Source: Pseudomonadota bacterium (GTDB lineage: Bacteria; Pseudomonadota; Alphaproteobacteria; Micropepsales; Micropepsaceae). From it: a stretch of DNA of 64,000 bases. Location: the NCBI GenBank assembly GCA_016201105.1, contig JACQDN010000045.1, forward strand, positions 1-64,000. The letters are read 5' to 3'. Below are positions 1 to 64,000 of the stretch, one piece after another; the first letter of the stretch is position 1; every line of letters starts with the position of its first letter. The notes below the pieces were generated by a model. That model was not told where the DNA came from and did no database searches. It was given only the letters and a program-made list of their open reading frames with translations. A program made the translations under genes and the position numbers.

Positions 1-161
1 TTGCCTTGCTGAATGAGACGCAAGCGATAACCGAATGAAGCTTTCACCGGCCCGGAAGCACCGAAACATCGTCATTGCTGGTACCGATCCAGATAACGGG
101 TTTATCGGCCACCCCGCTCTCCGTTCAATATGGTATTATTACCATAATCTGTCAAGCGCGA
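1..161. other. Left window edge, no gene recognised
   Basis: This stretch lies downstream of the minus-strand ABC permease. The 75..470 plus-strand ORF that enters it is a shadow of the permease gene. I see no coding sequence, RNA gene or clear terminator here. Confidence 0.5.
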
Positions 162-947
162 CTATGTCTGCTTCTTGAGCGCGCTTTCGTGCCAGCGATG
201 CAGCAGCGCCCATTCGAGAAGGGAAAGCGCGGAGAATATCGCAATGCCGAGCACCGCGAGCAAGGCGAGGGCGGCGAACATCTTGGCGATCTGAAGCCGG
301 TTTCCCGCTTCGACGATGCGCCAGGCAAGTCCTGTCGCCGTACCGGAGCCGGCCACGAATTCGGCCACCACCGCGCCGATCAAGGCGAGGCCGCCCGAAA
401 TTTTCATCGCGCCCAGCAGATTGGGCAGGGCGGTGGGAAATTGCAGCCGCCACAGGATCTGCCAGCGTGACGCGCCATAAAGCCGGAACAGATCGATCAG
501 ATTATGGTCGGCAGATTTCAGGCCAAGCGTGGTGTTCGAGAGAATGGGAAAGAACGCGACGATCCAGGCGATGATGACCAGTGCGAGATTGATGCGCTCG
601 AAGCCCACCCAGATCAGAATGAGCGGCGCGATCGCCACCACCGGCGTCACCTGCAGCACCACGGCGTAAGGATAAAGAGCGGACTCGACCGCTTTGCTCT
701 GCGCGAACAGAACGGCAAGCCCCACGCCGCCGATCACCGCCAGCACGAAGGCTTCCAGCGTCACGCGCAACGTCGTCCACAGCGACGCCATCAAGGTGGA
801 GAAATCGCCGATCAACGCCATCCAGATGGCGGAAGGGGCCGGCAGCACATAGGGCGGAATCTCACGCACCGTGACGACGATTTCCCACGCCGCCAGCACG
901 GCGATGCCAAGCGCCGCCGGCACCAGCCATTTGAGCGCTTCCTTCAT
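162..947 (-). CDS. ABC transporter permease, SsuC/TauC-like
   Basis: Inner-membrane permease of a nitrate/sulfonate/taurine-type importer, 261 aa. It has about six hydrophobic segments and the BPD_transp_1 coupling region, with SADHNLIDLFRLYGAS leading toward the ATPase-contacting EAA-like loop. I chose the internal ATG at 947 over the upstream in-frame start at 971 because it forms an ATGA overlap with the stop of the upstream ATPase gene, a sign of translational coupling. Together with the ATPase and the solute-binding protein at 2461..3573 it should form one importer. The substrate cannot be read from the sequence; sulfonates, taurine and thiamine precursors are family possibilities. Confidence 0.88.
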   Translation of the reverse strand: MKEALKWLVPAALGIAVLAAWEIVVTVREIPPYVLPAPSAIWMALIGDFSTLMASLWTTLRVTLEAFVLAVIGGVGLAVLFAQSKAVESALYPYAVVLQVTPVVAIAPLILIWVGFERINLALVIIAWIVAFFPILSNTTLGLKSADHNLIDLFRLYGASRWQILWRLQFPTALPNLLGAMKISGGLALIGAVVAEFVAGSGTATGLAWRIVEAGNRLQIAKMFAALALLAVLGIAIFSALSLLEWALLHRWHESALKKQT

Positions 948-1711
948 GGCACGTCCCGCTCCGCTTTCCACAGCGCCTGGGTGATCTTGTTGGCGTCGGC
1001 GGAAAATTGCGGTGCAAAGCGATAGCCGATATCGCTGCGCGGCTCTCGCGAGAGCGCGATATCGGCAACAATGCGCCCGGGCCTCGGCGACATGACGATG
1101 GCGCGGGTGGAAAGATAGGTGGCTTCCGCCACCGAATGGGTCACGAACACGATCGTCATCTTCTCACGCGCGCCGCCGCTCTCGTTGCGCCACAGCCGGA
1201 TCAAGTCGTCGTCTAGCTCTTGACGCGTCATCTCGTCGAGCGCGGCGAAAGGCTCGTCCATCAAGAGCAGCTTCGGCTCCGCCGCCAGCGCGCGGGCGAT
1301 GGAGACGCGCATCTTCATGCCGCCGGAAAGTTCGCGCGGGTAGGCATTCTCGAACCCGATCAATCCCACTCGCCCAAGTTCATCCTTGGCACGCTTGTTC
1401 GCCTCGGCCCGCGGCATGCCTTCCAGATCGAGCGGCAGGTGCGCATTTTCCAGCGCGCTCAGCCAGGGCATCAGCGTCGGTTCCTGAAAGACGAAGCCGA
1501 TCTCCGGTTTCCCGCCCGGCCAGTTCACCTCGCCGCTGTCGGGCGAAAGCAATCCCGCGATCACCCTGAGCGCGGTCGACTTTCCACAGCCGCTCGGTCC
1601 CACCAGCGAAAGAAACTCGCCCTCGGCCACATCGAAACTGACGGGTCCCAGCGCATGGGTGCCACTGGCAAAGGTTTTAGCGACATCGGAAAGGGAGAGA
1701 AGGGGAATCAT
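944..1711 (-). CDS. ABC transporter ATP-binding protein, SsuB/TauB-like
   Basis: Cytoplasmic ATPase of the same importer, 255 aa. Walker A (GPSGCGKST), the Q-loop (FVFQEPTLMPW), an LSGGMKMR signature and Walker B (LLLMDEPFAALDE) followed by the TH switch histidine are all present, so the enzyme looks intact. The LSGGMKMR signature and the PTLMPW segment after the Q-loop are typical of the SsuB/TauB/NrtD group. Its stop overlaps the permease start by four bases. A hairpin just upstream (1767..1798) ends the previous transcript, so the ATPase-permease pair probably has its own promoter in the roughly 55 bases before this start. Confidence 0.9.
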   Translation of the reverse strand: MIPLLSLSDVAKTFASGTHALGPVSFDVAEGEFLSLVGPSGCGKSTALRVIAGLLSPDSGEVNWPGGKPEIGFVFQEPTLMPWLSALENAHLPLDLEGMPRAEANKRAKDELGRVGLIGFENAYPRELSGGMKMRVSIARALAAEPKLLLMDEPFAALDEMTRQELDDDLIRLWRNESGGAREKMTIVFVTHSVAEATYLSTRAIVMSPRPGRIVADIALSREPRSDIGYRFAPQFSADANKITQALWKAERDVP

Positions 1712-1766
1712 CCAACTAGATTGTCATGCGCAAACCTCAAATACATTCCCTCTTGGGCAAACAGCA

Positions 1767-1798
1767 AACGAGGCCCTCCCTGAAGGAAGGGCCTCGTT
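1767..1798 (-). terminator. Rho-independent terminator after the small secreted gene
   Basis: Fourteen-base inverted repeat with one mismatch (AACGAGGCCCT..AGGGCCTCGTT) and a short loop. On the minus strand it is followed by a T-rich stretch. It lies between the stop of the 1822..2241 gene and the start of the ATPase gene, so it separates their transcripts. Confidence 0.75.
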
Positions 1799-1821
1799 GG
1801 TTCGGCCAGCAGATTCCGCGA

Positions 1822-2241
1822 TTAGTGCGGTTGATGCGAGCAAGCCACGTCGTATTGCGAGACGCTTACCGGATTCTTGCTGTTTTGAGGCTGTTGGCCG
1901 GCATACTTCGTTCCGGCTTTGCCGGTTGGGTTGAAAGCGGAGCCCGGTGCATCCGCCGCGTTGCCCGGCGTGGTCCCGGTGGTTTCACAGGATTGGTTCG
2001 GCTGGCCCTTGCCTTTCTCCTGCCCCGAAGGCGTTGTCGCTGCGGTTTGCGGCGACGATGGCGGAGTGGAGGGTTTCGTCGCCTGCGAATTCATCGATGG
2101 CGGCATCACAGGGTTGGATTGTCGCATGAAGCTTTGCTGCTGCCCCATTTGAGAACCATGCGAACCGACTGCGAGGGCCGAACCGCTGGTGGCGCTCAGG
2201 GCGAGCGCGCCGATCACGAGACAGGTTTTGATGGGTGTCAT
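1822..2241 (-). CDS. Small secreted proline/serine/threonine-rich protein
   Basis: 139-aa protein with an N-terminal signal peptide (MTPIKTCLVIGALALSATSG then SALA). The start at 2241 was chosen because it begins the signal peptide; the ORF-track start lies 36 residues upstream with no secretory character. The mature part is low-complexity and rich in P, S, T, Q and G, and ends in a more conserved block (PGSAFNPTGKAGTKYAG, then VSQYDVAC). I have seen similar tails in short exported alphaproteobacterial proteins that are sometimes misnamed adenylate cyclases. Function is unknown. It sits between the importer's binding-protein and ATPase genes but has its own terminator, so a role in transport is unproven. 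Confidence 0.72.
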   Translation of the reverse strand: MTPIKTCLVIGALALSATSGSALAVGSHGSQMGQQQSFMRQSNPVMPPSMNSQATKPSTPPSSPQTAATTPSGQEKGKGQPNQSCETTGTTPGNAADAPGSAFNPTGKAGTKYAGQQPQNSKNPVSVSQYDVACSHQPH

Positions 2242-2460
2242 GAAAGTCACTCCGTTTGCTGTGCCCACTCCGGGCTTTTTGGAACACGCATGTGGGCGCG
2301 TTTGTTGGCTCGTCAATTGCCGCGATGGCGGCCGCGAGCGACGGCGCAACGGCGCCGCGTATCTCTAACGACTGAGAAACCGATTGGTTCGGCTGGATCC
2401 TCCGGAACTTCGTCCAGTTCCAGAAGATGGATGAAAATCAAATGGCCATCTAGTTCGGTG

Positions 2461-3573
2461 CTAGTGCTGCAGCTTTTGGGGTCCGCATTTGGTCGTAGGC
2501 TTCGACAAATCACCCGAACAAATGATTATTTCATAGTGCATGCGTGGTTTGGGCATCGCTCGCACGAATCGCAAATCATAGGACTTCGTGTAGTTGAGAG
2601 ATTTGTCATAAAGCCCCTCGCTCGACATCGTGTCGAAAAATGTTTTCCAGCGAGCATCCGTCATGACGCCGATGCCATGCGTGGTTGCGTCGCCGCTCAG
2701 CGCAATGCCATACGATCTCATCTTCTGTATCGCCTGCGCGATGAGATCGTCAGTCATTTCCGGATTGTCGTTCTTTATCATCGTGTTCGCGGCTGTCGGA
2801 TCGCCATAAAGATAGTCGGTCCAACCCTCAGCCGTCGCATCCACGAAGGCCTGCACGGCTTTGGGATTCTCGTCGATCCATTTCTGCGGCACCAGCACCA
2901 TGTTGGCGTAACCGGGATAGCCGTTGTCGGCGAGCAGGAACACCTGCGGCTTGAAGTGCGCCTGTTGCTCCACCGTATAGGGCTCGCTCGAAAGATAGCC
3001 TTCCTGGATCGCCGTGGGATCGACGAGGAAAGGCGCGAGGTTGAAAGTGTATTTGCGGATCTGGCTGTCGCTGAATCCGTATTTCGCCTTCAGCCACGGC
3101 CAGAACGCGGTGGTCGAGGCGTCGGCGATCATGATGGGTTTGCCCTTCATGTCGGAAATCGATTTCACGTCGTTGCGCGGATGGGTGATGAGCACCTGCG
3201 GGTCCTTCTGGAACACCGCCATCACCGCTTTCACTTTCACGCCTTCGCGCACCATGTTGAGCGGAATGAAACCGTTGGAGCCGATGCCGAAATCGGCGGC
3301 ACCGCCGGCGAGAAGTTGCGGCACGTTCACGGCCGGCCCGCCCTGCATGATCGTCACGTCCAGGCCGCGCTTCTTGTAAAGTCCTTCGGCCAGCGCTTCG
3401 TAGAAGCCGCCATGCTCGGCCTGCGCTTTCCAGTCGGTGACGAAGGTGATGTGGGTCGGCGCGCTCGTTTTCGCCGTTTGTCTGCTGTCGCTCTTCGGCT
3501 GGCCGTTGTCGCAACCGGCCAAAGCCAGTGCTGCCACAAGCCCCGCGGCCATCGTCCATCCGCAACGTGTCAT
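2461..3573 (-). CDS. ABC transporter substrate-binding lipoprotein, NMT1/THI5-like
   Basis: Solute-binding protein, 370 aa, with a lipoprotein signal ending in a lipobox (LALAGC), so it is probably anchored to the membrane facing the periplasm. The mature part opens with FVTDWKAQAEHGGFYEA and GGAADFGIGSNG, characteristic of the NMT1/SsuA periplasmic fold. It very probably feeds the permease-ATPase pair at 162..1711, although the secreted-protein gene and its terminator lie between them. The last 25 or so residues (after SYDLRFVRAMP) are rich in cysteine, lysine and histidine and look unlike a usual family end; a late frameshift extension is possible. Confidence 0.87.
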   Translation of the reverse strand: MTRCGWTMAAGLVAALALAGCDNGQPKSDSRQTAKTSAPTHITFVTDWKAQAEHGGFYEALAEGLYKKRGLDVTIMQGGPAVNVPQLLAGGAADFGIGSNGFIPLNMVREGVKVKAVMAVFQKDPQVLITHPRNDVKSISDMKGKPIMIADASTTAFWPWLKAKYGFSDSQIRKYTFNLAPFLVDPTAIQEGYLSSEPYTVEQQAHFKPQVFLLADNGYPGYANMVLVPQKWIDENPKAVQAFVDATAEGWTDYLYGDPTAANTMIKNDNPEMTDDLIAQAIQKMRSYGIALSGDATTHGIGVMTDARWKTFFDTMSSEGLYDKSLNYTKSYDLRFVRAMPKPRMHYEIIICSGDLSKPTTKCGPQKLQH

Positions 3574-3680
3574 GAAAAACCCCTCGCCAAACGCACCAAT
3601 TCGGAATGCTTTGATAACCTCCTACTAACCATAACAAACGGTTGCATGGAACACCTTACTTGGATTTCCGTTGATGACGC

Positions 3681-4136
3681 ATGGTGCCGCTCGCGATCCG
3701 CAACCGAGCCTTGCGTGTTCTCTCGCTGGAGGAGGACCCGCTGCAACGCAAACTGCTCTCTACCTGTTTGGATGCCGTGGGCGTGGAAGTTTTCTTCGCA
3801 ACGCGGGCGCCCGAAGCGATCTTCCTCTTCCGCCGTCATCCGGTGGATATGGTGTTCATGGATATCGACCAGCACTCCCAAGCCGGTCTTGCCGCCTTTG
3901 AGGGTATTCGCGCCACGCCTCGCAGGGGTCGCGGCGTTCCCATTCTGGCGGTGACCGACAATGAATGCCGCTGGACGGAGCAGGATTATCGCGACGCCGG
4001 ATTTGCCGCGCTGTGCTCAAAGCCGGTCGAGCCGATGCGTCTGTTTCTCACCATGGATAGCGTCTTGCGCGAAACCGCTCAGCCGCCCTTGCTGGAAGAC
4101 GGTGCGCTGAGAGAAATGATTTCGCAGGTCGCCTGA
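3681..4136 (+). CDS. Stand-alone response-regulator receiver protein
   Basis: 151-aa protein that is almost entirely one CheY-like receiver domain. The acidic pocket (LEEDP), the phosphoacceptor Asp61 in VFMDID, and the conserved Lys in CSKPVEP can be seen; no output domain follows. It could act as a phosphotransfer or single-domain signalling protein. Its 3' end overlaps the convergent DUF1254 gene by 58 bases. No histidine kinase is adjacent, so the partner is unknown. Confidence 0.82.
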   Translation: MVPLAIRNRALRVLSLEEDPLQRKLLSTCLDAVGVEVFFATRAPEAIFLFRRHPVDMVFMDIDQHSQAGLAAFEGIRATPRRGRGVPILAVTDNECRWTEQDYRDAGFAALCSKPVEPMRLFLTMDSVLRETAQPPLLEDGALREMISQVA

Positions 4137-4636
4137 CGGCGCGCCGCATCCACGCGCGCCAGATCGTCTTCACTGTCCACCAGTGTGCGAAAGAGGATCA
4201 GCCCCTTCGCCGTCGGCGATATGACGATTTCGTCGCGCGGCGGCAATGGGATATTTCCGGGTCCCGGTCCCGTCACCACGAATTCGAATGTGCGCGTGCG
4301 CAATTGGCGGTCGTTGCGAGCGAAGAAGTTGTCGGTATTCGCATCGAAGGCGGAAACCGACCAATAGGTGCCGGCCGGTATCGCCGCGTGCACCCTTAAG
4401 GGGCCCTTCGAAAGGTCGTAAGGACAGGTCGAATAGAGCAGATCGGGACTTGGCCGCACCACGCCGCGGGAATCGGAATCGGCGCGCTTGCCGTGATGGA
4501 TGGCGTTGGGCGTCCCCATCGCCGCCATGGCGCGGCTCATGATGAAACGGGGAAGCGCGTAGACGCTCCCCACATGCACGATCGCGGCGATCGCCAGGGC
4601 CGTTGCGATCCAGACGAGGGTCTCGCGCGCCTTCAT
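4079..4636 (-). CDS. DUF1254 domain membrane-anchored protein
   Basis: 185-aa protein with one N-terminal membrane segment or uncleaved signal, followed by a DUF1254-type domain: the STCPYDLSKGPLRV, GTYWSVSAFDANTDNFF and NRDR-like blocks. Its start overlaps the stop of the DUF1214 gene by one base (TGATG), so the two are coupled. In many bacteria DUF1254 and DUF1214 are fused in one polypeptide; here they are separate neighbours, a common alphaproteobacterial arrangement. The biochemical role of these domains is not established. The 3' end overlaps the convergent receiver gene. Confidence 0.8.
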   Translation of the reverse strand: MKARETLVWIATALAIAAIVHVGSVYALPRFIMSRAMAAMGTPNAIHHGKRADSDSRGVVRPSPDLLYSTCPYDLSKGPLRVHAAIPAGTYWSVSAFDANTDNFFARNDRQLRTRTFEFVVTGPGPGNIPLPPRDEIVISPTAKGLILFRTLVDSEDDLARVDAARRQATCEIISLSAPSSSKGG

Positions 4637-5208
4637 CAGCAGGACACTTTCTCGATCGACGGCAGTTGGGCGTGGACGGGATCGCTCACCACGCCGGGGC
4701 CGGGATTGTAGAGTCGCAATGTCAAACTGAAAGGATTGCCCGCGGTCACGGGAATCCAGTTCTTGGCCACCACCTCGGGGCCGACGGCGGCGATGAAACC
4801 GCCGCCCATCTCGCGGCGCACGGCGTTCTTGGAAATCGAATAGCGCTCGGCGGGATTGGGGATGAGATAATCATCGCTCGCATAGGCCGTGATGCTCCAC
4901 CAGCGCGCATCTGGATCGTTTCCGCTGACCCGGTAGGTGCAGGTGCCGCTCAACGCGTTTCCCTCATCGTCGGCGAACGCCGTGTAGTAGATGGTTTCGG
5001 AGCGGTTCAGCGCCAACAAACCGTGCACGGCGACGGAGGCGCGCGTGTAGATGTCGCCTGACGCGCTTCCGATGGAGAGACTGGTGTGCCAAGGGCCGTC
5101 CGTCACCCCGCCCGGCATGCCGCCGCGTATCGCGATCAGCCAAGTGGCAAGCAGTCCCAGCGCAATGCCCCCGCCGAGCGTCGCCGCGATTTTCAAGGCC
5201 AGTTTCAT
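4636..5208 (-). CDS. DUF1214 domain membrane-anchored protein
   Basis: 190-aa protein with one N-terminal transmembrane segment and a DUF1214 domain recognisable from RWWSITAYASDDYLIPNP, a downstream RYSISKNAV block and the C-terminal LRLYNPGPGV. It is the first gene of a two-gene unit with the DUF1254 gene. The partner domain, spacing and length match the usual split form of this pair. The role is unknown; an envelope location facing the periplasm is inferred from the N-terminal anchor. Confidence 0.83.
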   Translation of the reverse strand: MKLALKIAATLGGGIALGLLATWLIAIRGGMPGGVTDGPWHTSLSIGSASGDIYTRASVAVHGLLALNRSETIYYTAFADDEGNALSGTCTYRVSGNDPDARWWSITAYASDDYLIPNPAERYSISKNAVRREMGGGFIAAVGPEVVAKNWIPVTAGNPFSLTLRLYNPGPGVVSDPVHAQLPSIEKVSC

Positions 5209-5358
5209 GTCGTGAACAACGCACGTCCCCTGAGCGAGGCTAGCACAAATCTTCTCAAGGTTTCACCAAGTTCGCGCGAGACGAAAGTTCCATTTTTCGC
5301 CGGCGGGTCCGATCGCAGCCGCCTGTGCAAGGCCCCCGCAGAGGAGGCAGGCGTCGGG

Positions 5359-6141
5359 CTATGTCGGGGCGGCGGTCTTGCGGTTGATCTTGTCCACAAA
5401 GTCGCGAAGCAGGAAGAAGCTCACATCGTCGACGGTGTGTTCGCCCTTGCGGAACGGCTGTTCCAATACCGTGATCAGATTCATGGCATAGAGGAATAGA
5501 TAGCTCACAAAACCGAAGATGACGACGGAGGTGTAGGACCCTTCCGTCTTCAGAAACAAAAGCAGGAAGAGGGCGGCGAACACCAGGGTCTGGATGAGGA
5601 CGTGCACGGAAGGAACGAATTGCATTCTCTGGACATACGAAATGCGATAGATGCATCTCCTCAAGATGTCCTGCTCTCCTCTCAGGCGAACGACGAAATT
5701 CTGCGACATCCCCAAGCGCTCGAGTTTGCCGAAGATCGGACTGAGCTGATCGACTTGGGCGGCTGCGGCTTCCAGATTCGTGTGGCCGCTTTCCACGCCG
5801 AGCCCCTTCTCCAGTTCCACGACGATACTCGTGAGAATCCGGCGAAACCGCTCGATGTCGATGCCGGGCTTTGTCTCGTCGAAAATAGTGACGTCGTCGT
5901 AGATTCCTTCCAGAGCCATGCGGATCTCGCCCGGCATACGCTCGGCCTCCTTGTAGTCGGGGAGGATGCTTGAAAGGAGAAATCCGATCACGAAGACGGC
6001 ACTGGCCACGATGCTGGGATACAGCGCGTCGAGCCGAAGAAATTCGAGGCCGAACAGGTGGATCGCCATCTTGGCGGCTATGAGAACGGCCACGATGGCG
6101 ATCACGTAGAAGAACAGACGAAATCGCTGCCGGATGCTCAT
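5359..6141 (-). CDS. Four-TM membrane protein, possibly bestrophin-like
   Basis: 260-aa protein with two hydrophobic segments near the N-terminus (FYVIAIVAVLIAAKMAIHLF, then SIVASAVFVIGFLLSS), a charged central region of about 120 residues, and two more segments near the C-terminus. This layout resembles DUF4239/bestrophin-like proteins, but I see no decisive motif. The start at 6141 (MSIRQRF) was preferred over the ORF-track start because the upstream 33 residues look like translated intergenic DNA. It stands alone between the DUF1214 gene and the penicillin-binding protein gene. Confidence 0.65.
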   Translation of the reverse strand: MSIRQRFRLFFYVIAIVAVLIAAKMAIHLFGLEFLRLDALYPSIVASAVFVIGFLLSSILPDYKEAERMPGEIRMALEGIYDDVTIFDETKPGIDIERFRRILTSIVVELEKGLGVESGHTNLEAAAAQVDQLSPIFGKLERLGMSQNFVVRLRGEQDILRRCIYRISYVQRMQFVPSVHVLIQTLVFAALFLLLFLKTEGSYTSVVIFGFVSYLFLYAMNLITVLEQPFRKGEHTVDDVSFFLLRDFVDKINRKTAAPT

Positions 6142-6296
6142 GAGCGGTTCAACATCTTCGGTGACGTACGCGACAGCGAATGGCGATGCGCACGGTGGAC
6201 AGGCTGCAGACTTTTTAGGACCGATCGCGTCGCGCGACAATCCAAATCGGCCGGTTGCTCTGAAAAGCCCGCGATAGCGTCGGCGCGGAAAGGCCT

Positions 6297-8444
6297 TCAG
6301 TTATTGTTGTTGTCCGAGTTCTGATCGCCCTGGCCGTCCTGGCTGTCCTGCTGGGGAACCGCGGGCTGTTGCGACGATGGAGTTTGACGGCGCTGGCGTT
6401 CGCGGCCGAACAGCCAATCCCAGAAGGAATTGTTCCCCTGGCGCGGCCGCTGGGTCTGCGCTTCGCTGTTCTGCCCCGTCTGGTCGTCGTTGCCCACGAT
6501 GGTGGCGCCGCCGGTTTCGGTGTCGACGCCGCTCGAAGAGAAGAAGACGCCCTGGCCTTCCACCGGTTGCGGGGCGGATTTGTCCAGCGGCTTCGCCGGC
6601 AGGTTCGCCTCCGCCGCCGTCATCACGGTTTTCCATACCGTGCCGGGAAGCGTGGCACCCGTCACATTCTTCATCGGCGAGGAATCGTCGTTGCCCACCC
6701 ACACCGCCGCCACATAGTCCGCGGTAAAACCGACGAACCAGGCGTCGTGATAATCCTGTGTCGTACCCGTCTTGCCGGCCGCTTCATGGCCGGGAATTTG
6801 CGCGCCGATGCCGGTGCCTTCCGTCATCACCCCGTAGAGCATCGCGGTCAGATCGCGGTCCACGTGGGACGCGATCACGCGCTGCGGCTCGGGAGGCTTG
6901 CGCTTGTAAAGCGTGCGTCCGTCATTGGCGTCCACGCGCGTAACGAAATAGGGCTCGATCTTCAATCCACCGGACGCGAAGGTCGCGTACGCCGTCGCCA
7001 TTTCGATGGGCGTCACTTCGGACGTGCCCAGAGCCAGCGACGCGTTGGCTTCGAGCGGGGAGGTGATCCCGCAACGTTGCGCCGCTTCCACCACGGTGGT
7101 GACCCCGACCTCCTGGGCCAGCGACGCCGTGATCGTGTTCACCGAATGGGCCAGCGCGCTCGCCAGCGTGATGGTGCCGTAGGAGCGGCCGCCGTAATTG
7201 GTGGGCGACCAGCCGTCGATATCCACCGGCCCGTCGTCGCGCACATCCCACGGCGATATGCCGTTTTCGATGGCCGCCAGATACACAAAGGGCTTGAACG
7301 AAGACCCAGGCTGGCGGCGCGCCTGCGTCGCGCGATTGAATACGCTCGCATCGTAGTCCGTGCCGCCGATCAGCGCGGAGACCGCGCCATCGGGCTTCAT
7401 CAACACGACGGCGCCTTCGCTGGCGTGCATCTTCACGCCGCGCGTGCGCAAGGTTTTGGACAGCGATTTGCGGGCGACTTCCTGAAGCTTCGGCTCCAGC
7501 GTGGTGGTGACGACGAGATCGGCGGTGGGAAATGCGCCGCCCGTGGGATCGACCAGCTTCAGCGCTTCGTCGGCGGCGGTGTCGAGGAAGAAATTGCGCG
7601 CATCGGCGATCACGCGATCGGTGACGACGGCGGGATGGGCGATCGCATCGTCGGCTTGGGCCTGGGTGATGGCGCCGGTTTCCACCATGGTGTGCAACAC
7701 GATCGTGGCGCGCTCCTGAGCCCGCGGCAGGTCCCGGCGCGGCGTGAACACCGAGGGCGCGCGCGTCAGCGTCGCCAGCATGGCGGCTTCCGAGAGAGTC
7801 ACTTCGCGCGCCGATTTTCCGAAATAGACGCGCGCCGCGCCGTCCACGCCATAGGCGCCGGAACCCAGATAGATGCGGTTGAGATAGAGCTGCAGGATTT
7901 CGTCTTTGCTGAGCGCTTTTTCCAGCGCGGCGGCGTGCATCAGCACCGAAAGTGCGCGACCGAAGGTGCGCTCCTGCTGGGTGTAGAGAATCTTCGCGGT
8001 CTGCTGGGTGATGGTCGAACCGCCGGCCACGATGTGGCCCGCACGGATGTTCATGATCGTGGCGCGCAGCAGGCCTTGCGGATCGATGCCGTTGTGGCTG
8101 TAGAAATTGCGATCTTCCATGGCGATGAAGGCGCCCGGCAGATAAGCCGGCATGTCTTTCAACTTGAGACGGTCGCCGACGATGGCACCGCGATGGCCCA
8201 CCACCTTTCCGCTTGCATCCAGGAAGGTGAACGCGATGGGACGGTTGATGGCGTAAAGATCTTTGGAAAGATCGACGGGCGTCGCGAACCAGCCCAGCAC
8301 TACCGGTAGCATGTAGAGGGCCAGAACCGGCAGAAGAACGATTGCGCCCGCAATGCCGCTCCAACGCAGAAGCGGGCGGCGATGGCGCGTCAGCCACGCG
8401 CCAAACGCCCGCAAATTCTCCAGCAAGATATCGTCCAGCCGCAT
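6297..8444 (-). CDS. Class A penicillin-binding protein (PBP1A family)
   Basis: Bifunctional peptidoglycan glycosyltransferase/DD-transpeptidase, 715 aa, anchored by one transmembrane helix (residues about 30-50). The glycosyltransferase domain carries the catalytic glutamate in AMEDRNFYSHNG (about residue 110) and GGSTITQQ; the transpeptidase domain has SSFK (Ser381), an SVN motif and KTGT in GKTGTTQDYHDAWF. All catalytic motifs are intact. The C-terminal 60 residues are low-complexity, rich in Q, D and N, ending in a short run of asparagines. The protein builds and cross-links the periplasmic cell wall. It appears to be transcribed alone. Confidence 0.95.
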   Translation of the reverse strand: MRLDDILLENLRAFGAWLTRHRRPLLRWSGIAGAIVLLPVLALYMLPVVLGWFATPVDLSKDLYAINRPIAFTFLDASGKVVGHRGAIVGDRLKLKDMPAYLPGAFIAMEDRNFYSHNGIDPQGLLRATIMNIRAGHIVAGGSTITQQTAKILYTQQERTFGRALSVLMHAAALEKALSKDEILQLYLNRIYLGSGAYGVDGAARVYFGKSAREVTLSEAAMLATLTRAPSVFTPRRDLPRAQERATIVLHTMVETGAITQAQADDAIAHPAVVTDRVIADARNFFLDTAADEALKLVDPTGGAFPTADLVVTTTLEPKLQEVARKSLSKTLRTRGVKMHASEGAVVLMKPDGAVSALIGGTDYDASVFNRATQARRQPGSSFKPFVYLAAIENGISPWDVRDDGPVDIDGWSPTNYGGRSYGTITLASALAHSVNTITASLAQEVGVTTVVEAAQRCGITSPLEANASLALGTSEVTPIEMATAYATFASGGLKIEPYFVTRVDANDGRTLYKRKPPEPQRVIASHVDRDLTAMLYGVMTEGTGIGAQIPGHEAAGKTGTTQDYHDAWFVGFTADYVAAVWVGNDDSSPMKNVTGATLPGTVWKTVMTAAEANLPAKPLDKSAPQPVEGQGVFFSSSGVDTETGGATIVGNDDQTGQNSEAQTQRPRQGNNSFWDWLFGRERQRRQTPSSQQPAVPQQDSQDGQGDQNSDNNNN

Positions 8445-8589
8445 AGGTCGGTTTGGTGGCCCATATTTGGGGCGGATTCAAGACTTTAAGGGATTACACC
8501 GAATTCATAGCCGCCGGTTTCGCAAGGTTAATCCCAGCTGACGCGCGGTTGTCCGGCTTGAATAAAAAGCGCCGGCAAGCGCTCCGATG

Positions 8590-8760
8590 CTAGGCGGGGA
8601 CTTCGCTGGCGAACTCGTGCTCGGCGTGCTCGGATTCCTGGGCGACGCGGCGGAAATGATCGGCATAGCGCAGCATGCGCTCGCGCTCGGTCGGCGGCGC
8701 AAATTCGACGCAGCGCAGATACCAGGCCGCCAGCTTCAAGAATTCCCGTGTTCTGGACAT
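8590..8760 (-). CDS. Small conserved-looking 56-aa protein
   Basis: This short ORF is hidden inside a much longer spurious frame (8590..10071) in the ORF track. An ATG at 8760 follows a purine-rich GGGGAG. The product (MSRTREFLKLAAWYLRCVEF, then a PTERERMLRYADHFRRVA block) is an amphipathic, Arg/Glu-rich, helical-looking peptide of a kind common in alphaproteobacteria. No domain is recognised and function is unknown. The long ORF upstream of this ATG is antisense to the TPR gene and is rejected. Confidence 0.6.
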   Translation of the reverse strand: MSRTREFLKLAAWYLRCVEFAPPTERERMLRYADHFRRVAQESEHAEHEFASEVPA

Positions 8761-9084
8761 CGCAGTTCTCCCCGGACAAAACGAGGATGGCGCGAAGAAG
8801 TTTCCCAATCCTTGAGAGGAATCAATAAGCGGCCGGCATGCGCCGCCTAATCCCCGAGGAGCGGGCTTGCGAGCCGCCGGCCCCCTCGCTGCCTGAACTC
8901 TCGGCGGGGATTGAAACGGGACGAAGGGAATATCGCCGCAGCATTTGACGGGAAGTCTCGCGTTGAGTGCAATCAATGGGTTAGCCATTCGCGGCGATTG
9001 CCTTAGCCTTGCCATGAAGACGAAGCTACTCTTGGGCCAGGCCTGAAGCCGCGCTTTGCGCCGAGACTCCACAGGACCATCGCC
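8761..9084. promoter_or_regulatory. Divergent intergenic region between the 56-aa gene and the TPR gene
   Basis: About 320 bases between two divergent starts. It must hold promoters in both directions. A TTGACG hexamer near 8945 is a possible -35 element for the plus-strand gene, but the matching -10 is poor. No RNA gene, repeat or additional ORF is supported. Confidence 0.35.
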
Positions 9085-10533
9085 ATGAAGATCGTTTTCG
9101 TTGCTCCGCTCTGCGCAGCGCTGCTCGGTGCGGCATTGTTTTCTCCCGCGTTCGCCATCCCCGGCGGCAGCGTCAGCGGCGATCTCAACACCACGAACAG
9201 CGCCAATGCCGATGAGCGCGCGAACACCTGCGCCAAGGCATCCGGCGATGAATCGATCGAGGCCTGCGGTTGGGTGATTCAATCGGGACGCTGGGAAGGC
9301 GAAAATCTTGCCTGGGCCTATTATGATCGCGGCATCGCTTATGGCGCGCAAGGCAAGAACGATCTCGCCATCGCCGACTACAGCGAAGCGATCCGGCTCA
9401 AGCCGAGCCACGCCGATGCGCTCGGTAACCGCGGCCTCACTTACGCGAATTTGGGGCGCTACGATGAGGCGATTGCCGACTACAACAGCGCGCTGCTCAT
9501 TCGTCCCGATGCGGTCGATTTCAACAATCGCGGCAACGCTTTCAACAGCAAGAAGGATTACGCTCGCGCGGTGCAGGACTTCACGCAAGCGATCGCATTG
9601 AAGACCGATTACGCCGACGCCTACGGCAATCGCGGCAGTTCCTACAACAGCCAGGAAAAATATGCGCTGGGATTGGACGATCTGAACCGCGCGCTCGCCG
9701 TTCGCACCGATTCTGTCGACTTCAACAATCGCGGCAATTCCTATTACGGGCTCGGCCAATACGACGCCGCGCTGAAGGACTACAGCCAGGCGATCGCGAT
9801 GAACGCCAAATTCGCCGTGGCCTATCGCAACCGCGGCCTGGCCTACGACAAACTCGGGCAATACGACTCTGCCTTGAAGGATTATGACGAAGCGATCCGC
9901 CAGGATCCCGACTATCAGGACGCCTACTACAATCGCGGCGATGCCTATTACAGCGAGAAGAAATACGCCGAAGCGATCGCCGATTTTGATGCCGCCATCC
10001 GTCTCAACCCGCAGGACGGCGATGCCTTCGAGGCCCGGGGCAACGCCTATGACGATAGCGGCGATCATCAACGCGCCATCGAGGATTACAATGCTGCGCT
10101 GAATATCCGCGAAACGGCCACCAGCTACTACAATCGCGCTCTGGCCTACTACAACATGGGCGAGGCCCAGCGCGCGGTCGACGACTACACCAAAGCCATC
10201 GGCCTGGATAAAACCTATTCCGATGCCTATCTCAATCGCGGCAATGCCTATCAGGATTTACAGCAATATCAGAATGCGATCGACGACTACGCCCAGCGCA
10301 TCCAGCTCGAGCCGGGCGACTACAAGGGCTATCGCAACCGCGGCGATTCCTACGAAAAGCTCGGCCAGCACGAAAAAGCGATTGCCGATTACGACAAGGC
10401 GATTGCGCTGAAGGCCGACTACGCCATCGGCTATTACAATCGCGGGCTCGCCAAGAAAGCGATGGGCGATGCCGCGGGCGCCGACGCCGACATGGCCAAG
10501 GGCGTTTCCCTCGATCCTAGCGTGGGGAAATAA
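9085..10533 (+). CDS. Exported tetratricopeptide-repeat protein
   Basis: 482-aa protein with a cleavable signal peptide (MKIVFVAPLCAALLGAALF then SPAFA). A short N-terminal region with two cysteines (NTCAKASGDES, then EACGWVIQSG) leads into about eleven consecutive 34-residue TPR units that fill the rest of the protein. The units are recognisable by repeated YNRGxAY, IADYxxAI and NNRGNA blocks. TPR solenoids bind other proteins; a periplasmic scaffold role is inferred. The DNA repeats visible here are the codon-level trace of the protein repeats, not a separate element. It has no obvious operon partner. Confidence 0.88.
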   Translation: MKIVFVAPLCAALLGAALFSPAFAIPGGSVSGDLNTTNSANADERANTCAKASGDESIEACGWVIQSGRWEGENLAWAYYDRGIAYGAQGKNDLAIADYSEAIRLKPSHADALGNRGLTYANLGRYDEAIADYNSALLIRPDAVDFNNRGNAFNSKKDYARAVQDFTQAIALKTDYADAYGNRGSSYNSQEKYALGLDDLNRALAVRTDSVDFNNRGNSYYGLGQYDAALKDYSQAIAMNAKFAVAYRNRGLAYDKLGQYDSALKDYDEAIRQDPDYQDAYYNRGDAYYSEKKYAEAIADFDAAIRLNPQDGDAFEARGNAYDDSGDHQRAIEDYNAALNIRETATSYYNRALAYYNMGEAQRAVDDYTKAIGLDKTYSDAYLNRGNAYQDLQQYQNAIDDYAQRIQLEPGDYKGYRNRGDSYEKLGQHEKAIADYDKAIALKADYAIGYYNRGLAKKAMGDAAGADADMAKGVSLDPSVGK

Positions 10534-10630
10534 CGCCGTTCAGGGGTATCGCCGTCGGCGGTGACTGGCGGCTTGGAAGACGGCGCCGATTTCGGGCACT
10601 GTCGGCGCGCAGCTATTGGCGGATTGCCCG

Positions 10631-11305
10631 ATGAAAGTCTCCGATGCCTTGAAGACGCGCAAAACGGTGCGCGCATTCAAGCCCGATCCCGTGCCGCTCT
10701 CGACGCTCCGGGAAATTTTGACGGCCGCGGCGCGGGCGCCATCCGGCGGCAATCTGCAGCCCTGGCGCATCTATGCGCTCACCGGCGAAGCGCGCAACGA
10801 GCTGGTGCGCCGCGTGGCGGAGAAGCGCAAGACCAGCCCGATGGGCGAGCCGCCGGAATATCACATCTATCCCGAAAACCTGACCGAGCCCTATCGCACG
10901 CGCCGTTTCCGCGTCGGCGAGATGATGTACGCGACCATGAACATTCCGCGCGAAGACAAGATGGCGAGGCTGCAATTCTTTTCGCGCAACTGGGAATTCT
11001 TCGGCGCGCCCGTGGGTCTCATCGTCACGATGGACCGCCAGATGCAACAAGGCCAGTGGGCGGATCTCGGCATGTATCTGCAATCGGTCATGCTGCTGGC
11101 GCGCGAACACGGGCTCGATACCTGTCCGCAGGAAGCGTGGGCGGTGTTTCACGCCGTCATCCGCGATTGTCTTTCGATTCCGCAAAACGAGATGATCTTC
11201 TGCGGCATGGCGATCGGCTATGCCGACAATTCCGTAGCGGTGAATTCGCTCATCAGCGAGCGCGCGCCGCTGGAGGAATATGTGACGCTGCTCGGAGGCG
11301 AATAG
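10631..11305 (+). CDS. Nitroreductase family protein
   Basis: FMN-dependent oxidoreductase of the nitroreductase superfamily, 224 aa. The N-terminal TRKTVRAFKPDPVP block and the APSGGNLQPWR flavin-binding motif are diagnostic, and the C-terminal MAIGYADNSVAVN block completes the fold. The ATG at 10631 is preferred to the in-frame TTG at 10616. The physiological substrate is unknown; members reduce nitroaromatics, quinones or enones. The gene is followed by a REP-like inverted repeat and appears monocistronic. Confidence 0.9.
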   Translation: MKVSDALKTRKTVRAFKPDPVPLSTLREILTAAARAPSGGNLQPWRIYALTGEARNELVRRVAEKRKTSPMGEPPEYHIYPENLTEPYRTRRFRVGEMMYATMNIPREDKMARLQFFSRNWEFFGAPVGLIVTMDRQMQQGQWADLGMYLQSVMLLAREHGLDTCPQEAWAVFHAVIRDCLSIPQNEMIFCGMAIGYADNSVAVNSLISERAPLEEYVTLLGGE

Positions 11306-11384
11306 CGAGTAGGGTGAACGAATACGGCAGGTTGACGCGAGATGCAGCAAATCGATTTCCTTACTCGCCACTCGCTGTTCTCCT
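11299..11384. repeat. REP-like inverted repeat, GCGAGT family
   Basis: Imperfect inverted repeat whose arms read AGCGAGTAGGGTGAAC on the left and, reverse-complemented, GAACAGCGAGTGGCGAGTAA on the right. It begins at the nitroreductase stop codon. The same family occurs at 61471..61520. It probably forms an RNA hairpin at the 3' end of the nitroreductase transcript. Confidence 0.55.
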
Positions 11385-11396
11385 TTTTAATTGAAA

Positions 11397-11427
11397 AGCC
11401 CGTGCTGGAAATTCGCCAGCACGGGCT
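11397..11427 (-). terminator. Rho-independent terminator of the 30-aa ORF
   Basis: Perfect 12-bp inverted repeat (AGCCCGTGCTGG..CCAGCACGGGCT) with a 7-base loop. On the minus strand it is followed directly by TTTT. It lies 36 bases downstream of the small minus-strand ORF at 11463..11555. Confidence 0.85.
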
Positions 11428-11462
11428 CTTCGCTTGACGGCGTACGGATCGCGTGGAGGGGC

Positions 11463-11555
11463 TTACCGCGGTCCGTTCACCCCAAGAAGGCCAAAGCCGG
11501 ACGGTTGCACCAATCCAAGAGCCGTGCCGAACGGAATTTGGTTCAGCTTGGTCAT
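11463..11555 (-). CDS. Putative 30-aa small protein
   Basis: ORF below the track's length limit. An ATG at 11555 is preceded by AAAGGAGCAACCACC, a strong Shine-Dalgarno at good spacing, and the frame closes with TAA shortly before a perfect terminator hairpin. The predicted peptide starts MTKLNQIPFGTALG, continues with LVQPSGFGLLGV and ends NGPR; it is glycine-rich and moderately hydrophobic with no cysteine. The combination of RBS, short frame and terminator suggests a genuine monocistronic unit. Alternatives are the tail of a regulatory RNA or a leader peptide. I do not recognise a family. Confidence 0.6.
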   Translation of the reverse strand: MTKLNQIPFGTALGLVQPSGFGLLGVNGPR

Positions 11556-11717
11556 GGTGGTTGCTCCTTTCCGGGCTCGATCTCTTTCAGGCCGCACTCC
11601 CGTTAACGCGTTCGTTGGCGGTCGTGCCTTCTGTGGCGTAAACTGGCACTGTCACTCTGAATGCAGTCTGGACGGGGCGTTCATGCGCCGTTCATCGCCA
11701 AGCACATAGAAAACAGC

Positions 11718-12233
11718 ATGCGTAAGTTGGCGTTTTTCCTGCTGTTCGCCCTCGTCACGGCGAGTGGCATGCAAGTGCGCGCCGATGATCGTCATCCACG
11801 CGATCGCGCGCGTAGCGGCGAGATCCAGCCGCTCGATCAGATTCTGCCGCAATTGCGCGGTTCCTATCCTGGAACCTTTTACGATGCCGATGGACCGTTT
11901 CCCGACGGGCGCGGCGGCTATCGCTACCGCATCAAATGGCTGACGCCCGACGGCCGCGTGATCTGGCTCGATACCGACGCACGCACGGGCCGCGTCATGG
12001 GAACCGACAGAAGCGAACGCGAGAGGGGAAACAATGACGATTCCACTTCGCGCCGCGACCGCTTCGACGGCGATCGCCAGCGCGACGATCGTTCCACATC
12101 CGATCCGTGGAACCGCGACAACGGCCGCCGCAATGATGACAACAACTCCCGCTCTGATCGAGGCAACCGGGACAACGTTCCCCGCAACAACGACCGGTCG
12201 GACGATTCGAGGCGCCATGACCTGGGTGGATAG
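11718..12233 (+). CDS. Exported PepSY-like protein upstream of a two-component system
   Basis: 171-aa protein starting at MRKLAFFLLFALVTASGMQV, a signal peptide. The mature part has a PepSY-like unit (IQPLDQILPQLRGSYPG, GGYRYRIKWLTPDGR, DARTGRVMG) and then a C-terminal tail of about 65 residues composed almost wholly of D, R, N, S and G. It ends only five bases before the response-regulator start, so the three genes form an operon. In rhizobia the periplasmic protein FeuN restrains the homologous-looking FeuPQ system; a similar sensor-modulating role here is an inference. The charged tail may be disordered. Confidence 0.75.
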   Translation: MRKLAFFLLFALVTASGMQVRADDRHPRDRARSGEIQPLDQILPQLRGSYPGTFYDADGPFPDGRGGYRYRIKWLTPDGRVIWLDTDARTGRVMGTDRSERERGNNDDSTSRRDRFDGDRQRDDRSTSDPWNRDNGRRNDDNNSRSDRGNRDNVPRNNDRSDDSRRHDLGG

Positions 12234-12238
12234 ATGAC

Positions 12239-12925
12239 ATGCGCATTCTTTTGGTGGAAGACGATCAGGATTTGCAGCGACTCTTGAAGAAGTCGTTGAC
12301 CGACGCAGGCTACGTCGTCGACGCGGCGAGCGACGGCGAGGAAGGCCATTTTCTCGGCGATACCGAACCTTACGACGCGGTGATCCTCGATCTCGGTCTG
12401 CCGAAGATGGACGGCGTGCGTGTGCTGGAGAAATGGCGGAAAGACGCCAAGACCATGCCGGTGCTCATCCTCACCGCGCGCGACCGCTGGAGCGACAAGG
12501 TAGCCGGCTTCGATGCCGGCGCCGACGATTATCTTGCCAAGCCCTTCTACACCGAGGAATTGCTCGCCCGCGTGCGCGCGCTGCTGCGCCGCGCCGCCGG
12601 TCTTGCGACCTCGGAAATCGAAATCGGACCGTTGCGCATCGATACGCGCGCCTCGCGCGTCACCATGGACGGCAGCCCCGTCAAATTGACGAGCCTCGAA
12701 TATCGCTTGCTCGCCTATCTGGCCCATCACCGCGGCCGGGTTGTGTCGCGCTCCGAGCTGGTGGAACATCTTTACGATCAGGATTTCGACCGCGATTCGA
12801 ATACCATCGAAGTGTTTGTCGGGCGTTTGCGGAAGAAGCTCGATACCAATCTGATTCAGACGGTGCGCGGCCTTGGCTATTGTCTCGAAATTCCGGACGC
12901 TAATCAGCAGCGCGCCAAGGTTTAG
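12239..12925 (+). CDS. OmpR/PhoP-family response regulator
   Basis: 228-aa DNA-binding regulator. The receiver domain shows the acidic pair in VEDDQ, phosphoacceptor Asp51 in VILDLGLPKMDG, and the conserved Lys in DDYLAKPF. The winged-helix Trans_reg_C domain follows (LTSLEYRLLAYL, then SRSELVEHLYD and VFVGRLRKKL). It is the second gene of the PepSY-regulator-kinase operon and overlaps the kinase frame. The partner kinase has a PhoQ/FeuQ-like H box, so the pair resembles PhoPQ/FeuPQ envelope-sensing systems. Target genes are unknown. Confidence 0.92.
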   Translation: MRILLVEDDQDLQRLLKKSLTDAGYVVDAASDGEEGHFLGDTEPYDAVILDLGLPKMDGVRVLEKWRKDAKTMPVLILTARDRWSDKVAGFDAGADDYLAKPFYTEELLARVRALLRRAAGLATSEIEIGPLRIDTRASRVTMDGSPVKLTSLEYRLLAYLAHHRGRVVSRSELVEHLYDQDFDRDSNTIEVFVGRLRKKLDTNLIQTVRGLGYCLEIPDANQQRAKV

Positions 12926-14294
12926 TTCGCTCTCGAGCCGCCTGATCGCGGTCGCCGCGGTCTGGACGATCGCGGGCCTCGTCGTCGGCGGGCTTTTGCT
13001 GTCGGGCATCTTTCGGGATTCGATCGAAGGCGACTTCGACGCGCGGCTGAAGTTCGAGTTGGACGACATGATTGCCGCCGCCGAGCCCGATCCTGCCGGC
13101 GGCGTTTCCTTGCAGGGCCGCTTCGCCGATCCCCGCTACGAACGCATCTATTCCGGCTGGTATTGGCAGATCGTACCCGAGGCGCGCAAAGGCGAGCATC
13201 CGCCGGAAGCGCAGATCTCGCGCTCGCTCTGGGACCGCACGGTGAAGATGACCGACAGCCTTACGCGGAAAAATCTCGTCTGGGGCTACGCGATCGGGCC
13301 CGACAACCAGAGCCTGCGGGTCGTCTCGCAACACATCGAATTTCCTATTCTCTCCACGCCCAACAGCGGTGAGCGGCGCGCCTATACGTTTCTTGTCGCG
13401 GGCGACATGTCGCAAGTGGAAGCGGACGTGGCGAGCTTCAACGGCACGCTGATCTGGTCGTTTCTTATCCTGGGGTTGGGATTGATCGCAGCGGTCTTCG
13501 TGCAGGTGCGTGTCGGACTTCAGCCGCTCAGGCGCGTCAGCGAGGCGTTGGCGCGGATCCGCGACGGCAAGGCGCGCAGGCTCGACGGTCAATTTCCATC
13601 CGAGATCGCGCCGCTGGCGAGCGAGCTCAACAGCCTCATCGAACACAGCACCGAAGTGGTGGGCCGGGCGCGCACGCATGTTTCCAATCTCGCGCATTTC
13701 CTGAAGACGCCGCTGACGGTTCTGTCTAGCGAAGCATCCGCCAATCCGGGCCCGCTCGCAGATGCGGTGATGCGGCATGTGGCGACCATGCGCCGCCAAG
13801 TCGATCACTACCTTGCGCGCGCCCGCGCCGCAGGCGCCCTCGACGCGCTCGGCAATCGCACGCTCGTCAAACCGGTGCTCGACGATCTCGCGCGCGTGCT
13901 CAAACGCATTCACGCCGAACGCGGATTAGAGATCTCCGTCGATTGCCCGCCCAGCTTGGCCTTCCGCGGCGAGCGGCAGGATTTGGAAGAGATGGCGGGC
14001 AATCTCATCGACAACGCCTGCAAATGGGCGAACGCGAAGATCTCCGTTGGCGCGGAGCGGACGGGCGGCACCAAGATGCAACTTGTCGTTGAAGATGACG
14101 GTCCCGGATTGGAGCCCGAAGATCGCTCGCGGGTCATTGAGCGCGGCGAGCGGCTCGACGAAAGCGTGCCGGGCTCCGGGCTTGGCCTCTCCATCGTCCG
14201 TGATATCGCCAAGCTCTACGGCGGCACGGTTTTTCTGGAGAAAAGCGGGCTCGGCGGGCTCAGGACGCGGCTGGAGCTACCGGCGATCGCCTGA
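12873..14294 (+). CDS. PhoQ/FeuQ-like sensor histidine kinase
   Basis: Inner-membrane sensor kinase, 473 aa from the TTG at 12873. Two transmembrane helices (residues about 24-46 and 192-212) enclose a periplasmic sensor of about 145 residues. A HAMP region follows, then an H box of the PhoQ type (NLAHFLKTPLTVL, His275), the N box (NLIDNACKWA) and the G box (GSGLGLSIV). The start is uncertain: the frame overlaps the regulator by 53 bases and only TTG or CTG codons are available before the first helix. The ligand is unknown; divalent cations or envelope conditions would fit the family. Confidence 0.9.
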   Translation: MAIVSKFRTLISSAPRFSSLSSRLIAVAAVWTIAGLVVGGLLLSGIFRDSIEGDFDARLKFELDDMIAAAEPDPAGGVSLQGRFADPRYERIYSGWYWQIVPEARKGEHPPEAQISRSLWDRTVKMTDSLTRKNLVWGYAIGPDNQSLRVVSQHIEFPILSTPNSGERRAYTFLVAGDMSQVEADVASFNGTLIWSFLILGLGLIAAVFVQVRVGLQPLRRVSEALARIRDGKARRLDGQFPSEIAPLASELNSLIEHSTEVVGRARTHVSNLAHFLKTPLTVLSSEASANPGPLADAVMRHVATMRRQVDHYLARARAAGALDALGNRTLVKPVLDDLARVLKRIHAERGLEISVDCPPSLAFRGERQDLEEMAGNLIDNACKWANAKISVGAERTGGTKMQLVVEDDGPGLEPEDRSRVIERGERLDESVPGSGLGLSIVRDIAKLYGGTVFLEKSGLGGLRTRLELPAIA

Positions 14295-14374
14295 GCATTT
14301 GTGCCCTCAAGGGGGCGTTAACGGGCGCTAGGTTAACGTCAATTTGGCGTGGGCCGGTGCCCCGGGCGACGCCG

Positions 14375-15796
14375 ATGGAAAATGACATGATGGATCAGGC
14401 GAAAATCAAAGTGCTGACGGCGTTTCTCGGCCAATTGCCGGAATCGCTGGCCTTGCGCCTGGTGAAAGCGATCGAGGTCGATCGCCTGGCCGGCGGTTCG
14501 GCGCTGCCGCACGACGTCATTCTCGAAGGCATCCGGCCCGTCCTGCGCAAGGCGCAGAGCGTCGAACGTACGCCTTCGCCGCTGCGTCTGTTCACGCGTC
14601 CTTTCGAAGATCTGCTCAGCGTGTTTCCGCGCAAGGAAAAACAGAAGGGCAGCATCGCGCGCCATTCGCTGAAAGTCGTTTGGAGCTGGCTCGCGACAAC
14701 CGTGATCCCCGATGCCGTCGCGGCTTACGAAAGCGCGGTAAAAGCCGCCGTGTTCGGTTATCGCAACGAAGAAGCGATGGCGGTGGCCGCCGAATTCTGG
14801 AAAACCGCGGCCGCAGCCATCCAGGCCGCGCTCCCCGACGATAAAGCGCGCAAGGCCGCCCGCCCGGTGCTCGGCGACGAAGCCGGCGTCGCCGATGCGA
14901 TCGAAATAGCGCAACTTCTTTCCGTAGGCCCGCTGATCATCGAACTGCAGGCCGAGATGCCGCGCAATCTTCCGGCCCTGACCGACGAATACATCTGGAA
15001 GCTGCGCAAGATCTACGAGCGGGTGACCGAAATGAACGCCGACGCGGCGCCCTATGTCGCCGTGCTTGCCATGAACCGGTTGGCGCGGCCGTGGGAAGCG
15101 TTGCGCTTGCCGCTGCTGGTCGCGCGCCAGACGCAGGATACGCTGATCGCCAGCACCGATATGGGCCTGGCCGGCGAAATCCTGCTCAACGAAATGGACA
15201 TGCACGCCACTTTTATCCGCAACGCGCGTCCCCAGGCGCCGCTCGATTCCGATACGATGGCGCAGCACGTTTCGCGCTTCGCCGAACTTTCGACCGGCAT
15301 CGTCAAGGAAGTGGAGATGCGCCGCGACGGACGCTGGGGACAGCGGCTGATGAAAGATCGCGCGGCCATCGGCGGCGCGATGGACGGTTTCATGGAGCGC
15401 GCGCCGCGCGAAGTGCTTGCAGCCCTTCCGACGCAGAAGACGGGCAACTACGCCTCGAGCCCGCGCGTGCCGGACGTATCGCGCCCGCTCGATCCGGAAA
15501 AGGCGAAGCGCGCCTTGGAATTCGCCAAGCTCGTGGCGCGCTGCAAAAGCTGCGCCGCCAATGCCTGCTTTGGCGCCAAGCAGAAGGACGCCGAGGATGA
15601 AATCATCCAGGCCTTGCGCAGCTACAGCGAAGATCTGGTGAAAGAGCTGCGCGCTTCCGAAGGCGCCCGCCGCGCCAACGCCGAACAATTCTTCGACGTC
15701 CTCGTCGAAATGACGACGCTGGTGTTCAGCTCTGAGGAAGGCGAATTCCTGCGCCGCCGCGGACGCGCTGCGCTGGGCACGGCGGTGGCGGCGTAA
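14375..15796 (+). CDS. Conserved alphaproteobacterial hypothetical protein
   Basis: 473-aa protein from the ATG at 14375; the ORF track's GTG at 14357 is a less likely start. Predicted to be soluble and largely alpha-helical, with no signal peptide. Two cysteine-bearing stretches (CKSCAANACFG near residue 400) could form a metal or disulfide site. Good codon usage and length argue for a real gene, and similar proteins occur in other alphaproteobacteria as hypotheticals, but I cannot assign a function. It is separated from the upstream kinase by about 80 bases containing two GTTAACG words. Confidence 0.75.
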   Translation: MENDMMDQAKIKVLTAFLGQLPESLALRLVKAIEVDRLAGGSALPHDVILEGIRPVLRKAQSVERTPSPLRLFTRPFEDLLSVFPRKEKQKGSIARHSLKVVWSWLATTVIPDAVAAYESAVKAAVFGYRNEEAMAVAAEFWKTAAAAIQAALPDDKARKAARPVLGDEAGVADAIEIAQLLSVGPLIIELQAEMPRNLPALTDEYIWKLRKIYERVTEMNADAAPYVAVLAMNRLARPWEALRLPLLVARQTQDTLIASTDMGLAGEILLNEMDMHATFIRNARPQAPLDSDTMAQHVSRFAELSTGIVKEVEMRRDGRWGQRLMKDRAAIGGAMDGFMERAPREVLAALPTQKTGNYASSPRVPDVSRPLDPEKAKRALEFAKLVARCKSCAANACFGAKQKDAEDEIIQALRSYSEDLVKELRASEGARRANAEQFFDVLVEMTTLVFSSEEGEFLRRRGRAALGTAVAA

Positions 15797-15815
15797 CTCG
15801 CCGAACTCTCTTAGG

Positions 15816-15990
15816 ATCTCCCTCGCCCCCGCGAAGCGGGGGAGAGGGCAGGGTGAGGGGGTCTCTCCGCGCTCCGAAATTCGAAAATACATGCGGCAGA
15901 AATTTCGCTAAACGATCGGCTTCGGTAGCGACTTGAGCGCCCCCTCACCCCAACCCTCTCCCCCGCTGAAGCGGGCGAGAGGGAGAATCC
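15816..15990. repeat. Inverted pair of CTCGCCCCCGC palindromes
   Basis: Two copies of a palindromic unit in opposite orientation. The left copy reads CCCTCGCCCCCGC-GAA-GCGGGGGAGAGGG with a GGGTGAGGGGG flank; the right copy is its near reverse complement. They fill the gap between two convergent genes and can fold into individual or joined hairpins. A single copy of the same family lies at 27381..27423. Confidence 0.75.
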
Positions 15991-16000
15991 ATTTTGCTTT

Positions 16001-17197
16001 CTAGACCACACCGCTTTTCATAAGCTCCGCAATCTCTCCAACCGAATACCCCAGCTCCCGCAACACCTCTTCGTTGTGCTCGCCCAGCATCGGCGGGCGC
16101 CTGCGCACGGTGCCCGGGGTCGCGTGCAGCTTGATCGGCGTGGACGCGACCGGCGCCTTGCCGATGCCGGGGAAATCGATTGTCGAAAAGAAATCGCCCG
16201 CCTTCACATGCGGATCGGCGAGGGTCTCGTCCATGCGATAGACTGGCCCCGCCGGCACGCGCGCGCTTTCGAAGGCGGCGATGGCTTCGGCGCTGCTGCG
16301 CGGCAAACACCAGTCCTGCACGCGCTTGGAGATGATTTCGCCGTTGTCGCCGCGCAGCTTGTCGCTGGCAAAGCGCGGATCTTCGATCCATTCTGGCGCG
16401 CCGATCAGTTTGGCGGCGCGGCGAAAGAGCGGATCGCCGTTGACCGCCACCGTGATCCAGCCGTCCTTGGTGCGGAAGATATCCGACGGTCCTGCTGTCT
16501 GGCTGCGATTGAGCGTGGGCTTGCGCCCGAGCTTGAGCACCGATTCTTCGATCAAGGTCGGAGAAAAATAGGTCAGCGCCGTGCGCAGCAGCGCGCCTTC
16601 CACCATCTGCCCGCGTCCGGTTTGATCGCGCGCGCGCAACGCGGAGACGACGCCCAGCGCCAGCAGCGACGCGGTGCCGAAATCCACATAGGGCGTGGCG
16701 GAGCGGACCGGCTGTTCCTCGGTGCCGGAGAAATAGACCGAGCCCGACATCGCCTGCGCGATGCCGTCGAACCCCACCCGCTTGGAGTAAGGCCCTTCCA
16801 GGCCGAACGCCGAGACGACGCCCAAGACCGCGCGCGGATTGACCGCCGACACCGCATCGTAATCCAGGCCCATCGCCTTCAGCGTTTCGGCCGGAAGATT
16901 GGCGATCACCACGTCGCTTTGCTTGACCAGCCGCCTCACCACGTCGCGCCCCTGCGCGGTCATGGGATCGAGTGTCAGGCTACGCTTGTTGCGGTTCATT
17001 TGCAGAAACATCGCGCCTTCGCGGGGGCTGCCGTCGTCTTTCTCGGCCAGGGGCACGAGCGTGCGGTCTTCGCGGCCGTCGCGCTTTTCGATGCGGATCA
17101 CGTCCGCGCCCAGATCGGCCAGCAACGCGGCGCAGAAGGGGCCGGCGATGTAGCGGCCGAAATCGGCGACATGAATGCCTTGCAATGGTCCTGACAC
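16001..17197 (-). CDS. CaiB/BaiF family CoA-transferase
   Basis: Class III CoA-transferase, 398 aa, which moves CoA between carboxylic acids. The N-terminal LQGIHVADFGRYIAGPF and LADLGADVIRIEKR blocks, the NRNKRSLTLD motif and the active-site region with Asp in ATPYVDFGTA are typical. The start is a GTG at 17197. It is divergent from a second, longer CoA-transferase gene, with about 88 bases between the starts. The acyl substrate is not apparent; proteins of this type often serve alpha-methylacyl-CoA or dicarboxylic acid metabolism. Confidence 0.92.
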   Translation of the reverse strand: MSGPLQGIHVADFGRYIAGPFCAALLADLGADVIRIEKRDGREDRTLVPLAEKDDGSPREGAMFLQMNRNKRSLTLDPMTAQGRDVVRRLVKQSDVVIANLPAETLKAMGLDYDAVSAVNPRAVLGVVSAFGLEGPYSKRVGFDGIAQAMSGSVYFSGTEEQPVRSATPYVDFGTASLLALGVVSALRARDQTGRGQMVEGALLRTALTYFSPTLIEESVLKLGRKPTLNRSQTAGPSDIFRTKDGWITVAVNGDPLFRRAAKLIGAPEWIEDPRFASDKLRGDNGEIISKRVQDWCLPRSSAEAIAAFESARVPAGPVYRMDETLADPHVKAGDFFSTIDFPGIGKAPVASTPIKLHATPGTVRRRPPMLGEHNEEVLRELGYSVGEIAELMKSGVV

Positions 17198-17285
17198 GTC
17201 CGCTCTCCCACGTCTGCGTGAGGGCGCGTGCTGATGATTGCAGCGCTGCCCTCGCCTGGACTATACCGCTCGACAGGAGAAATGC

Positions 17286-18704
17286 ATGACGGCTGTCCCC
17301 GAGGCCTTCGCTTTTCTCAATCGCATCACTGGTCTTGCCCAGTTAAGGCAGCCTGCGTTTGAAGGCGAAGATTCCATTGTGCCCACGCCGTTCCGCGTTG
17401 CCGGAGCGGCGTCCGCCGCGCTTGGGCTGACGGCCGCGGCGGCGAACGAGATCTGGCGGCTGCGCGGCGGCGCCGCACAGGACATTTCGATCGATCTGAA
17501 GGCGGCCGCCGCCTCGCTGTTGTCGTTCGCGCTGCTGAGGCTCAATGGCGAGCCGGTGCCGCGTCCGGCCGAATCCAAACCGACGGTGGCGTTTCACAAG
17601 ACGGCCGACGGGCGCTGGATCCATCTGCACGGCGGCTTTCCCTATCAGGAGCGCCGCACGCTCGATCTTCTGAATGCACAGAACACCGTGGAAGGCGTGA
17701 GCGAAAGCGTTGCCAAGTGGAACGCGATGGCGCTGGAAGAATCGCTCGCCTTCATGGGTCTGTGCGGCGCGGTGGCGCGCACCGAAGAGGAATGGCGAAA
17801 CTCGCCGCAAGGCTTGGTGCTGGGCGATACGCCGCCGATCGTGCTGCGCCGGGTGGGCGACGCGCCGCCGCTGCGCCTGGGCGAGGCGGTATCGCCGCTC
17901 GAAGGCATCAAGATTCTCGATCTCACACGCGTGCTCGCCGGTCCCTCTGCCGGGCGCACGCTCGCCTCGCATGGCGCCGACGTTCTTTCGGTCCGCGCGG
18001 AAAAACTGCCGACCGTCGATCTCTTCGATCTCGACACCGGGCAGGGCAAGCGTTCGACGTTTCTGGATCTGACCAAACCGGCCGATGCCGAAGCCTTGCG
18101 CGTGCTTGCGCGCGATGCGCATGTGTTCGTGGATTCCTATCGACCCGGCGCCTTGCGCGAACTCGGCGTCACGCCGGCGGCGCTGGCGCATGCTTCTCCC
18201 GGGATCATCTATCTCGCGATCTCCTGTTACGGCCACAAAGGGCCGTGGGCGCCGCGCCGCGGCTGGGAGCAGCTGGCGCAAAGCGCGACGGGGCTCGCGC
18301 TCGATCAAGGCTCGTTCATGGCCGCGCGCGCCGGCAATCGGCGCGAAAGCGTGCCTCAGCTCATTCCGGCGGCGGCCTGCGACTACATCAGCGGCTATCT
18401 TGCGGCGGCGGGCGTGGCGGCCGCGCTGCTGCGGCGCATGCGCGAGGGCGGCAGCTGGATGGTGGAAGTCTCGCTCTGCACCACCGCCATGTGGCTTCAA
18501 TCCCTGGGCAAAATTCCCGCGAGCCAGGTGGTCGAAGGCTGGAAGCCCGGGCAAGGACTCGACCTCTATTTCAAGTCGTGCGAAACGGGGAAAGGCCGGC
18601 TCGATTTCCTCGGGCCCGTCGTGCGGATGTCGAAAACGCCGCCCGCATGGCGCCGCCCGCCGCCCCAACCCGGCGCGGATGAGGCGCGCTGGCTGGCGGC
18701 ATGA
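17286..18704 (+). CDS. CaiB/BaiF CoA-transferase, long form
   Basis: 472-aa CoA-transferase superfamily protein. The first 200 residues resemble the later part of a CaiB fold (KTADGRWIHLHGGFP), whereas the block that normally begins such proteins (LEGIKILDLTRVLAGPSAG) appears only near residue 210. Downstream are the usual FLDLTKPADAEALRVLA and a probable catalytic Asp in AAACDYISGYLAA. This fused or permuted-looking layout is shared with other long CaiB relatives. The ATG at 17286 follows an AGGAG ribosome-binding site. A 114-aa hypothetical gene follows 24 bases downstream and is probably cotranscribed. Confidence 0.85.
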   Translation: MTAVPEAFAFLNRITGLAQLRQPAFEGEDSIVPTPFRVAGAASAALGLTAAAANEIWRLRGGAAQDISIDLKAAAASLLSFALLRLNGEPVPRPAESKPTVAFHKTADGRWIHLHGGFPYQERRTLDLLNAQNTVEGVSESVAKWNAMALEESLAFMGLCGAVARTEEEWRNSPQGLVLGDTPPIVLRRVGDAPPLRLGEAVSPLEGIKILDLTRVLAGPSAGRTLASHGADVLSVRAEKLPTVDLFDLDTGQGKRSTFLDLTKPADAEALRVLARDAHVFVDSYRPGALRELGVTPAALAHASPGIIYLAISCYGHKGPWAPRRGWEQLAQSATGLALDQGSFMAARAGNRRESVPQLIPAAACDYISGYLAAAGVAAALLRRMREGGSWMVEVSLCTTAMWLQSLGKIPASQVVEGWKPGQGLDLYFKSCETGKGRLDFLGPVVRMSKTPPAWRRPPPQPGADEARWLAA

Positions 18705-18728
18705 AACATTGCAGGGGAACAAGAAGTA

Positions 18729-19073
18729 ATGCCGCCGAAACAGAATCCGCTAAATCTCAATCCGCTCCAGCTGCGCACATTGACGGTGCTGCAGGCGTTG
18801 GCTGCCATCCCGACTGCGGCGATCGACGGTCCGGCACAGGGCGAGCGCACCGTGCGCCAGTTTCCCCAAGCGCACGGCGATCACTTCCATCTCGGCGACG
18901 CCGTCGTCGCCGGCAAGGACGTAACCGGTCTCTACAACGAGAAAGTCTGGAACGCGCTTGCCCGCAAGGGCCTCGCCCGCGCGGAGTGGCCGCACAGCAT
19001 CACGCTGACGACGATCGGTCTTACCTATGTCACCGGCCTGACCGACGAAATCCTGCGCCAAGGGGCGCATTAG
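18729..19073 (+). CDS. Hypothetical protein, 114 aa
   Basis: Small soluble protein without signal peptide, starting MPPKQNPLNLNPLQLRTL. It has an AHGDHFHLGDAVVAGKDVTG block and a C-terminal LTTIGLTYVTGLTDEILR that could be helical. It follows the long CoA-transferase gene closely and is likely in the same transcript. I do not recognise a named family. Codon usage matches the neighbours. Confidence 0.68.
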   Translation: MPPKQNPLNLNPLQLRTLTVLQALAAIPTAAIDGPAQGERTVRQFPQAHGDHFHLGDAVVAGKDVTGLYNEKVWNALARKGLARAEWPHSITLTTIGLTYVTGLTDEILRQGAH

Positions 19074-19075
19074 GG

Positions 19076-19215
19076 ACCGACCCTCCCTCGGGAGGGTCGA
19101 AAAATCGGGACGATCTTTCGGGGAGGATGCGGACGGAGATTCTCCTTCCGCATCCTCCCCGAAATCTTCGCTCACTGCGTTCGCGAATATTTCGACCCTC
19201 CCAAGGGAGGGTGGG
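19076..19215. repeat. Palindromic repeat pair between convergent genes
   Basis: Inverted arrangement: GACCCTCCCTCGGGAGGGTCGAAA on the left and TTTCGACCCTCCC-AAGGGAGGGT on the right, with nested CGGGGAGGATGCGGA/TCCGCATCCTCCCCG arms inside. It exactly fills the gap between the 114-aa gene and the convergent lipoprotein gene and could terminate both. Confidence 0.75.
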
Positions 19216-19809
19216 TCACTCCACCTTCATCAGCACCGCGAACGCTTCCCTGAACAGTGCCCGTCCATCTTTGCTCTGCATGAACGCGTCGAGCTTTTCC
19301 GGCGATGCCGTGATCACGACGTCGCCGTAGGTGCCCGGCTCGATCATGCCTTCGATTTTTCCGGCAGCAATCGCCGCCTTCACCGCATCTTCATCGATGA
19401 GATAAAGTGTGAGCTTGCCGTGCGAGAATTCGTAGAGCACCGGAAAGGTATTCTTGGATTCGGGATCGTCGGAAGGCTTTGCGTCCTCTGAGACCATCCT
19501 GGCGTTCATGAAATGGAGATTGCCGAGTTCAGATGTTTGAATGGACATTGTCATCAAGCCGCTGTCGTTCGGATCCAGCGAGAAGATGAGAACGCCGCCC
19601 ATATCGTCCTGCGCATCACCCTTTGGCGGCAAGAACACAAAATACGAATTGTTGTCTGCACCCTTGGGTTTGCCTTTCCAGATCCCGAACAGCGCGGGAT
19701 CGGATTTGAGTCCGGCGGTGCTTCCCACCGGTGACGTGCTGGTGACCGGAAGACACGCTGCGACAAGCAAAGACAGGCACAGCGCGACGGCAGTATGGAA
19801 TCTGGTCAT
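19216..19809 (-). CDS. Hypothetical lipoprotein
   Basis: 197-aa protein beginning MTRFHTAVALCLSLLVAACL, a lipoprotein signal with lipobox LVAAC. The 701-aa ORF in the track is a read-through of this gene from frames antisense to ccmE and ccmF; the start at 19809 follows a GAGGG purine tract. The mature part has an FGIWKGKPKG motif and beta-rich segments ending in a helical AVLMKVE tail. No family is assigned. It is convergent to the upstream hypothetical gene and divergent from ccmE. Confidence 0.75.
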   Translation of the reverse strand: MTRFHTAVALCLSLLVAACLPVTSTSPVGSTAGLKSDPALFGIWKGKPKGADNNSYFVFLPPKGDAQDDMGGVLIFSLDPNDSGLMTMSIQTSELGNLHFMNARMVSEDAKPSDDPESKNTFPVLYEFSHGKLTLYLIDEDAVKAAIAAGKIEGMIEPGTYGDVVITASPEKLDAFMQSKDGRALFREAFAVLMKVE

Positions 19810-19959
19810 GACGCATCCCTCGACGACGCTGAAGTTTGGCTCCGGATTTGGGCGAAAACAGGACCGCGCAGCCAAAAGGCCGCAGAGCCTATGTTTGAGG
19901 GAAGGGTTCAAGCCTTTATAGTCGCTGCGGTTTCGAAACGAGCTCGCCAAAGATTTCGC

Positions 19960-20400
19960 ATGAACCCCAAAAAGCGCCGCCGCCTGGCTTTCGCCGCCGC
20001 CATTGTTGTGGCCGCTGCCGGAGGCGCTGCGCTCGTCGTCACCGCGCTGCAGGACAACGTTCTTTATTTCTATAGCCCGAGCGATGTCATCCAGAAACAT
20101 GTGCCGGCCGGTGTTTCGTTTCGCATCGGCGGCCTTGTCGAAAATGGCAGTCTCAAGCACGGCAGCGGCGCGCAGGTGCAGTTCGTCGTGACCGACAGGC
20201 GCGAGAAGATTGACGTCACCTATAACGGTGCATTGCCGGATTTGTTTCGCGAAGGCCAGGGGGTCGTCGCCGTCGGCGCGCTCGATGCGCGGGGCACCTT
20301 CGCGGCGAGCGAAGTGCTCGCCAAGCACGACGAACGCTATATGCCGCCCGAAGTGGTCGATGCGCTGAAGCGCTCCGGCCGCTGGAAGGAAGGCCAGTGA
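19960..20400 (+). CDS. ccmE: Cytochrome c maturation heme chaperone CcmE
   Basis: 146-aa periplasmic heme chaperone of System I cytochrome c biogenesis, anchored by one N-terminal helix after MNPKKRRRL. The heme-attaching histidine lies in VLAKHDERYMPPEV, and the OB-fold block (FRIGGLVENGSLKHG) is intact. It takes heme delivered by CcmABCD and passes it to CcmF/CcmH. The start at 19960 was chosen by the membrane anchor; the track's upstream 55 residues overlap the divergent lipoprotein gene. ccmF follows 18 bases later. No ccmI (cycH) gene lies upstream, unlike the usual cycHJKL order. Confidence 0.95.
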   Translation: MNPKKRRRLAFAAAIVVAAAGGAALVVTALQDNVLYFYSPSDVIQKHVPAGVSFRIGGLVENGSLKHGSGAQVQFVVTDRREKIDVTYNGALPDLFREGQGVVAVGALDARGTFAASEVLAKHDERYMPPEVVDALKRSGRWKEGQ

Positions 20401-20418
20401 AGCGATGCCAATAAACAA

Positions 20419-22347
20419 ATGATTGGCGAGATCGGTCAGCTCGCGCTCTGTCTTGCGCTGGCGCTGTCTTTGGTGATGGCGGGCGCGGGGCTGATCGGCG
20501 CGCGCGGGGTTGCGGCAAATGCGCGTGCGCTGGCCTCGGGCGCGACCATGGGATTTGCCGTGTTCGTTACGCTCGCGTTCGGCGCCCTTATGGTTGCGTT
20601 CGTCACGTCCGACTTCAGCATTATGGACGTCGCGAACAATTCGCACACCATGAAGCCGCTGATCTACAAGATCACCGGCGTATGGGCCAACCACGAAGGC
20701 TCCATGCTGCTGTGGGTGCTGGTGCTTGCGCTCTACTCGGCGGCGATCGCGTTTGCGAGGCGCGGCAGCGAGCGGCTGACGTCGGCCGCGCTCGGCGTGC
20801 AGGGATTGCTGGCGGCGGCCTTCCTGCTCTTTATTCTTTTCACCTCCAATCCGTTTCTGCGCCTGGATCCTCCGCCGTTCGAAGGTGCGGGACTCAATCC
20901 GCTGCTGCAGGATCCTGGTCTCGCCTTTCATCCCCCGATGCTTTACGCGGGCTATGTCGGATTGTCGGCGGCATTCGCTTACGCCGCGGCGGCCCTCATC
21001 ACCGGCGAAGCCGACTCGCAGTGGGCGCGCGCCGCGCGTCCCTTCATGCTCATGGCCTGGATCGCGCTGACGCTCGGCATCACGCTGGGATCGTGGTGGG
21101 CCTATTACGATCTCGGCTGGGGCGGCTTCTGGTTTTGGGATCCGGTGGAGAACGCATCGCTGATGCCCTGGCTGGTGGCGACCGCACTGTTGCATTCCGC
21201 GCTGGCCACGGAACGCACCGGTGCGTTCCGTACCTGGACGCTGCTTCTTGCCATCGCCGGATTCTCCTTGAGCCTGATCGGCACATTCCTGGTGCGCTCG
21301 GGCGTGCTCACCTCCGTGCATGCCTTCGCCAACGATCCCGAGCGCGGCAAATTCATCCTGGCGATGCTGGGAGCGGCCATTGGGGGCGCGCTGGCGCTGT
21401 TTGCCTGGCGCGCGCCGAAACTGGAAGGCGGTTCCGCGTTCTTCATGGCGAGCCGCGAAACCATGCTGCTCTTGAACAACCTGCTGCTCTTCGGTGCGGT
21501 GTCAGCGGTGTTTCTGGGAACACTGTTTCCGCTGTTCCAGGAAGCGATCACGGGCGCCAAGATCTCGGTCGGCGCGCCATACTTTGCCATCACCTTCGCG
21601 CCGATCTTCGTCGTGCTGTTGTTGCTGGTTCCCTTCGGTCCGCGTCTGGGGTGGAAGCGCGGCGATCTGAAAGAGGCGGCGCGCGCACTCGCGCCGGTGG
21701 CGGGGATTGCGCTGCTCTTCGGCGTTCTGGTGCTGGCGATCGCGACCCCGCATGCGCTGGCGGCCGGCGGATCGTTCGCGCTGGCGGCATGGCTGATCGT
21801 CTCCAGTGCCGCCGATCTTCGGCTGCGGGTGAAATCGCGCAGCCTTTCGCCAAGCGCATGGGCCTCTGCGTTCGCCCATGCCGGGCTCGGCATCACGCTG
21901 ATGGGGATCGCGGGCACGAGCCTGTGGCGCGTGGAAGCGCAAGACGTGCTCGCGCCCGGCGGCACCTTGCCGGTCGCAGGCTATTCGCTGCGTCTCGACA
22001 ATGTCGTTCTGGTGCAAGGCAAGAACTATCGCGCGGAACAAGCGCTCGTCAGCGTGCTCGCCGATGGCCACACCATCGCCATGCTCCGGCCCGAGAAGCG
22101 TTTCTTTCCCGCCGAAGGCCAGGCGATATCGGAAACCTCCATTCGCACCACCGGGTTTTCCGATCTCTATGTGGCGCTGGGCGATCAGCGCGACGACAAA
22201 TGGATCATCCGCGCTTATGTGAATCCGCTGGCGCCCTTCATCTGGTTCGGCGGCGGGTTCATGGCCCTGGGAGGCCTTACATCGCTCACAGGACGTCTGC
22301 GCCGCCGCGCCGTCGCAGGCGCTCTTGCGGAAATGCCGGCGCAATGA
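20419..22347 (+). CDS. ccmF: Heme lyase subunit CcmF
   Basis: Multi-pass inner-membrane heme lyase component, 642 aa. The tryptophan-rich WWD motif (GWGGFWFWDPVENASLMPW) that presents heme is intact, as is the upstream GVWANHEGSMLLWVL block, and about 14 hydrophobic segments are visible. It works with CcmH to attach heme to apocytochrome c. Its stop forms an ATGA overlap with an ATG that was probably the original ccmH start, but a repeat array now lies between them. The last bases of the gene are duplicated, imperfectly, near 22543..22592. Confidence 0.96.
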   Translation: MIGEIGQLALCLALALSLVMAGAGLIGARGVAANARALASGATMGFAVFVTLAFGALMVAFVTSDFSIMDVANNSHTMKPLIYKITGVWANHEGSMLLWVLVLALYSAAIAFARRGSERLTSAALGVQGLLAAAFLLFILFTSNPFLRLDPPPFEGAGLNPLLQDPGLAFHPPMLYAGYVGLSAAFAYAAAALITGEADSQWARAARPFMLMAWIALTLGITLGSWWAYYDLGWGGFWFWDPVENASLMPWLVATALLHSALATERTGAFRTWTLLLAIAGFSLSLIGTFLVRSGVLTSVHAFANDPERGKFILAMLGAAIGGALALFAWRAPKLEGGSAFFMASRETMLLLNNLLLFGAVSAVFLGTLFPLFQEAITGAKISVGAPYFAITFAPIFVVLLLLVPFGPRLGWKRGDLKEAARALAPVAGIALLFGVLVLAIATPHALAAGGSFALAAWLIVSSAADLRLRVKSRSLSPSAWASAFAHAGLGITLMGIAGTSLWRVEAQDVLAPGGTLPVAGYSLRLDNVVLVQGKNYRAEQALVSVLADGHTIAMLRPEKRFFPAEGQAISETSIRTTGFSDLYVALGDQRDDKWIIRAYVNPLAPFIWFGGGFMALGGLTSLTGRLRRRAVAGALAEMPAQ

Positions 22348-22356
22348 GACCGAAGA

Positions 22357-22775
22357 AAAAAATAGGTTCGCGCGGAGACGCGGAGACGCGGAGATACGGA
22401 GTTTTCAGTGCGCCTCGGTACGGTTTGACGCCAAATGGGTTGTTGGCGCGCGAAGCGCGCCGTCTGTTTCTTGAGCGCACCGTCGGAAATCTACGCACCG
22501 AAAACGCGACGACCTCTGCACCTCCGCGGAATCCATGTTGTGGGCGCGCTCGCGGAAGTGCCGCGCAATGACGCCAAGGAAAAAAATAGGTTCACGCGGA
22601 GACGCGGAGACGCGGAGGCGATCGAGCTTTCAGCGCTTCGTCTTCTGGAGACACACCCAAAGAATGGCCGGCGCGCTTTGCGCGCCAACAAACCAATACG
22701 TGGCAGTGCGTACAAGATCGCGCCGAAGACCCGATACCTCCGCGTCTCCGCGTCTCCGCGCGAAACCATTTTCTT
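22357..22775. repeat. CGCGGAGACGCGGAGA repeat array between ccmF and ccmH
   Basis: Two direct units (around 22366..22400 and 22590..22620) and one inverted unit (around 22731..22770) of a CGCGGAGACGCGGAGACGCG core. Each is linked to a GCGCGCGAAGCGCGC-like palindrome. The direct units are each preceded by a copy of the ccmF 3' end plus AAAAAAATAGGTTC. The array behaves like a pair of small nonautonomous elements and is mostly in frame with ccmH. Confidence 0.8.
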
Positions 22776-23203
22776 CTGGATGCTTGGCACTTCTGCTGAC
22801 CCTGCTCGCGCTTGTCTTCGCGCAGCCGTCTTTGGCTCAAACTTCCTACAATGCGGGCCCTGAAAAACTTTCCGATCCCGCGCTCGAAGTGCGCGCCGTT
22901 CAGTTGCAGAAGCAGTTTCGCTGCCTGGTTTGTCAGGGCGAGTCGCTGGACGAATCCGATGCGCCGCTCGCCGCCGATCTCAGAAAGCTTATTCGCGCGC
23001 GCATTGCCGCCGGCGACAGCGACGAACAGGTCGAGCACTACCTGGTGGCGCGCTATGGCGAGTTCATCTTGATGAAGCCCCCGTTCGAACCTCAGACCTA
23101 TCTGCTCTGGTTCGGGCCGGTTCTCGTTCTTTTGATCGGGGGAGTGGTGGTTTTCTTTATTGCGCGCCGCGCCCAGGAAAAAGCTGGAAAAAGCGCGGTT
23201 TAG
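22568..23203 (+). CDS. ccmH: Cytochrome c maturation protein CcmH (CycL) with repeat-derived N-terminus
   Basis: Periplasm-facing thioredoxin-like protein that reduces apocytochrome c; the CxxC site lies in FRCLVCQGESLDES and a C-terminal membrane helix follows (LLWFGPVLVLLIGGVVVFF). From the ATG at 22568 it is 211 aa, about 60 residues longer than usual. The extra residues (MTPRKKIGSRGDAETRR and on) are encoded by the repeat array, and the normal signal helix (CLALLLTLLALVFAQPSLAQ) begins only after it. Whether translation starts at 22568, at the ATG near 22664, or at a TTG within the helix cannot be settled. The family core looks intact. Confidence 0.88.
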   Translation: MTPRKKIGSRGDAETRRRSSFQRFVFWRHTQRMAGALCAPTNQYVAVRTRSRRRPDTSASPRLRAKPFSSGCLALLLTLLALVFAQPSLAQTSYNAGPEKLSDPALEVRAVQLQKQFRCLVCQGESLDESDAPLAADLRKLIRARIAAGDSDEQVEHYLVARYGEFILMKPPFEPQTYLLWFGPVLVLLIGGVVVFFIARRAQEKAGKSAV

Positions 23204-23275
23204 TGTTCATTTCCAGGCCGATTTCGTCGCCAGGGACCTGCGCTGGCCTATTGAAAATAAAAGGGAATTTCCGAT

Positions 23276-23289
23276 CTGTAATGTTACAG
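23276..23289. promoter_or_regulatory. Palindromic operator candidate upstream of degP
   Basis: Perfect 14-bp palindrome CTGTAATGTTACAG, 137 bases before the degP ATG, in the AT-richest part of the gap between ccmH and degP. A dimeric regulator could bind here, perhaps the response regulator encoded downstream; this is inference. Confidence 0.4.
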
Positions 23290-23425
23290 ACAGGAACTGG
23301 TAAGTTCTGACTGATAGAGCCAGACTGAGACTGGGCGTGACGAGGAAACGGCTGCCGATCCGCCTCCGCCCTCTGCGCTGACAACGGGCCCGCCCAAGGG
23401 CCCGATCGATTCCATGGAGAGAGCA

Positions 23426-25021
23426 ATGACGAGCGAACACGAACCCCGCAAACCGGAATTCCTGCGCAACCGTCTGCTCGCAGCCGGCTCGGCGGCGGCC
23501 ATCATTATTTTCGGATTGGGCGCGTTCGGTCTTTGGGCGCATCCCGGTTCCGACGTCGCCAAACCCAAAGCGGTGACGGAACGCGTCATTCAAGTCGCCG
23601 CGCAAGAGCCGGTGCGGATGCAGCAGCCGCCGCGCATGGTGGAAATGGGAAGCCCGTTCAGCTTCGCCGATCTCGTCGAGCGCGTCAGTCCCGCCGTCGT
23701 CACCGTCACGGTGGAAGAGCGCGTTCAGCAAGAGCAGCTGCAGGATCAAGAACAGGACGGCATCCCCGATCCGTTCCGCGATTTCTTCAACCGCTTCGGC
23801 CGCGGCAATCGCCAGTTCGCCCAGCCGCAGCAGCCGCGCAAAGCGCTCGCCACGGGCTCCGGCTTTATCATCGACAAGGCCGGCTTCATCGTCACCAACA
23901 ACCACGTCATCGAGAACGCGACCAAGATCACGGTGAAGCTGCCCGACGGGCGTGAGTTTTCCGCCAAGCTGATCGGCGCGGACGCCGCGACCGATGTCGC
24001 CCTCATCAAGATCGAGAGTAACAAGGCGCTGCCCACTGTCGAATTCGGCGACGATAAAAAAGTGCGCGTCGGCGACTGGGTGATCGCGGTCGGAAATCCG
24101 TTCGGCCTCTCCAACACAGTCACCGCCGGCATCGTGTCGTCGCTGGGCCGCAATGTCGGCGCCGGCGCCTACAACGACTTCATCCAGATCGACGCACCGA
24201 TCAATCGCGGCAATTCCGGCGGACCGACCTTCGATATCGAAGGCCATGTCATCGGCATGAACTCGATGATCTTCTCGCCCACCGGCGGCAGCGTCGGCAT
24301 CGGTTTCGCCATTCCCGCTTCGACCATTCACGACGTCGTGGCGCAGTTGAAGGCGCACGGCAAAGTCGCGCGCGGCTGGCTCGGCGTGGAAATCCAGAGC
24401 GTCACGCCGGAAATCGCCGCCTCGCTCGGCGAGAAGGAGATGAAAGGCGCGATCGTCGCCACCGTCGTTCCCGGAAGCCCCGCCGCGCAGGCCGGCTTCG
24501 AACCGGGCGATCTTGTGGTCGCCCTGAACGGCAGCGGTGTGGACGATTCGCGTTCGCTGACGCGCCGGGTCGCCGCCCTGCAAGCCGGCACCACCGCCAC
24601 CTTCTCGATCGTGCGCAATGGCGATCAGAAAACGCTGACCGCCAAGATCGGCCAGCGCAAGGACGATCAGGTGGCCTCGAACGTTCCGGGCAACAGCCGC
24701 CAGGACGGCCAGGCCAACACCGGCTCAGCGATGGGTCTGGGCCTTGCCGCGGTAACGCCCGATGTGCGCCGCGCCTACAATCTCGATGACAACGTCAGCG
24801 GCGTTCTCATCACCCGCGTCGATCCCGACAGCGATGCCGCCGACAAGGGCCTGCAGCCCGGCGACGTCGTCGTGTCGATCGGCAATCGCGTCGTTCACAG
24901 TCCGCAGGAAATCAAACAGCGCATCGCGCAAGCGCAAGCCGCAGGCCGCACCAGTGTCCTGATGCTCGTGGTGGGCGAGGGCGGCCAGCGCTTTGTGGCA
25001 GTGAAGATCGCACGAGGCTGA
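23426..25021 (+). CDS. degP: Periplasmic serine protease DegP/HtrA
   Basis: Do-family protease/chaperone, 531 aa from the ATG at 23426, chosen because GGAGAG precedes it. An N-terminal signal anchor (LLAAGSAAAIIIFGLGAF) is followed by the trypsin-like domain with catalytic His160 (TNNHVIE), Asp190 (ATDVALIK) and Ser264 (RGNSGGP), then two PDZ domains (RGWLGVEIQSVTPE; GLGLAAVTPDVRRAYN). It degrades or refolds damaged envelope proteins. The place after ccmH and before a response-regulator/kinase pair is a conserved alphaproteobacterial order. Confidence 0.96.
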   Translation: MTSEHEPRKPEFLRNRLLAAGSAAAIIIFGLGAFGLWAHPGSDVAKPKAVTERVIQVAAQEPVRMQQPPRMVEMGSPFSFADLVERVSPAVVTVTVEERVQQEQLQDQEQDGIPDPFRDFFNRFGRGNRQFAQPQQPRKALATGSGFIIDKAGFIVTNNHVIENATKITVKLPDGREFSAKLIGADAATDVALIKIESNKALPTVEFGDDKKVRVGDWVIAVGNPFGLSNTVTAGIVSSLGRNVGAGAYNDFIQIDAPINRGNSGGPTFDIEGHVIGMNSMIFSPTGGSVGIGFAIPASTIHDVVAQLKAHGKVARGWLGVEIQSVTPEIAASLGEKEMKGAIVATVVPGSPAAQAGFEPGDLVVALNGSGVDDSRSLTRRVAALQAGTTATFSIVRNGDQKTLTAKIGQRKDDQVASNVPGNSRQDGQANTGSAMGLGLAAVTPDVRRAYNLDDNVSGVLITRVDPDSDAADKGLQPGDVVVSIGNRVVHSPQEIKQRIAQAQAAGRTSVLMLVVGEGGQRFVAVKIARG

Positions 25022-25192
25022 GAGTTTTACGCGTACCGGACGGCGCAGGTTCCCCGAAGCTTGCGACGTTCGGCCCCCGCGCCGGCGGCGGCGGCCCCAT
25101 CCCCCCGTTGCCGTTGCCGGCGCGGACCCACTCTGGCTCGCGTTTGAGCAGAGCGGTTGCAGCAGCGACCAAAGCTTAAGGAGATCACCGTG

Positions 25193-25870
25193 ATGCGCAT
25201 CCTTGTGGTGGAAGACGATCTCGAAGCTCAGCGTTACCTCGTGAACGGGCTCAAGGAAGCCGGTCACGTGGTGGACGATGCCGCCGATGGCGACACGGGC
25301 CTCACCCTGGCGCTTTCGCGCCCTTACGACGTGGCGATCGTCGATCGCATGTTGCCCAAGCTTGACGGGCTGAGGCTCGTGGCGGAAATCCGCGAGCACG
25401 GCAACATCACGCCGGTTTTGTTCCTGAGCGCGCTCTCCGATGTCGACGATCGCGTGAAGGGATTGAAGGCGGGGGGCGACGATTATCTCACCAAGCCCTA
25501 CGCTTTTGTCGAATTGCTGGCGCGCATCGACGCTTTGATGCGCCGCCGCCAGCCCAGCGCGGTCAAGACACGCCTTCAGGTCGGCGATCTGGAGCTGGAT
25601 CTGCTCACCCGCGCGGCCAAGCGCGGCGAGACGGGAATCGATCTTCAGCCGCGCGAATTCCGTCTCCTGGAATACCTCATGCGCCATGCCGGCCAGGTGG
25701 TCACCCGCACGATGCTTCTGGAAAGCGTTTGGGAGTATCATTTCGATCCCCAAACCAATGTGATCGATGTGCACATCTCCCGGCTCAGGGCCAAGATCGA
25801 CAAGGGATTCGAAGCCCCGTTGCTGCACACCGTTCGCGGCGCCGGCTATATGATCCGTGCGCGCGCATAA
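25193..25870 (+). CDS. OmpR-family response regulator
   Basis: 225-aa regulator. The receiver has VEDDL, phosphoacceptor Asp51 in AIVDRMLPKLDG and Lys in DDYLTKPYAF; the C-terminal winged helix includes LQPREFRLLEYLMR and VIDVHISRLRAKID. The ATG at 25193 follows an AAGGAG ribosome-binding site; the track's start 36 bases upstream is less likely. It is paired with the kinase that starts 66 bases after its stop. Relatives at this position are usually of the CusR/CzcR type. Regulation of degP by this system is possible but unproven. Confidence 0.93.
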   Translation: MRILVVEDDLEAQRYLVNGLKEAGHVVDDAADGDTGLTLALSRPYDVAIVDRMLPKLDGLRLVAEIREHGNITPVLFLSALSDVDDRVKGLKAGGDDYLTKPYAFVELLARIDALMRRRQPSAVKTRLQVGDLELDLLTRAAKRGETGIDLQPREFRLLEYLMRHAGQVVTRTMLLESVWEYHFDPQTNVIDVHISRLRAKIDKGFEAPLLHTVRGAGYMIRARA

Positions 25871-25936
25871 AGCGCAATCCGGCGAAGTGGGCACCGGTTC
25901 GCCGCGAGATTGCGCGGCAGTCAAGGAATCCGGAGC

Positions 25937-27349
25937 ATGGCCCGACTCAAAGTGATCGGATTTGGCTCCGGCCTCTTTCGAACTTTAGCGTTTCGAATCG
26001 TTCTGGTTTACGTCGCGGTCTTCGCGCTCTCCACGGGCGCGTTGATCGCGTTCACCTACTGGAACACCGAACGCGCGCTCGATGCCGAGACTGACCAGAC
26101 CATCGAAGCGGAAATCGCCGGTCTGCAGGAGCAATATCAGCGCTTAGGCCTCAACGGGCTGGCCGACGTCGTCAACAGCCGCTCCAAGCGTATGGGCCAG
26201 GGCCTTTATCTGCTGAGCTATCCCGCGCGGGGCCTCAGCATCGGCAATCTCGATCACTGGCCGCAGCTCGAAGCGCGCGGCGGCAACTTCGTGGAGTTCG
26301 ACTACCAGCGCCGCAGCGGCGCGGATTTCGAAACGCGGCGCGCCCGTGGCAAGATTTTCGCGGTGCGCGGCGGCTTGCTGCTGCTGGTCGCGCGCGATGT
26401 GCACGAGCGCTATGAAACCACGCGCCTCTTCACCACCGCTTTGCCGTGGACGGCAGGCTTGATGCTGATGCTGGGGCTGATCGGCGGCGGGCTCGTCAGC
26501 CGCAATCTTCTGGTGCGGCTGGAATCCATCAACCGCACCAGCCGTGAGATCATGGCGGGCGATCTGTCGCGCCGCGTGCCGGTGACCAGCGCCCGCGACG
26601 AATACGACACGCTGGCCGACAATCTCAATCAGATGCTCGAGCGCATCGAACGGCTGATGCGCGGCATGCGCGATGTGACCGATTCCATCGCGCACGATTT
26701 GCGCTCGCCGCTCAACCGCCTGCGCAACCGCTTGGAAAGCGTGCTGCGTCACGTGCCGCCGGATACCGACGAGAGCCACGAGATCGAAGCGGCGATTTCC
26801 GAAACCGACCGCCTCATCGGCACCTTCAACGCGCTGCTCCTGATCGCCGAAGCCGAAACCGGCACCGTCCGCGAAACCATGACGGCGGTGGATTTGAAAG
26901 CGATCATCCACGACATGACAGAGCTCTACGAGCCGGTCGCCGAAGAGAAAGGCGTGAAGCTCGATGTTGTGGCCGGCGCGGTCACGGTGATCGACGGCAA
27001 CAAGAGCCTGATTTCGCAGGCGCTCGCCAATCTCATCGACAACGCCATCAAATACACCCCGCCCGGCGGGCGCGTGAGCATCTCGGCGCCGCTCACCTCG
27101 CGCGGTGTTGCCCTCAGCGTCGCCGACAACGGTCCGGGAATCCCTGCCGAAGATCGCGCCCGCGTGCTCGAGCGTTTCGTGCGCCTGGAAGCCAGCCGCA
27201 ATTCGCCGGGACTGGGATTGGGTTTGAGCCTCGTCTCCGCGGTCGCCCATCTCCACGACGCCAAATTCGAACTCGCCGACAACACCCCGGGCCTGAAGGC
27301 GACGCTCTATTTCCGCCCCAGTGTGCGCAGGCAGATTGGGAAGGGGTGA
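25937..27349 (+). CDS. Sensor histidine kinase
   Basis: 470-aa membrane kinase. Two transmembrane helices (residues about 19-42 and 170-188) flank a periplasmic domain of about 125 residues. HAMP is followed by the H box (SIAHDLRSPLNRLRNRLE, His253), N box (NLIDNAIKYTPPGG), and G boxes (DNGPGIP; GLGLGLSLV). It should phosphorylate the regulator encoded immediately upstream. In related genomes glnE follows this kinase gene; here about 6.3 kb of accessory DNA intervenes. Confidence 0.93.
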   Translation: MARLKVIGFGSGLFRTLAFRIVLVYVAVFALSTGALIAFTYWNTERALDAETDQTIEAEIAGLQEQYQRLGLNGLADVVNSRSKRMGQGLYLLSYPARGLSIGNLDHWPQLEARGGNFVEFDYQRRSGADFETRRARGKIFAVRGGLLLLVARDVHERYETTRLFTTALPWTAGLMLMLGLIGGGLVSRNLLVRLESINRTSREIMAGDLSRRVPVTSARDEYDTLADNLNQMLERIERLMRGMRDVTDSIAHDLRSPLNRLRNRLESVLRHVPPDTDESHEIEAAISETDRLIGTFNALLLIAEAETGTVRETMTAVDLKAIIHDMTELYEPVAEEKGVKLDVVAGAVTVIDGNKSLISQALANLIDNAIKYTPPGGRVSISAPLTSRGVALSVADNGPGIPAEDRARVLERFVRLEASRNSPGLGLGLSLVSAVAHLHDAKFELADNTPGLKATLYFRPSVRRQIGKG

Positions 27350-27380
27350 GCGAAAATTTTCCGTCTCTAAATTCTAAACT

Positions 27381-27423
27381 CACTCCCTCGCCCCCGCAGG
27401 GGGAGAGGGCGGGGTGAGGGGGT
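27381..27423. repeat. Single CTCGCCCCCGC palindrome
   Basis: One copy of the palindromic unit seen as an inverted pair at 15816..15990 (CTCCCTCGCCCCCGCAGGGGGAGAGGG then CGGGGTGAGGGGGTC, quoted in two parts). It lies about 30 bases after the kinase stop, at the left edge of the accessory segment. Confidence 0.65.
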
Positions 27424-27630
27424 CGCGACGCAAATTTCGGTTGCGAAAGCACATTGCTCTTTCGGCACATTTGATCGCGTGCTTGTGAGCTGTTGTAGTG
27501 GATTGAGAGTATGGTGCTCCGGAGGGAGTGATATGAGGTGACAGGAGCAACATTCCCCTGAACTATAAACGAATGGAAAATTCGCACCTCACAGCACAAT
27601 CGTTGGATCACCCAACCCAATGGAGCCCCC

Positions 27631-28407
27631 TTGACCCTCGCATCCCGATTTGAAGGCAAGACTGCGATCATTACCGGTTCCGCCTCCGGCATCGGGCGCG
27701 CGACGTTGATCAGGCTCGTCAGCGAAGGGGCCACGGCGCTGGGCGTGGATCAGGACGAAGCGGGATTGCGCGAGACGGTATCTCTTGCGAACAACGCGGC
27801 CGGCACTGGCGGCCAAGCAAGCTTTGCCGTGGGTTCGATCGCAGATGAAGCGTTCGTAAAATCGACAGTGGAGGCATTCGCTGCGAAGAACGGCCGGCTC
27901 GATGTGCTGGTCAATCTGGCGGGAATCTTAAGGTCAACCCATCTCGTCGACACGACATTGGAGGAATTCCGCCACATCATCGCCGTCAATCTCGAGGGCA
28001 CGTTTCTCTTTTGCCGCCAAGCGCTGCCGCATCTCCTCAAGACTAAGGGCAACATCGTGAATGCCGCATCGACCTCGGCGTCCTTTGGCCATCCCTACAT
28101 GGCGGCCTACGCCGCCAGCAAAGGCGGCATCGCCGCATTCACCCACACGTTGGCGCGCGAGTTCATCCTTCAGGGCGTGCGCGTCAACGCCGTGGCACCG
28201 GGCGGTATCATGACGCCCATGGTGGCCGGCCAGCCCGCGCGCTTTCCCGAGGGCGCCAACCTTTCGCTGTTCTCCAACCTGACACGCCCCGACGGTCACT
28301 TCGGCCGGCCGGAGGCCGTCGCGGGCGTGATCGCGATGCTGGCGTCGGAAGACGGCGAATTCATCAACGGCGAAATCATCCGCATCGACGGCGGAACGCA
28401 CAGCTGA
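27631..28407 (+). CDS. Short-chain dehydrogenase/reductase
   Basis: Classical SDR oxidoreductase, 258 aa, NAD(P)-dependent. The cofactor loop is GSASGIG, the NAG-type motif is NLAG (VNLAGILRSTHL), and the catalytic Tyr and Lys lie in YAASK with the serine in NAASTSASFG. The C-terminal FINGEIIRIDGGTHS is typical of the FabG-like group. The only plausible start is the TTG at 27631. A short ORF follows 18 bases downstream. The substrate is unknown. It is the first gene of the segment that separates the kinase gene from glnE. Confidence 0.9.
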   Translation: MTLASRFEGKTAIITGSASGIGRATLIRLVSEGATALGVDQDEAGLRETVSLANNAAGTGGQASFAVGSIADEAFVKSTVEAFAAKNGRLDVLVNLAGILRSTHLVDTTLEEFRHIIAVNLEGTFLFCRQALPHLLKTKGNIVNAASTSASFGHPYMAAYAASKGGIAAFTHTLAREFILQGVRVNAVAPGGIMTPMVAGQPARFPEGANLSLFSNLTRPDGHFGRPEAVAGVIAMLASEDGEFINGEIIRIDGGTHS

Positions 28408-28425
28408 ATGCGCAAGGGAAGAGCG

Positions 28426-28632
28426 ATGCAACCACCTTGGATTGCGCGACCAGATCTCGAACGTGGCTCAATCGGTTGGAGAATGGGTGCCGGAGAAGAG
28501 TATTTCAATGACTTCTATCGCTGGTTCAGCCGGCTCGATGAAAATTCTCGGAAGGAATACATTGTTCAATATCCCGAGCCCCAGGAGTGGATCGGTCTCT
28601 ACAAGAATATAGCAAGTCATCCCTGGCTATAG
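28426..28632 (+). CDS. Small hypothetical protein, 68 aa
   Basis: Starts at MQPPWIARPDLERGSIGWRM after an AGGGAAGAG purine tract. It is rich in aromatic residues (EEYFNDFYRWFSRL, then WIGLYKNI), soluble and probably helical. It follows the SDR gene by 18 bases and may share its transcript, but base composition drops visibly in GC from here on. I do not recognise a family with confidence; the compact, aromatic-rich look is reminiscent of small immunity or accessory proteins. Confidence 0.6.
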   Translation: MQPPWIARPDLERGSIGWRMGAGEEYFNDFYRWFSRLDENSRKEYIVQYPEPQEWIGLYKNIASHPWL

Positions 28633-28699
28633 GAACCGTATTTCCGAACTCCCGGAATCGAACGGATGGAATACCGCGATGCGATATTTGGGCACTGTC

Positions 28700-28978
28700 T
28701 CAGTTTGAATCTTCCGGCCCATCCATATCGGGCCACCCGCAAATCTGGGTGTTCTCATCCAAGTCCCTAGCAATTGACTCTTTGTAGGCCCGGATTTCGT
28801 TGCAGATATCATCGCGATCTATGTCCGTGCTGTTCTTCACGTCTCTAGTGTATGATCTCCCCATCTGGCGCAGCAGATGATAAGCGCCAGTCTGTTGGCC
28901 TTCATGATAGCCCAGCAGCCAACTCACCACGCAGCAGAGTGCGGCGAAAAAAATCAGAATACTAGCGCGTGCTTTCAT
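28700..28978 (-). CDS. Small membrane-anchored hypothetical protein, 92 aa
   Basis: Begins MKARASILIFFAALCCVVSW, one transmembrane segment or signal, after a very strong AGGAGGGG ribosome-binding site. The remaining residues are acidic and polar (TRDVKNSTDIDRDDICNEIR) with two cysteines. The start at 28978 is set by the RBS and hydrophobic N-terminus. Convergent to the 68-aa gene. Function unknown; composition unlike the core genes suggests acquired DNA. Confidence 0.62.
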   Translation of the reverse strand: MKARASILIFFAALCCVVSWLLGYHEGQQTGAYHLLRQMGRSYTRDVKNSTDIDRDDICNEIRAYKESIARDLDENTQICGWPDMDGPEDSN

Positions 28979-29101
28979 GCCTGATTCCCCTCCTATACGG
29001 CCCGCGCTTCTTTGGCGGGTTCGTCGCATCGATCAGCGCCACGATATCAGACATTTTCCAAAGGCGATCCGTAATTCCCGCCGCGATGAAAAAAGTATTG
29101 G

Positions 29102-29155
29102 AAAAGTATTGGGGTCGGTATCGACTTTTGCTCATGATCGCGAAGGCGCGTTGCT
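29102..29155. repeat. 54-bp direct repeat, left copy
   Basis: Fifty-four bases starting AAAAGTATTGGGGTCGGTAT and ending CGAAGGCGCGTTGCT, repeated at 30457..30510 with one mismatch. The 1.3-kb interval between the copies holds two small exported or membrane protein genes. A partial AAAAGTATTGG copy lies just to the left. Confidence 0.9.
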
Positions 29156-29292
29156 TAAATGGGGCCGACGCGTTGACTTGGCACTATCCGATGGTCGTTT
29201 GCGGAGGTTTGAGCAATGACGCGCCCATTTCCGAATAGGAACAATGCAGCCGTTGCGGCAAAAAGAAAAACGATTGACAAACGTCTATTCAC
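29155..29292 (-). pseudogene. Truncated secreted-protein fragment
   Basis: A GTG at 29292 after GGGGGA opens a 45-residue frame with a clear signal peptide (NRRLSIVFLFAATAALFLF, then NGRVIAQ). The frame ends only about 18 residues after the predicted cleavage site, at a TAA that touches the left copy of the 54-bp repeat. This looks like the 5' remnant of an exported-protein gene cut by the repeat. A very short secreted peptide is the alternative. Confidence 0.45.
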
Positions 29293-29387
29293 GATGTCCC
29301 CCAGCGAAATGTTGTTTAGAATCCGGCCGTTTTCTGACACGCCCAATAGGCAGTGACATTGGCTCTACCAGGCCCACTGTTTGCGTC

Positions 29388-29693
29388 CTACCTCATGCGC
29401 CCCGACAAGCCGTCGAGGTGGAATCTGTTGTCGCTGGAGTCCTTCCAGGCCCAATCGATCGACGTAGGCGTGATAGATGCGGGAAATGCAACGCGATCGG
29501 AAAGTTCGGTCACGGTCGAAGCTTGGACGTTCACTTCGTAATTGAAGGGTACAGGATTGATGGCGCCCTCCAGCTTACACTTGATCTCAAACACTTCGGC
29601 AATTGCCGGAATTGTTGACAAGGGTAGTGCAGATATCAGAATGCCGACTGTCAGCGGCGCACGTGCAACAATTTGGTTCAATGGCGTTGTCAA
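29388..29693 (-). CDS. Small secreted hypothetical protein, 101 aa
   Basis: The N-terminus (IVARAPLTVGILISALPLST then IPAIAE) is a signal peptide. The mature part (FEIKCKLEGAINPVPFNYEV, then TSIDWAWKDSSDNRFHLDGLSG) resembles short exported rhizobial proteins that end in a W-x-W/LxGLSGR block. The C-terminus may be shortened, because such proteins usually continue past the SGR motif. It lies inside the segment bracketed by 54-bp repeats. Function unknown. Confidence 0.55.
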   Translation of the reverse strand: MTTPLNQIVARAPLTVGILISALPLSTIPAIAEVFEIKCKLEGAINPVPFNYEVNVQASTVTELSDRVAFPASITPTSIDWAWKDSSDNRFHLDGLSGRMR

Positions 29694-29952
29694 TGGCCAT
29701 TGACTGCCCCGTCGAAAATTGAAGCGAGTTCTTCAATCACTCCAAGCTTGGCAGACGCTCAAAAGGCTTGGCAGCGGCCAGCGGCCGTTGATCTGACGGA
29801 TATTTCTCTGACTGTTAGAGATTTTGTTGCACTGCGGTGTAGATCTCAAAACGGCACCCCCAGCTTCAATGCTTCGCTGAAAGTTGTACCGTTTAGCACA
29901 TCACGCCCCTCATCCAGGGGATGTCGACCTAGAGAATCTTTTGGAGGGAGTC

Positions 29953-30426
29953 ATGTTTCAATCACTACGACGCGTTGGAATAGTTGCGCCTTCTAAACTT
30001 GGGCGTTGCACATTCTGCATGCGAGCTTCGTTCGGATCGGCCGCAGTATTCTGGCTTGGCACCGCAGTTGCCAGCGTTTCGGGGTTGAGTTCATTCGCAG
30101 TGGCGATGGCTATCGCTTCTGGGCTATTGACCGCGCTTTGGTTGGCCCACCTTGCTGCCTACACATTCCGCGCAGCGAACGCTTCGCGGGCCGGTTCTGT
30201 TGAGACGGCGGAACAAATTGACTTGTCGCGACGAAACCTCTTCCCCACTCTGGCAAAAACGTTCGCTGTAGCAGCGATTGCGACAGCGATTCCCGTCAGC
30301 ATGCGCCCCGCCTTCGCACAGGAGGTTGTGCAATGCGAAGGGTTATGTGATTCCAAAAATTCCTGCGCCCCTGGTTGCAAATGCACTTATCCGGATGGGG
30401 CAACGACTGGGTACTGCTCGACCTAG
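29953..30426 (+). CDS. DUF3624-like membrane protein fused to a Tat-like, cysteine-rich tail
   Basis: 157 aa, ATG preceded by GGAGGGAG. The N-terminus has SKLGRCTFCMRASFG, like the KLGRCxxCMR signature I associate with DUF3624, followed by two hydrophobic segments (residues about 28-70). A second, internal export-like signal follows: DLSRRNLF, a hydrophobic stretch, then PAFA near residue 125. The last 30 residues hold six cysteines (CEGLCDSKNSCAPGCKCTYP and one more near the end), a knottin-like or metal-binding pattern. The layout suggests a membrane module with an exported Cys-rich module. Family assignment is tentative. Confidence 0.6.
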   Translation: MFQSLRRVGIVAPSKLGRCTFCMRASFGSAAVFWLGTAVASVSGLSSFAVAMAIASGLLTALWLAHLAAYTFRAANASRAGSVETAEQIDLSRRNLFPTLAKTFAVAAIATAIPVSMRPAFAQEVVQCEGLCDSKNSCAPGCKCTYPDGATTGYCST

Positions 30427-30456
30427 CTTTTTTTGCAACGCACAGGAATTCGTAAA

Positions 30457-30510
30457 AAAAGTATTGGGGTCAGTATCGACTTTTGCTCATGATCGCGAAG
30501 GCGCGTTGCT
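30457..30510. repeat. 54-bp direct repeat, right copy
   Basis: Right-hand copy of the repeat at 29102..29155, same orientation, differing at one position (GGGGTCAGTAT instead of GGGGTCGGTAT). It begins within 35 bases of the end of the DUF3624-like gene. Confidence 0.9.
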
Positions 30511-30679
30511 CGCGCCTGAGCCAACGACAAATTCGAAATTCGGAGACGTCGAATCCATTTACAGCAGGAGCGGCTCGTCTTCGACGATGACCACTGACTC
30601 AGATTTTTGAGGTCTCTAGCCGGATGGGTTATGGTGTTTCGGTCGGACATCCCTAGGGATCGCGGTCAAGGCATATCCA

Positions 30680-31050
30680 ATGGCCAAGCGGGTTTCATTT
30701 GTCGTCGGTTTAGCTCTGATGTTTTCCCTGGCACTGCCTGGGCAAGCTGGGCGCAATTGTATGCGAACGACTCCCGCTATTGGATCGACTTGAGCAGCGT
30801 TCACCACGCGGGAAAGGTCACGTACTTCACTTGGACGGTCCGAGCTTCGGGACTGTCCCCGGGTCAATCTTCCGCCAAATCGCCCGGCGACATGTCGTTC
30901 ACGGACGGCATCGATTGCTCTACCGCAGACGCTTATGAGTTCAACTATATCGATTATAACGATTGGAACGATCCGGCAGGATGGGAGCGTGACCCTTCCC
31001 GTGATCGTGGGTTCGTGCAGGCGGCAATGCGAGCCGTGTGTCGAGGATAA
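30680..31050 (+). pseudogene. Frameshifted secreted protein, surface-adhesin-E-like
   Basis: An ATG at 30680 encodes a good signal peptide (MAKRVSFVVGLALMFSLALP) in one frame. The mature protein (AQLYANDSRYWIDLSSVHHA, then GKVTYFTWTV and a C-terminal AAMRAVCRG) lies in the -1 frame, so a one-base loss or two-base gain near 30725-30745 has separated them. The mature segment resembles the small Adhesin_E-like family, in which YWIDLSSV is typical. The ORF-track start at 30607 has no secretory character. This may be a decayed gene, or a sequencing error. Confidence 0.62.
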
Positions 31051-31138
31051 TCCGACGAAATAGAGTGGCGGCATACTTCGGTGCAAGGAATACGCCGTCG
31101 CGCGTCCCATCGGCTTGCACCGCGTCTGTCGCCGAAAC

Positions 31139-31606
31139 TTAATCGGTATGACACCCGACGGCCGACTTTGACATTAACGTGAGCTTGGTCTTGCTGACCA
31201 AAACGCACCAATACTGCTCGCCGGAGCTGGGATCGTCGGGATATTCGATACCCTTGGCGTCAGCTCGCAAATTCAAAACTCCCTGCACCGCGTGGGTCTT
31301 GGTCTTGGGACCGGAGTGGAAAACGATTCTAACTGTGAAAGAATGTTTTCCAGCCGTCACTTCGCCAGACTTGCAAATCCAGCCATCGTCGTCCTGTGCG
31401 TCCACCGCGCCTTCGGCCCCACAGGCTTGTTTATTGTCGATGGAGGCGTAGAAGCGGTAATATGAACCATCCGCCGCTTTTGCGTACAGAGGCGGAGAAG
31501 CTACGAAGATCACATGATCGCCGGTGAACGCGGCAGAGGCGGCACCACTCATCGAGAATAACACGACGGACGCCGTCAAAGCACTGCGCAAGGCTCCTGT
31601 ACGCAT
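31139..31606 (-). CDS. Secreted hypothetical protein, 155 aa
   Basis: Start placed at MRTGALRSALTASVVLFSMS, the beginning of a signal peptide ending near AASAA. The mature protein contains YYRFYASIDNKQACGAEGAV, two central cysteines, SGEVTAGKHSFTVRIVF and a C-terminal SAVGCHTD. It is probably a beta-rich periplasmic protein with two disulfides. No family recognised. It converges on the frameshifted adhesin-like gene. Confidence 0.65.
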   Translation of the reverse strand: MRTGALRSALTASVVLFSMSGAASAAFTGDHVIFVASPPLYAKAADGSYYRFYASIDNKQACGAEGAVDAQDDDGWICKSGEVTAGKHSFTVRIVFHSGPKTKTHAVQGVLNLRADAKGIEYPDDPSSGEQYWCVLVSKTKLTLMSKSAVGCHTD

Positions 31607-31842
31607 CGCCACGATCCCCTCAACCGCAACGCGCAGCATACATATCATGGATCGGGACGCGCAACGGCGCCGTCGGTTTAAAGTCACGATTTGCCGATCG
31701 GCCACTTCGCGCCGATCTGCGTTTTGTGGAGAGAATTCGGTGACAGGACATATTCACCGGTTGTCGCAAACTTCAGCTCCATGGCGGATATCAGGGTAAT
31801 ATGTAATGGCGCCGAATTCCCAGCTGACATTCCGCCCGCTGT

Positions 31843-32124
31843 TCACACGCCTCTCGCATCAAGCCGCTCCAGAAAATCCTCCAGCGCGCACGCCGTATCC
31901 GTCGCGCTTTGCGGGATTTTTCCGTCCACGCGCTCGATCACGAGCCTGATCGCACAGAGATCGCCCTTGATCGCCTTGTCGACGAGGCGGTCCGCGATGC
32001 GGGTGAGCTTCTTCATGGGCGCGCCGTTCGCACCGACCGTCTCGCGGTGAACCGCGAGCACGATCGCATCGCGCATCAGCTTGTGGGGAATTGCGCCTCT
32101 GGAGAGTGTCTTTCGTGCAGCCAT
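31843..32124 (-). CDS. DUF5681-like small protein
   Basis: 93-aa protein starting MAARKTLSRGAIPHKLMRDA after an AAGGAAAGGA ribosome-binding site at good spacing. The segment KKLTRIADRLVDKAIKGDLC followed by AIRLVIERVDGKIPQ matches the helical core of DUF5681-type proteins, often found near phage terminases or mobile DNA. The ORF track's longer frame adds 44 unlikely residues. Its place beside an IS element fits a mobile-DNA context, but no other phage gene is seen. Confidence 0.65.
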   Translation of the reverse strand: MAARKTLSRGAIPHKLMRDAIVLAVHRETVGANGAPMKKLTRIADRLVDKAIKGDLCAIRLVIERVDGKIPQSATDTACALEDFLERLDARGV

Positions 32125-32302
32125 GATGAATCCTTTCCTTGCGCGATGCTTCGCGCGGACGTGAAGTTCGTGCGAGCCTTGCGTGTTCGAGTTTATGTGT
32201 GGGATTGCGACCGGGAGGCGGAAAACCGCCAATGAACGCCGTCGCATTGAGCGCACGTCCGGATCGTATAGATGTGATGCGGCCCAGGCGGCCTAATGTC
32301 AA

Positions 32303-32510
32303 TTGTTTTTGAAATCACCTCTACCTTGGGAGAGGTCGACGCGCGCAGCGGTTCATCAGCGGCCGCTGATGAACGGTGAGGGGGGGCACTGGCGGCACCG
32401 TAGCGCGACGCGCGCGCAGCGCGCCGCGAAGACTAGAACCGAAGTGGTGAGGCTTCCCCTCACCCGAAAAACCCTCCGCTGCGCTCCAGATTTTTCGACC
32501 TCTCCCGAGG
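32303..32510. repeat. Palindromic intergenic repeat interrupted by the IS
   Basis: Left arm ACCTCTACCTTGGGAGAGGTCGA, a central AGCGGTTCATCAGCGGCCGC palindrome region, and a right arm ending TTTTTCGACCTCTCCCGAGG. The missing outer part (GGGAGAGGTGATT) is found beyond the IS element at 33584..33596. This shows the IS landed in the tip of the right-hand hairpin. From 32125 to 32302 I see nothing else. Confidence 0.75.
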
Positions 32511-33503
32511 TGTTGTGTCCCGGGAGATTGGAGAGGAGCTCAAGCGGGGCTTTGTAGCCGAGACATCGCAGTCGAGTGTGATTGTAGTTGGTGACGAAGT
32601 CGAGGATGTAGCGGTTGCGCTCTTGGTGATTTTGAAAGCGGCGATCCTGTCGAGGATGTAGCGGTTGCGCTCTTGGTGATTTTGAAAGCGGCGATCCTGT
32701 CCGCGTTCTTTCTTGGGCCGCGCTGCCAGGTGCTCACCCAGGCGTCGGTTGAAGCGTTCGACCATGCCGTTGGTCTGGGGCCGGTAGGGCCGCGTCAGCT
32801 TGTGCTTGATGCCACGCTGGGCACAGAGAAGATCGATGGGATGTTTGAACGAAGGTTGGCCGGCAGGCTTGCCCTTCTTGCTGTCGGAGAAGCGGTCGGT
32901 CCATTCGCTGCCATTGTCGGTGAGGATGGTGTGGACCTTTGCCGGGAAGTCGGCGAGGAAGCGCTCAAGGAAGCCGTGGGCCGTGGCGGCCGTGCGGTCA
33001 TCGAAGATCTCGACATAGACGTAGCGCGTTGCCCGATCGATCGCCACGAAGGCATAGGAGCGCTTGCCATCAAGTGCGGACAGATACTTCGCATCGAGAT
33101 GGATGAAGCCGAGCGGCTGGGAGGTCTCGAACGTGCCTGCTTTCGGCTTTGGCGCAGCTTCTTTCTTGGAAAGGGCGTGGCGTTGCAGCGTGCGATGGAT
33201 AGCGCTGCGCGACAGTTTGGGGTTCACGCAGCGATGTATCACTTCCACAATGTCGTCAAGCGACAGTGCCAGGCTCTTGCGCAGCTCGCACACAAGCCGT
33301 TCCTCGATCTCTGTCAGGCTCACTTGCAGATTTTTGGGCCGGTGCGAACGGTCCTCGACCGTCGTCCTCCCACGCCAGCGCCGGATCGTCTTGGGGTTGA
33401 CGCCAAGCTCTTCTGCCAGTTCGCCGACGCTGGCCGAGCTGGCTTGGATATAGGCGCGTATTTTGGGGGTCGTTGTCGCGTTCGCGTGCAGCCGCACTTC
33501 CAT
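32511..33503 (-). pseudogene. IS481-family transposase, frameshifted by a 50-bp duplication
   Basis: The N-terminal helix-turn-helix (SVGELAEELGVNPKTIRRWR) and the full DDE core are present: Asp in FIHLDAKYL, Asp in ILTDNGSEW and Glu in GMVERFNRRL. After RFQNHQERNRYIL the frame enters a second copy of the same 50 bases and shifts. The proper end (DFVTNYNHTRLRCLGYKAP, then LELLSNLPG) is still readable in another frame downstream. The start at MEVRLHANA (33503) follows an AGGAG. Only the last 30 or so residues are affected, so partial activity cannot be excluded. Confidence 0.9.
32600..32699. repeat. Perfect 50-bp tandem duplication in the transposase gene
   Basis: Two identical, adjacent 50-base copies beginning TCGAGGATGTAGCGGTTGCG and ending GGCGATCCTG. 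Fifty is not a multiple of three, so the duplication shifts the transposase frame. The perfect identity points to a recent replication slip. Confidence 0.97.
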
Positions 33504-33674
33504 TGCTTGAGGCACTCCTCTGCAAAGGCGATGCCTCGCTCTACACCGATTCCACTATCCCAATCTCCCGGGACGCAACACCGAGGGAGAGGTGATTGCG
33601 AAAACCACTGCGCGCGCGAAGAAGACCGCTGGACCAATCGACCCCACTCCTACTTTTCTTCTAATCTCTCCTCC

Positions 33675-36581
33675 ATGACTCACGACGCCTTCGCTTCCGC
33701 CCCGGCGAAACTGCCCAAGCCTTTCGATCCGGCGCGCGCCGCGCGCACGCTCGCGGCCCTCGCGGAAGGCGAGGGTGGTTTCGCGCCGCCGCCCGCTTCG
33801 CGCGCGCTGCTCGAAGCGACGTTCGGCAATTCTCCGTATCTTGCGCGCCTCGCGCTGCGCGAGCGCGCCTTCCTGCAGGATCTGATCGCGCGCGGGCCTG
33901 AGGCCGTCACGCCACAGATCGAAGCGGCGGCGAACCAAGCGGACGCCGCTCCCGATTCCGCCACCGCGATGACGATCCTGCGCCGTGCCAAACGTCAGGC
34001 CGCGCTCACCATCGCGCTCGCGGATATCTCGGGCCTGTGGACCGTTGACGAGGTCACCGCGGCGCTGACGCGCTTTGCCGATGCCTGCGTCGGCGGCGCG
34101 CTGCGCTTCCTGCTGCGCCAGACGGCGGCGCAAGCGCAGTACGCCGAACGCGATCCCGCAAAACTCGAACGCGACACCGGCCTCATCATTCTGGCGATGG
34201 GCAAATACGGCGCTTTCGAACTCAATTATTCCAGCGACATCGATCTCGTCACCTTCTACGACGCGCGCCGCTTTCCCTTTGCCAAGAAAGGCGATCCGCG
34301 CGGCGCCGCCGTCGATATCGTCAAGGGCGTCGTCAAGCTCCTCTCCGAGACGACGGCGGACGGTTATGTCTTTCGCACCGATCTGCGCCTGCGCCCCGAT
34401 GCGGGCGCCACCCAGATCGCCATCTCCACCGAGGCCGCCGAGCTCTACTACGAAGGCATGGGCCAGAATTGGGAGCGCGCGGCGATGATCAAGGCGCGCG
34501 CTTGTGCCGGCGATCTGATGGCGGCGGCGCAATTCCAGAAATCGATCGAGCCGTTCGTGTGGCGGCGCAATCTCGATTACGCGGCGATCGAGGACATCCA
34601 CTCCATCAAGCGCCAGATCCACGCCCATGGCGGCCACGGCGCCATCGCGGTGGCGGGTCACAACATCAAGCTCGGACGCGGCGGCATCCGCGAGATCGAA
34701 TTCTTCGCGCAGACCCAGCAGCTCATTCTGGGTGGGCGCAATCCGGCGCTGCGCCCGCGCGCGACGCTGGAAGCCATCGAGGCGCTGCGCCAGCGCGGAC
34801 TGGTGAGCGACGCGACGGCTTCAGATCTCACCTAAGCCTATCGCTTCCTGCGCACCCTCGAACATCGCTTGCAGATGATCGAAGACGAGCAGACGCATAC
34901 CCTGCCCAAAAGCGACGAAGGCATCGCCCACGTCGCTTGCTTTGCCGGCTTCGAGACCGTGGAGGAATTCGGCATTGCGCTGCGCCAGCGCCTGGAAACC
35001 GTGCAGGGCCACTATGCCCGGCTGTTCGAGCGCTCCGCCCCGCTCGCCTCCACCAAGGGCAGCCTCGTCTTCACCGGCGTGGAAGACGATCCCGAAACCA
35101 TCGAAACGCTGCAGGGCCTGGGCTTTCGCGACGCCAGCCATGTCGCGGGCGCCATCCGCGCCTGGCATCACGGCCGCATTCGCGCCACGCGCAGCGCGCG
35201 CGCCCGCGAGCTGCTGACGCGACTGGTGCCGCCCCTGCTCGAGGCACTCGCGGCCACCGCCGATCCCGATGTCGCGTTCGCGCAGTTCGACCGCTTCCTC
35301 TCGCGGCTACCCGGCGGCGTGCAGCTCTTCTCCATGCTGCTGGCCAATACCGGCCTCTTGAAGCTGATCGCCGAAGTGGCAGGCTCGGCGCCGCGCATCG
35401 CCGATCATCTGGCGCGTTTTCCCACCGTGCTCGATGCGCTGATCGATCCGGAATTCTTGGGCGAGCTGCCCTCGCGTGCGCGTCTGGGCAGATTGCTGGC
35501 CGAACAGCTTTCGGCCGCGCGCGACTATGAAGGTGTGCTGGACGCGGCGCGCTGTTTCGCCAAAGAGCAGATCTTCCGTGTCGGCGTGCAGATCATCCAG
35601 GGCGCCGCCAAGGCCGACGAAGCGGGCCCGGCGCTCGCTGCCATCGCCGAATGCGTGATTGCGGGTCTGCTCCCCGCCGTCGAACGCGAACTGGGTGAAA
35701 GCGTCGGCCAAGTGGAGCAGGGCGAATTCGCCGTCATCGCCATGGGCAAGCTCGGCGGGCGCGAGATGACGGCGGAATCCGATCTCGATCTGATCTTCGT
35801 CTACGACGCGCCTGAGGGCATCGAGAACTCAGACGGCGCCAAACCGCTGCCGGTCAGCGTCTACTACGCACGCCTCGCTCAGCGTCTCATTGCGGCGCTG
35901 ACCACGTTGACGAGCGAAGGCGGGCTCTACGAGGTGGACATGCGCCTGCGCCCCACCGGCAACAAGGGCCCGGTGGCGGTGAGCCTGGAATCCTTCACCC
36001 GCTATCACGCGAGCGAAGCCTGGACCTGGGAGCGCCTCGCGCTCACTCGCGCGCGGGTCATCCTGGCGCCGGTGAGATTGCGCGCGAACGTCGAACGCGC
36101 CATCCGCGACACACTCACCGCTGTGTCCGACCGCGCCAAGCTCTTCAAGGACGCGCGCGAAATGCGCGAGAAGCTGGCGACGCAGTTCCCTGGAAAGAAC
36201 CGCTGGGATCTGAAATATGCGCCGGGCGGCCTGATTGACATCGAATTCATCGCCCAGGCCTTGCAGCTGCGCGATGCGGCGGTCGCACCTCAGGTACTGC
36301 AGACGAACACCATCGCCGCGCTGCAGGCGCTGGAAAAATCCGGCGCGCTCGCGAAGGCGGATGCATCGACGCTGACCCAAGCCGCCGAACTCGAGCACGC
36401 CCTGATGCAAGTCCTGCGTATCGCACTGGACGCCACACTCGATCCCGAGGCCGCGACGCCGGGGCTTAAAGCGCTCCTGCTGCGCGCCAGCGGGGCTCCG
36501 GATTTCGAAGCGCTGGAGCTGCGCCTCGCCGATCTAATGATCCGTGTACGGAGTATATTTGACCGCGTAATGGCGCGTTAA
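33675..36581 (+). pseudogene. glnE: glnE, bifunctional glutamine synthetase adenylyltransferase, with in-frame stop
   Basis: GlnE adenylylates and deadenylylates glutamine synthetase in response to PII. Read through, the frame is 968 codons, normal for GlnE. Both nucleotidyltransferase sites are intact: AMGKYGAFELNYSSDIDL in the N-terminal deadenylylase half and AMGKLGGREMTAESDLDL in the C-terminal adenylylase half. Codon 387 is TAA in DLT-stop-AYRFLRTLEHRL, where the family normally has Glu (LxEAYxFLR), so one G-to-T change explains it. The C-terminal part could restart at TTG 34869 or ATG 34875, but I see no ribosome-binding site. It may be a pseudogene, a split gene or a sequence error. 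An IS and other accessory DNA lie just upstream. Confidence 0.93.
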
Positions 36582-36583
36582 TA

Positions 36584-36738
36584 ATCACCTCCCCCTTGTG
36601 GGGAGGTCGAAATTTGCGAAGCAAATTTCGGGTGGGGGGAAGCGTTAAAGAATGGAGCGCGCTTTTCACCACTTCCCCCCGCCCGAAAAATCTTCGCTGC
36701 GCTCAGATTTTTCGACCTCCCCACAAGGGGGAGGTGAT
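36584..36738. repeat. Palindromic repeat pair between glnE and potA
   Basis: Left arm AATCACCTCCCCCTTGTGGG with GGAGGTCGAAATTTGCGAAG following; right arm GATTTTTCGACCTCCCCACA then AGGGGGAGGTGAT. Each arm also holds an inner GCGAAGCAAATTTCG- or CGAAAAATCTTCG-type hairpin. It fills the gap between convergent genes; the same family is at 49349..49492 and, disrupted, at 32303..32510. Confidence 0.8.
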
Positions 36739-36740
36739 AC

Positions 36741-37820
36741 CTAGATCGGCAAAATCACCATCGCCTCCGCCGGCCACGAAAGATACACCGTCTCGCCGCC
36801 GCTCAATCCTGCGCTACCCATCCGCCCCACATTCTGCGTCGCGACCGACACCGGTTCCTGCAATCCCTCCACGATGACATTGAAATGACTGCGCTCGCCG
36901 AGGTAGGCCGATGCCGAGATCTTTCCTGCAACACTGCTATCAATCTTTGCCAACGAGAGTGAAATCTTTTCCGGACGAACGGCAATCAGTACCGACGCGC
37001 CGCTCGCAAACGAATCCGCTGTCGCCTGCAGCGTGCCAAGTGGGCCCGCATCGATCGCGATCCTGCCATTCTGAACGCCACTCACCGTGCCCTCGAAGAA
37101 ATTCATCGTGCCGATGAAGTCGGCGACTTCGCGGCAATTGGGTTGCTCGTAGAGCGTGCGCGGTTCGGCGACCTGCAGCACTTTGCCGTTCGACATCACC
37201 GCGATGCGGTCGGACATCGACAGCGCTTCTTCCTGATCGTGCGTCACGAACACAAATGTAATGCCGACATTCTTCTGCAATTGGCGCAGCTCGATCTGCA
37301 TCGCCTCGCGCAGGCGCTTGTCGAGCGCGCCCAGCGGCTCGTCGAGCAGCAACACTTTCGGCCGCCGCACCAGCGCGCGCGCCAGCGCCACGCGCTGACG
37401 TTGTCCGCCGGAAAGCTCGTCGGCGCGGCGCATCCCGAACCCGGAAAGCTTGATCATCGCCAGCGCCTCTTCCACCCGTGCGGTCAACTCGGCCCGCGGA
37501 AGCCTCAACTTTCGTAGTCCGTAGGCGATGTTGTCGAACACGTTCAGATGCGGAAAAATCGCGTAGGACTGGAACACCATGTTCGACGGCCGCCGGTTGG
37601 GGGGAATAGCCGTTACCGCGTTGTTATCGATGAAAATTTCACCATCGGTAGGAAAATCGAAACCGGCGATCATTCTGAGCAACGTCGTCTTGCCGCAGCC
37701 CGATGGTCCGAGCAGGGAAAAGAACTCGCCGCGCCGGATTTTAAGGTCGGCCGCGTCGACGGCGGTGACGGCGCCGAAGCGCTTGGTGACGCGATCGATA
37801 TGGATATAGGCCTCGCTCAT
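36741..37820 (-). CDS. potA: Spermidine/putrescine-type ABC transporter ATP-binding protein
   Basis: 359-aa ATPase of a polyamine-type importer. Walker A GPSGCGKTT, the Q-loop FQSYAIFPHL, LSGGQRQR and Walker B VLLLDEPLGALDKRLRE are present, followed by a C-terminal TOBE regulatory domain (IAVRPEKISLSL). The start at 37820 forms an ATGA overlap with the stop of the potC-like gene. The 580-aa track ORF is a read-through across that gene and is rejected. It acts with the two permeases upstream and most likely the binding protein at 46645..47757. Confidence 0.92.
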   Translation of the reverse strand: MSEAYIHIDRVTKRFGAVTAVDAADLKIRRGEFFSLLGPSGCGKTTLLRMIAGFDFPTDGEIFIDNNAVTAIPPNRRPSNMVFQSYAIFPHLNVFDNIAYGLRKLRLPRAELTARVEEALAMIKLSGFGMRRADELSGGQRQRVALARALVRRPKVLLLDEPLGALDKRLREAMQIELRQLQKNVGITFVFVTHDQEEALSMSDRIAVMSNGKVLQVAEPRTLYEQPNCREVADFIGTMNFFEGTVSGVQNGRIAIDAGPLGTLQATADSFASGASVLIAVRPEKISLSLAKIDSSVAGKISASAYLGERSHFNVIVEGLQEPVSVATQNVGRMGSAGLSGGETVYLSWPAEAMVILPI

Positions 37821-38644
37821 GCTCCCACCATCGGCCGCTTGCCTTTCTCGATCCCGTGGCTGCGAACGAACTCCGCGAACACCACCAGGACGGTCGATGC
37901 CATGAGGATCAAAGCGCCAAGCGCCAGCACCGTCGGCAGTTTGTAGGGAAAGCGCAGTTGACCCCAGATGTAGATCGGCAACGTCGCGTCGGTGCCGGCT
38001 AGAAAATAGGCGATGAGAAAATCGTCGAACGAGACCATGAAGGTGAGCAGAAGGCTCGAAATGATGGCGGGCAGCACCAGCGGAAACGTCACCCGCCAGA
38101 ATGTCATCCAGCCCGATTCGCCGAGGTCGAGCGAGGCTTCCTCCAAACTCTTGTCGAAGCCTTCCATGCGCGACATCAGCACGGTGATCGCAAAGGGAAT
38201 GCAGATCACCACATGTCCCAGCACCACCGTCATCAGCGACAGCGGAATGGCGACGGCGTTGAGAAGGATAAGAAGCGAGATGCCGAGCACGATTTCCGGG
38301 ACGAAGAGCGACAGACTGATCAGCCCCAGGATGCTCGCGTCGCCCGGCAGGCGATAGCGTGTCAGTGCCTTGGCGGCAGGAACCGCGAGAATAGTCGAAA
38401 CCAGTGCGGCCGTGATGCCGACCTTCAAACTGTTCCACAGCGCCTGCTGGACCGCGCTGTCCACCCATACTTGCGCGTACCACTGGGTGGTGAAGCCCGA
38501 GAGCGGAAAGGCGATGAACATGGAATTGTTGAAGGAGAACAGCGGCAGGAACATCACCGGTACGTAGAGAAACGCGAGATACAGAATCGCGTAGGCGAGA
38601 AGCCCGCGTCCCTTCCTTGGCCTTTGGGTGCGCCGCGCGCTCAT
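37817..38644 (-). CDS. potC: Polyamine-type ABC transporter permease, PotC-like
   Basis: 275-aa inner-membrane permease with about six transmembrane segments. The EAA coupling loop reads LEEASLDLGESGWMTFWRVT. An N-terminal basic stretch (MSARRTQRPRKGRG) precedes the first helix. It overlaps both neighbours by ATGA. With the PotB-like permease it should form the heterodimeric channel of the importer. The assignment to PotC rather than PotB rests on gene order and overall resemblance. Confidence 0.88.
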   Translation of the reverse strand: MSARRTQRPRKGRGLLAYAILYLAFLYVPVMFLPLFSFNNSMFIAFPLSGFTTQWYAQVWVDSAVQQALWNSLKVGITAALVSTILAVPAAKALTRYRLPGDASILGLISLSLFVPEIVLGISLLILLNAVAIPLSLMTVVLGHVVICIPFAITVLMSRMEGFDKSLEEASLDLGESGWMTFWRVTFPLVLPAIISSLLLTFMVSFDDFLIAYFLAGTDATLPIYIWGQLRFPYKLPTVLALGALILMASTVLVVFAEFVRSHGIEKGKRPMVGA

Positions 38645-39561
38645 TTCACCCTCGCGACGGCGGCTCTGAGCGCCTGCACGGTAAGCAGCGTGATGATCCC
38701 GACCGCTGCCATGCTGGCGATCGCCACCGCCGCGCCAAGCGGCCAGTCGCCTACTTTGGTGAACTGCACCTCGATGATATTGGCGATCATCACCCCTTCG
38801 CTGCCGCCCACCAGCGCGGGCGAGACATAGTCGCCCGTCGTCGGCACGAAGATCAGAACCGCGGCGCCGATCACGCCGGGCAGCGACAGTGGCAGGGTGA
38901 TGCGGAAGAAGCGCCGGATCGCTCCGTCGCCGAGATCGGCGGCGGCTTCGAGCAGCGAGCGGTCGATTTTTTCCAGGCTCACATAGATCGGCAGGATCGC
39001 GAACGCGGCCCAGGCGTGGGCCAGCGTGATGACGACCGCGAAAGGATTGTAGAGCAGGAATTCCAGCGGCTCATGGATGATGCCCAGACTCATCAGCCCG
39101 GAATTGATGACGCCGTCGTAGCCCAGGATGATCTTCCAGGCGAAGACGCGCAGCAGATAGCTCGTCCAGAACGGAATGGTCAGAAGGATAAGCCAGAGGA
39201 ATTTCGATTTCTGCACCCGGAAGGCGACGAAATAGGCCATCGGATAGGCCAGCAGCACCGTCACCAGCGTGACGACGGAGGAAATCGCGATCGAGCGGTA
39301 GAAGAGGGCGCGATAGGTGTCGCGCCCGAACGTCGTGCCGTATTGGTCGAGCGTAAAGTGGGTGCTGAGGACGTAACCCTCTTGCGACCAAAAGCTGTAA
39401 AGCGCCAGCAGCGCCATGGGGGCTGCGAGCGCCAAGAGCATGATGACCATGGTCGGCGAGAGCAGCGTGTAGCCGCGCAAAGTTTCGGAGCGGCGATAGA
39501 GCATGCGCGGCCAGGCGGCGATGCCCGGTGTTTGTCGTTCCCCCGCGCTTCCAACCGCCAT
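38641..39561 (-). CDS. potB: Polyamine-type ABC transporter permease, PotB-like
   Basis: 306-aa permease, first gene of the three-gene transporter operon. Six helices are visible, with the characteristic PFWTSYLLRVFAWKIIL region and an EAA loop (LLEAAADLGDGAIRRFFRIT). The stop overlaps the potC start by four bases. The start at 39561 gives a 30-residue cytoplasmic N-terminus. No binding-protein gene is adjacent; a PotD/PotF-like gene lies about 7 kb away in the same neighbourhood. Confidence 0.88.
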   Translation of the reverse strand: MAVGSAGERQTPGIAAWPRMLYRRSETLRGYTLLSPTMVIMLLALAAPMALLALYSFWSQEGYVLSTHFTLDQYGTTFGRDTYRALFYRSIAISSVVTLVTVLLAYPMAYFVAFRVQKSKFLWLILLTIPFWTSYLLRVFAWKIILGYDGVINSGLMSLGIIHEPLEFLLYNPFAVVITLAHAWAAFAILPIYVSLEKIDRSLLEAAADLGDGAIRRFFRITLPLSLPGVIGAAVLIFVPTTGDYVSPALVGGSEGVMIANIIEVQFTKVGDWPLGAAVAIASMAAVGIITLLTVQALRAAVARVK

Positions 39562-39662
39562 GCTTGATCCCCTGACGCAACGGCGTGCTTGAAGCGCGGA
39601 TTGTTAGGAACTCATTGGCAGGTGCGCAACCTCACACCAACAATCAATTCCATCATCCCAAT

Positions 39663-39776
39663 CCGTCATGGCCGGCCAAGCGAAGCGCGTGCCGGCCAGG
39701 ATCTCGATGCGATTAGGTTCGCGCGAAAACGATTGACTAGGGCGATCCTGGGTTGGGACAAGCCCGGCCATGACGG
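39663..39776. repeat. MITE-like inverted repeat, CCGTCATGGCCGG
   Basis: Perfect 13-bp terminal inverted repeat (CCGTCATGGCCGG..CCGGCCATGACGG) enclosing about 88 bases with further CCGGCC words. It lies between the PotB-like gene and the GNAT gene. Similar GTCATGGCCGGGC elements are common in alphaproteobacterial intergenic DNA. Confidence 0.7.
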
Positions 39777-39788
39777 AAGTAGGTTGGT

Positions 39789-40397
39789 TTAGGAGCTAAA
39801 CGCTGCGAGCCGTTTCTCAAGTGCGGTGCGCACCTGCGGCCATTCCGAAGCGAGAATCGAGAAAAAGACCGTGTCGCGGAAATAGCCCTGCGGCATCCAC
39901 ATATGGCCGCGCAGGATGCCGTCCTGCTTGGCGCCCAGCTTCAGGATCGCCGCGCGTGAGCGCGCATTGCGCGAATCGGTCTTGAGGTAGACGCAGTTGT
40001 ATCCGGCGTCGAAAGCGTTTTTTAGGAGCAGGAGCTTCGCCTCGGGATTGATCGCCGTGCCTTGAGCCTCGGCCACATACCATGTCGCGCCGATCTCGAC
40101 TCGCGCGTCGTTCGGCAAGATGTCGAGATAGGAGGTCGAGCCGACGATGGCGCCGTCTGAAAGGCGTCGCACGGCATAGGCGATCCTGCTGGCGCGCGCC
40201 GTGGCGGTGTCGATATGCGCGATCCAGTCTTCGAACTTGCTGGCATTGCCGACATCCGGAATGTGTTTGAACAGCGTGGCGTCGCTGCCCGCCCGCTTCA
40301 GCTCCGCGTGGTGGCGCGGCTCGATCGGCTCGAGCGCGATAAAGCGCCCGGCGAGGGTGCCTGTATTAAGAGGCGTGACGGCTTTCGCCGCGGTCAC
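39789..40397 (-). CDS. GNAT family acetyltransferase
   Basis: 202-aa N-acetyltransferase of the RimJ/RimL-like group. The order of elements is RFIALEPIEPRHHAELKRAG at the N-terminus, a central IVGSTSYLDI with EIGATWY, and a C-terminal NARSRAAILKLGAKQDGILRG acetyl-CoA-binding block. A GTG start at 40397 overlaps the speE stop (GTGA), so the two are coupled. The context invites a role in acetylating polyamines, but the sequence type more often acts on proteins or amino acids; the substrate is open. Confidence 0.85.
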   Translation of the reverse strand: MTAAKAVTPLNTGTLAGRFIALEPIEPRHHAELKRAGSDATLFKHIPDVGNASKFEDWIAHIDTATARASRIAYAVRRLSDGAIVGSTSYLDILPNDARVEIGATWYVAEAQGTAINPEAKLLLLKNAFDAGYNCVYLKTDSRNARSRAAILKLGAKQDGILRGHMWMPQGYFRDTVFFSILASEWPQVRTALEKRLAAFSS

Positions 40398-41254
40398 GGC
40401 ACCAACCGCTTGATCCACTCCGGCAGCGCAAAGCAGGCCGCGTGGATGGCCGGGTTGTAGTAGTCGGTCTTGAGCTTGGCGCGTTTGTAGGCTGCCGCCG
40501 CGCGCTTGAGGCCGGCCGGCGTGCCGAGCCGCTTGCCCTTGCCGGCCCAGCTGAGCGCCATGAAGCCGCCGATGTAGCTCGGCACCACCGTCAGATAGAG
40601 ACCCGATTGCGGAAAGAACTCGGCGAGCTCCTTGAGGGCGTCGGTGATCTCCCACGGCTGGTAGAACGGCACGCCCGTCTGGAAGGTGGCGAAGCCTCCC
40701 GGCTTCAGCGCGTTCCTCACGCGGTCGTAGAAGGTCTCGCCGAACAGCGCCTTGCCGGGCCCGACGGGATCCGGCCGATCGGCCACAATGAGGTCGAAGC
40801 GGCCTTTGCTGGCCGGGCGGCCGAGATATTCGAAGGCATCGGCGATCTCGATGGTGAGTCGCTTGTCCTTGAAGGCCTTGGCGTTGATCTCGGCGAAGTG
40901 CTCGCGGCAGCGCTCGACCACCTGCCCGTCGATATCCACAAGAACGACCTCTTTCACGCCTTTGTGCTTGAGCGCCTCGTCGGCGATGGAGAGATCGCCG
41001 CCGCCCACCACCATCACGCGCTGGGCTTTGCCGTGCTCGAGCAGCGGCAAATGTGTCAGCATTTCGGCGTAGGCGCTCTCGTCGCGGGTGGTGATCTGGA
41101 CGATGTCGTCGAGCGTCATGACGCGGCCGTTGGCGACCGTGTCGAAGATTTTAATGCGCTGATATTGGCTTTTTTCGTCGACGAGCGGCTTGCCGGAGAG
41201 CTCCATGCTCTGGGCGTAGCCCTTGTGAAGACGCTCTTTGATGAAGCTCGGCAT
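40394..41254 (-). CDS. speE: Spermidine synthase
   Basis: 286-aa aminopropyltransferase that makes spermidine from putrescine and decarboxylated S-adenosylmethionine. The cofactor block VMVVGGGDLSIADEALKH and the catalytic region IVADRPDPVGPG (usually DSTDPVGP) are visible, as are the FQTGVPFYQPWEI and YIGGFMALSWAGK segments. The GGGDLS and DRPD variants are slightly unusual but keep the key aspartates. The start at 41254 (MPSFIKERLHKGY) is preceded by GGAGAGAG. It is divergent from speD, which supplies its cofactor. Confidence 0.92.
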   Translation of the reverse strand: MPSFIKERLHKGYAQSMELSGKPLVDEKSQYQRIKIFDTVANGRVMTLDDIVQITTRDESAYAEMLTHLPLLEHGKAQRVMVVGGGDLSIADEALKHKGVKEVVLVDIDGQVVERCREHFAEINAKAFKDKRLTIEIADAFEYLGRPASKGRFDLIVADRPDPVGPGKALFGETFYDRVRNALKPGGFATFQTGVPFYQPWEITDALKELAEFFPQSGLYLTVVPSYIGGFMALSWAGKGKRLGTPAGLKRAAAAYKRAKLKTDYYNPAIHAACFALPEWIKRLVP

Positions 41255-41460
41255 GGCGCTCTCTCCGCTCGTGGACGCGTTGCAAGGCGCGCCTTCTAAG
41301 GCGCGACGAGCGGCTGTGTCCACTGCCTCGCGCGCGTGTTCACAGCCTCCTCGCACGGCGCCAAAGCGGTCGAGAGCAATGTGACAGCGCCACACCTTCA
41401 GGAAAAATTGACGCTTGGGTGACAAAATTTCTTGCATGAGGAAGCGACACGCATATATTC

Positions 41461-41589
41461 GCATCGTTCCGGTGACGGGACGAAGCGGCGAGGCGGCCTT
41501 CCGTCCGCCGCTTTCTTCTTAAGCAGCGCGTCCGGAAGTCGTGAGGCCAAGGCGCAGGTGTCAACCTTAAAGAAGGGTAGGTGCCCGAA
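41461..41589 (+). promoter_or_regulatory. Structured 5' leader of speD
   Basis: The leader contains a hairpin at 41483..41513 (AAGCGGCG..CGCCGCTT) followed by TTCTTCTT, terminator-like. The loop CTTCCG can pair with CCGGAAG at 41532, and the CTTCTT tail can pair with AAAGAAGGG just before the start codon, the probable ribosome-binding site. Mutually exclusive pairings of this kind suggest attenuation or translational control by polyamine or AdoMet status. A weak promoter candidate (TTGCAT, 15 bases, TATATT) lies at 41433..41459. Confidence 0.45.
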
Positions 41590-42069
41590 ATGGCTAGACT
41601 GCAACTGGTAGCCGCGAACAAAGAGGCCAAGGCGCCTCGCGTCCGCACTTCGGCAAGAACCGTAACCGCCGTCGTCCCGCCCAAGGCGAACGACGAACAC
41701 AAAGATCATTTCATCACCCGCAACGGGCTGACCTTCGCCGGCAGCCACCTGATCATCGATCTGTGGGAGGCCGAAGGCCTCGACGACCGCGATCGTATCG
41801 AGCAGGCGTTGATCGATGCAGTGAAGGAATCAGGCGCAACCCTGCTTCATATCCATCTGCACACCTTCACCGATGGCGGCGGCGTCTCAGGCGTTGCCGT
41901 GCTGGCGGAGAGCCACATCAGCGTGCACACATGGCCCGAGAGGGGTTATGCGGCGTTCGATGTGTTCATGTGCGGCGATGCGGAGCCTCGTAACGCGCTC
42001 GGCGTGTTCAAGCGCGCGTTCAATCCGGGCCGCATCGTGATCGGTGAGCACAAGCGCGGCGTGCTTTAA
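41590..42069 (+). CDS. speD: S-adenosylmethionine decarboxylase proenzyme
   Basis: 159-aa bacterial (class 1) AdoMet decarboxylase, which self-cleaves to create a pyruvoyl group. The cleavage serine lies in LAESHISVHTWPERGYAAFD; the active-site Cys is in VFMCGDAEP. A 40-residue basic N-terminal extension (before KDHFITRNGLTFAGSHLI) is longer than in most relatives. A GTG nine bases upstream is an alternative start. It provides decarboxylated AdoMet for the divergent speE. Confidence 0.94.
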   Translation: MARLQLVAANKEAKAPRVRTSARTVTAVVPPKANDEHKDHFITRNGLTFAGSHLIIDLWEAEGLDDRDRIEQALIDAVKESGATLLHIHLHTFTDGGGVSGVAVLAESHISVHTWPERGYAAFDVFMCGDAEPRNALGVFKRAFNPGRIVIGEHKRGVL

Positions 42070-42228
42070 GTCCACGAAATCGATCTTTTCCGCATTAACC
42101 AAGCGCGGAGATGGCCAGTTGCGGCCATTTCCGCCGCTGGGCCGCGCCATTATCCTGGCGTGATAGTTAGTTCTCGTTAACCGCGCCCGAACGGCTTTGG
42201 CGGACAATAGGCGCGCGGGAGAAGGCGA

Positions 42229-43719
42229 GTGGTGGAGCGTTACGACGCGTGCGTTATCGGCGCGGGCGCGGATGGTTTGGCCGCCGCCATCATGCTCGCA
42301 CGCGCCAAGCTCAAAACGATTCTGATCGAGCGCAGCGAGCGCCCCGGGGGGCGGCTGCAAACGCGCGAATTCCATCCCGGCTTTCGCGCCTCGCCGTTCA
42401 TGGACGAAGTCGCGCCGATTCCCAACGAGATCTTCTGGTCTTTCGATCTGGCGCGGCAGGGCGCGATTCTCGCTTCATCATCTTCTTCCATCGCGTTATG
42501 GCCGGGCTCGCAGAGCGTGCTGCGGCTATCGCAGCAACCGCTCCTGCGCGACGCTGCGGTCCTCTCTCGCGAAGTGATCGAGCGGGTCGCCGATGACGCG
42601 CATCAGGCTCCTCCTCGCCGCAGCTTGTTCTCCCGCCCGCTGCCCCCGAGAACCTGGCCGGGCGAGGCGTGGGCGAATCACGCGCTCGCTGGTCTGCTCG
42701 CGGAGCAGGCGCGCGACGCCCTGGATGTCCCCCACTTGGCGGCGCTGGCGCTGACGGGCCGTGCCGCCGATCCATACCTCAGCGGCTCAGCGCTGCATCT
42801 TCTCGCGCCGGCTACCGGCGGATCGGGCATGCCCATCGGCGGACTTGGCTCGCTCGCCCATGCGCTCGCCCATGCCGCGGAAAGCGAAGGCGTCGCGTTC
42901 TCCTATGGGCTCGATGTCAGTGACCTGCGCCACAACAAAGACCGCGTCACCGGCGCTTGCCTCGCCGACGGTACCGAGATCGCCGCCCGCGCCGTGATCA
43001 CCACGCTCGACCTCAAGCGCAGCTTCCTGTCGCTGTTCAAATGGAATGAGCTGCCCGCGCCGGTGGCCAAGCGCGTGAGCGGTTTTCGCATGGCGGGCGG
43101 CACTGCGCGCCTGCTTCTGGCGCTTGAGCGGCCACCCGAACTGTCCGCTGCGAGGCTTGCGGGCGCCGAAATGGCGCGCGGATCCATCCATATCGCGCCG
43201 GACATGCGCGCCCAGGCCGATGCCTACGCGGCTTGGCGCGGCGGCACCGTCCCGGAGCGGCCGCCGATCTCGCTTCGCCTCGTCAGCGCCGTCGATCCAA
43301 GTCTGGCGCCCATCGGCCAGGCCACGATAACGGTCACACTCGGCTCTATTCCGTTTCGCCTCTTCGATGGCGGCTGGACCAAGGAGAAGCGCGATCAGCT
43401 TCAGTCGCGCGCGCTTGATCGGATCGAGGATGTGCTGCCGGGGATCAAGGCGCGTCTTCTCCACGTCGAGGTCATCGCGCCGCCCGACATCGAAGACGCT
43501 CTCGGCCTCACCGAGGGCGATCTCTGGGGCGGCGAGATCGCCGGCGACCAGATGCTGGGTCTGCGCCCCTGGAGCGATATGTCCGGCCCGCGCACGCCGA
43601 TGCGGGGCCTCTATCTCGCAGGCCCGTCATCGGCCCTCGGGCCGCTCGCGACTTGTGCCGCAGGCGTCGCGGCCGCGGGAGCCTTGATCGGCGATGCCAA
43701 AGCGGGCCGGCTCAAATGA
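42229..43719 (+). CDS. FAD-dependent oxidoreductase, phytoene-desaturase/PYROXD2-like (first of pair)
   Basis: 496-aa flavoprotein with an N-terminal dinucleotide-binding fold (DACVIGAGADGLAAAIMLAR, then RSERPGGRLQTREF). The C-terminal FAD-closing block is MRGLYLAGPSSALGPLATCAA. The middle is divergent from well-studied desaturases. It starts at GTG 42229 and heads a four-gene operon in which each gene overlaps the next by ATGA. The substrate is unknown; members oxidise C-C or C-N bonds. The adjacent paralogue suggests a heteromeric enzyme or two successive oxidations. Confidence 0.85.
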   Translation: MVERYDACVIGAGADGLAAAIMLARAKLKTILIERSERPGGRLQTREFHPGFRASPFMDEVAPIPNEIFWSFDLARQGAILASSSSSIALWPGSQSVLRLSQQPLLRDAAVLSREVIERVADDAHQAPPRRSLFSRPLPPRTWPGEAWANHALAGLLAEQARDALDVPHLAALALTGRAADPYLSGSALHLLAPATGGSGMPIGGLGSLAHALAHAAESEGVAFSYGLDVSDLRHNKDRVTGACLADGTEIAARAVITTLDLKRSFLSLFKWNELPAPVAKRVSGFRMAGGTARLLLALERPPELSAARLAGAEMARGSIHIAPDMRAQADAYAAWRGGTVPERPPISLRLVSAVDPSLAPIGQATITVTLGSIPFRLFDGGWTKEKRDQLQSRALDRIEDVLPGIKARLLHVEVIAPPDIEDALGLTEGDLWGGEIAGDQMLGLRPWSDMSGPRTPMRGLYLAGPSSALGPLATCAAGVAAAGALIGDAKAGRLK

Positions 43720-45191
43720 ACGCGGCTCCTAACGCACCTGGCGCTTTCGATGCGCTCATCATCGGCGCCGGCGTCAATGGACTCACCGCCGCGGCAAATC
43801 TCGCGCGCCACCGCAAGCGCGTGCTGGTGCTCGAAGCCCGCAACAAAATCGGTGGACGCTGCGAGACCGTGACGCTCGGGGACAGTTTCTCTGCGCCATC
43901 GGTCGCTCATCTTCTCTATGCACTGGACCCCTCGGTGGTGAGCGAGTTCAGGCTGACCCATCATGGCCTCAAATTCGCCGCGCGGGACGTTCCGCTCGTG
44001 GGTCTGCGCGCAGACGGCAAGCACCTTGTGCTCGGCCGCGACAGACACGCTGCCGTCCGCAGCATCGCCGCGCATTCGCAAGCCGACGCCGAAGCCTGGC
44101 CGAAGTTCCAGCGCGAGTTGTTCGAGCTTGGTCGCGTCATGCGGTCCCATTGGTGGGATGCATCGCCCTTCGAGCTGCCGCTGCCCGCGGCCATCAAGCA
44201 TCTGAAGGTCATTAGCCTCGCGGCGTGGCTCGATTCCTGGTTCGAATCCGATGCGCTCAAGGCGCTCCTGGCCTTCGACGCAAGCGAAGGCGGATGCTCG
44301 CCGCTCGACGCGGGCTCTGCCCCGGAGCTGGTCTGGCGCGCCTCGCAGGAGATGAGCGGGCGTCAGGGCGCGGTCGCGTTTGCTTCCGGCGGACCAGCCA
44401 CGCTTGCACAGGCCCTGTTCGAAGCGGCGCAAGCGGCTGGAGCGGAAGTCCGCACCGGCGCCAGGGTAGAGGCGCTGCTGGTCACCGAGGGAACAATATC
44501 CGGCGCAAGGCTTTCCTCCGGCGAAATCATCGCCGCGCCGCTCGTGCTCTCAAGTCTCAACCGCGGGGAAAGCTTGGCGCTCACGCCCCCCGGCGCCGGC
44601 GGCTTTGCCCACATGGCGCAAGCGAACTTGGCAAAACCGGCGGTTGCTTCGGCGCAGCTGCTGCTGGCGTTGGATCATCTGCCCCCGTTTGGCGGCGTCA
44701 CGGTTCCGCTGAACGCCCGCTTTGTCGCGGCGGAACGACTCGAGACATTCATTGCCGCGCACGCTTCGGCGCGCGCGGGAAAGATTGCGGACGAATTGCC
44801 ATTCGAATTCATCGCGCCCAGCGCCTTCGACGCGGCGCTCGCTCCGGTCGGCCAGCACGTCGTTTCGGTGCTGATCCGGCCGCTGCCGGTGGAAGGATGC
44901 GAAAACCGCCGCGAAGAATTGCTGTCTAAAATCGTCGCAACACTCGATCGCTTTGCTTTCGGTCTCTCCAAACACATTGTACATAAAGAGCTGTTGACCC
45001 CGGAAAATATCGCGGAACGATACGGATCGCCGAGCGGACCCGGTCATGTGTTGCGTAGTTGGGATTTGCGCGTGCGGACATCCATTCCCGGCTTGATGCT
45101 GTGCGGCGCCGATGCGGAACCTATAGGTGCGGTATCGGGGCGCGTAGGCCGCGTCGCGGCCGCTTTTGCGCTTGCGGAGGTTCCGCGATGA
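43716..45191 (+). CDS. FAD-dependent oxidoreductase, PYROXD2-like (second of pair)
   Basis: 491-aa flavoprotein from the ATG at 43716, which overlaps the previous stop. FAD-binding blocks are DALIIGAGVNGLTAAANLAR and EARNKIGGRCET; the closing block is IPGLMLCGADAEPIGAVSGR. The N-terminal half matches the PYROXD2 pattern better than its neighbour does (FSAPSVAHLLYALDPSVVSE, then FRLTHHGLKF). The late ELLTPENIAERYG block is also typical, but the usual HGE motif after it is absent. It is probably a partner of the upstream flavoprotein. Confidence 0.85.
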   Translation: MNAAPNAPGAFDALIIGAGVNGLTAAANLARHRKRVLVLEARNKIGGRCETVTLGDSFSAPSVAHLLYALDPSVVSEFRLTHHGLKFAARDVPLVGLRADGKHLVLGRDRHAAVRSIAAHSQADAEAWPKFQRELFELGRVMRSHWWDASPFELPLPAAIKHLKVISLAAWLDSWFESDALKALLAFDASEGGCSPLDAGSAPELVWRASQEMSGRQGAVAFASGGPATLAQALFEAAQAAGAEVRTGARVEALLVTEGTISGARLSSGEIIAAPLVLSSLNRGESLALTPPGAGGFAHMAQANLAKPAVASAQLLLALDHLPPFGGVTVPLNARFVAAERLETFIAAHASARAGKIADELPFEFIAPSAFDAALAPVGQHVVSVLIRPLPVEGCENRREELLSKIVATLDRFAFGLSKHIVHKELLTPENIAERYGSPSGPGHVLRSWDLRVRTSIPGLMLCGADAEPIGAVSGRVGRVAAAFALAEVPR

Positions 45192-46327
45192 TCGAGCGCA
45201 AGCCTTTCGTAAACGCGACCCCGTTCCATGCCCGCACGGCGGGTGCCAACCCGGACAATTCATGGATCAATCGTAACGGCTTCACGCTGTCGGCGCATTT
45301 TGGCGATGTGAACGCCGAAGCGCTTTGTGCGCGAACGCGCGTCGCTGTTTCAGACATTTCCTGGCGTTGGCGCGCCATGTTGGAAGGTCCCCAAGCCGGC
45401 GAATTCCTTTCGCGCCTGGCCACGCGCGACGTCGCCAAGCTTGCGCCCGGCGAGGCCCAAAAGGCCTTATGGCTCAACGACGGCGGCGCCGTGCGCGGCG
45501 CGGGAGTCTTCGCGCGCTATGGGCGGGAGTCCTTTCTGCTGATTGCCGCTGCAAAGGATGAAGACTGGATCGCCGCCGCCGCTCGGTCCTTCGACGTCGC
45601 CCTGCGCGACTGTTCTCTTGCCGAAGGCGGGCTTGCCGTAACCGGTCCTTACGCAAAGCGCACGCTGCTTGCCGCGGGTCTTGAGGTCGAACTCGAGCCG
45701 CTGGCGTTCCGGAAGCTTTTCTGGCGCGGCCTCGACGTGACGGTGTCGCGCTGGGGCGAGCAGAATGGCTATGAAATCTGGTGTGCGGCGGATGACGGCA
45801 TCATCGTTTGGGATCGCCTGATGGCGGCCGGAGCGCCGTTCGGGATCGAGGCCGCGGGGCTGACTGCGATGGACGTGCTGGACATCGAAGCCGGCGTGGC
45901 GCGTCCGGGTCGCGATTACGACACCGCTTCGGACGGCTTCGCACCGTCGCCCACGCCGCGTTCGCTGAAGCTCGAACGGCTCATCGAGGAAGAGCACAAA
46001 ATCTTCAATGGCCGCGCGGCGTGGCTTGCCGGCCGCGATAGCGAAACCAAGACCATTGCCGGCATTGAAATCGATTCCGAAACGCCGGCGCCTTTCACCC
46101 CGCTGACGCGGAACGGCGACGACGTGGGCCGCACGCTGAGCGCTTGCTATTCGCCGGTTCTGCGCCGCGCCATTGCGCTTGCCCAGCTCGAAACCGCCGC
46201 GGCCGAACCGGGGACGGTTCTTTCGCTGACGCTGCCCCCAAGCCGCGACGTTCCGGAATTGCGCACGGTGTCGGCGCGCGTCGTGACCTTGCCATTCGCC
46301 CCGGCTCCTGATCCCATCGCGGCATGA
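45188..46327 (+). CDS. GcvT-like aminomethyltransferase / folate-binding protein
   Basis: 379-aa protein of the glycine-cleavage T/sarcosine-dehydrogenase superfamily. Recognisable parts are the RVAVSDISWRWRAMLEGPQA opening, ALWLNDGGAVRGAGVFARYG, RWGEQNGYEIWCAADD and the C-terminal GTVLSLTLPPSRDVPELRTV. In this family the fold binds tetrahydrofolate and accepts one-carbon units released by flavin-dependent demethylation. Its coupling to two flavoprotein genes therefore suggests oxidative demethylation of an N-methyl compound. It is not likely to be the housekeeping GcvT, because no gcvH or gcvP is nearby. Confidence 0.85.
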   Translation: MIERKPFVNATPFHARTAGANPDNSWINRNGFTLSAHFGDVNAEALCARTRVAVSDISWRWRAMLEGPQAGEFLSRLATRDVAKLAPGEAQKALWLNDGGAVRGAGVFARYGRESFLLIAAAKDEDWIAAAARSFDVALRDCSLAEGGLAVTGPYAKRTLLAAGLEVELEPLAFRKLFWRGLDVTVSRWGEQNGYEIWCAADDGIIVWDRLMAAGAPFGIEAAGLTAMDVLDIEAGVARPGRDYDTASDGFAPSPTPRSLKLERLIEEEHKIFNGRAAWLAGRDSETKTIAGIEIDSETPAPFTPLTRNGDDVGRTLSACYSPVLRRAIALAQLETAAAEPGTVLSLTLPPSRDVPELRTVSARVVTLPFAPAPDPIAA

Positions 46328-46590
46328 AACATGCCGGTTCCGCGGCGCTGGATCGTCTGGAGCCGCTGCTTGAGAAACTGAGAGCCCACGCGGCGCTCAA
46401 GGAAAAATCCCGCGGCGCGTTCTATCGCGGCGGCAAAGCCTTTCTGCATTTTCACGAGCATGGCGAGGAATTCTTCGCCGATGTCCGCTTGCGCGACGAT
46501 TTCGAACGCTTCTGCGCCACATCGGCGGCCGACCGTTCAACGCTTCTGAAAAAGATCGCTGCTGCCCTCGGCGACGGCGCAAAGAAGTGA
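46324..46590 (+). CDS. Small conserved protein, last gene of the flavoprotein operon
   Basis: 88-aa soluble protein, ATG overlapping the GcvT-like stop. The segment LKEKSRGAFYRGGKAFLHFH followed by EHGEEFFADVRL and DFERF resembles short conserved proteins of unknown function that share the KxxxFYRxxxAFLHFHE signature. It may be a dedicated subunit or assembly factor of the oxidoreductase set. The coupling argues it is needed in stoichiometric amounts with the operon. Confidence 0.75.
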   Translation: MKHAGSAALDRLEPLLEKLRAHAALKEKSRGAFYRGGKAFLHFHEHGEEFFADVRLRDDFERFCATSAADRSTLLKKIAAALGDGAKK

Positions 46591-46644
46591 TCGGCGCGAT
46601 TGTGGAATCCGTTGCGGTGTGACACTGGCGGAAACGAAAGTAAT

Positions 46645-47757
46645 TCATAACCCTGCGCGAATTTCTGTCCACGCGTTGATGATTTGATCCTTGTTTTTCA
46701 AGTGCTGCTGAAACGTTCCGCTCTTGAGGAAGGTTTCGACGTCGCGCGCGAGGCCGAGTTCTTCGAACGTCGCATTCGGAACCTTCTGCAATGCTGCTTC
46801 ATTCGAGGGTTCATCTCCGATCTTGCTGATCGTATACGTCGCCGCGCCGTCGCTCAGAGATGAATCGATCAGCGCCAGCGCCTTGGCCTCGTTTGCGGGA
46901 TCTTTGTGCATCACCAGTCCGCAGACATAAGTGAACATGCCGCCCGGCGGGTTCATGTAAGCCACCTTCCTGCCTTCGCGGTGCAGCGTCGCGTAGGTGA
47001 TACGCCACGTCATCGCGGCGACCAGTTCGCCGGAAGCCAACCCTTGTGCTAGCGCGGTGTCGTCGCTCGACACGAAGCGTGTCTGCTTCACCACGTCTCG
47101 CAGCTTGGCCTGAATTTTGTTCCATTGATCCGGCGTCATCGTATAGGCGTTGATGCCCATCATTTTGGCGATGAACGGCACCGTGTCGTCCACGCCTTCC
47201 ATCACCGAGACGCGTCCTCTGTATTTGGGATCGAAGAGAATATTCCAGCTCGGCTTCTTGACGTATTCGGGCGCGAGGTCCGTGCGGAAGGTGATCGAGG
47301 TGTTGCCCCAGTAGTGCGGCACGAACCACACTTTGTTGGGACCGGCGCTGAGGCCCGGCAGAGCACGCAGCGTCGGGGAAAGCTTGTTCCAGTTCTTCAG
47401 CTTGGTGATGTCGATCGGCTGCAGCAATCCCGCATCCTTCCAGCGGGGGAATTCGTAGTAGCAGGGGCCCATCACGTCGGGCTTGTAACCCGCGCGCATG
47501 GTCGCGAAGGCTTCGTCCTCGTCGGCGAAGATCTTGATGTTGGGCGTTTCCTTGAATTGCGCCTTGTAGTCGGCCAGGAACGGAGGATCCATGTAGTCCT
47601 CCCATTGAAACAGCGTCACCGCGCCGTTTGCCGCCATCGCCCGGTCCGCGTGCGGCGTCAATACGATCGCGGCGGCGCCCAGGGCAATCGCCGCCAAGGC
47701 CAAACCCCGTCTCAGCAGCATCATTCGCTTCACTTGCCTTCGGAAAAACCCCAGCAT
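46645..47757 (-). CDS. Polyamine-binding periplasmic protein, PotD/PotF-like
   Basis: 370-aa exported solute-binding protein, starting at MLGFFRRQVKRMMLLRRGLA after GAGGGAAC; the N-terminal helix (LALAAIALGAAAIVL) is the signal. The mature part begins AVTLFQWEDYMDPPFLADYK and has PHYWGNTSITFRTDL and EGVDDTVPFIAKMMGI blocks typical of PotD/PotF. It should deliver putrescine or spermidine to the PotABC-like transporter at 36741..39561. It is divergent from the PuuA-like gene and convergent to the flavoprotein operon. Confidence 0.88.
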   Translation of the reverse strand: MLGFFRRQVKRMMLLRRGLALAAIALGAAAIVLTPHADRAMAANGAVTLFQWEDYMDPPFLADYKAQFKETPNIKIFADEDEAFATMRAGYKPDVMGPCYYEFPRWKDAGLLQPIDITKLKNWNKLSPTLRALPGLSAGPNKVWFVPHYWGNTSITFRTDLAPEYVKKPSWNILFDPKYRGRVSVMEGVDDTVPFIAKMMGINAYTMTPDQWNKIQAKLRDVVKQTRFVSSDDTALAQGLASGELVAAMTWRITYATLHREGRKVAYMNPPGGMFTYVCGLVMHKDPANEAKALALIDSSLSDGAATYTISKIGDEPSNEAALQKVPNATFEELGLARDVETFLKSGTFQQHLKNKDQIINAWTEIRAGL

Positions 47758-47943
47758 GTTCCCTCGCAAAGGACGGGGATCGGTGCCGATTGATCCCAAT
47801 GCCTTTACACTCGGTTCAAGGTCTTAACGGTAAGGTTTAGAGGGCCGAACCGCAATCTTCGGTCGAAAACTGCTGTGACTTCCGTGCTTCGAGCCGTCCT
47901 CGTAAGATGGCTGCTCAAGCTTTGAGCAGAATTGAGACGTTTT

Positions 47944-49344
47944 ATGAATCAACAAACGGCCGCGCCCACTTTCTTGCGTCCCGCCTTTGTCGCGGCGGCA
48001 AAGCAGGAATTCGACGCGCTCGTGAAAGCGTGTCCCGATCTTCAATATGTCGATGCGGTGCTCGCCGACGTGCTGGGCGTGCTGCGCGGCAAGCGTCTGC
48101 CGATCGCCGAAGCCGGAAAGATTTTCGATTCCGGTATGCAGATTCCCCATTCGCTCTATCTCATGGATGCGAAAGGGGAGATGACCAATCCTTTTGGCAA
48201 GGGCTTCGGCGATGGCGATCCGGACGGAACGGCGTGGCCGATCCCCGGAACGCTGACGCCCGTGTGGGGTGAGGGTGCGGCGCGTGTGCAAATCCTCATG
48301 ACGTTGCGCGACGAGAATGGCCATCCCAATCCCGCTGAACCGCGCGCTGCGCTGGAGCGCGTGCTGGAGCGCTTTGCCGAATGGAAGCTGACGCCGGTTG
48401 TTGCGCTCGAACTCGAATTCTATCTGATCGATCCCGAGCGCACGGCCGAAGGTGCGCCGCAGCCGCCGCTCTGCCCGCGTAGCGGCAAGCGCGAGCGCGC
48501 CGTCTCCGTCTACGGCATCGACGATCTCGACCGCTACAAAGGATTCCTCTCCGCGCTTAACGAGGCGGCCAAAACGCAGAACGTGCCCGTCAACGCGACG
48601 AGCAAGGAGTACGCACCCGGACAGTTCGAAGCGAATTTGCGCCATCAAGCCGACGCACGCGTCGCGGCGGATCATGCCGTTCTTTTGAAACAGATCGTGA
48701 AGGCCGCCGCCCGAGCCAACGGCTTCGAAGCGACGTTTATGGCAAAGCCTTACGGCGCGCGCGCCGGCAGCGGCTTGCACATCCATATGAGCCTGCTTGA
48801 TGCACAGGGCCGCAACGTCTTCGACAACGGCTCGCCCGAAGGCTCCGACGTTTTGCTCCATGTCATCGGCGGGCTTCAAGCGTTGATGCCGGACTCCATG
48901 GCGCTGTTCGCGCCGAGCGTGAATTCCTACCGCCGCTTTCAGCCGGACATGTTCGCGCCGGTCAATCGCCGCTGGGGCGTTAACAATCGCTCCGCGGGTC
49001 TGCGCGTGCCGGTCGGCCCCGGCGAAGCGCGCCGCGTCGAACATCGCGTCTCGGGCGCCGACGCCAATCCCTATTACGCGCTCGCCGCGGTTCTGGCCGG
49101 TGCGCATCACGGTCTTGCGAACAAGGTCGATCCGGGTGCGCCCGCGCAAGGAAACGTGTCGCGCGAGCCCGATCTGGCGCTGCCTTTCTCGATTCAGGAC
49201 GCGCTCGCCAAACTCGATCAGAGCAAGCTACTCGCCGGCTATATCGGAGCCGACACGCTCAAGCTCTACGGCGAAACCAAGCGCATCGAAGCCCAGCGCC
49301 TCGCACGCATCATCAGCGCCGCCGAGCACGATTGGTATTTGTAA
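47944..49344 (+). CDS. puuA: Glutamine-synthetase-family enzyme, PuuA-like (gamma-glutamylpolyamine synthetase)
   Basis: 466-aa ATP-dependent ligase. The N-terminal VDAVLADVLGVLRGKRLPI, the metal-binding ALELEFYLIDPE, the GSGLHIHMSLLD ammonia/nucleotide site and the HRVSGADANPYYALAAVLAG block identify the GS catalytic fold. The N-terminal region and the neighbouring polyamine genes favour PuuA, which glutamylates putrescine or spermine before breakdown, over a true glutamine synthetase. The start at 47944 was preferred over the ORF start four codons upstream. It is divergent from the binding-protein gene, with about 186 bases between. Confidence 0.85.
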   Translation: MNQQTAAPTFLRPAFVAAAKQEFDALVKACPDLQYVDAVLADVLGVLRGKRLPIAEAGKIFDSGMQIPHSLYLMDAKGEMTNPFGKGFGDGDPDGTAWPIPGTLTPVWGEGAARVQILMTLRDENGHPNPAEPRAALERVLERFAEWKLTPVVALELEFYLIDPERTAEGAPQPPLCPRSGKRERAVSVYGIDDLDRYKGFLSALNEAAKTQNVPVNATSKEYAPGQFEANLRHQADARVAADHAVLLKQIVKAAARANGFEATFMAKPYGARAGSGLHIHMSLLDAQGRNVFDNGSPEGSDVLLHVIGGLQALMPDSMALFAPSVNSYRRFQPDMFAPVNRRWGVNNRSAGLRVPVGPGEARRVEHRVSGADANPYYALAAVLAGAHHGLANKVDPGAPAQGNVSREPDLALPFSIQDALAKLDQSKLLAGYIGADTLKLYGETKRIEAQRLARIISAAEHDWYL

Positions 49345-49348
49345 CTCT

Positions 49349-49492
49349 TAATTACCTCTCCCTTGTGGAGAGGTCGAAAAATCCGAAGGATTTTTCGCGT
49401 GAGGGGTAAGAATAGAGCTCAATGGTGAGGCTTCCCCTCACCCGAAATTTGCGTTCCGCAAATTTCGACCTCCCCACAAGGGAGAGGTGATG
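49349..49492. repeat. Palindromic repeat pair between puuA and the kinase gene
   Basis: Left arm TTACCTCTCCCTTGTGGAGA then GGTCGAAAAATCCGAAGGAT; right arm AAATTTCGACCTCCCCACAA then GGGAGAGGTGAT. Same family as 36584..36738. It fills a gap between convergent genes. Confidence 0.8.
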
Positions 49493-49499
49493 AGGTGCT

Positions 49500-51161
49500 C
49501 TACGCCTTCGGCAAGCGCAGTTCCGCCGATGTGCCTTCGCCGTGGACGCCGTCGAGTTTGAGCGCGCCGCCCATGCGCCGCGCCAGGGCCATCGAAACCG
49601 CCAATCCCATGCCGGTACCGGTGGTGGCGCCCGGCCGGTTGAAATGGGCGAAAGCTTCGCCGGCGCGCTTTACTTCGTCGGTCGCAAAACCGTAACCGCT
49701 GTCGCGCACGGTGGCGACGATCGCGCCTTCCTCGCTGCGCACCTGCACGCGCACGCTGCCCCCTTCCGGGGTGTATTGCAGCGCATTGGCCAGCAGGTTG
49801 GTCAGAATACGTTTGACGGCTTGCCGGTCTGCCACGGCCTTCGCGCTGTCCGGCAATGAAACCGTCAGTTTCAATCGCCGCGTAAAAGCTCCGCCGGCCA
49901 ATTCGTCGATGGTTTCACGGGCAACGGCCGCGACATCGATGGTTTCGATCACGAGGGGATGCTTGCCGGCTTCCAGATTGGCGAAATCGAGAATGTCGCC
50001 GATCTTGCTGTGCAGATGGCGGCCGGCCGAATTGATGTCGCGGGCATATTCCACATATTTGGGATGACCCGGTGTGCCGAAAATTCCCTGCTCGATGATT
50101 TCCGAAAATCCGATGATGGCGTTGAGCGGCGTGCGCAATTCGTGGCTCATATGAGCGATGAATTCCGCCTTGGAACGATCGGCTTCGATGGCGCGGCGCT
50201 CCGCATCGGCCAAGCGGATCAACAGCCGCGCATCGGACGGATTGGTCGCGCGCAAGGTTCGCATCGCTTCGGATGTCCGCGCCCGGCGCTCGAACTCGCG
50301 CACGAACACGACCGCCAACCCCGCCCCCGCCAGCGCCGGACCCAGGATGAAGAAGAGATAGAGCGGCAGCGATCCGTACCAGGCGTCCAGCGCCTCCCCG
50401 GCCGCCATCGAAGAACCAACCGTGATAGGCCAGCCCGGAGCTGCGGCGAGCGACACAAGGCGGTTGCCGCTATCGAGTTCCAGCAGACGCGTTTCCTGCC
50501 GGCCCGTGCCCAGAGCGAGCATCGCGGAAGGCGGCACCTCTGCCCAGGCCTTGCCGATGACCAGCAGTGCGCCATCGCTCGTCGCGACGACGGCGTTCTC
50601 CATGCTTTCGCGCGGCAGAAGGGCGGCGGCATCAAGCTGCACTGCGACGATATGCTGTCCGGCGCGGAAGAGGATGGCGAAGGTCTGCCCATCGCTGGAC
50701 GGGGCAACAACGCGCCCGTTATGGGCCGCGTCGAACCCGGCGGCGGAAAGCGGCAGCAGACCCTTTGGCGCGCTCTTCAATTCGGAGACCGGGTTGCCGT
50801 TCAAATCGAGCAGCACCAGATTGCGCAACGCGGGACCGCCGGCTTCCGAAAGCGCGGCGGAGGTTTCCGCCGTCGCCGAAGAATTGGCGAAGGCGGTGCC
50901 GATGGCCGCGTAGCGGTCCAGAACGGTAGAAAGATCGGTCGCAATTTCTCGCGAACGGATGGACGTAAAATGCGCGGCTTGATCGAGTGCATGCGTCCGG
51001 TCGAGCCGCATTTGGATGAGAGCCGCGGACGCGAAGCTCCCCGCGATCAACAGAACCGCGAGCGCAACCGTGAGGCGAATTCTGCGCGCGGCCGCCGCGA
51101 AAGCGCGCGAGATGGTCCATCTCACGGCTTCGAACGGATGAAGGACGGTCGCCTGCGCCAT
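49500..51161 (-). CDS. Membrane sensor histidine kinase, PleC/DivJ-like catalytic core
   Basis: 553-aa kinase. Helices at about residues 29-50 and 264-287 enclose a periplasmic domain of about 210 residues with a Cache-like look. The catalytic core carries FIAHMSHELRTPLNAIIGFS (phospho-His340), an N box (NLLANALQYTPEGG) and G boxes (DSGYGFATDE; GTGMGLAVS). The H-box context is that of the PleC/DivJ/PdhS group, which acts in alphaproteobacterial cell-cycle signalling. No response regulator is adjacent, which is also usual for that group. The assignment to a specific pathway is inference. Confidence 0.88.
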   Translation of the reverse strand: MAQATVLHPFEAVRWTISRAFAAAARRIRLTVALAVLLIAGSFASAALIQMRLDRTHALDQAAHFTSIRSREIATDLSTVLDRYAAIGTAFANSSATAETSAALSEAGGPALRNLVLLDLNGNPVSELKSAPKGLLPLSAAGFDAAHNGRVVAPSSDGQTFAILFRAGQHIVAVQLDAAALLPRESMENAVVATSDGALLVIGKAWAEVPPSAMLALGTGRQETRLLELDSGNRLVSLAAAPGWPITVGSSMAAGEALDAWYGSLPLYLFFILGPALAGAGLAVVFVREFERRARTSEAMRTLRATNPSDARLLIRLADAERRAIEADRSKAEFIAHMSHELRTPLNAIIGFSEIIEQGIFGTPGHPKYVEYARDINSAGRHLHSKIGDILDFANLEAGKHPLVIETIDVAAVARETIDELAGGAFTRRLKLTVSLPDSAKAVADRQAVKRILTNLLANALQYTPEGGSVRVQVRSEEGAIVATVRDSGYGFATDEVKRAGEAFAHFNRPGATTGTGMGLAVSMALARRMGGALKLDGVHGEGTSAELRLPKA

Positions 51162-51242
51162 GAAAGCGGGCTTCCCCGCCGCCTCAACTGATTCGTGTCT
51201 TAACGATCATACGATTCGGCGAGTCGGGGGCTAGCGCGTAAT

Positions 51243-51430
51243 TCGACCCTCCCCTTGAGGGAGGGTCGAAAAATTTCAGCGAAGGGAAAATTTTTCGGGG
51301 AGGGGTCGTGCCGTGCTCCTCAAGAACCGGCACGACTTGGACGCCGCGGCCTGACCCCTCCCCGAAATCTTCGCTCACTTCGTTCGCAAAGATTTCGACC
51401 CTCCCTCAAGGGCCCTCAAGGGGAGGGTAA
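51243..51430. repeat. Nested palindromic repeat upstream of the kinase gene
   Basis: Outer arms GACCCTCCCCTTGAGGGAGG and, at the right, CCCTCAAGGGGAGGGT, with a partial tandem CAAGGGCCCTCAAGGGG. Inner arms are CGGGGAGGGGTCGTGCCGTG and GACCCCTCCCCGAAATCTTC. It lies between the kinase start and the pepN stop, both on the minus strand. Related to 19076..19215. Confidence 0.75.
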
Positions 51431-51440
51431 AGAATTCGCC

Positions 51441-54074
51441 TCACCCCAGCATCTTCGTGGCCACTTCGAATAGATTGTTCGACAGGTCTTTGAGCGCTTT
51501 GGTTTTCTCCAATTCGCCGCGCATCAGCGCCTGGCGCTTTTCGTCGTAGCGCCGCCAGTTCTCGAACGCACCCGCCATCCGCGCGGCAACCTGCGGGTTG
51601 ATGGCGTCGAGCGCGCGGATGGTTTCGCCGACCAGCGCATAGCCGCTCCCGTCTTTGCCGTGGAAGCGCAGATGATTTCCGGAGAATGCGCCGATCAGTG
51701 CCCGCACGCGGTTGGGATTCTTCATGTCGTATGCCGGATGACCGGTGAGTGCACGCACGCGCTCCACCGTATCGGGCTGGCAGGAGCCCGCCTGCAAGCT
51801 CATCCATTTGTCGAGCACCAGCGCGTCACTTTTGAAGCGGTCGTGGAAATGCGCATAGGCGTCGTCGCGCTTGGGCGATGACATGCGCGACAGCGCCGCC
51901 AGACCGGCGATCATGTCGGTCATATTGGTCGCACTCATGTAGTGCGCATGCGCAAGAGCGGCCGCCCTCTCGTCGTCCGCCGCGGTCAGATAGCGCAATA
52001 AGACATTGCGCAACGAGCGCCGCCCGGCCTGTTCGGCACTCGGATCGAAGCGGCTTTTCGAGTCCATGGTGCGGTAAAGCTGTTCGATGCGAGCGCCATG
52101 CGCCGCCGCCACGGCGCGGATGAGCGCCGCGCGCGAGACATGAATGGCGTCCGGATCGGCCGGCGACTTGGCCAGCGCGATCTCGCTTTCCAGCGGCGGC
52201 ACCAGAATAAGCGCTGCATAGGCGGGATCGTCCGCGGCGCGGGCAAGCGCGCCGCCAATGGCCTCGACATAGGTTGAGTCGGTTCCGGGAGCAGCGCCGG
52301 ATTTGGCGGTCTCCGCCATCTCCAATAGCAATTCAGTTGAGAGTTTCTGACCCGCTTCCCAGCGGTTGAAGGCGTCTGCATCGCCGCTCATCAGCGCGGC
52401 GCGCGCTTTTCGATTCGTTGGCGTGTTGAACGTCGCCGGCGCGGAGAAATGGCGCCCGATGGAGAGCAAGGGCTCTTCCGGCACGTCGACGAAGACAAAG
52501 CGCTGTTCGCGGTCATGGAGTTCGAGCACGCGCTCTTGCGGTCCGGTTGCGTTTTCGCCTTCCAGGGTCATCGGCAATTTGCGCCCCGACGTGCTGACGA
52601 AGCCTGCGCGCACGGGAATGTGCATCGGCTTCTTGGTGGGTTGGCCCGGTGTCGGCGCGAGGGTCTGCTTGAGCATCAGAGCGTAGGTTTTCTTCGCTGC
52701 GTCGTACGTGCCTTTGGCTTCGATGGTCGGCGTGCCGGCCTGGCTGTACCACAGGCGGAACTGTTTCAGATCGCGCCCCGTCGCGTCTTCGAAGCACTTC
52801 ACCCAGTCTTCCACGGTGGCGGCTTGTCCGTCATGCCGCGAGAAATAAAGGTCGGTCGCCTTGCGATAGCCTTCGTCGCCGACCAGCGTTTTCAGCATGC
52901 CGATGACTTCGGAGCCTTTCTCGTAGATTGTCGCCGTGTAGAAATTGTCGATGGTGATGTAGCTCGCCGGTTGCACGGGATGGGCCAGCGGCCCCGCATC
53001 TTCCTGGAACTGGCGCATGCGCAGCGCGCGCACGTCCTCGATGCGCTTCACCGCGCGGCTGCGCATATCGGCAGAGAAGTTCTGATCGCGGAAGACGGTG
53101 AGTCCTTCCTTCAGCGAGAGCTGGAACCAATCGCGGCAGGTGATGCGATCGCCGGTCCAGTTGTGGAAGTATTCGTGCGCCACCACGCTTTCGATGCGGG
53201 CATAGTCGTCGTCGGTCGCGGTCTCGGGAGACGCCAGCAGCAGCTTGTCGTTGAAGATGTTGAGGCCTTTGTTTTCCATGGCACCGAAATTGAAGGCGGA
53301 GACGGCCACGATCATGAAAATGTCGAGATCGTATTCACGCCCATAGGCTTCCTCGTCCCACTTCATGGCACGCTTGAGCGAATCCATCGCGTAAGCGGAT
53401 TTGCTCTCGTTGCCATGCTCGACATAGATCCGCAGCGCGACTTTGCGCCCGCTCATGGTGACGAATTCGTCCTTGAGCACGCCCAGATCGCCCGCCACCA
53501 GGGCAAAGAGATAGCAAGGCTTGGGGAAGGGGTCGTTCCACACCGCGAAGTGGCGTCCCCCGGCAAGCTCGCCGCTTTCGATGAGATTGCCGTTGGAGAG
53601 CAGGACCGGCAGTGCAGTTTTCGGGGCTTCGATGCGGGTGGTGTAGACGGCGAGATTGTCCGGCCGGTCGAGGAAATAGGTGATGCGGCGAAACCCCTCA
53701 GCTTCGCATTGCGTGCAGTAGATGTCCTTGGAAACGTAGAGACCAACCAGCGCCGTATTACGGGCGGGCGCGATCTCCGTCACGATCTCAAGCGTGAAAT
53801 TCGCCGGCACCTTCGCAATCGTCAGGCTTTCTGCGTCGACGGCATAGTCGGTTGCGCTCAGCGCCCTGCCGTCGATGGCGACGGAAACGAGCTTCAGGTG
53901 CTCGCCGTTCAGGACCAGCGGCGGGGTTCCGCTCGCGGTGCGCGCAACCTTTGTCGTCGCCGTCACCCGCGTCGCATCGGGATCGAGTGCGAAGTTCAGC
54001 TTGATCTGGGAGATGCGGTAATCGGGAGCGCGATAGTCCGCCAGGCGGATGGCGCGCGGTTCTTCGGTTCGCAT
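51441..54074 (-). CDS. pepN: Aminopeptidase N
   Basis: 877-aa M1 zinc aminopeptidase that removes N-terminal residues from peptides in the cytoplasm. The substrate-binding exopeptidase motif is GAMENKGLN, and the zinc site is HEYFHNWTGDRITCRDWFQL with the third ligand glutamate in LKEGLT. The C-terminal DUF3458 and ARM-like regions are full length. The start at 54074 (MRTEEPRAIRLADYRAPDYR) is preferred to the track's extra 11 residues. It appears monocistronic. Confidence 0.95.
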   Translation of the reverse strand: MRTEEPRAIRLADYRAPDYRISQIKLNFALDPDATRVTATTKVARTASGTPPLVLNGEHLKLVSVAIDGRALSATDYAVDAESLTIAKVPANFTLEIVTEIAPARNTALVGLYVSKDIYCTQCEAEGFRRITYFLDRPDNLAVYTTRIEAPKTALPVLLSNGNLIESGELAGGRHFAVWNDPFPKPCYLFALVAGDLGVLKDEFVTMSGRKVALRIYVEHGNESKSAYAMDSLKRAMKWDEEAYGREYDLDIFMIVAVSAFNFGAMENKGLNIFNDKLLLASPETATDDDYARIESVVAHEYFHNWTGDRITCRDWFQLSLKEGLTVFRDQNFSADMRSRAVKRIEDVRALRMRQFQEDAGPLAHPVQPASYITIDNFYTATIYEKGSEVIGMLKTLVGDEGYRKATDLYFSRHDGQAATVEDWVKCFEDATGRDLKQFRLWYSQAGTPTIEAKGTYDAAKKTYALMLKQTLAPTPGQPTKKPMHIPVRAGFVSTSGRKLPMTLEGENATGPQERVLELHDREQRFVFVDVPEEPLLSIGRHFSAPATFNTPTNRKARAALMSGDADAFNRWEAGQKLSTELLLEMAETAKSGAAPGTDSTYVEAIGGALARAADDPAYAALILVPPLESEIALAKSPADPDAIHVSRAALIRAVAAAHGARIEQLYRTMDSKSRFDPSAEQAGRRSLRNVLLRYLTAADDERAAALAHAHYMSATNMTDMIAGLAALSRMSSPKRDDAYAHFHDRFKSDALVLDKWMSLQAGSCQPDTVERVRALTGHPAYDMKNPNRVRALIGAFSGNHLRFHGKDGSGYALVGETIRALDAINPQVAARMAGAFENWRRYDEKRQALMRGELEKTKALKDLSNNLFEVATKMLG

Positions 54075-54177
54075 GGGGCCTCGATGGCAGAAAAGCCTGC
54101 CGGTCATAGCCCATTCGGGGACAGGATCGGAAGCACGAAAGTGCGACCGCGGCTAAGCGAAAATTCGATCGCGAAGT

Positions 54178-55479
54178 TCAGTCTTGTCTGGCGCCACCAC
54201 CGCTGCCTCGCGTTCCGCTGGAGTCGGGCTTTTCCTGGGGCTTTGGTGGGGGCTTCGACTTGTTGGAATTGTCTCCGCCGCCCTGCGTGCGGCCAGGTTT
54301 GGCAACCGGCTTGATTTTGCCGCCGCCTGACGTTTGGCCTTTCTTGATCGGAGTCTTGGTATTCGCGCTCGAAGTTTCGTTGGTGGCGGCCTGGGCCTTC
54401 AGCTGCTCGGCCGAAAGGGCTGGCATTGTCTTCGTCGGGGACAGCGCGTGTAGCGGTTTGGCCGCGTGCAGCAGCTTGAACACGCGATCGGAGGTTTGCG
54501 GATGCGAACCCAGCCAGCTCGGCGCGCACGCCCTCTTCTTGCAGAAGTTGTCGTCCATGCGCTGCAGAAACCGCGCCAGCGCGGCGGGATCTTCGCCCGC
54601 CTTGGCGAGCGTTGCCGCCGCATCGTCGTCGGCCTGCTGCTCGAAGCGCCGCGAATAGGCAGATTGCAGAAGGACGCCGGGTAAAATAGTGGCGATCTGT
54701 CCGATCTGGGAAGCATCGCCGGTGACGACGGCGATTGTGGCGGGGATCAGCGAGGCCTGATAGATGCTCTGCAAGCCGTGCTTGTGATTGACGTGCGAGA
54801 TCTCATGCGCAAACACCCCTTCGATCTCGGCGTCTTCCTTCACCAGCGGCCAGATCTCGTCGGTGACCACGATGGTGCCGTCCGGCAGCGCAAAGGCGTT
54901 CGGCCCTATGCCCGGCGCATCGCGGAACACCAGCAGATAGTCGCCCGGCTTCTTCTGCAAATTGGTCATGCGGCCGAACAGAACGATGGCGGCGGATTTC
55001 TGTTTTTCCGTCAGCTTTGAAGGCCTGAGCCATGTCCCGTCGAGCGCCTGCAAGGTCTTCTGGGAAACGGTATGGGTCACGCCCGGCGGCGTGACTTGCG
55101 CGAGCGAGTAGGAGATTGCCGGAATGCCGTATTGCAGGAAGGCGGCACTTGCCAGACCGGTAGTCAGGGCGGCGACCGCAACCCAGCGCCATGAGCGCTC
55201 CAGCCGGTCGATGAACGAGCGGCCATAGCCGGTACCGCGCAGCATCGCGTCGAGGCCGTCATTGTCCGCAGTCTCGAAATCCGCGCCATCGGCGAAACGG
55301 ATGTGGCGCGGAATGTTTCCCAGCCGCTCGGACACGCGCACTTGCTTGAGTGCCGCCTGTGCCAGCAGGCTTCCGTCGGCGCCGAGAACCTGAATGAGGC
55401 GATCGCCGGTCAGGACGGCACGCGCCGGCACGAAGCGCGCCGATTTGGGATAGAAATACTGGCCTTCGACGCCGCTCAT
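54178..55479 (-). CDS. M48-family metalloprotease with YjgN-linked context
   Basis: 433-aa membrane protease. An N-terminal region of about 100 residues precedes one transmembrane helix (WVAVAALTTGLASAAFLQYG), then the peptidase M48 domain with zinc motif HEISHVNHKH and a downstream RRFEQQADDDAAATL third-ligand block. The last 80 residues are low-complexity, rich in K, P, G, S and T. The start at 55479 overlaps the stop of the YjgN gene by ATGA, so the pair is coupled. A role in envelope protein turnover is inferred from the family. Confidence 0.88.
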   Translation of the reverse strand: MSGVEGQYFYPKSARFVPARAVLTGDRLIQVLGADGSLLAQAALKQVRVSERLGNIPRHIRFADGADFETADNDGLDAMLRGTGYGRSFIDRLERSWRWVAVAALTTGLASAAFLQYGIPAISYSLAQVTPPGVTHTVSQKTLQALDGTWLRPSKLTEKQKSAAIVLFGRMTNLQKKPGDYLLVFRDAPGIGPNAFALPDGTIVVTDEIWPLVKEDAEIEGVFAHEISHVNHKHGLQSIYQASLIPATIAVVTGDASQIGQIATILPGVLLQSAYSRRFEQQADDDAAATLAKAGEDPAALARFLQRMDDNFCKKRACAPSWLGSHPQTSDRVFKLLHAAKPLHALSPTKTMPALSAEQLKAQAATNETSSANTKTPIKKGQTSGGGKIKPVAKPGRTQGGGDNSNKSKPPPKPQEKPDSSGTRGSGGGARQD

Positions 55480-56546
55480 AGTCCGATCCCCAGATCGAAG
55501 AAGCCCGCGACTTCCTCGCCGATGGCGCTTTGAGACGCCGTGACGTCGGCGGTGAATTCGTCGAGATCGGTCGCGGCGATAAGCGACAACCTGGTCGTCT
55601 GATAACGCGCGGTTCTCACCCGCGCCCAAGGGTAGAAGAAGCCGATCGTAAGAATGATCAGCACCGTGTTGCTGATCCTGATCCATGCCATGCGCCAGGG
55701 CGAGACTCGCGAGCGCAGTTTGTGCTGCTTGTCCAACGCGGTTCCGTTGATGGAGAGATTGAACACCATCACATCGATGAATACGGACATCAGCGAATAG
55801 ATTGCGAAGCTGACCAAGATGAACATGAAGGGAAGAACCGGCGCCAAGATTTTCAAGTCCGGCAGGGAATGCTGCTTGGCTTCGGCGGCGGCGATCGCCC
55901 CAATCGCCATGCTTCCGCCTATGAGAATTCCGAAGAATATTCCGAGGCCGGCGAGGTAGATGAGATAGATGCGGGCGGTCGAGAATTCGGTTTCGAAGAA
56001 GCGCCCGCCATAGGTGTGATGATTGACGTAGTAGTAGTCGCGCGCCTTGCGGGCACGCGGATAGAGCAGCCCAAGCGTCGCCCCTCCCACCATAGGCCAC
56101 AGCACATAAGCGATGAAGGCTTCCACATAGGCGCCGGTGAAATTGAAGCGGATGTTGCGATAGCTCGAATTGCGGGAAATGAATCTCAGGCTCGAATTGA
56201 TCAGCCAGGGAATGAACGCGGCGAAGATCAGGTACCAGACGAAAACCGCGATGGGGTAGATCGAGGTGCTGAGGCTGTAGGCCAGCAGCAGCGACAGCGC
56301 GATGACGCGGCCCAGAAGGATACGCCACGGCGAAGCGTGATAGTCGAAGGCGTGACCGGCGATATAGGTGTTGCCGTAGAAATAGCGCTGCGTTCTCACC
56401 TTGGCCCAGGCGCCGTAAACACCCAGGGTCAGCAGCGTCAGCGCGATATTGACGATCCAGATGCGGAAGAATTCGCCGCCCTTGCCGCGAAATTCGAACG
56501 CAAGCGTGTGCGGCGCAACCGCAACAGCTGCGGGATTGTCCCCCAT
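55476..56546 (-). CDS. YjgN/DUF898 family membrane protein
   Basis: 356-aa multi-pass membrane protein with about six to seven helices. The family signature appears twice: FFRIWIVNIALTLLTLGVYG with AWAKVRTQRYFYGNT, and ISNTVLIILTIGFFYPWARV with RTARYQTTRL. The start at 56546 (MGDNPAAVAV) is preferred over the ORF track's. It is translationally coupled to an M48 protease, an association seen in other proteobacteria too. The function of DUF898 proteins is not known. Confidence 0.87.
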   Translation of the reverse strand: MGDNPAAVAVAPHTLAFEFRGKGGEFFRIWIVNIALTLLTLGVYGAWAKVRTQRYFYGNTYIAGHAFDYHASPWRILLGRVIALSLLLAYSLSTSIYPIAVFVWYLIFAAFIPWLINSSLRFISRNSSYRNIRFNFTGAYVEAFIAYVLWPMVGGATLGLLYPRARKARDYYYVNHHTYGGRFFETEFSTARIYLIYLAGLGIFFGILIGGSMAIGAIAAAEAKQHSLPDLKILAPVLPFMFILVSFAIYSLMSVFIDVMVFNLSINGTALDKQHKLRSRVSPWRMAWIRISNTVLIILTIGFFYPWARVRTARYQTTRLSLIAATDLDEFTADVTASQSAIGEEVAGFFDLGIGL

Positions 56547-56690
56547 GTGTCCCAAGCCGACTTTATATCTTGCCGTGGAGTTTGACTGGCAGAGAAGAAA
56601 AGACAACCCGCCTGCGCGAAGCGGAACGTGGTTTATGGCGCGGTGTTGCCGAATTATTCCCGCGCCAAACCCGACAATTCTGTGAAGATA

Positions 56691-57224
56691 TCAGCCTTCG
56701 TCGCTGTTGACACGGGCGAGGATGTCTTGCGCCTGATGCGCGAGGTCGGCGAGCGCCGAAGGCATTTCTTCGCCGGACTTGCGCGCCCAATCCACCAGTC
56801 CTTCGGCGAAGGATGCGAGCACTGGAGCTTGCGCGATCAATTTTGCCTGGCGCTCCACTTTGACGGGATCCAGATCGTATTCCGCGCCGGGAACACGCCA
56901 ACCACCCCATTCGGTTTGGCCCGTGACGACGACGGGATAGGTGCCCGGCACCGGATGACGCGCACAACCTTCCGCAGGCTGCCATTTGTTGCGCGCGCGG
57001 ATCACGCGCCATAATTCGGCGCTGGAATTTTGATCTTCCGCCATGGGCTGCTCGGCCTGCAGCTCGTCGGCGGCGAATTCGCGGCCCAGGCCCACGTCGT
57101 AGAAGACCCGCAGCGGTTCATCGAGGCCTTTGGCCCAATGCGGCACGACGCGCTCGACCAGCGCCCAGGTTCCCACCGGCTTTACGTAGACGCGCTGGTT
57201 CTTGTGGAACTGTGCCTTAGCCAT
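56691..57224 (-). CDS. Conserved hypothetical protein, 177 aa
   Basis: Soluble protein starting MAKAQFHKNQRVYVKPVGTW. The N-terminal half (ALVERVVPHWAKGLDEPLRV, then FYDVGLGREFAADEL) looks like a small beta-barrel binding domain; a middle block (GCARHPVPGTYPVVVTGQTE, then WGGWRVPGAEYDL) and a C-terminal helix follow. Such proteins are widespread in alphaproteobacteria as hypotheticals. A full CtrA-type site lies 44-58 bases upstream of its start, so cell-cycle control is plausible. Confidence 0.75.
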   Translation of the reverse strand: MAKAQFHKNQRVYVKPVGTWALVERVVPHWAKGLDEPLRVFYDVGLGREFAADELQAEQPMAEDQNSSAELWRVIRARNKWQPAEGCARHPVPGTYPVVVTGQTEWGGWRVPGAEYDLDPVKVERQAKLIAQAPVLASFAEGLVDWARKSGEEMPSALADLAHQAQDILARVNSDEG

Positions 57225-57267
57225 CGACAGACCCTATCTGTGGAAGATGAAGGATAGCCGTCGGCTG

Positions 57268-57282
57268 TTAAGCGCCGGTTAA
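57268..57282 (-). promoter_or_regulatory. CtrA-type binding site
   Basis: TTAAGCGCCGGTTAA, an exact TTAA-N7-TTAA site, 44-58 bases upstream of the 177-aa hypothetical gene. In alphaproteobacteria this is the recognition sequence of the cell-cycle regulator CtrA. Chance occurrence in GC-rich DNA is low but not negligible. Confidence 0.5.
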
Positions 57283-57306
57283 GGGATCGGCCGCGCCTCA
57301 AAATCC

Positions 57307-58416
57307 TCAATGATCGCCGGGTTGTGGCGCGGAAGAGCCTTGCAAGGCCGACCCGATTTCGTCGCGTTGCGGGACAGTTTGTGACGGTACGGACCGTGAC
57401 GGGGTTGTTTGGGCCGGTGGCGTTGTGACGGCAGGTTGCGACGGCGGCGTAATCACGGCCGTCACCGGGCTTTGGTTCGTCAGCAACGATGGTGCCGTCA
57501 GCGCGGACGGGGGCAGCGCTGGCGCCATCGACGAAATGAGATCGAGCGGCGCGCGCGGCACGGTGGCGTTGACGCGGCGCATGACATGCAGGCTCGAAGC
57601 AACATCGGGCGCCGTCATGCTCCACACTGTTCCGCAATGTCCTGGCGTGCTGCAGGCAAGTTTGGTTTCGAAGTCGTCGAAGCTCAAACGCGCATCGCCC
57701 GCGAGCTCCACGGTTTTGGCGCGGAAGAGTCTCAATCCGTCGCTTTCGAGCTTGGAGAGATAGCGGCCGAAGATGTGCAGGGCGGGCGCGAGGGTCTTTT
57801 TGGGCGCATCGGCCACGACCACGGCGGCGCGCATTCCGCTCACAAAACCGGAGCCGTCGCGGAAGAAAGTCGCCTGGGCTTGTGAAATCTGGCTGAGGTT
57901 CTCGGTGTCCGCGGAATTGTCGGGATTGAGCGCAACGCGCATCAGTTTCTGGGTTTGTTGGAAAGGCAAAGGCGCCGTCGGCGCGACAGAATCCACAGCG
58001 CCCGCCTCGCTCGCCGCCAGCGCCGCCGCGATCTCATCGCGCTTTTTGGCATCGGCGAACAAGGGCAGCACGACCAAACGGGTGTAGTCGAAGTGCGCCG
58101 CGCCCGTCAGCCGCGCCAGCGAAACGCTGCCGTCTGCGTTGGTGCGCATGATGAGTTGGCCGACGGATTGGTTTGTGCTGGGATCGTGCAAATCCAGAAC
58201 CGTGGTACCGTCGCCACTTGTCGTGCCGAAGACTTTGTCGTCGCGCCCAAACTGGCCGAAGAATTCGCGCAACGACACCAGCTGCTGGGGCGTCAGCTGA
58301 AGTTTGTCGAGCGCATCGGCAATTGTCGTTTCCTCGGCGGCTTGCGCGCTCGCCGGAGGGAATATCGCGGCGAAGACAAAAGCGGCAGCGGCGAAATGTG
58401 AAAAGCCAACCTTCAT
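57307..58416 (-). CDS. Secreted hypothetical protein, 369 aa
   Basis: Begins MKVGFSHFAAAAFVFAAIFP, a signal peptide ending near ASAQA. The mature part has a helical opening (ALDKLQLTPQQLVSLREFFG), a central beta-rich region with two cysteines in LACSTPGHCGTVW, and a C-terminal 80-residue tail rich in P, S, T and V. The start at 58416 is set by the signal peptide. No family is recognised. It is separated from the CtrA-site gene downstream by about 80 bases. Confidence 0.7.
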   Translation of the reverse strand: MKVGFSHFAAAAFVFAAIFPPASAQAAEETTIADALDKLQLTPQQLVSLREFFGQFGRDDKVFGTTSGDGTTVLDLHDPSTNQSVGQLIMRTNADGSVSLARLTGAAHFDYTRLVVLPLFADAKKRDEIAAALAASEAGAVDSVAPTAPLPFQQTQKLMRVALNPDNSADTENLSQISQAQATFFRDGSGFVSGMRAAVVVADAPKKTLAPALHIFGRYLSKLESDGLRLFRAKTVELAGDARLSFDDFETKLACSTPGHCGTVWSMTAPDVASSLHVMRRVNATVPRAPLDLISSMAPALPPSALTAPSLLTNQSPVTAVITPPSQPAVTTPPAQTTPSRSVPSQTVPQRDEIGSALQGSSAPQPGDH

Positions 58417-58613
58417 GACACCATTCTGCGCACCCGCCCCATGCCTGAAACTATCACGTCCGGGAGCGAAAAAAGCCTTTAGGCGCATGAACTTTCCGTA
58501 GGGTCAAGGATTGCTGAACGGCGCTTTGCGACACGCCGCGGCACGGTCTATCGTGGCTGACAGCCATACAACGACACAAACAACCCAAAAATAGCCAAAG
58601 GGCAGAGGCGCTC

Positions 58614-59741
58614 ATGAATTTCGATTTTTCCGACGATCAGAAAATGCTGAAGGACCAGGCGCGCAAGTTCCTGGCCGAGAAATGCACTACCAAAACGGTG
58701 CGCAAAGTCTTCGAAAGCACCGCCGGTCACGACGCTGCGCTTTGGAAGCAAGTTGCGGAAATGGGTTGGACCGGAACGGCGATTCCGGAAAACTACGGTG
58801 GTCTCGGCCTTGGCTATCTCGAGCTGTGCGTTGTTGCGGAAGAACTTGGCCGCGCCCTCGCGCCTGTTCCCTTCGCGTCGACCGTCTATCTCTTCGCGGA
58901 AGCCGTTCTTGCGGCAGGCTCCGAAGAGCAGAAGCAGAAATATCTGCCCAAAATCGCCAGCGGCGAATTGATCGGGACCTTCGCTCGCGCCGAAGGTCCA
59001 GGCGCAGTCATCCCAAAATCGATCCGCACCACCTTCAAAGGCGGCAAGCTCTCTGGAAAGAAGATCGCCGTTACCGACGGCATCGATGCGCAGGTCGCCG
59101 TCGTGCTGGCGCGTTCCTCGGACGAAGTCGGCGAGCGCGGGCTTTCCCTCGCGATCGTCGATCTGAAGGGCGCCGGCGTGAAACGCCGCGCGGAAGATTC
59201 GATCGATCCCTCCCGCAAGAATGCCGAACTCACCTTTGACAATGCAAGCGCCGAAGCGCTCGGAAAGCCGGGCGAGGCGTGGGGCAACACCTCGCGCGTT
59301 CTCGATCGGGCCGCCATCATGACGGCCTTTGAGCAAATTGGCGGCGCCGATGTTTGTCTGGCGATGGCGAAAGACTACGCGCTGACGCGCTACGCTTTCG
59401 GCCGCCAGATCGGTTCTTATCAGGCGATCAAGCACAAACTGGCGGACATGTACGTCTATAACGAGCTCGCGCGATCCAACGCCTATTATGGCGCCTGGGC
59501 GCTTCACACCAATGCGCGCGAGCTTCCGCTGGCGGCGGCGGCGGCGCGCGTCTCCGCCACGCAGGCCTTCGACTACGCGGCGAAGGAAAACACACAGACG
59601 CATGGCGGTATCGGCTTCACCTGGGAAGTCGATTGTCATCTTTTCTACAAGCGCTCGCGCCAGCTGGGCCTCGGGCTTGGTCCGCAGCGCACCTGGAAAG
59701 ACAAACTCGTCACCGAACTCGAACTCTCCAACGCCGCCTGA
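58614..59741 (+). CDS. Acyl-CoA dehydrogenase family protein (short subunit)
   Basis: 375-aa flavoenzyme that introduces the alpha-beta double bond in acyl-CoA. The N-terminal helical domain (MNFDFSDDQKMLKDQARKFL), a middle beta domain, and the C-terminal FAD block (YAFGRQIGSYQAIKHKLADM; QTHGGIGFTWEVDCHLFYKR) are present. A glutamate in the GFTWE segment is at the usual catalytic area of this subgroup. The next gene encodes a second, longer family member 26 bases later. Such pairs often form alpha2-beta2 enzymes that act on bulky acyl-CoAs, for example steroid side chains. Confidence 0.92.
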   Translation: MNFDFSDDQKMLKDQARKFLAEKCTTKTVRKVFESTAGHDAALWKQVAEMGWTGTAIPENYGGLGLGYLELCVVAEELGRALAPVPFASTVYLFAEAVLAAGSEEQKQKYLPKIASGELIGTFARAEGPGAVIPKSIRTTFKGGKLSGKKIAVTDGIDAQVAVVLARSSDEVGERGLSLAIVDLKGAGVKRRAEDSIDPSRKNAELTFDNASAEALGKPGEAWGNTSRVLDRAAIMTAFEQIGGADVCLAMAKDYALTRYAFGRQIGSYQAIKHKLADMYVYNELARSNAYYGAWALHTNARELPLAAAAARVSATQAFDYAAKENTQTHGGIGFTWEVDCHLFYKRSRQLGLGLGPQRTWKDKLVTELELSNAA

Positions 59742-59767
59742 GCGCGCAGCGAAGAAGGAACACGCAA

Positions 59768-61009
59768 ATGGATTTCGAAGATACTGCAGAAGAAGCCGCC
59801 TTCCGCGCACAGGCGACTGCATGGCTCTCGGCGAACGCCAAGCCGCGCGGCAAGAAGTCGGCCGACGACATGGCCGAGATGGAAAACGGCGCCGCCGCTG
59901 AAATGGCGGCCTCCAGGGCATGGCAGAAGAAGAAGGCCGAAGCCGGATACGCGCGCATCACCTGGCCCAAGGGCCAGGGCGGCATGGGCGGAACGCCGAT
60001 GCAGTCGATCATCTTCGGTCAAACCGAATCCAAATTCGATGTTCCGAGCGGTGGTCCGTTCGCCATCGGTCTTGGCATGTGCATCCCCACGCTGATGGCC
60101 TACGGCAACGAAGAGGCGAAAAAGCGCTATGTCGTTCCTGCCGTGCAGGGCGATGAGATCTGGTGCCAGCTGTTCTCCGAACCGGCCGGCGGATCCGACG
60201 TCGCGGGTCTTCGCACGCGCGCCGAAAAGAAAGGCGATGAGTGGGTCATCAACGGCCAGAAGATCTGGACGACCGGTGCGCAGTTTTCCGACTACGGCAT
60301 TTTGCTGACGCGCACCGATCCCAACGTGCCAAAGCACAAGGGCCTGACGATGTTCTACATCGATATGCACGATCCGGCGGTGGAAGTGCGTCCGATCAAA
60401 CAGGCGTCCGGCGGCTCAGGCTTCAACGAAGTCTTCTTCACCGATCTTCGCGTGAAGGATTCTCAGCGCCTCGGCGAAGTGGGGCAGGGCTGGCAAGTCG
60501 CGCTTACCACGCTGATGCACGAACGTCTGGCGGTCGGCGGCGGCACCGGCAGCGGTCTCGACGTGAAAGAGCTGATGGCGCTCGCCCGCACGCTGGAGCT
60601 GGAAGACGGTCCTGCGATCAAGAATGCCAGCGTGCGCGAACGCATCGCCGACTGGTATGTGCGCTCTGCCGGTTTGAAGTATACGACCTACCGCACCATG
60701 ACCGCGCTTTCCCGCGGTCAACAGCCGGGTCCGGAAGCTTCGATCGCCAAGATCGTGGTTGCCTCCAAGCTGCAGGACCTCGCGGCGTTCGGGATGGAGC
60801 TGGAAGGCGAAGCCGGATCGCTCAAGGGCGAAGACGCGCCCGCGCATGGTGCCTTCCAGATGGGCTGGATGTCGTCGCCCGGTCTTCGCATCGCCGGCGG
60901 CACCGACGAAATCCTGCGCAACATCATCGCCGAGCGTGTGCTCGGGCTGCCGCCGGACGTGCGCGTCGACAAGGACATGCCGTTCAACAAGATGCCGACA
61001 GGGCGCTGA
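59768..61009 (+). CDS. Acyl-CoA dehydrogenase family protein (long subunit)
   Basis: 413-aa partner of the upstream enzyme, starting MDFEDTAEEAAFRAQATAWL at 59768; the track's earlier start lies inside the previous gene. Key blocks are the substrate/FAD region (CQLFSEPAGGSDVAGLRTRA), the WVINGQKIWTTGAQFSDYGI segment and the C-terminal GGTDEILRNIIAERVLGLPP. The tandem arrangement and complementary C-termini suggest a heteromer. The two VOC proteins downstream could be part of the same catabolic context, but a repeat intervenes. Confidence 0.92.
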   Translation: MDFEDTAEEAAFRAQATAWLSANAKPRGKKSADDMAEMENGAAAEMAASRAWQKKKAEAGYARITWPKGQGGMGGTPMQSIIFGQTESKFDVPSGGPFAIGLGMCIPTLMAYGNEEAKKRYVVPAVQGDEIWCQLFSEPAGGSDVAGLRTRAEKKGDEWVINGQKIWTTGAQFSDYGILLTRTDPNVPKHKGLTMFYIDMHDPAVEVRPIKQASGGSGFNEVFFTDLRVKDSQRLGEVGQGWQVALTTLMHERLAVGGGTGSGLDVKELMALARTLELEDGPAIKNASVRERIADWYVRSAGLKYTTYRTMTALSRGQQPGPEASIAKIVVASKLQDLAAFGMELEGEAGSLKGEDAPAHGAFQMGWMSSPGLRIAGGTDEILRNIIAERVLGLPPDVRVDKDMPFNKMPTGR

Positions 61010-61012
61010 AAA

Positions 61013-61069
61013 AATACCTCCCCCGCGTGCGGGGGAGGGCGAAATGCGAAAGCATTTCGGGTAGGGGTA
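61013..61069. repeat. Palindromic repeat after the acyl-CoA dehydrogenase pair
   Basis: ACCTCCCCCGCGTGCGGGGG then AGGGCGAAATGCGAAAGCAT and TTCGGGTAGGGG. It contains two stacked hairpins and is a half-unit of the 36584 family. It lies in the 65-base gap before the VOC gene. Confidence 0.7.
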
Positions 61070-61074
61070 ATTGA

Positions 61075-61464
61075 ATGGCGCTGGAGGCCCTCGAGCACTA
61101 CACGATCCAATGCGTGGACCTTGAGGGCACGCGCGATTTTTATCGCGATGTGCTGGGGTTGACGGATGGCTTTCGCCCTAAGCTCGCTTTTCCCGGCTAC
61201 TGGCTTTACTGCGGCGACGTGCCGGTGGTGCATCTTTTGGGCGCCGACGGCGCGCTGCCCGAAAACAGCCATGCCGAACCGGGTGGCGACACGGGCGCGT
61301 TGGATCACATCGCCTTTCGTGGCAGCGATGCCCAGGCCACGATTGCGAGATTGAAGCAGCACGGCCTTGCGTTTCGGGAAAACCAGATCCGCGATATCGC
61401 CCTGCATCAGGTCTTCGTGCGCGACCCCAATGGCATTATGGTCGAGATGAATTTTCGTGGGTAA
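61075..61464 (+). CDS. VOC/glyoxalase family protein
   Basis: 129-aa protein of the vicinal-oxygen-chelate superfamily. It starts MALEALEHYTIQCVDLEGTR (ATG at 61075) and shows the paired beta-alpha-beta-beta-beta units: DFYRDVLGLTDGFRP, GALDHIAFRG and HQVFVRDPNGIMVEMNF. Candidate metal ligands are the His in LEHYTIQ, the His in ALDHIAF and the Glu in MVEMNF. The substrate is unknown; glyoxalase, dioxygenase and resistance activities all occur in the family. Confidence 0.88.
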   Translation: MALEALEHYTIQCVDLEGTRDFYRDVLGLTDGFRPKLAFPGYWLYCGDVPVVHLLGADGALPENSHAEPGGDTGALDHIAFRGSDAQATIARLKQHGLAFRENQIRDIALHQVFVRDPNGIMVEMNFRG

Positions 61465-61470
61465 TGGAAA

Positions 61471-61520
61471 CGAATGGCGAGTAGCGAATAGAGAAAACAG
61501 CTTTGCATTCGCCACTCGCG
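61471..61520. repeat. REP-like inverted repeat, GCGAGT family
   Basis: GAATGGCGAGTAGCGAATAG on the left and ATTCGCCACTCGC on the right, about 15 bases apart. It is the second example of the family at 11299..11384 and lies between the two VOC genes. Confidence 0.7.
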
Positions 61521-61542
61521 TAACAAACAACTGGAGGAAGAA

Positions 61543-61911
61543 ATGATCGGCTACGTCACAATCGGCACCAACAACTTGGAAAAGTCGAAGGCCTTCTACG
61601 ACGCGCTGCTCGCCGAACTGGGCGGCAAGCGGGCGTTCGCAAGCGACCGCATGCAGGGTTATTCCAACGGCCAAGGCCCGATGGTGGCGATCTGCACGCC
61701 TTACGACGGCAAGGCGGCCCAGCCGGGCAACGGCAATATGGTGTCGCTGGCCGCGCCGGATCGCCCGACGGTGGATAAAGTGCATGCCAAAGCCATGTCG
61801 TTGGGTGCGAAAGACGAAGGCGCCCCGGGCGAGCGCATGCCGACGTTCTACGGCGCCTATTTCCGTGACCCCGACGGCAACAAGTTCTGCGTCTTCAAGT
61901 CGGGCAAGTGA
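61543..61911 (+). CDS. VOC family protein
   Basis: 122-aa single-module VOC protein, starting MIGYVTIGTNNLEKSKAFYD after GGAGGAAG. The C-terminal FYGAYFRDPDGNKFCVFKSG is the standard metal-site strand. The usual N-terminal metal-binding His is not evident (IGYVTIGTNN), and the final ligand Glu is replaced (KFCVFK). It may therefore bind ligand without metal, as in bleomycin-resistance-like members. Its stop overlaps the DUF1289 start by GTGA. Confidence 0.85.
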   Translation: MIGYVTIGTNNLEKSKAFYDALLAELGGKRAFASDRMQGYSNGQGPMVAICTPYDGKAAQPGNGNMVSLAAPDRPTVDKVHAKAMSLGAKDEGAPGERMPTFYGAYFRDPDGNKFCVFKSGK

Positions 61912-62120
61912 TCGAGACGCCCTGCATCAAAGTTTGCACCATGGACGCCGCATCCGGTCTCTGCACCGGGTGCGGCCGGTCGCTCGATGAGATTGCCAGA
62001 TGGGGCGGCATGAGCGATCGGGAGCGTGCGGAGATCATGCGCGTGCTGCCACAGCGGACCAGATCTTCAAACCAAAACAAACCTGTCATCCCCGGCGAGC
62101 TTCGCCCGCGCAGCGGGTGA
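61908..62120 (+). CDS. DUF1289 domain protein
   Basis: 70-aa protein from the GTG at 61908, coupled to the VOC gene. The four-cysteine signature CIKVCTMDAASGLCTGCGRS is diagnostic of DUF1289, followed by the conserved EIARWGGMSDRERAEIMRVL helix. The cysteines probably bind a metal or Fe-S cluster. The last 13 residues (KPVIPGELRPRSG) are encoded by a palindromic intergenic repeat, so the original stop has probably been replaced. Confidence 0.9.
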   Translation: MIETPCIKVCTMDAASGLCTGCGRSLDEIARWGGMSDRERAEIMRVLPQRTRSSNQNKPVIPGELRPRSG

Positions 62121-62142
62121 AGCGAGGTCAAGGGGATGACAA
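62083..62142. repeat. TGTCATCCCC inverted repeat overlapping the DUF1289 stop
   Basis: Outer arms TGTCATCCCC (62084..62093) and GGGGATGACA (62132..62141), with an inner CTTCGCCCGCGCAGCGGGTG-type hairpin. It covers the end of the DUF1289 gene and could act as a terminator in either direction between convergent genes. Confidence 0.8.
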
Positions 62143-62410
62143 ATGAGTTTGATTTCGCACTCGCAAGCGTCACTCTTTACATAAATTTGTCGCGTATCCG
62201 TGTGTTTTGCTGAACACGCTCTTAAAGCGACTCGATTTATCGTTTACGCACCGCGCGATCAGGGGTGGGTTTTTTGTACTATTCCGGCCACACGCAATAC
62301 GCCAGAAGTCCGTTTCCCGCAGTCTATCGGCGGCGGCGGAGAAAACTTCCGTTCTGGATACCGTGTATGGCGCTGCTTATGGTGGCTGCAGCGACGATGC
62401 TCTTCGCGAT
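62143..62410. other. Intergenic stretch, no gene supported
   Basis: About 270 bases between the DUF1289 gene and the convergent methyltransferase gene. Plus-strand frames crossing it (62200..62601, 62207..62986) continue antisense through the methyltransferase and are rejected. A GGGGTGGGTTTTTTGT run at about 62262 might be part of a terminator, but I see no convincing stem. Confidence 0.4.
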
Positions 62411-63292
62411 TTAACCGGCCTTGTTCAGCACGCCACGCTTCAACGGATCGGGATCGAGCAATTTCCCCGTCATCGCGCCGAGCCAATCCAGTCCTTCGCG
62501 CAGTTTCACGTTCTCGCCGATCACAAGAATGGCCGGTGCGCTGCTTTCATTCGCGACCCGGCCCAGTTCTCCCAGCGTGGTCACGCGCACATTCTGCTTG
62601 ACGAAGGTCGCGTCGCTGACGATGGCGGCAGGCTCGCTCGCGTGGCGGCCGCCTTCGATCAGTTTCGCCGCGATCTCTTCGGCATGGGCGAGCGCCATAT
62701 ACAGCACGATGGTGGGCGAACCCTTTGCCATCGCGTTCCAGTCGAGCTTCGGCACGCCGCCGTCCACGTCGTGCCCGGTGACGAACGTCACCACGTGATT
62801 GGTGTCGCGATGGGTGACGGGAATGCCCGCGTAAGCAAGACCGCCGATGCCGGCCGTCACGCCCGGCACGATGCGAAAGGGAATGGAGGCGCGCGCCAGC
62901 GCGAGGGCCTCTTCGCCGCCGCGCCCGAACACAAAGGGATCGCCGCCCTTCAAGCGCAGCACCCGCAAGCCCTTGCTTGCGCGTGAAATCAGCGTACCGG
63001 AAATATCGCCTTGCTTGGCGGATGCCGCGCCGCGCCGCTTGCCGGCAAAAGCGACCTCCGCGCCGGGCCGCGCGAATTGGAGCAAGGTCTCGTTGGCGAG
63101 CGCGTCATAAAGAATGACATCGGCCTCTGCGATCGCGTGCAGGCCCAGGGCGGTGATCAGTCCCGGATCGCCGGGACCGGCACCGGCCAGCCACACCCAG
63201 CCTTTGTCGAAAGAAGGCAGGGCCAACGCATCCGCCAGCCGCTGCATGGCGGCGCGATCGGCAAAATTTCCAGGAGTTGCCTTGGATTCCAT
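62411..63292 (-). CDS. cobA: Uroporphyrinogen-III C-methyltransferase
   Basis: 293-aa SAM-dependent enzyme that methylates uroporphyrinogen III at C2 and C7, leading to siroheme or cobalamin. Diagnostic blocks are WLAGAGPGDPGLITALGLHA, LRLKGGDPFVFGRGGEE, the PVTHRD region and SPTIVLYMALAHAEEIAAKL. A 30-residue N-terminal extension precedes the domain. CysG-type dehydrogenase/ferrochelatase parts are absent, so this is a single-function SUMT. No neighbouring sulfite or nitrite reductase gene is seen to fix the pathway. Confidence 0.92.
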   Translation of the reverse strand: MESKATPGNFADRAAMQRLADALALPSFDKGWVWLAGAGPGDPGLITALGLHAIAEADVILYDALANETLLQFARPGAEVAFAGKRRGAASAKQGDISGTLISRASKGLRVLRLKGGDPFVFGRGGEEALALARASIPFRIVPGVTAGIGGLAYAGIPVTHRDTNHVVTFVTGHDVDGGVPKLDWNAMAKGSPTIVLYMALAHAEEIAAKLIEGGRHASEPAAIVSDATFVKQNVRVTTLGELGRVANESSAPAILVIGENVKLREGLDWLGAMTGKLLDPDPLKRGVLNKAG

Positions 63293-63427
63293 TTCACATT
63301 CTCAAACCGTAGAAGCAATTATATCACATATGTCACAGGGGAAAACGATAGACGATTTCCAGCGTGAATCTCAGGAAGCGCGCGACTTTTTCCGGAGCCA
63401 CCGGTTATAGAAGTCCGCCACTCCAGA

Positions 63428-64000
63428 ATGTCTTCCATGCCTCAAAAGCCTCGCAGCGGCCTGAAGCCGAACACGCTCGACTACGAAACCCTGCCGCTCG
63501 TCACCGCGAACGGCTTTCGCGAATACGACGCGCGCTGGCTGTTCGGCAAAGAGATCAATCTGCTGGGCGTGCAGGCGCTGGGCCTTGGGCTTGGCACCTA
63601 TTTCCACGAGCTGGGCGTGCGCCCGCGCGTTGCGACGGGGCACGACTACCGCTCCTATTCGCTCTCCATCAAGCAGGCGCTGGTGCTCGGGCTGATGAAT
63701 GCGGGCTGCGAAGTGGTGGACATCGGGCTTGCCACCACGCCGATGGCGTACTTCGCGCAATTCGCGCTCGATTGCCCGTGCGTGGCGATGGTGACGGCGA
63801 GCCACAACGAGAATGGCTGGACCGGCGTGAAGATGGGCGCGAATCGTCCTCTCACCTTCGGTCCCGACGAGATCAACCGCCTGAAAGCGATCGTGCTCGG
63901 CGGCGAAGGCAAGGCGCACGCCGGCGGAAGCTATACGGCGATCGAAAATTTCCGCGAGCCCTATCTCGAAGAGCTGTCTGGCGGACACAAGCTGTCGCGC
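63428..64000 (+). CDS. Phosphomannomutase/phosphoglucomutase, N-terminal part
   Basis: Gene cut off by the window end; 191 codons are visible and remain open. The start ATG at 63428 (a second ATG lies 9 bases on) leads into LVTANGFREYDARWLFGKEI and VATGHDYRSYSLSIKQALVL. The phosphoserine loop is VTASHNENGWTGVKMG (normally TASHNP). This is the alpha-D-phosphohexomutase family, which interconverts hexose 1- and 6-phosphates for polysaccharide and LPS precursors. Mannose versus glucose specificity cannot be judged from this half. Confidence 0.88.
   Translation, partial: MSSMPQKPRSGLKPNTLDYETLPLVTANGFREYDARWLFGKEINLLGVQALGLGLGTYFHELGVRPRVATGHDYRSYSLSIKQALVLGLMNAGCEVVDIGLATTPMAYFAQFALDCPCVAMVTASHNENGWTGVKMGANRPLTFGPDEINRLKAIVLGGEGKAHAGGSYTAIENFREPYLEELSGGHKLSR

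Follow-up and report, generated by a model that had tools for sequence, protein, structure and literature searches.

A conserved candidate small RNA of Rhizomicrobium with predicted PhoP/FeuP-like control and a probable relic reading frame

INTRODUCTION

The closest described counterparts of the locus reported here are found among the small RNAs (sRNAs) and two-component systems of Alphaproteobacteria. GsrN, the general stress sRNA of Caulobacter, is about 100 nt long, and its exposed C-rich loop is its most conserved part and pairs with G-rich mRNA (PMC5869019); it depends on the general stress factor sigma-T/EcfG and lies near sigT/phyR (PMC5869019). ChvR, found specifically in Caulobacter crescentus and encoded upstream of recF/gyrB, depends on ChvI-ChvG and uses two stem-loops for pairing (PMC6237742). 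CcsR1-4 of Rhodobacter sphaeroides come from the 3' UTR of ccaF1, which encodes an RNA-binding DUF1127 protein (PMC8625941). In Sinorhizobium meliloti, TTCA-N7-TTCA is a candidate site of FeuP, and the small modulator gene feuN is predicted to be co-transcribed with feuP and feuQ (PMC3616915).

Here we describe a candidate sRNA of the genus Rhizomicrobium, which in one genome, represented by a stretch of 64,000 nucleotides (the window), overlaps the end of a 30-codon open reading frame (ORF). Like GsrN, the RNA is about 100 nt long, has an exposed C-rich loop as its most conserved part (GCCCCUCC, in 61 of 62 copies), is family-restricted and usually lies near the genes of its presumed regulator. 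Unlike GsrN, it has genes for an OmpR-type regulator and a PhoQ-like kinase as neighbours instead of sigT/phyR, its conserved promoter is of another type with an operator for a two-component system, it serves in most cases as a 3' UTR, and it has no sequence match in Rfam. It resembles ChvR as a lineage-restricted alphaproteobacterial sRNA for which trans action and two-component control are predicted, and differs in the kinase/regulator pair, in having a single C-rich loop and in forming a genus-wide family. CcsR1-4, which carry CCUCCUCCC loops, are a model for the coding form of the RNA, both being derived from 3' UTRs, but the parent here is a secreted, weakly PepSY-like protein and not a DUF1127 protein, and the control region is similar to a PhoP/FeuP site. 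The operator repeats (TGAAC-N6-TGAAY box) equal the candidate FeuP site, and the PepSY protein, regulator and kinase are the same kind of gene set as feuN-feuP-feuQ, with the difference that the considered portion of the S. meliloti report ties no sRNA to FeuP (PMC3616915).

RESULTS

A conserved structured RNA with an invariant loop

When the stretch from the nitroreductase gene to the response regulator operon was compared among 20 genomes of the genus, similarity was found to cover exactly the last part of the ORF with its stop codon, together with the terminator. An element of the form CUUG...GCCCCUCC...UCAAG followed by the terminator is common to 19 sequences (the window copy among them), from which we built the covariance model R1. 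The window contains the following parts of it:

11389..11488, minus strand: structured RNA of about 95-100 nt, a hairpin with a C-rich loop plus an intrinsic terminator; candidate sRNA (covariance model R1)
11433..11486, minus strand: main hairpin, with a CUUG...CAAG closing stem, a covarying stem and an apical C-rich loop (folds, arm-swap test, pair counts)
11455..11462, minus strand: loop octamer GCCCCUCC, anti-Shine-Dalgarno-like, presumed seed (conservation and predicted unpaired state)
11393..11427, minus strand: intrinsic terminator, perfect 12-bp stem and TTTT (sequence; covarying helix 4 in 62 copies)

In the terminator, positions 11427-11416 pair with 11408-11397 around a loop of 7 nt, and TTTT follows directly.

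R1 scores the window copy at 83.5 bits (E 2e-15), this copy being one of its own training sequences. Matches at E<1e-4 are present in 57 of the 69 Rhizomicrobium genomes, and 62 RNA copies were collected from about 57 species of the genus. Outside the genus, the best match in 385 genomes of the class has E 5e-5 and stands among many weak terminator-like matches, and we rejected these as homologs. An exact-pattern scan of genome contigs returned 10 loci, all from Alphaproteobacteria, Proteobacteria or Rhizomicrobium. No Rfam family matches the window above its gathering threshold; the best sub-threshold match, c-di-GMP-II (E 0.42), is an unrelated model and was rejected.

According to the alignment of all 62 copies, which was fitted to the covariance model and so leans towards structure, the covariation score is 0.462 as compared to 0.207 in shuffles (0 of 500 shuffles as high) and never above 0.115 after shifting the partner by 1-3 columns, standard pairs make up 94.6% of the pair cells, 253 cells are changed on both sides, and 22 of the 27 pairs show changes on both sides somewhere. 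An arm-swap test, which is alignment-free, gave a mean of -24.2 kcal/mol for cognate arms and -15.4 kcal/mol for arms swapped between species, and none of 10000 permutations was as low.

While the stem varies, the octamer GCCCCUCC is identical in all copies except one, and folding of the window RNA predicts it to be unpaired at 0.74-1.0. Directly before the octamer in this conserved loop stands UAA, which corresponds to the TAA of the ORF (GG-UAA-GCCCCUCC). We propose that the RNA acts in trans, where the exposed loop would pair with G-rich Shine-Dalgarno (SD) regions of target mRNAs and repress their translation; taken by itself, this anti-Shine-Dalgarno mode of action is one to which we incline with modest confidence. 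In six genomes, putative target sites (GGAGGGGC-N(2-9)-ATG) exceed the reversed control in most but not in the window genome (8 versus 9), an excess for which SD usage could be a sufficient explanation; the 30 fetched sites contain no orthologous gene that recurs as a conserved target. Protein-binding sites, too, typically show one exposed and invariant loop on a stem that varies, and the element might act on an RNA-binding regulator, as its sponge or antagonist, instead of being a base-pairing sRNA. We found nothing specific against this, yet we consider it unlikely, as the C-rich loop of the alphaproteobacterial sRNA GsrN is one that pairs with G-rich mRNA (PMC5869019). The sRNA hypothesis is independent of the loop as seed, since the loop of such an sRNA could bind a protein instead.

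Operator, predicted promoter and the neighbouring two-component system

The RNA is nearly always divergent from one and the same PepSY-response regulator-kinase operon, on the opposite strand and 0.7-2 kb upstream of the response regulator, whose ortholog was found in 56 of the 69 genomes. Two copies (G004:C62 and G003:C172) are unlinked. On this side of the RNA the window contains:

11640..11645, minus strand: -10 hexamer CAGTTT predicted for the promoter of the RNA, placed by its fixed spacing from the box; predicted transcription start near 11633
11657..11694, no strand: shared divergent operator TGAAC-N6-TGAAY-N6-TCCAGA-N4-RTTCAG, with TTCA-N7-TTCA repeats in both directions
11718..12233, plus strand: first gene in the divergent operon, for a PepSY-like secreted protein (weak Pfam PepSY match, E 0.0043, below the gathering score; promoter alignment)
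12239..12925, plus strand: response regulator of OmpR/PhoP type, presumed to act on the operator (best NCBIfam models PmrA/CopR/PhoP, all below cutoffs)
12873..14294, plus strand: sensor histidine kinase with a PhoQ-like catalytic part (NCBIfam PhoQ model, E 1.6e-47, below cutoff)

Since the model scores of regulator and kinase are all below cutoffs, we name the two-component system no more closely than PhoP/FeuP-like. The kinase reaches 45 bits with the ChvG model (cutoff 740) and scores far better with PhoQ, which does not indicate control by ChvI-ChvG, although a distant ChvI might act on the RNA. The suggested FeuP likeness of the regulator derives from motif and gene order. Downstream of the kinase gene, a 479-aa ORF (14357-15793, plus strand) has no Pfam match.

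In the window genome, the operator pattern matches just once when up to 3 mismatches are allowed (control 0), and it is found upstream of nearly all RNA copies; in the stretch examined, the box is not recognisable for the copies of G015 and G025, and G023 deviates. Going from the box in the direction of the RNA, a hexamer with A2 and T6 lies exactly 11 nt on in 58 of 59 loci (any other spacing: at most 11 of 59). In the other direction, a TAGAAA-like hexamer lies 12 nt past the TTCA repeat and the ATG of the PepSY gene follows about 10 nt on in nearly all aligned loci (11695-11720 in the window, plus strand); because this -10-like hexamer sits directly before the ATG, the PepSY-regulator-kinase operon is probably leaderless. 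A consensus promoter/terminator scan of the window gave no prediction, which is probably explained by an activator-type promoter and the short T-run of the terminator. Two traits looked for in an sRNA are found here: covarying structure in a conserved element that is intergenic or part of a UTR (62 copies) and, by sequence evidence only, its own promoter together with an intrinsic terminator.

We suggest that the regulator would bind the tandem TTCA-N7-TTCA repeats in the divergent promoter, driving its own operon one way and, the other way, a transcript that ends in the hairpin-plus-terminator RNA of about 95 nt. Three short-form copies (G004:C62, G003:C172 and copy 1 of G081) start 20-29 nt past the box, where transcription is expected to start at about +24; because the start of the element falls at the site to which the -10 points, the transcript predicted for these copies is the element itself.

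Some loci show further arrangements. Tandem RNA copies occur near the same regulator at L180 (G016), L155 (G074), L158 (G073) and L157 (G081). G016 has three RNA copies, the outer two with neither a secreted-protein gene directly before them nor an operator nearby. In G003, where the RNA has moved away from the regulator, there is a further operator-like site with 2 mismatches (G003:C108:789-826, L192).

The secreted protein and its repeated loss

In most loci, the first base of the RNA lies 0-16 nt past the stop codon of a gene for a secreted protein of about 93-148 aa with the conserved end YVVRSYDRFGRVVFVEVNPYTGAFIG and the SD sequence AAGGAGACG. Because the RNA begins this close to the stop codon, it is the 3' UTR of the secreted-protein mRNA in most species, from which it would presumably be released by processing. 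The protein belongs to no Pfam or NCBIfam family and has a sub-threshold match to Pfam PepSY only.

The protein is absent while the RNA is kept in the window genome, G034, G071, G079, G077, G004 and G063, and it is broken while the RNA is kept in G067 (internally deleted), G078 (frameshifted) and G013 (a fragment); some of these genomes are draft assemblies, in which a single frameshift like that of G078 may stem from an error in sequencing. No copy of the gene was found anywhere else in the window genome by an alignment that did detect it in G031 and G025. Ten protein-less genomes are included in a tree built from the regulator-kinase region, where well-supported branches force at least four changes, most likely up to seven, and the tree's single long row is the protein-bearing G083, which is possibly misaligned.

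These losses bear on whether the element could be an elaborate 3' UTR only, namely a terminator and a stabilising hairpin that protect or terminate the secreted-protein mRNA with no role in trans. Its position directly after the stop codon in most loci fits such a function, as does the fact that terminator hairpins are common. We nevertheless hold it to be quite unlikely, given that at least ten genomes lacking an intact protein have retained the element after several independent changes, that the unlinked short forms carry the operator and almost nothing else, and that a terminator does not need an invariant 8-nt loop on a freely covarying stem.

The 30-codon ORF as a probable relic

The coding part of the window locus consists of two features:

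11463..11555 (stop included), minus strand: 30-codon ORF MTKLNQIPFGTALGLVQPSGFGLLGVNGPR, a probable relic, the start of the secreted-protein gene fused into its own 3' UTR RNA
11564..11570, minus strand: SD sequence AAAGGAG of the ORF (sequence; in relatives the intact gene has its SD at the same position, AAGGAGACG-ATG)

On the minus strand, AAAGGAG (11570-11564) is followed by a spacer of 8 nt, the ATG at 11555, 30 codons down to 11466, the TAA at 11465-11463 and, after a gap of 35 nt, the terminator stem; an alternative in-frame GTG start at 11597 would give 44 aa. The genes on both sides, a nitroreductase gene (10616-11305) and the gene of the PepSY-like secreted protein (likely start 11718), are on the plus strand. 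The SD, ATG, 30 codons, TAA and perfect 12-bp hairpin with TTTT listed in a preliminary description of the locus are therefore all present. Its argument that such clean architecture is rare for noise does not hold for the ORF: the window contains 7 ORFs of 25-60 aa with SD and ATG as compared to 4-17 in ten dinucleotide shuffles, and about ten comparable ones are expected per window by chance. The terminator that it gave to the ORF is real and conserved, but it is part of the RNA element, which overlaps the last ~23 nt and the stop codon of the ORF.

In a search of 60 relative genomes, no convincing match to the peptide was obtained, which leaves the idea of an undescribed small protein unsupported; the best matches (E 0.08-2), each read individually, were rejected, those fully aligned being pieces of larger frames or spurious open frames and none of these a syntenic small ORF. 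A tblastn search against plasmids returned no match, and the peptide belongs to no Pfam or NCBIfam family. Among the 20 genus genomes compared, the peptide was found nowhere except in the window, while the syntenic loci of the others keep the terminator and the preceding hairpin, a pattern that the preliminary description had itself named as speaking against a peptide. None of the other protein-less loci G034, G071, G079 and G077 has an ORF comparable to that of the window. The suggestion of a small RNA with a coding region was borne out in its first half, a strongly conserved structured RNA being present, whereas the ORF looks like the relic of a larger gene. Dual-function sRNAs are known in bacteria, and a strong SD, a clean ORF and its position on a probably transcribed RNA would suit a functional small protein or an RNA that also encodes the peptide, but we regard either as very unlikely in view of the missing peptide relatives, the other protein-less loci, the chance expectation and a stop codon that sits in the conserved RNA loop.

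We instead read the ORF as most likely the leftover start of the lost secreted-protein gene. In relatives, the intact gene starts at the same relative position as the ORF and with the same kind of SD. Compared with the syntenic protein of G002, the ORF shows 10 of 22 N-terminal identities (MTKLKAILTGAAVGLALVASTG / MTKLNQIPFGTALGLVQPSGFG; p<=5e-4 by shuffling, uncorrected for the choice of this pair as the best of 45 proteins compared), and the proposed homology of the ORF start draws mainly on this one relative. The hydrophobic core has been lost (1.3 versus 1.98-2.79 in every intact protein). In the simplest reading, an internal deletion joined decayed signal-peptide codons to the 3' UTR RNA, such that in the window genome the SD, the start codon and these codons would remain of the protein and run into the RNA as the 30-codon ORF.

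On the terminator side, the locus is flanked by GAATAGCGAGTAG-like words in inverted orientation (11300-11312 and 11368-11380 of the window, and again at 61472-61491), with 4 matches at 2 mismatches as compared to 0.8 expected (3 of 100 shuffles reach 4). G032 has a similar word, GGCGAATAGCGAATAG, directly after the RNA. These words are possibly a small dispersed repeat.

DISCUSSION

We consider it likely, with good confidence, that the locus encodes a conserved, regulator-controlled sRNA and that the ORF is a relic, where transcription, processing, the identity of the regulator, the targets and the effect are all read from sequence. The best reading of the family is that of a new sRNA family with putative PhoP/FeuP-like control and a C-rich anti-Shine-Dalgarno loop. 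Its kind, the two-component-controlled sRNA derived from a 3' UTR, is already known, and the series from coding mRNA to sRNA-only locus is unusually complete here.

A further reading, on which our judgement is evenly balanced, is that a single genus shows how the 3' UTR of an mRNA becomes a free-standing regulatory RNA: the coding part would have disappeared several times independently, with promoter and RNA left in place, the promoter of the unlinked copies would fire at the first base of the RNA, and the invariant GCCCCUCC loop would make the RNA a translation-silencing arm of a PhoP/FeuP-like envelope sensor.

The birth of sRNAs from mRNA 3' UTRs has often been proposed, but the intermediate states have seldom been lined up within one lineage. 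The 62 copies include the coding form, decayed forms (G067, G078, G013 and the relic of the window) and short sRNA-only forms, with the same operator and loop in nearly all of them. The locus also carries a warning, as a tidy cassette of SD, ORF and terminator can be the start of a pseudogene spliced onto a functional RNA. For the little-studied genus Rhizomicrobium, the analysis adds a candidate sRNA for which regulator, operator, start site and seed are all predicted.
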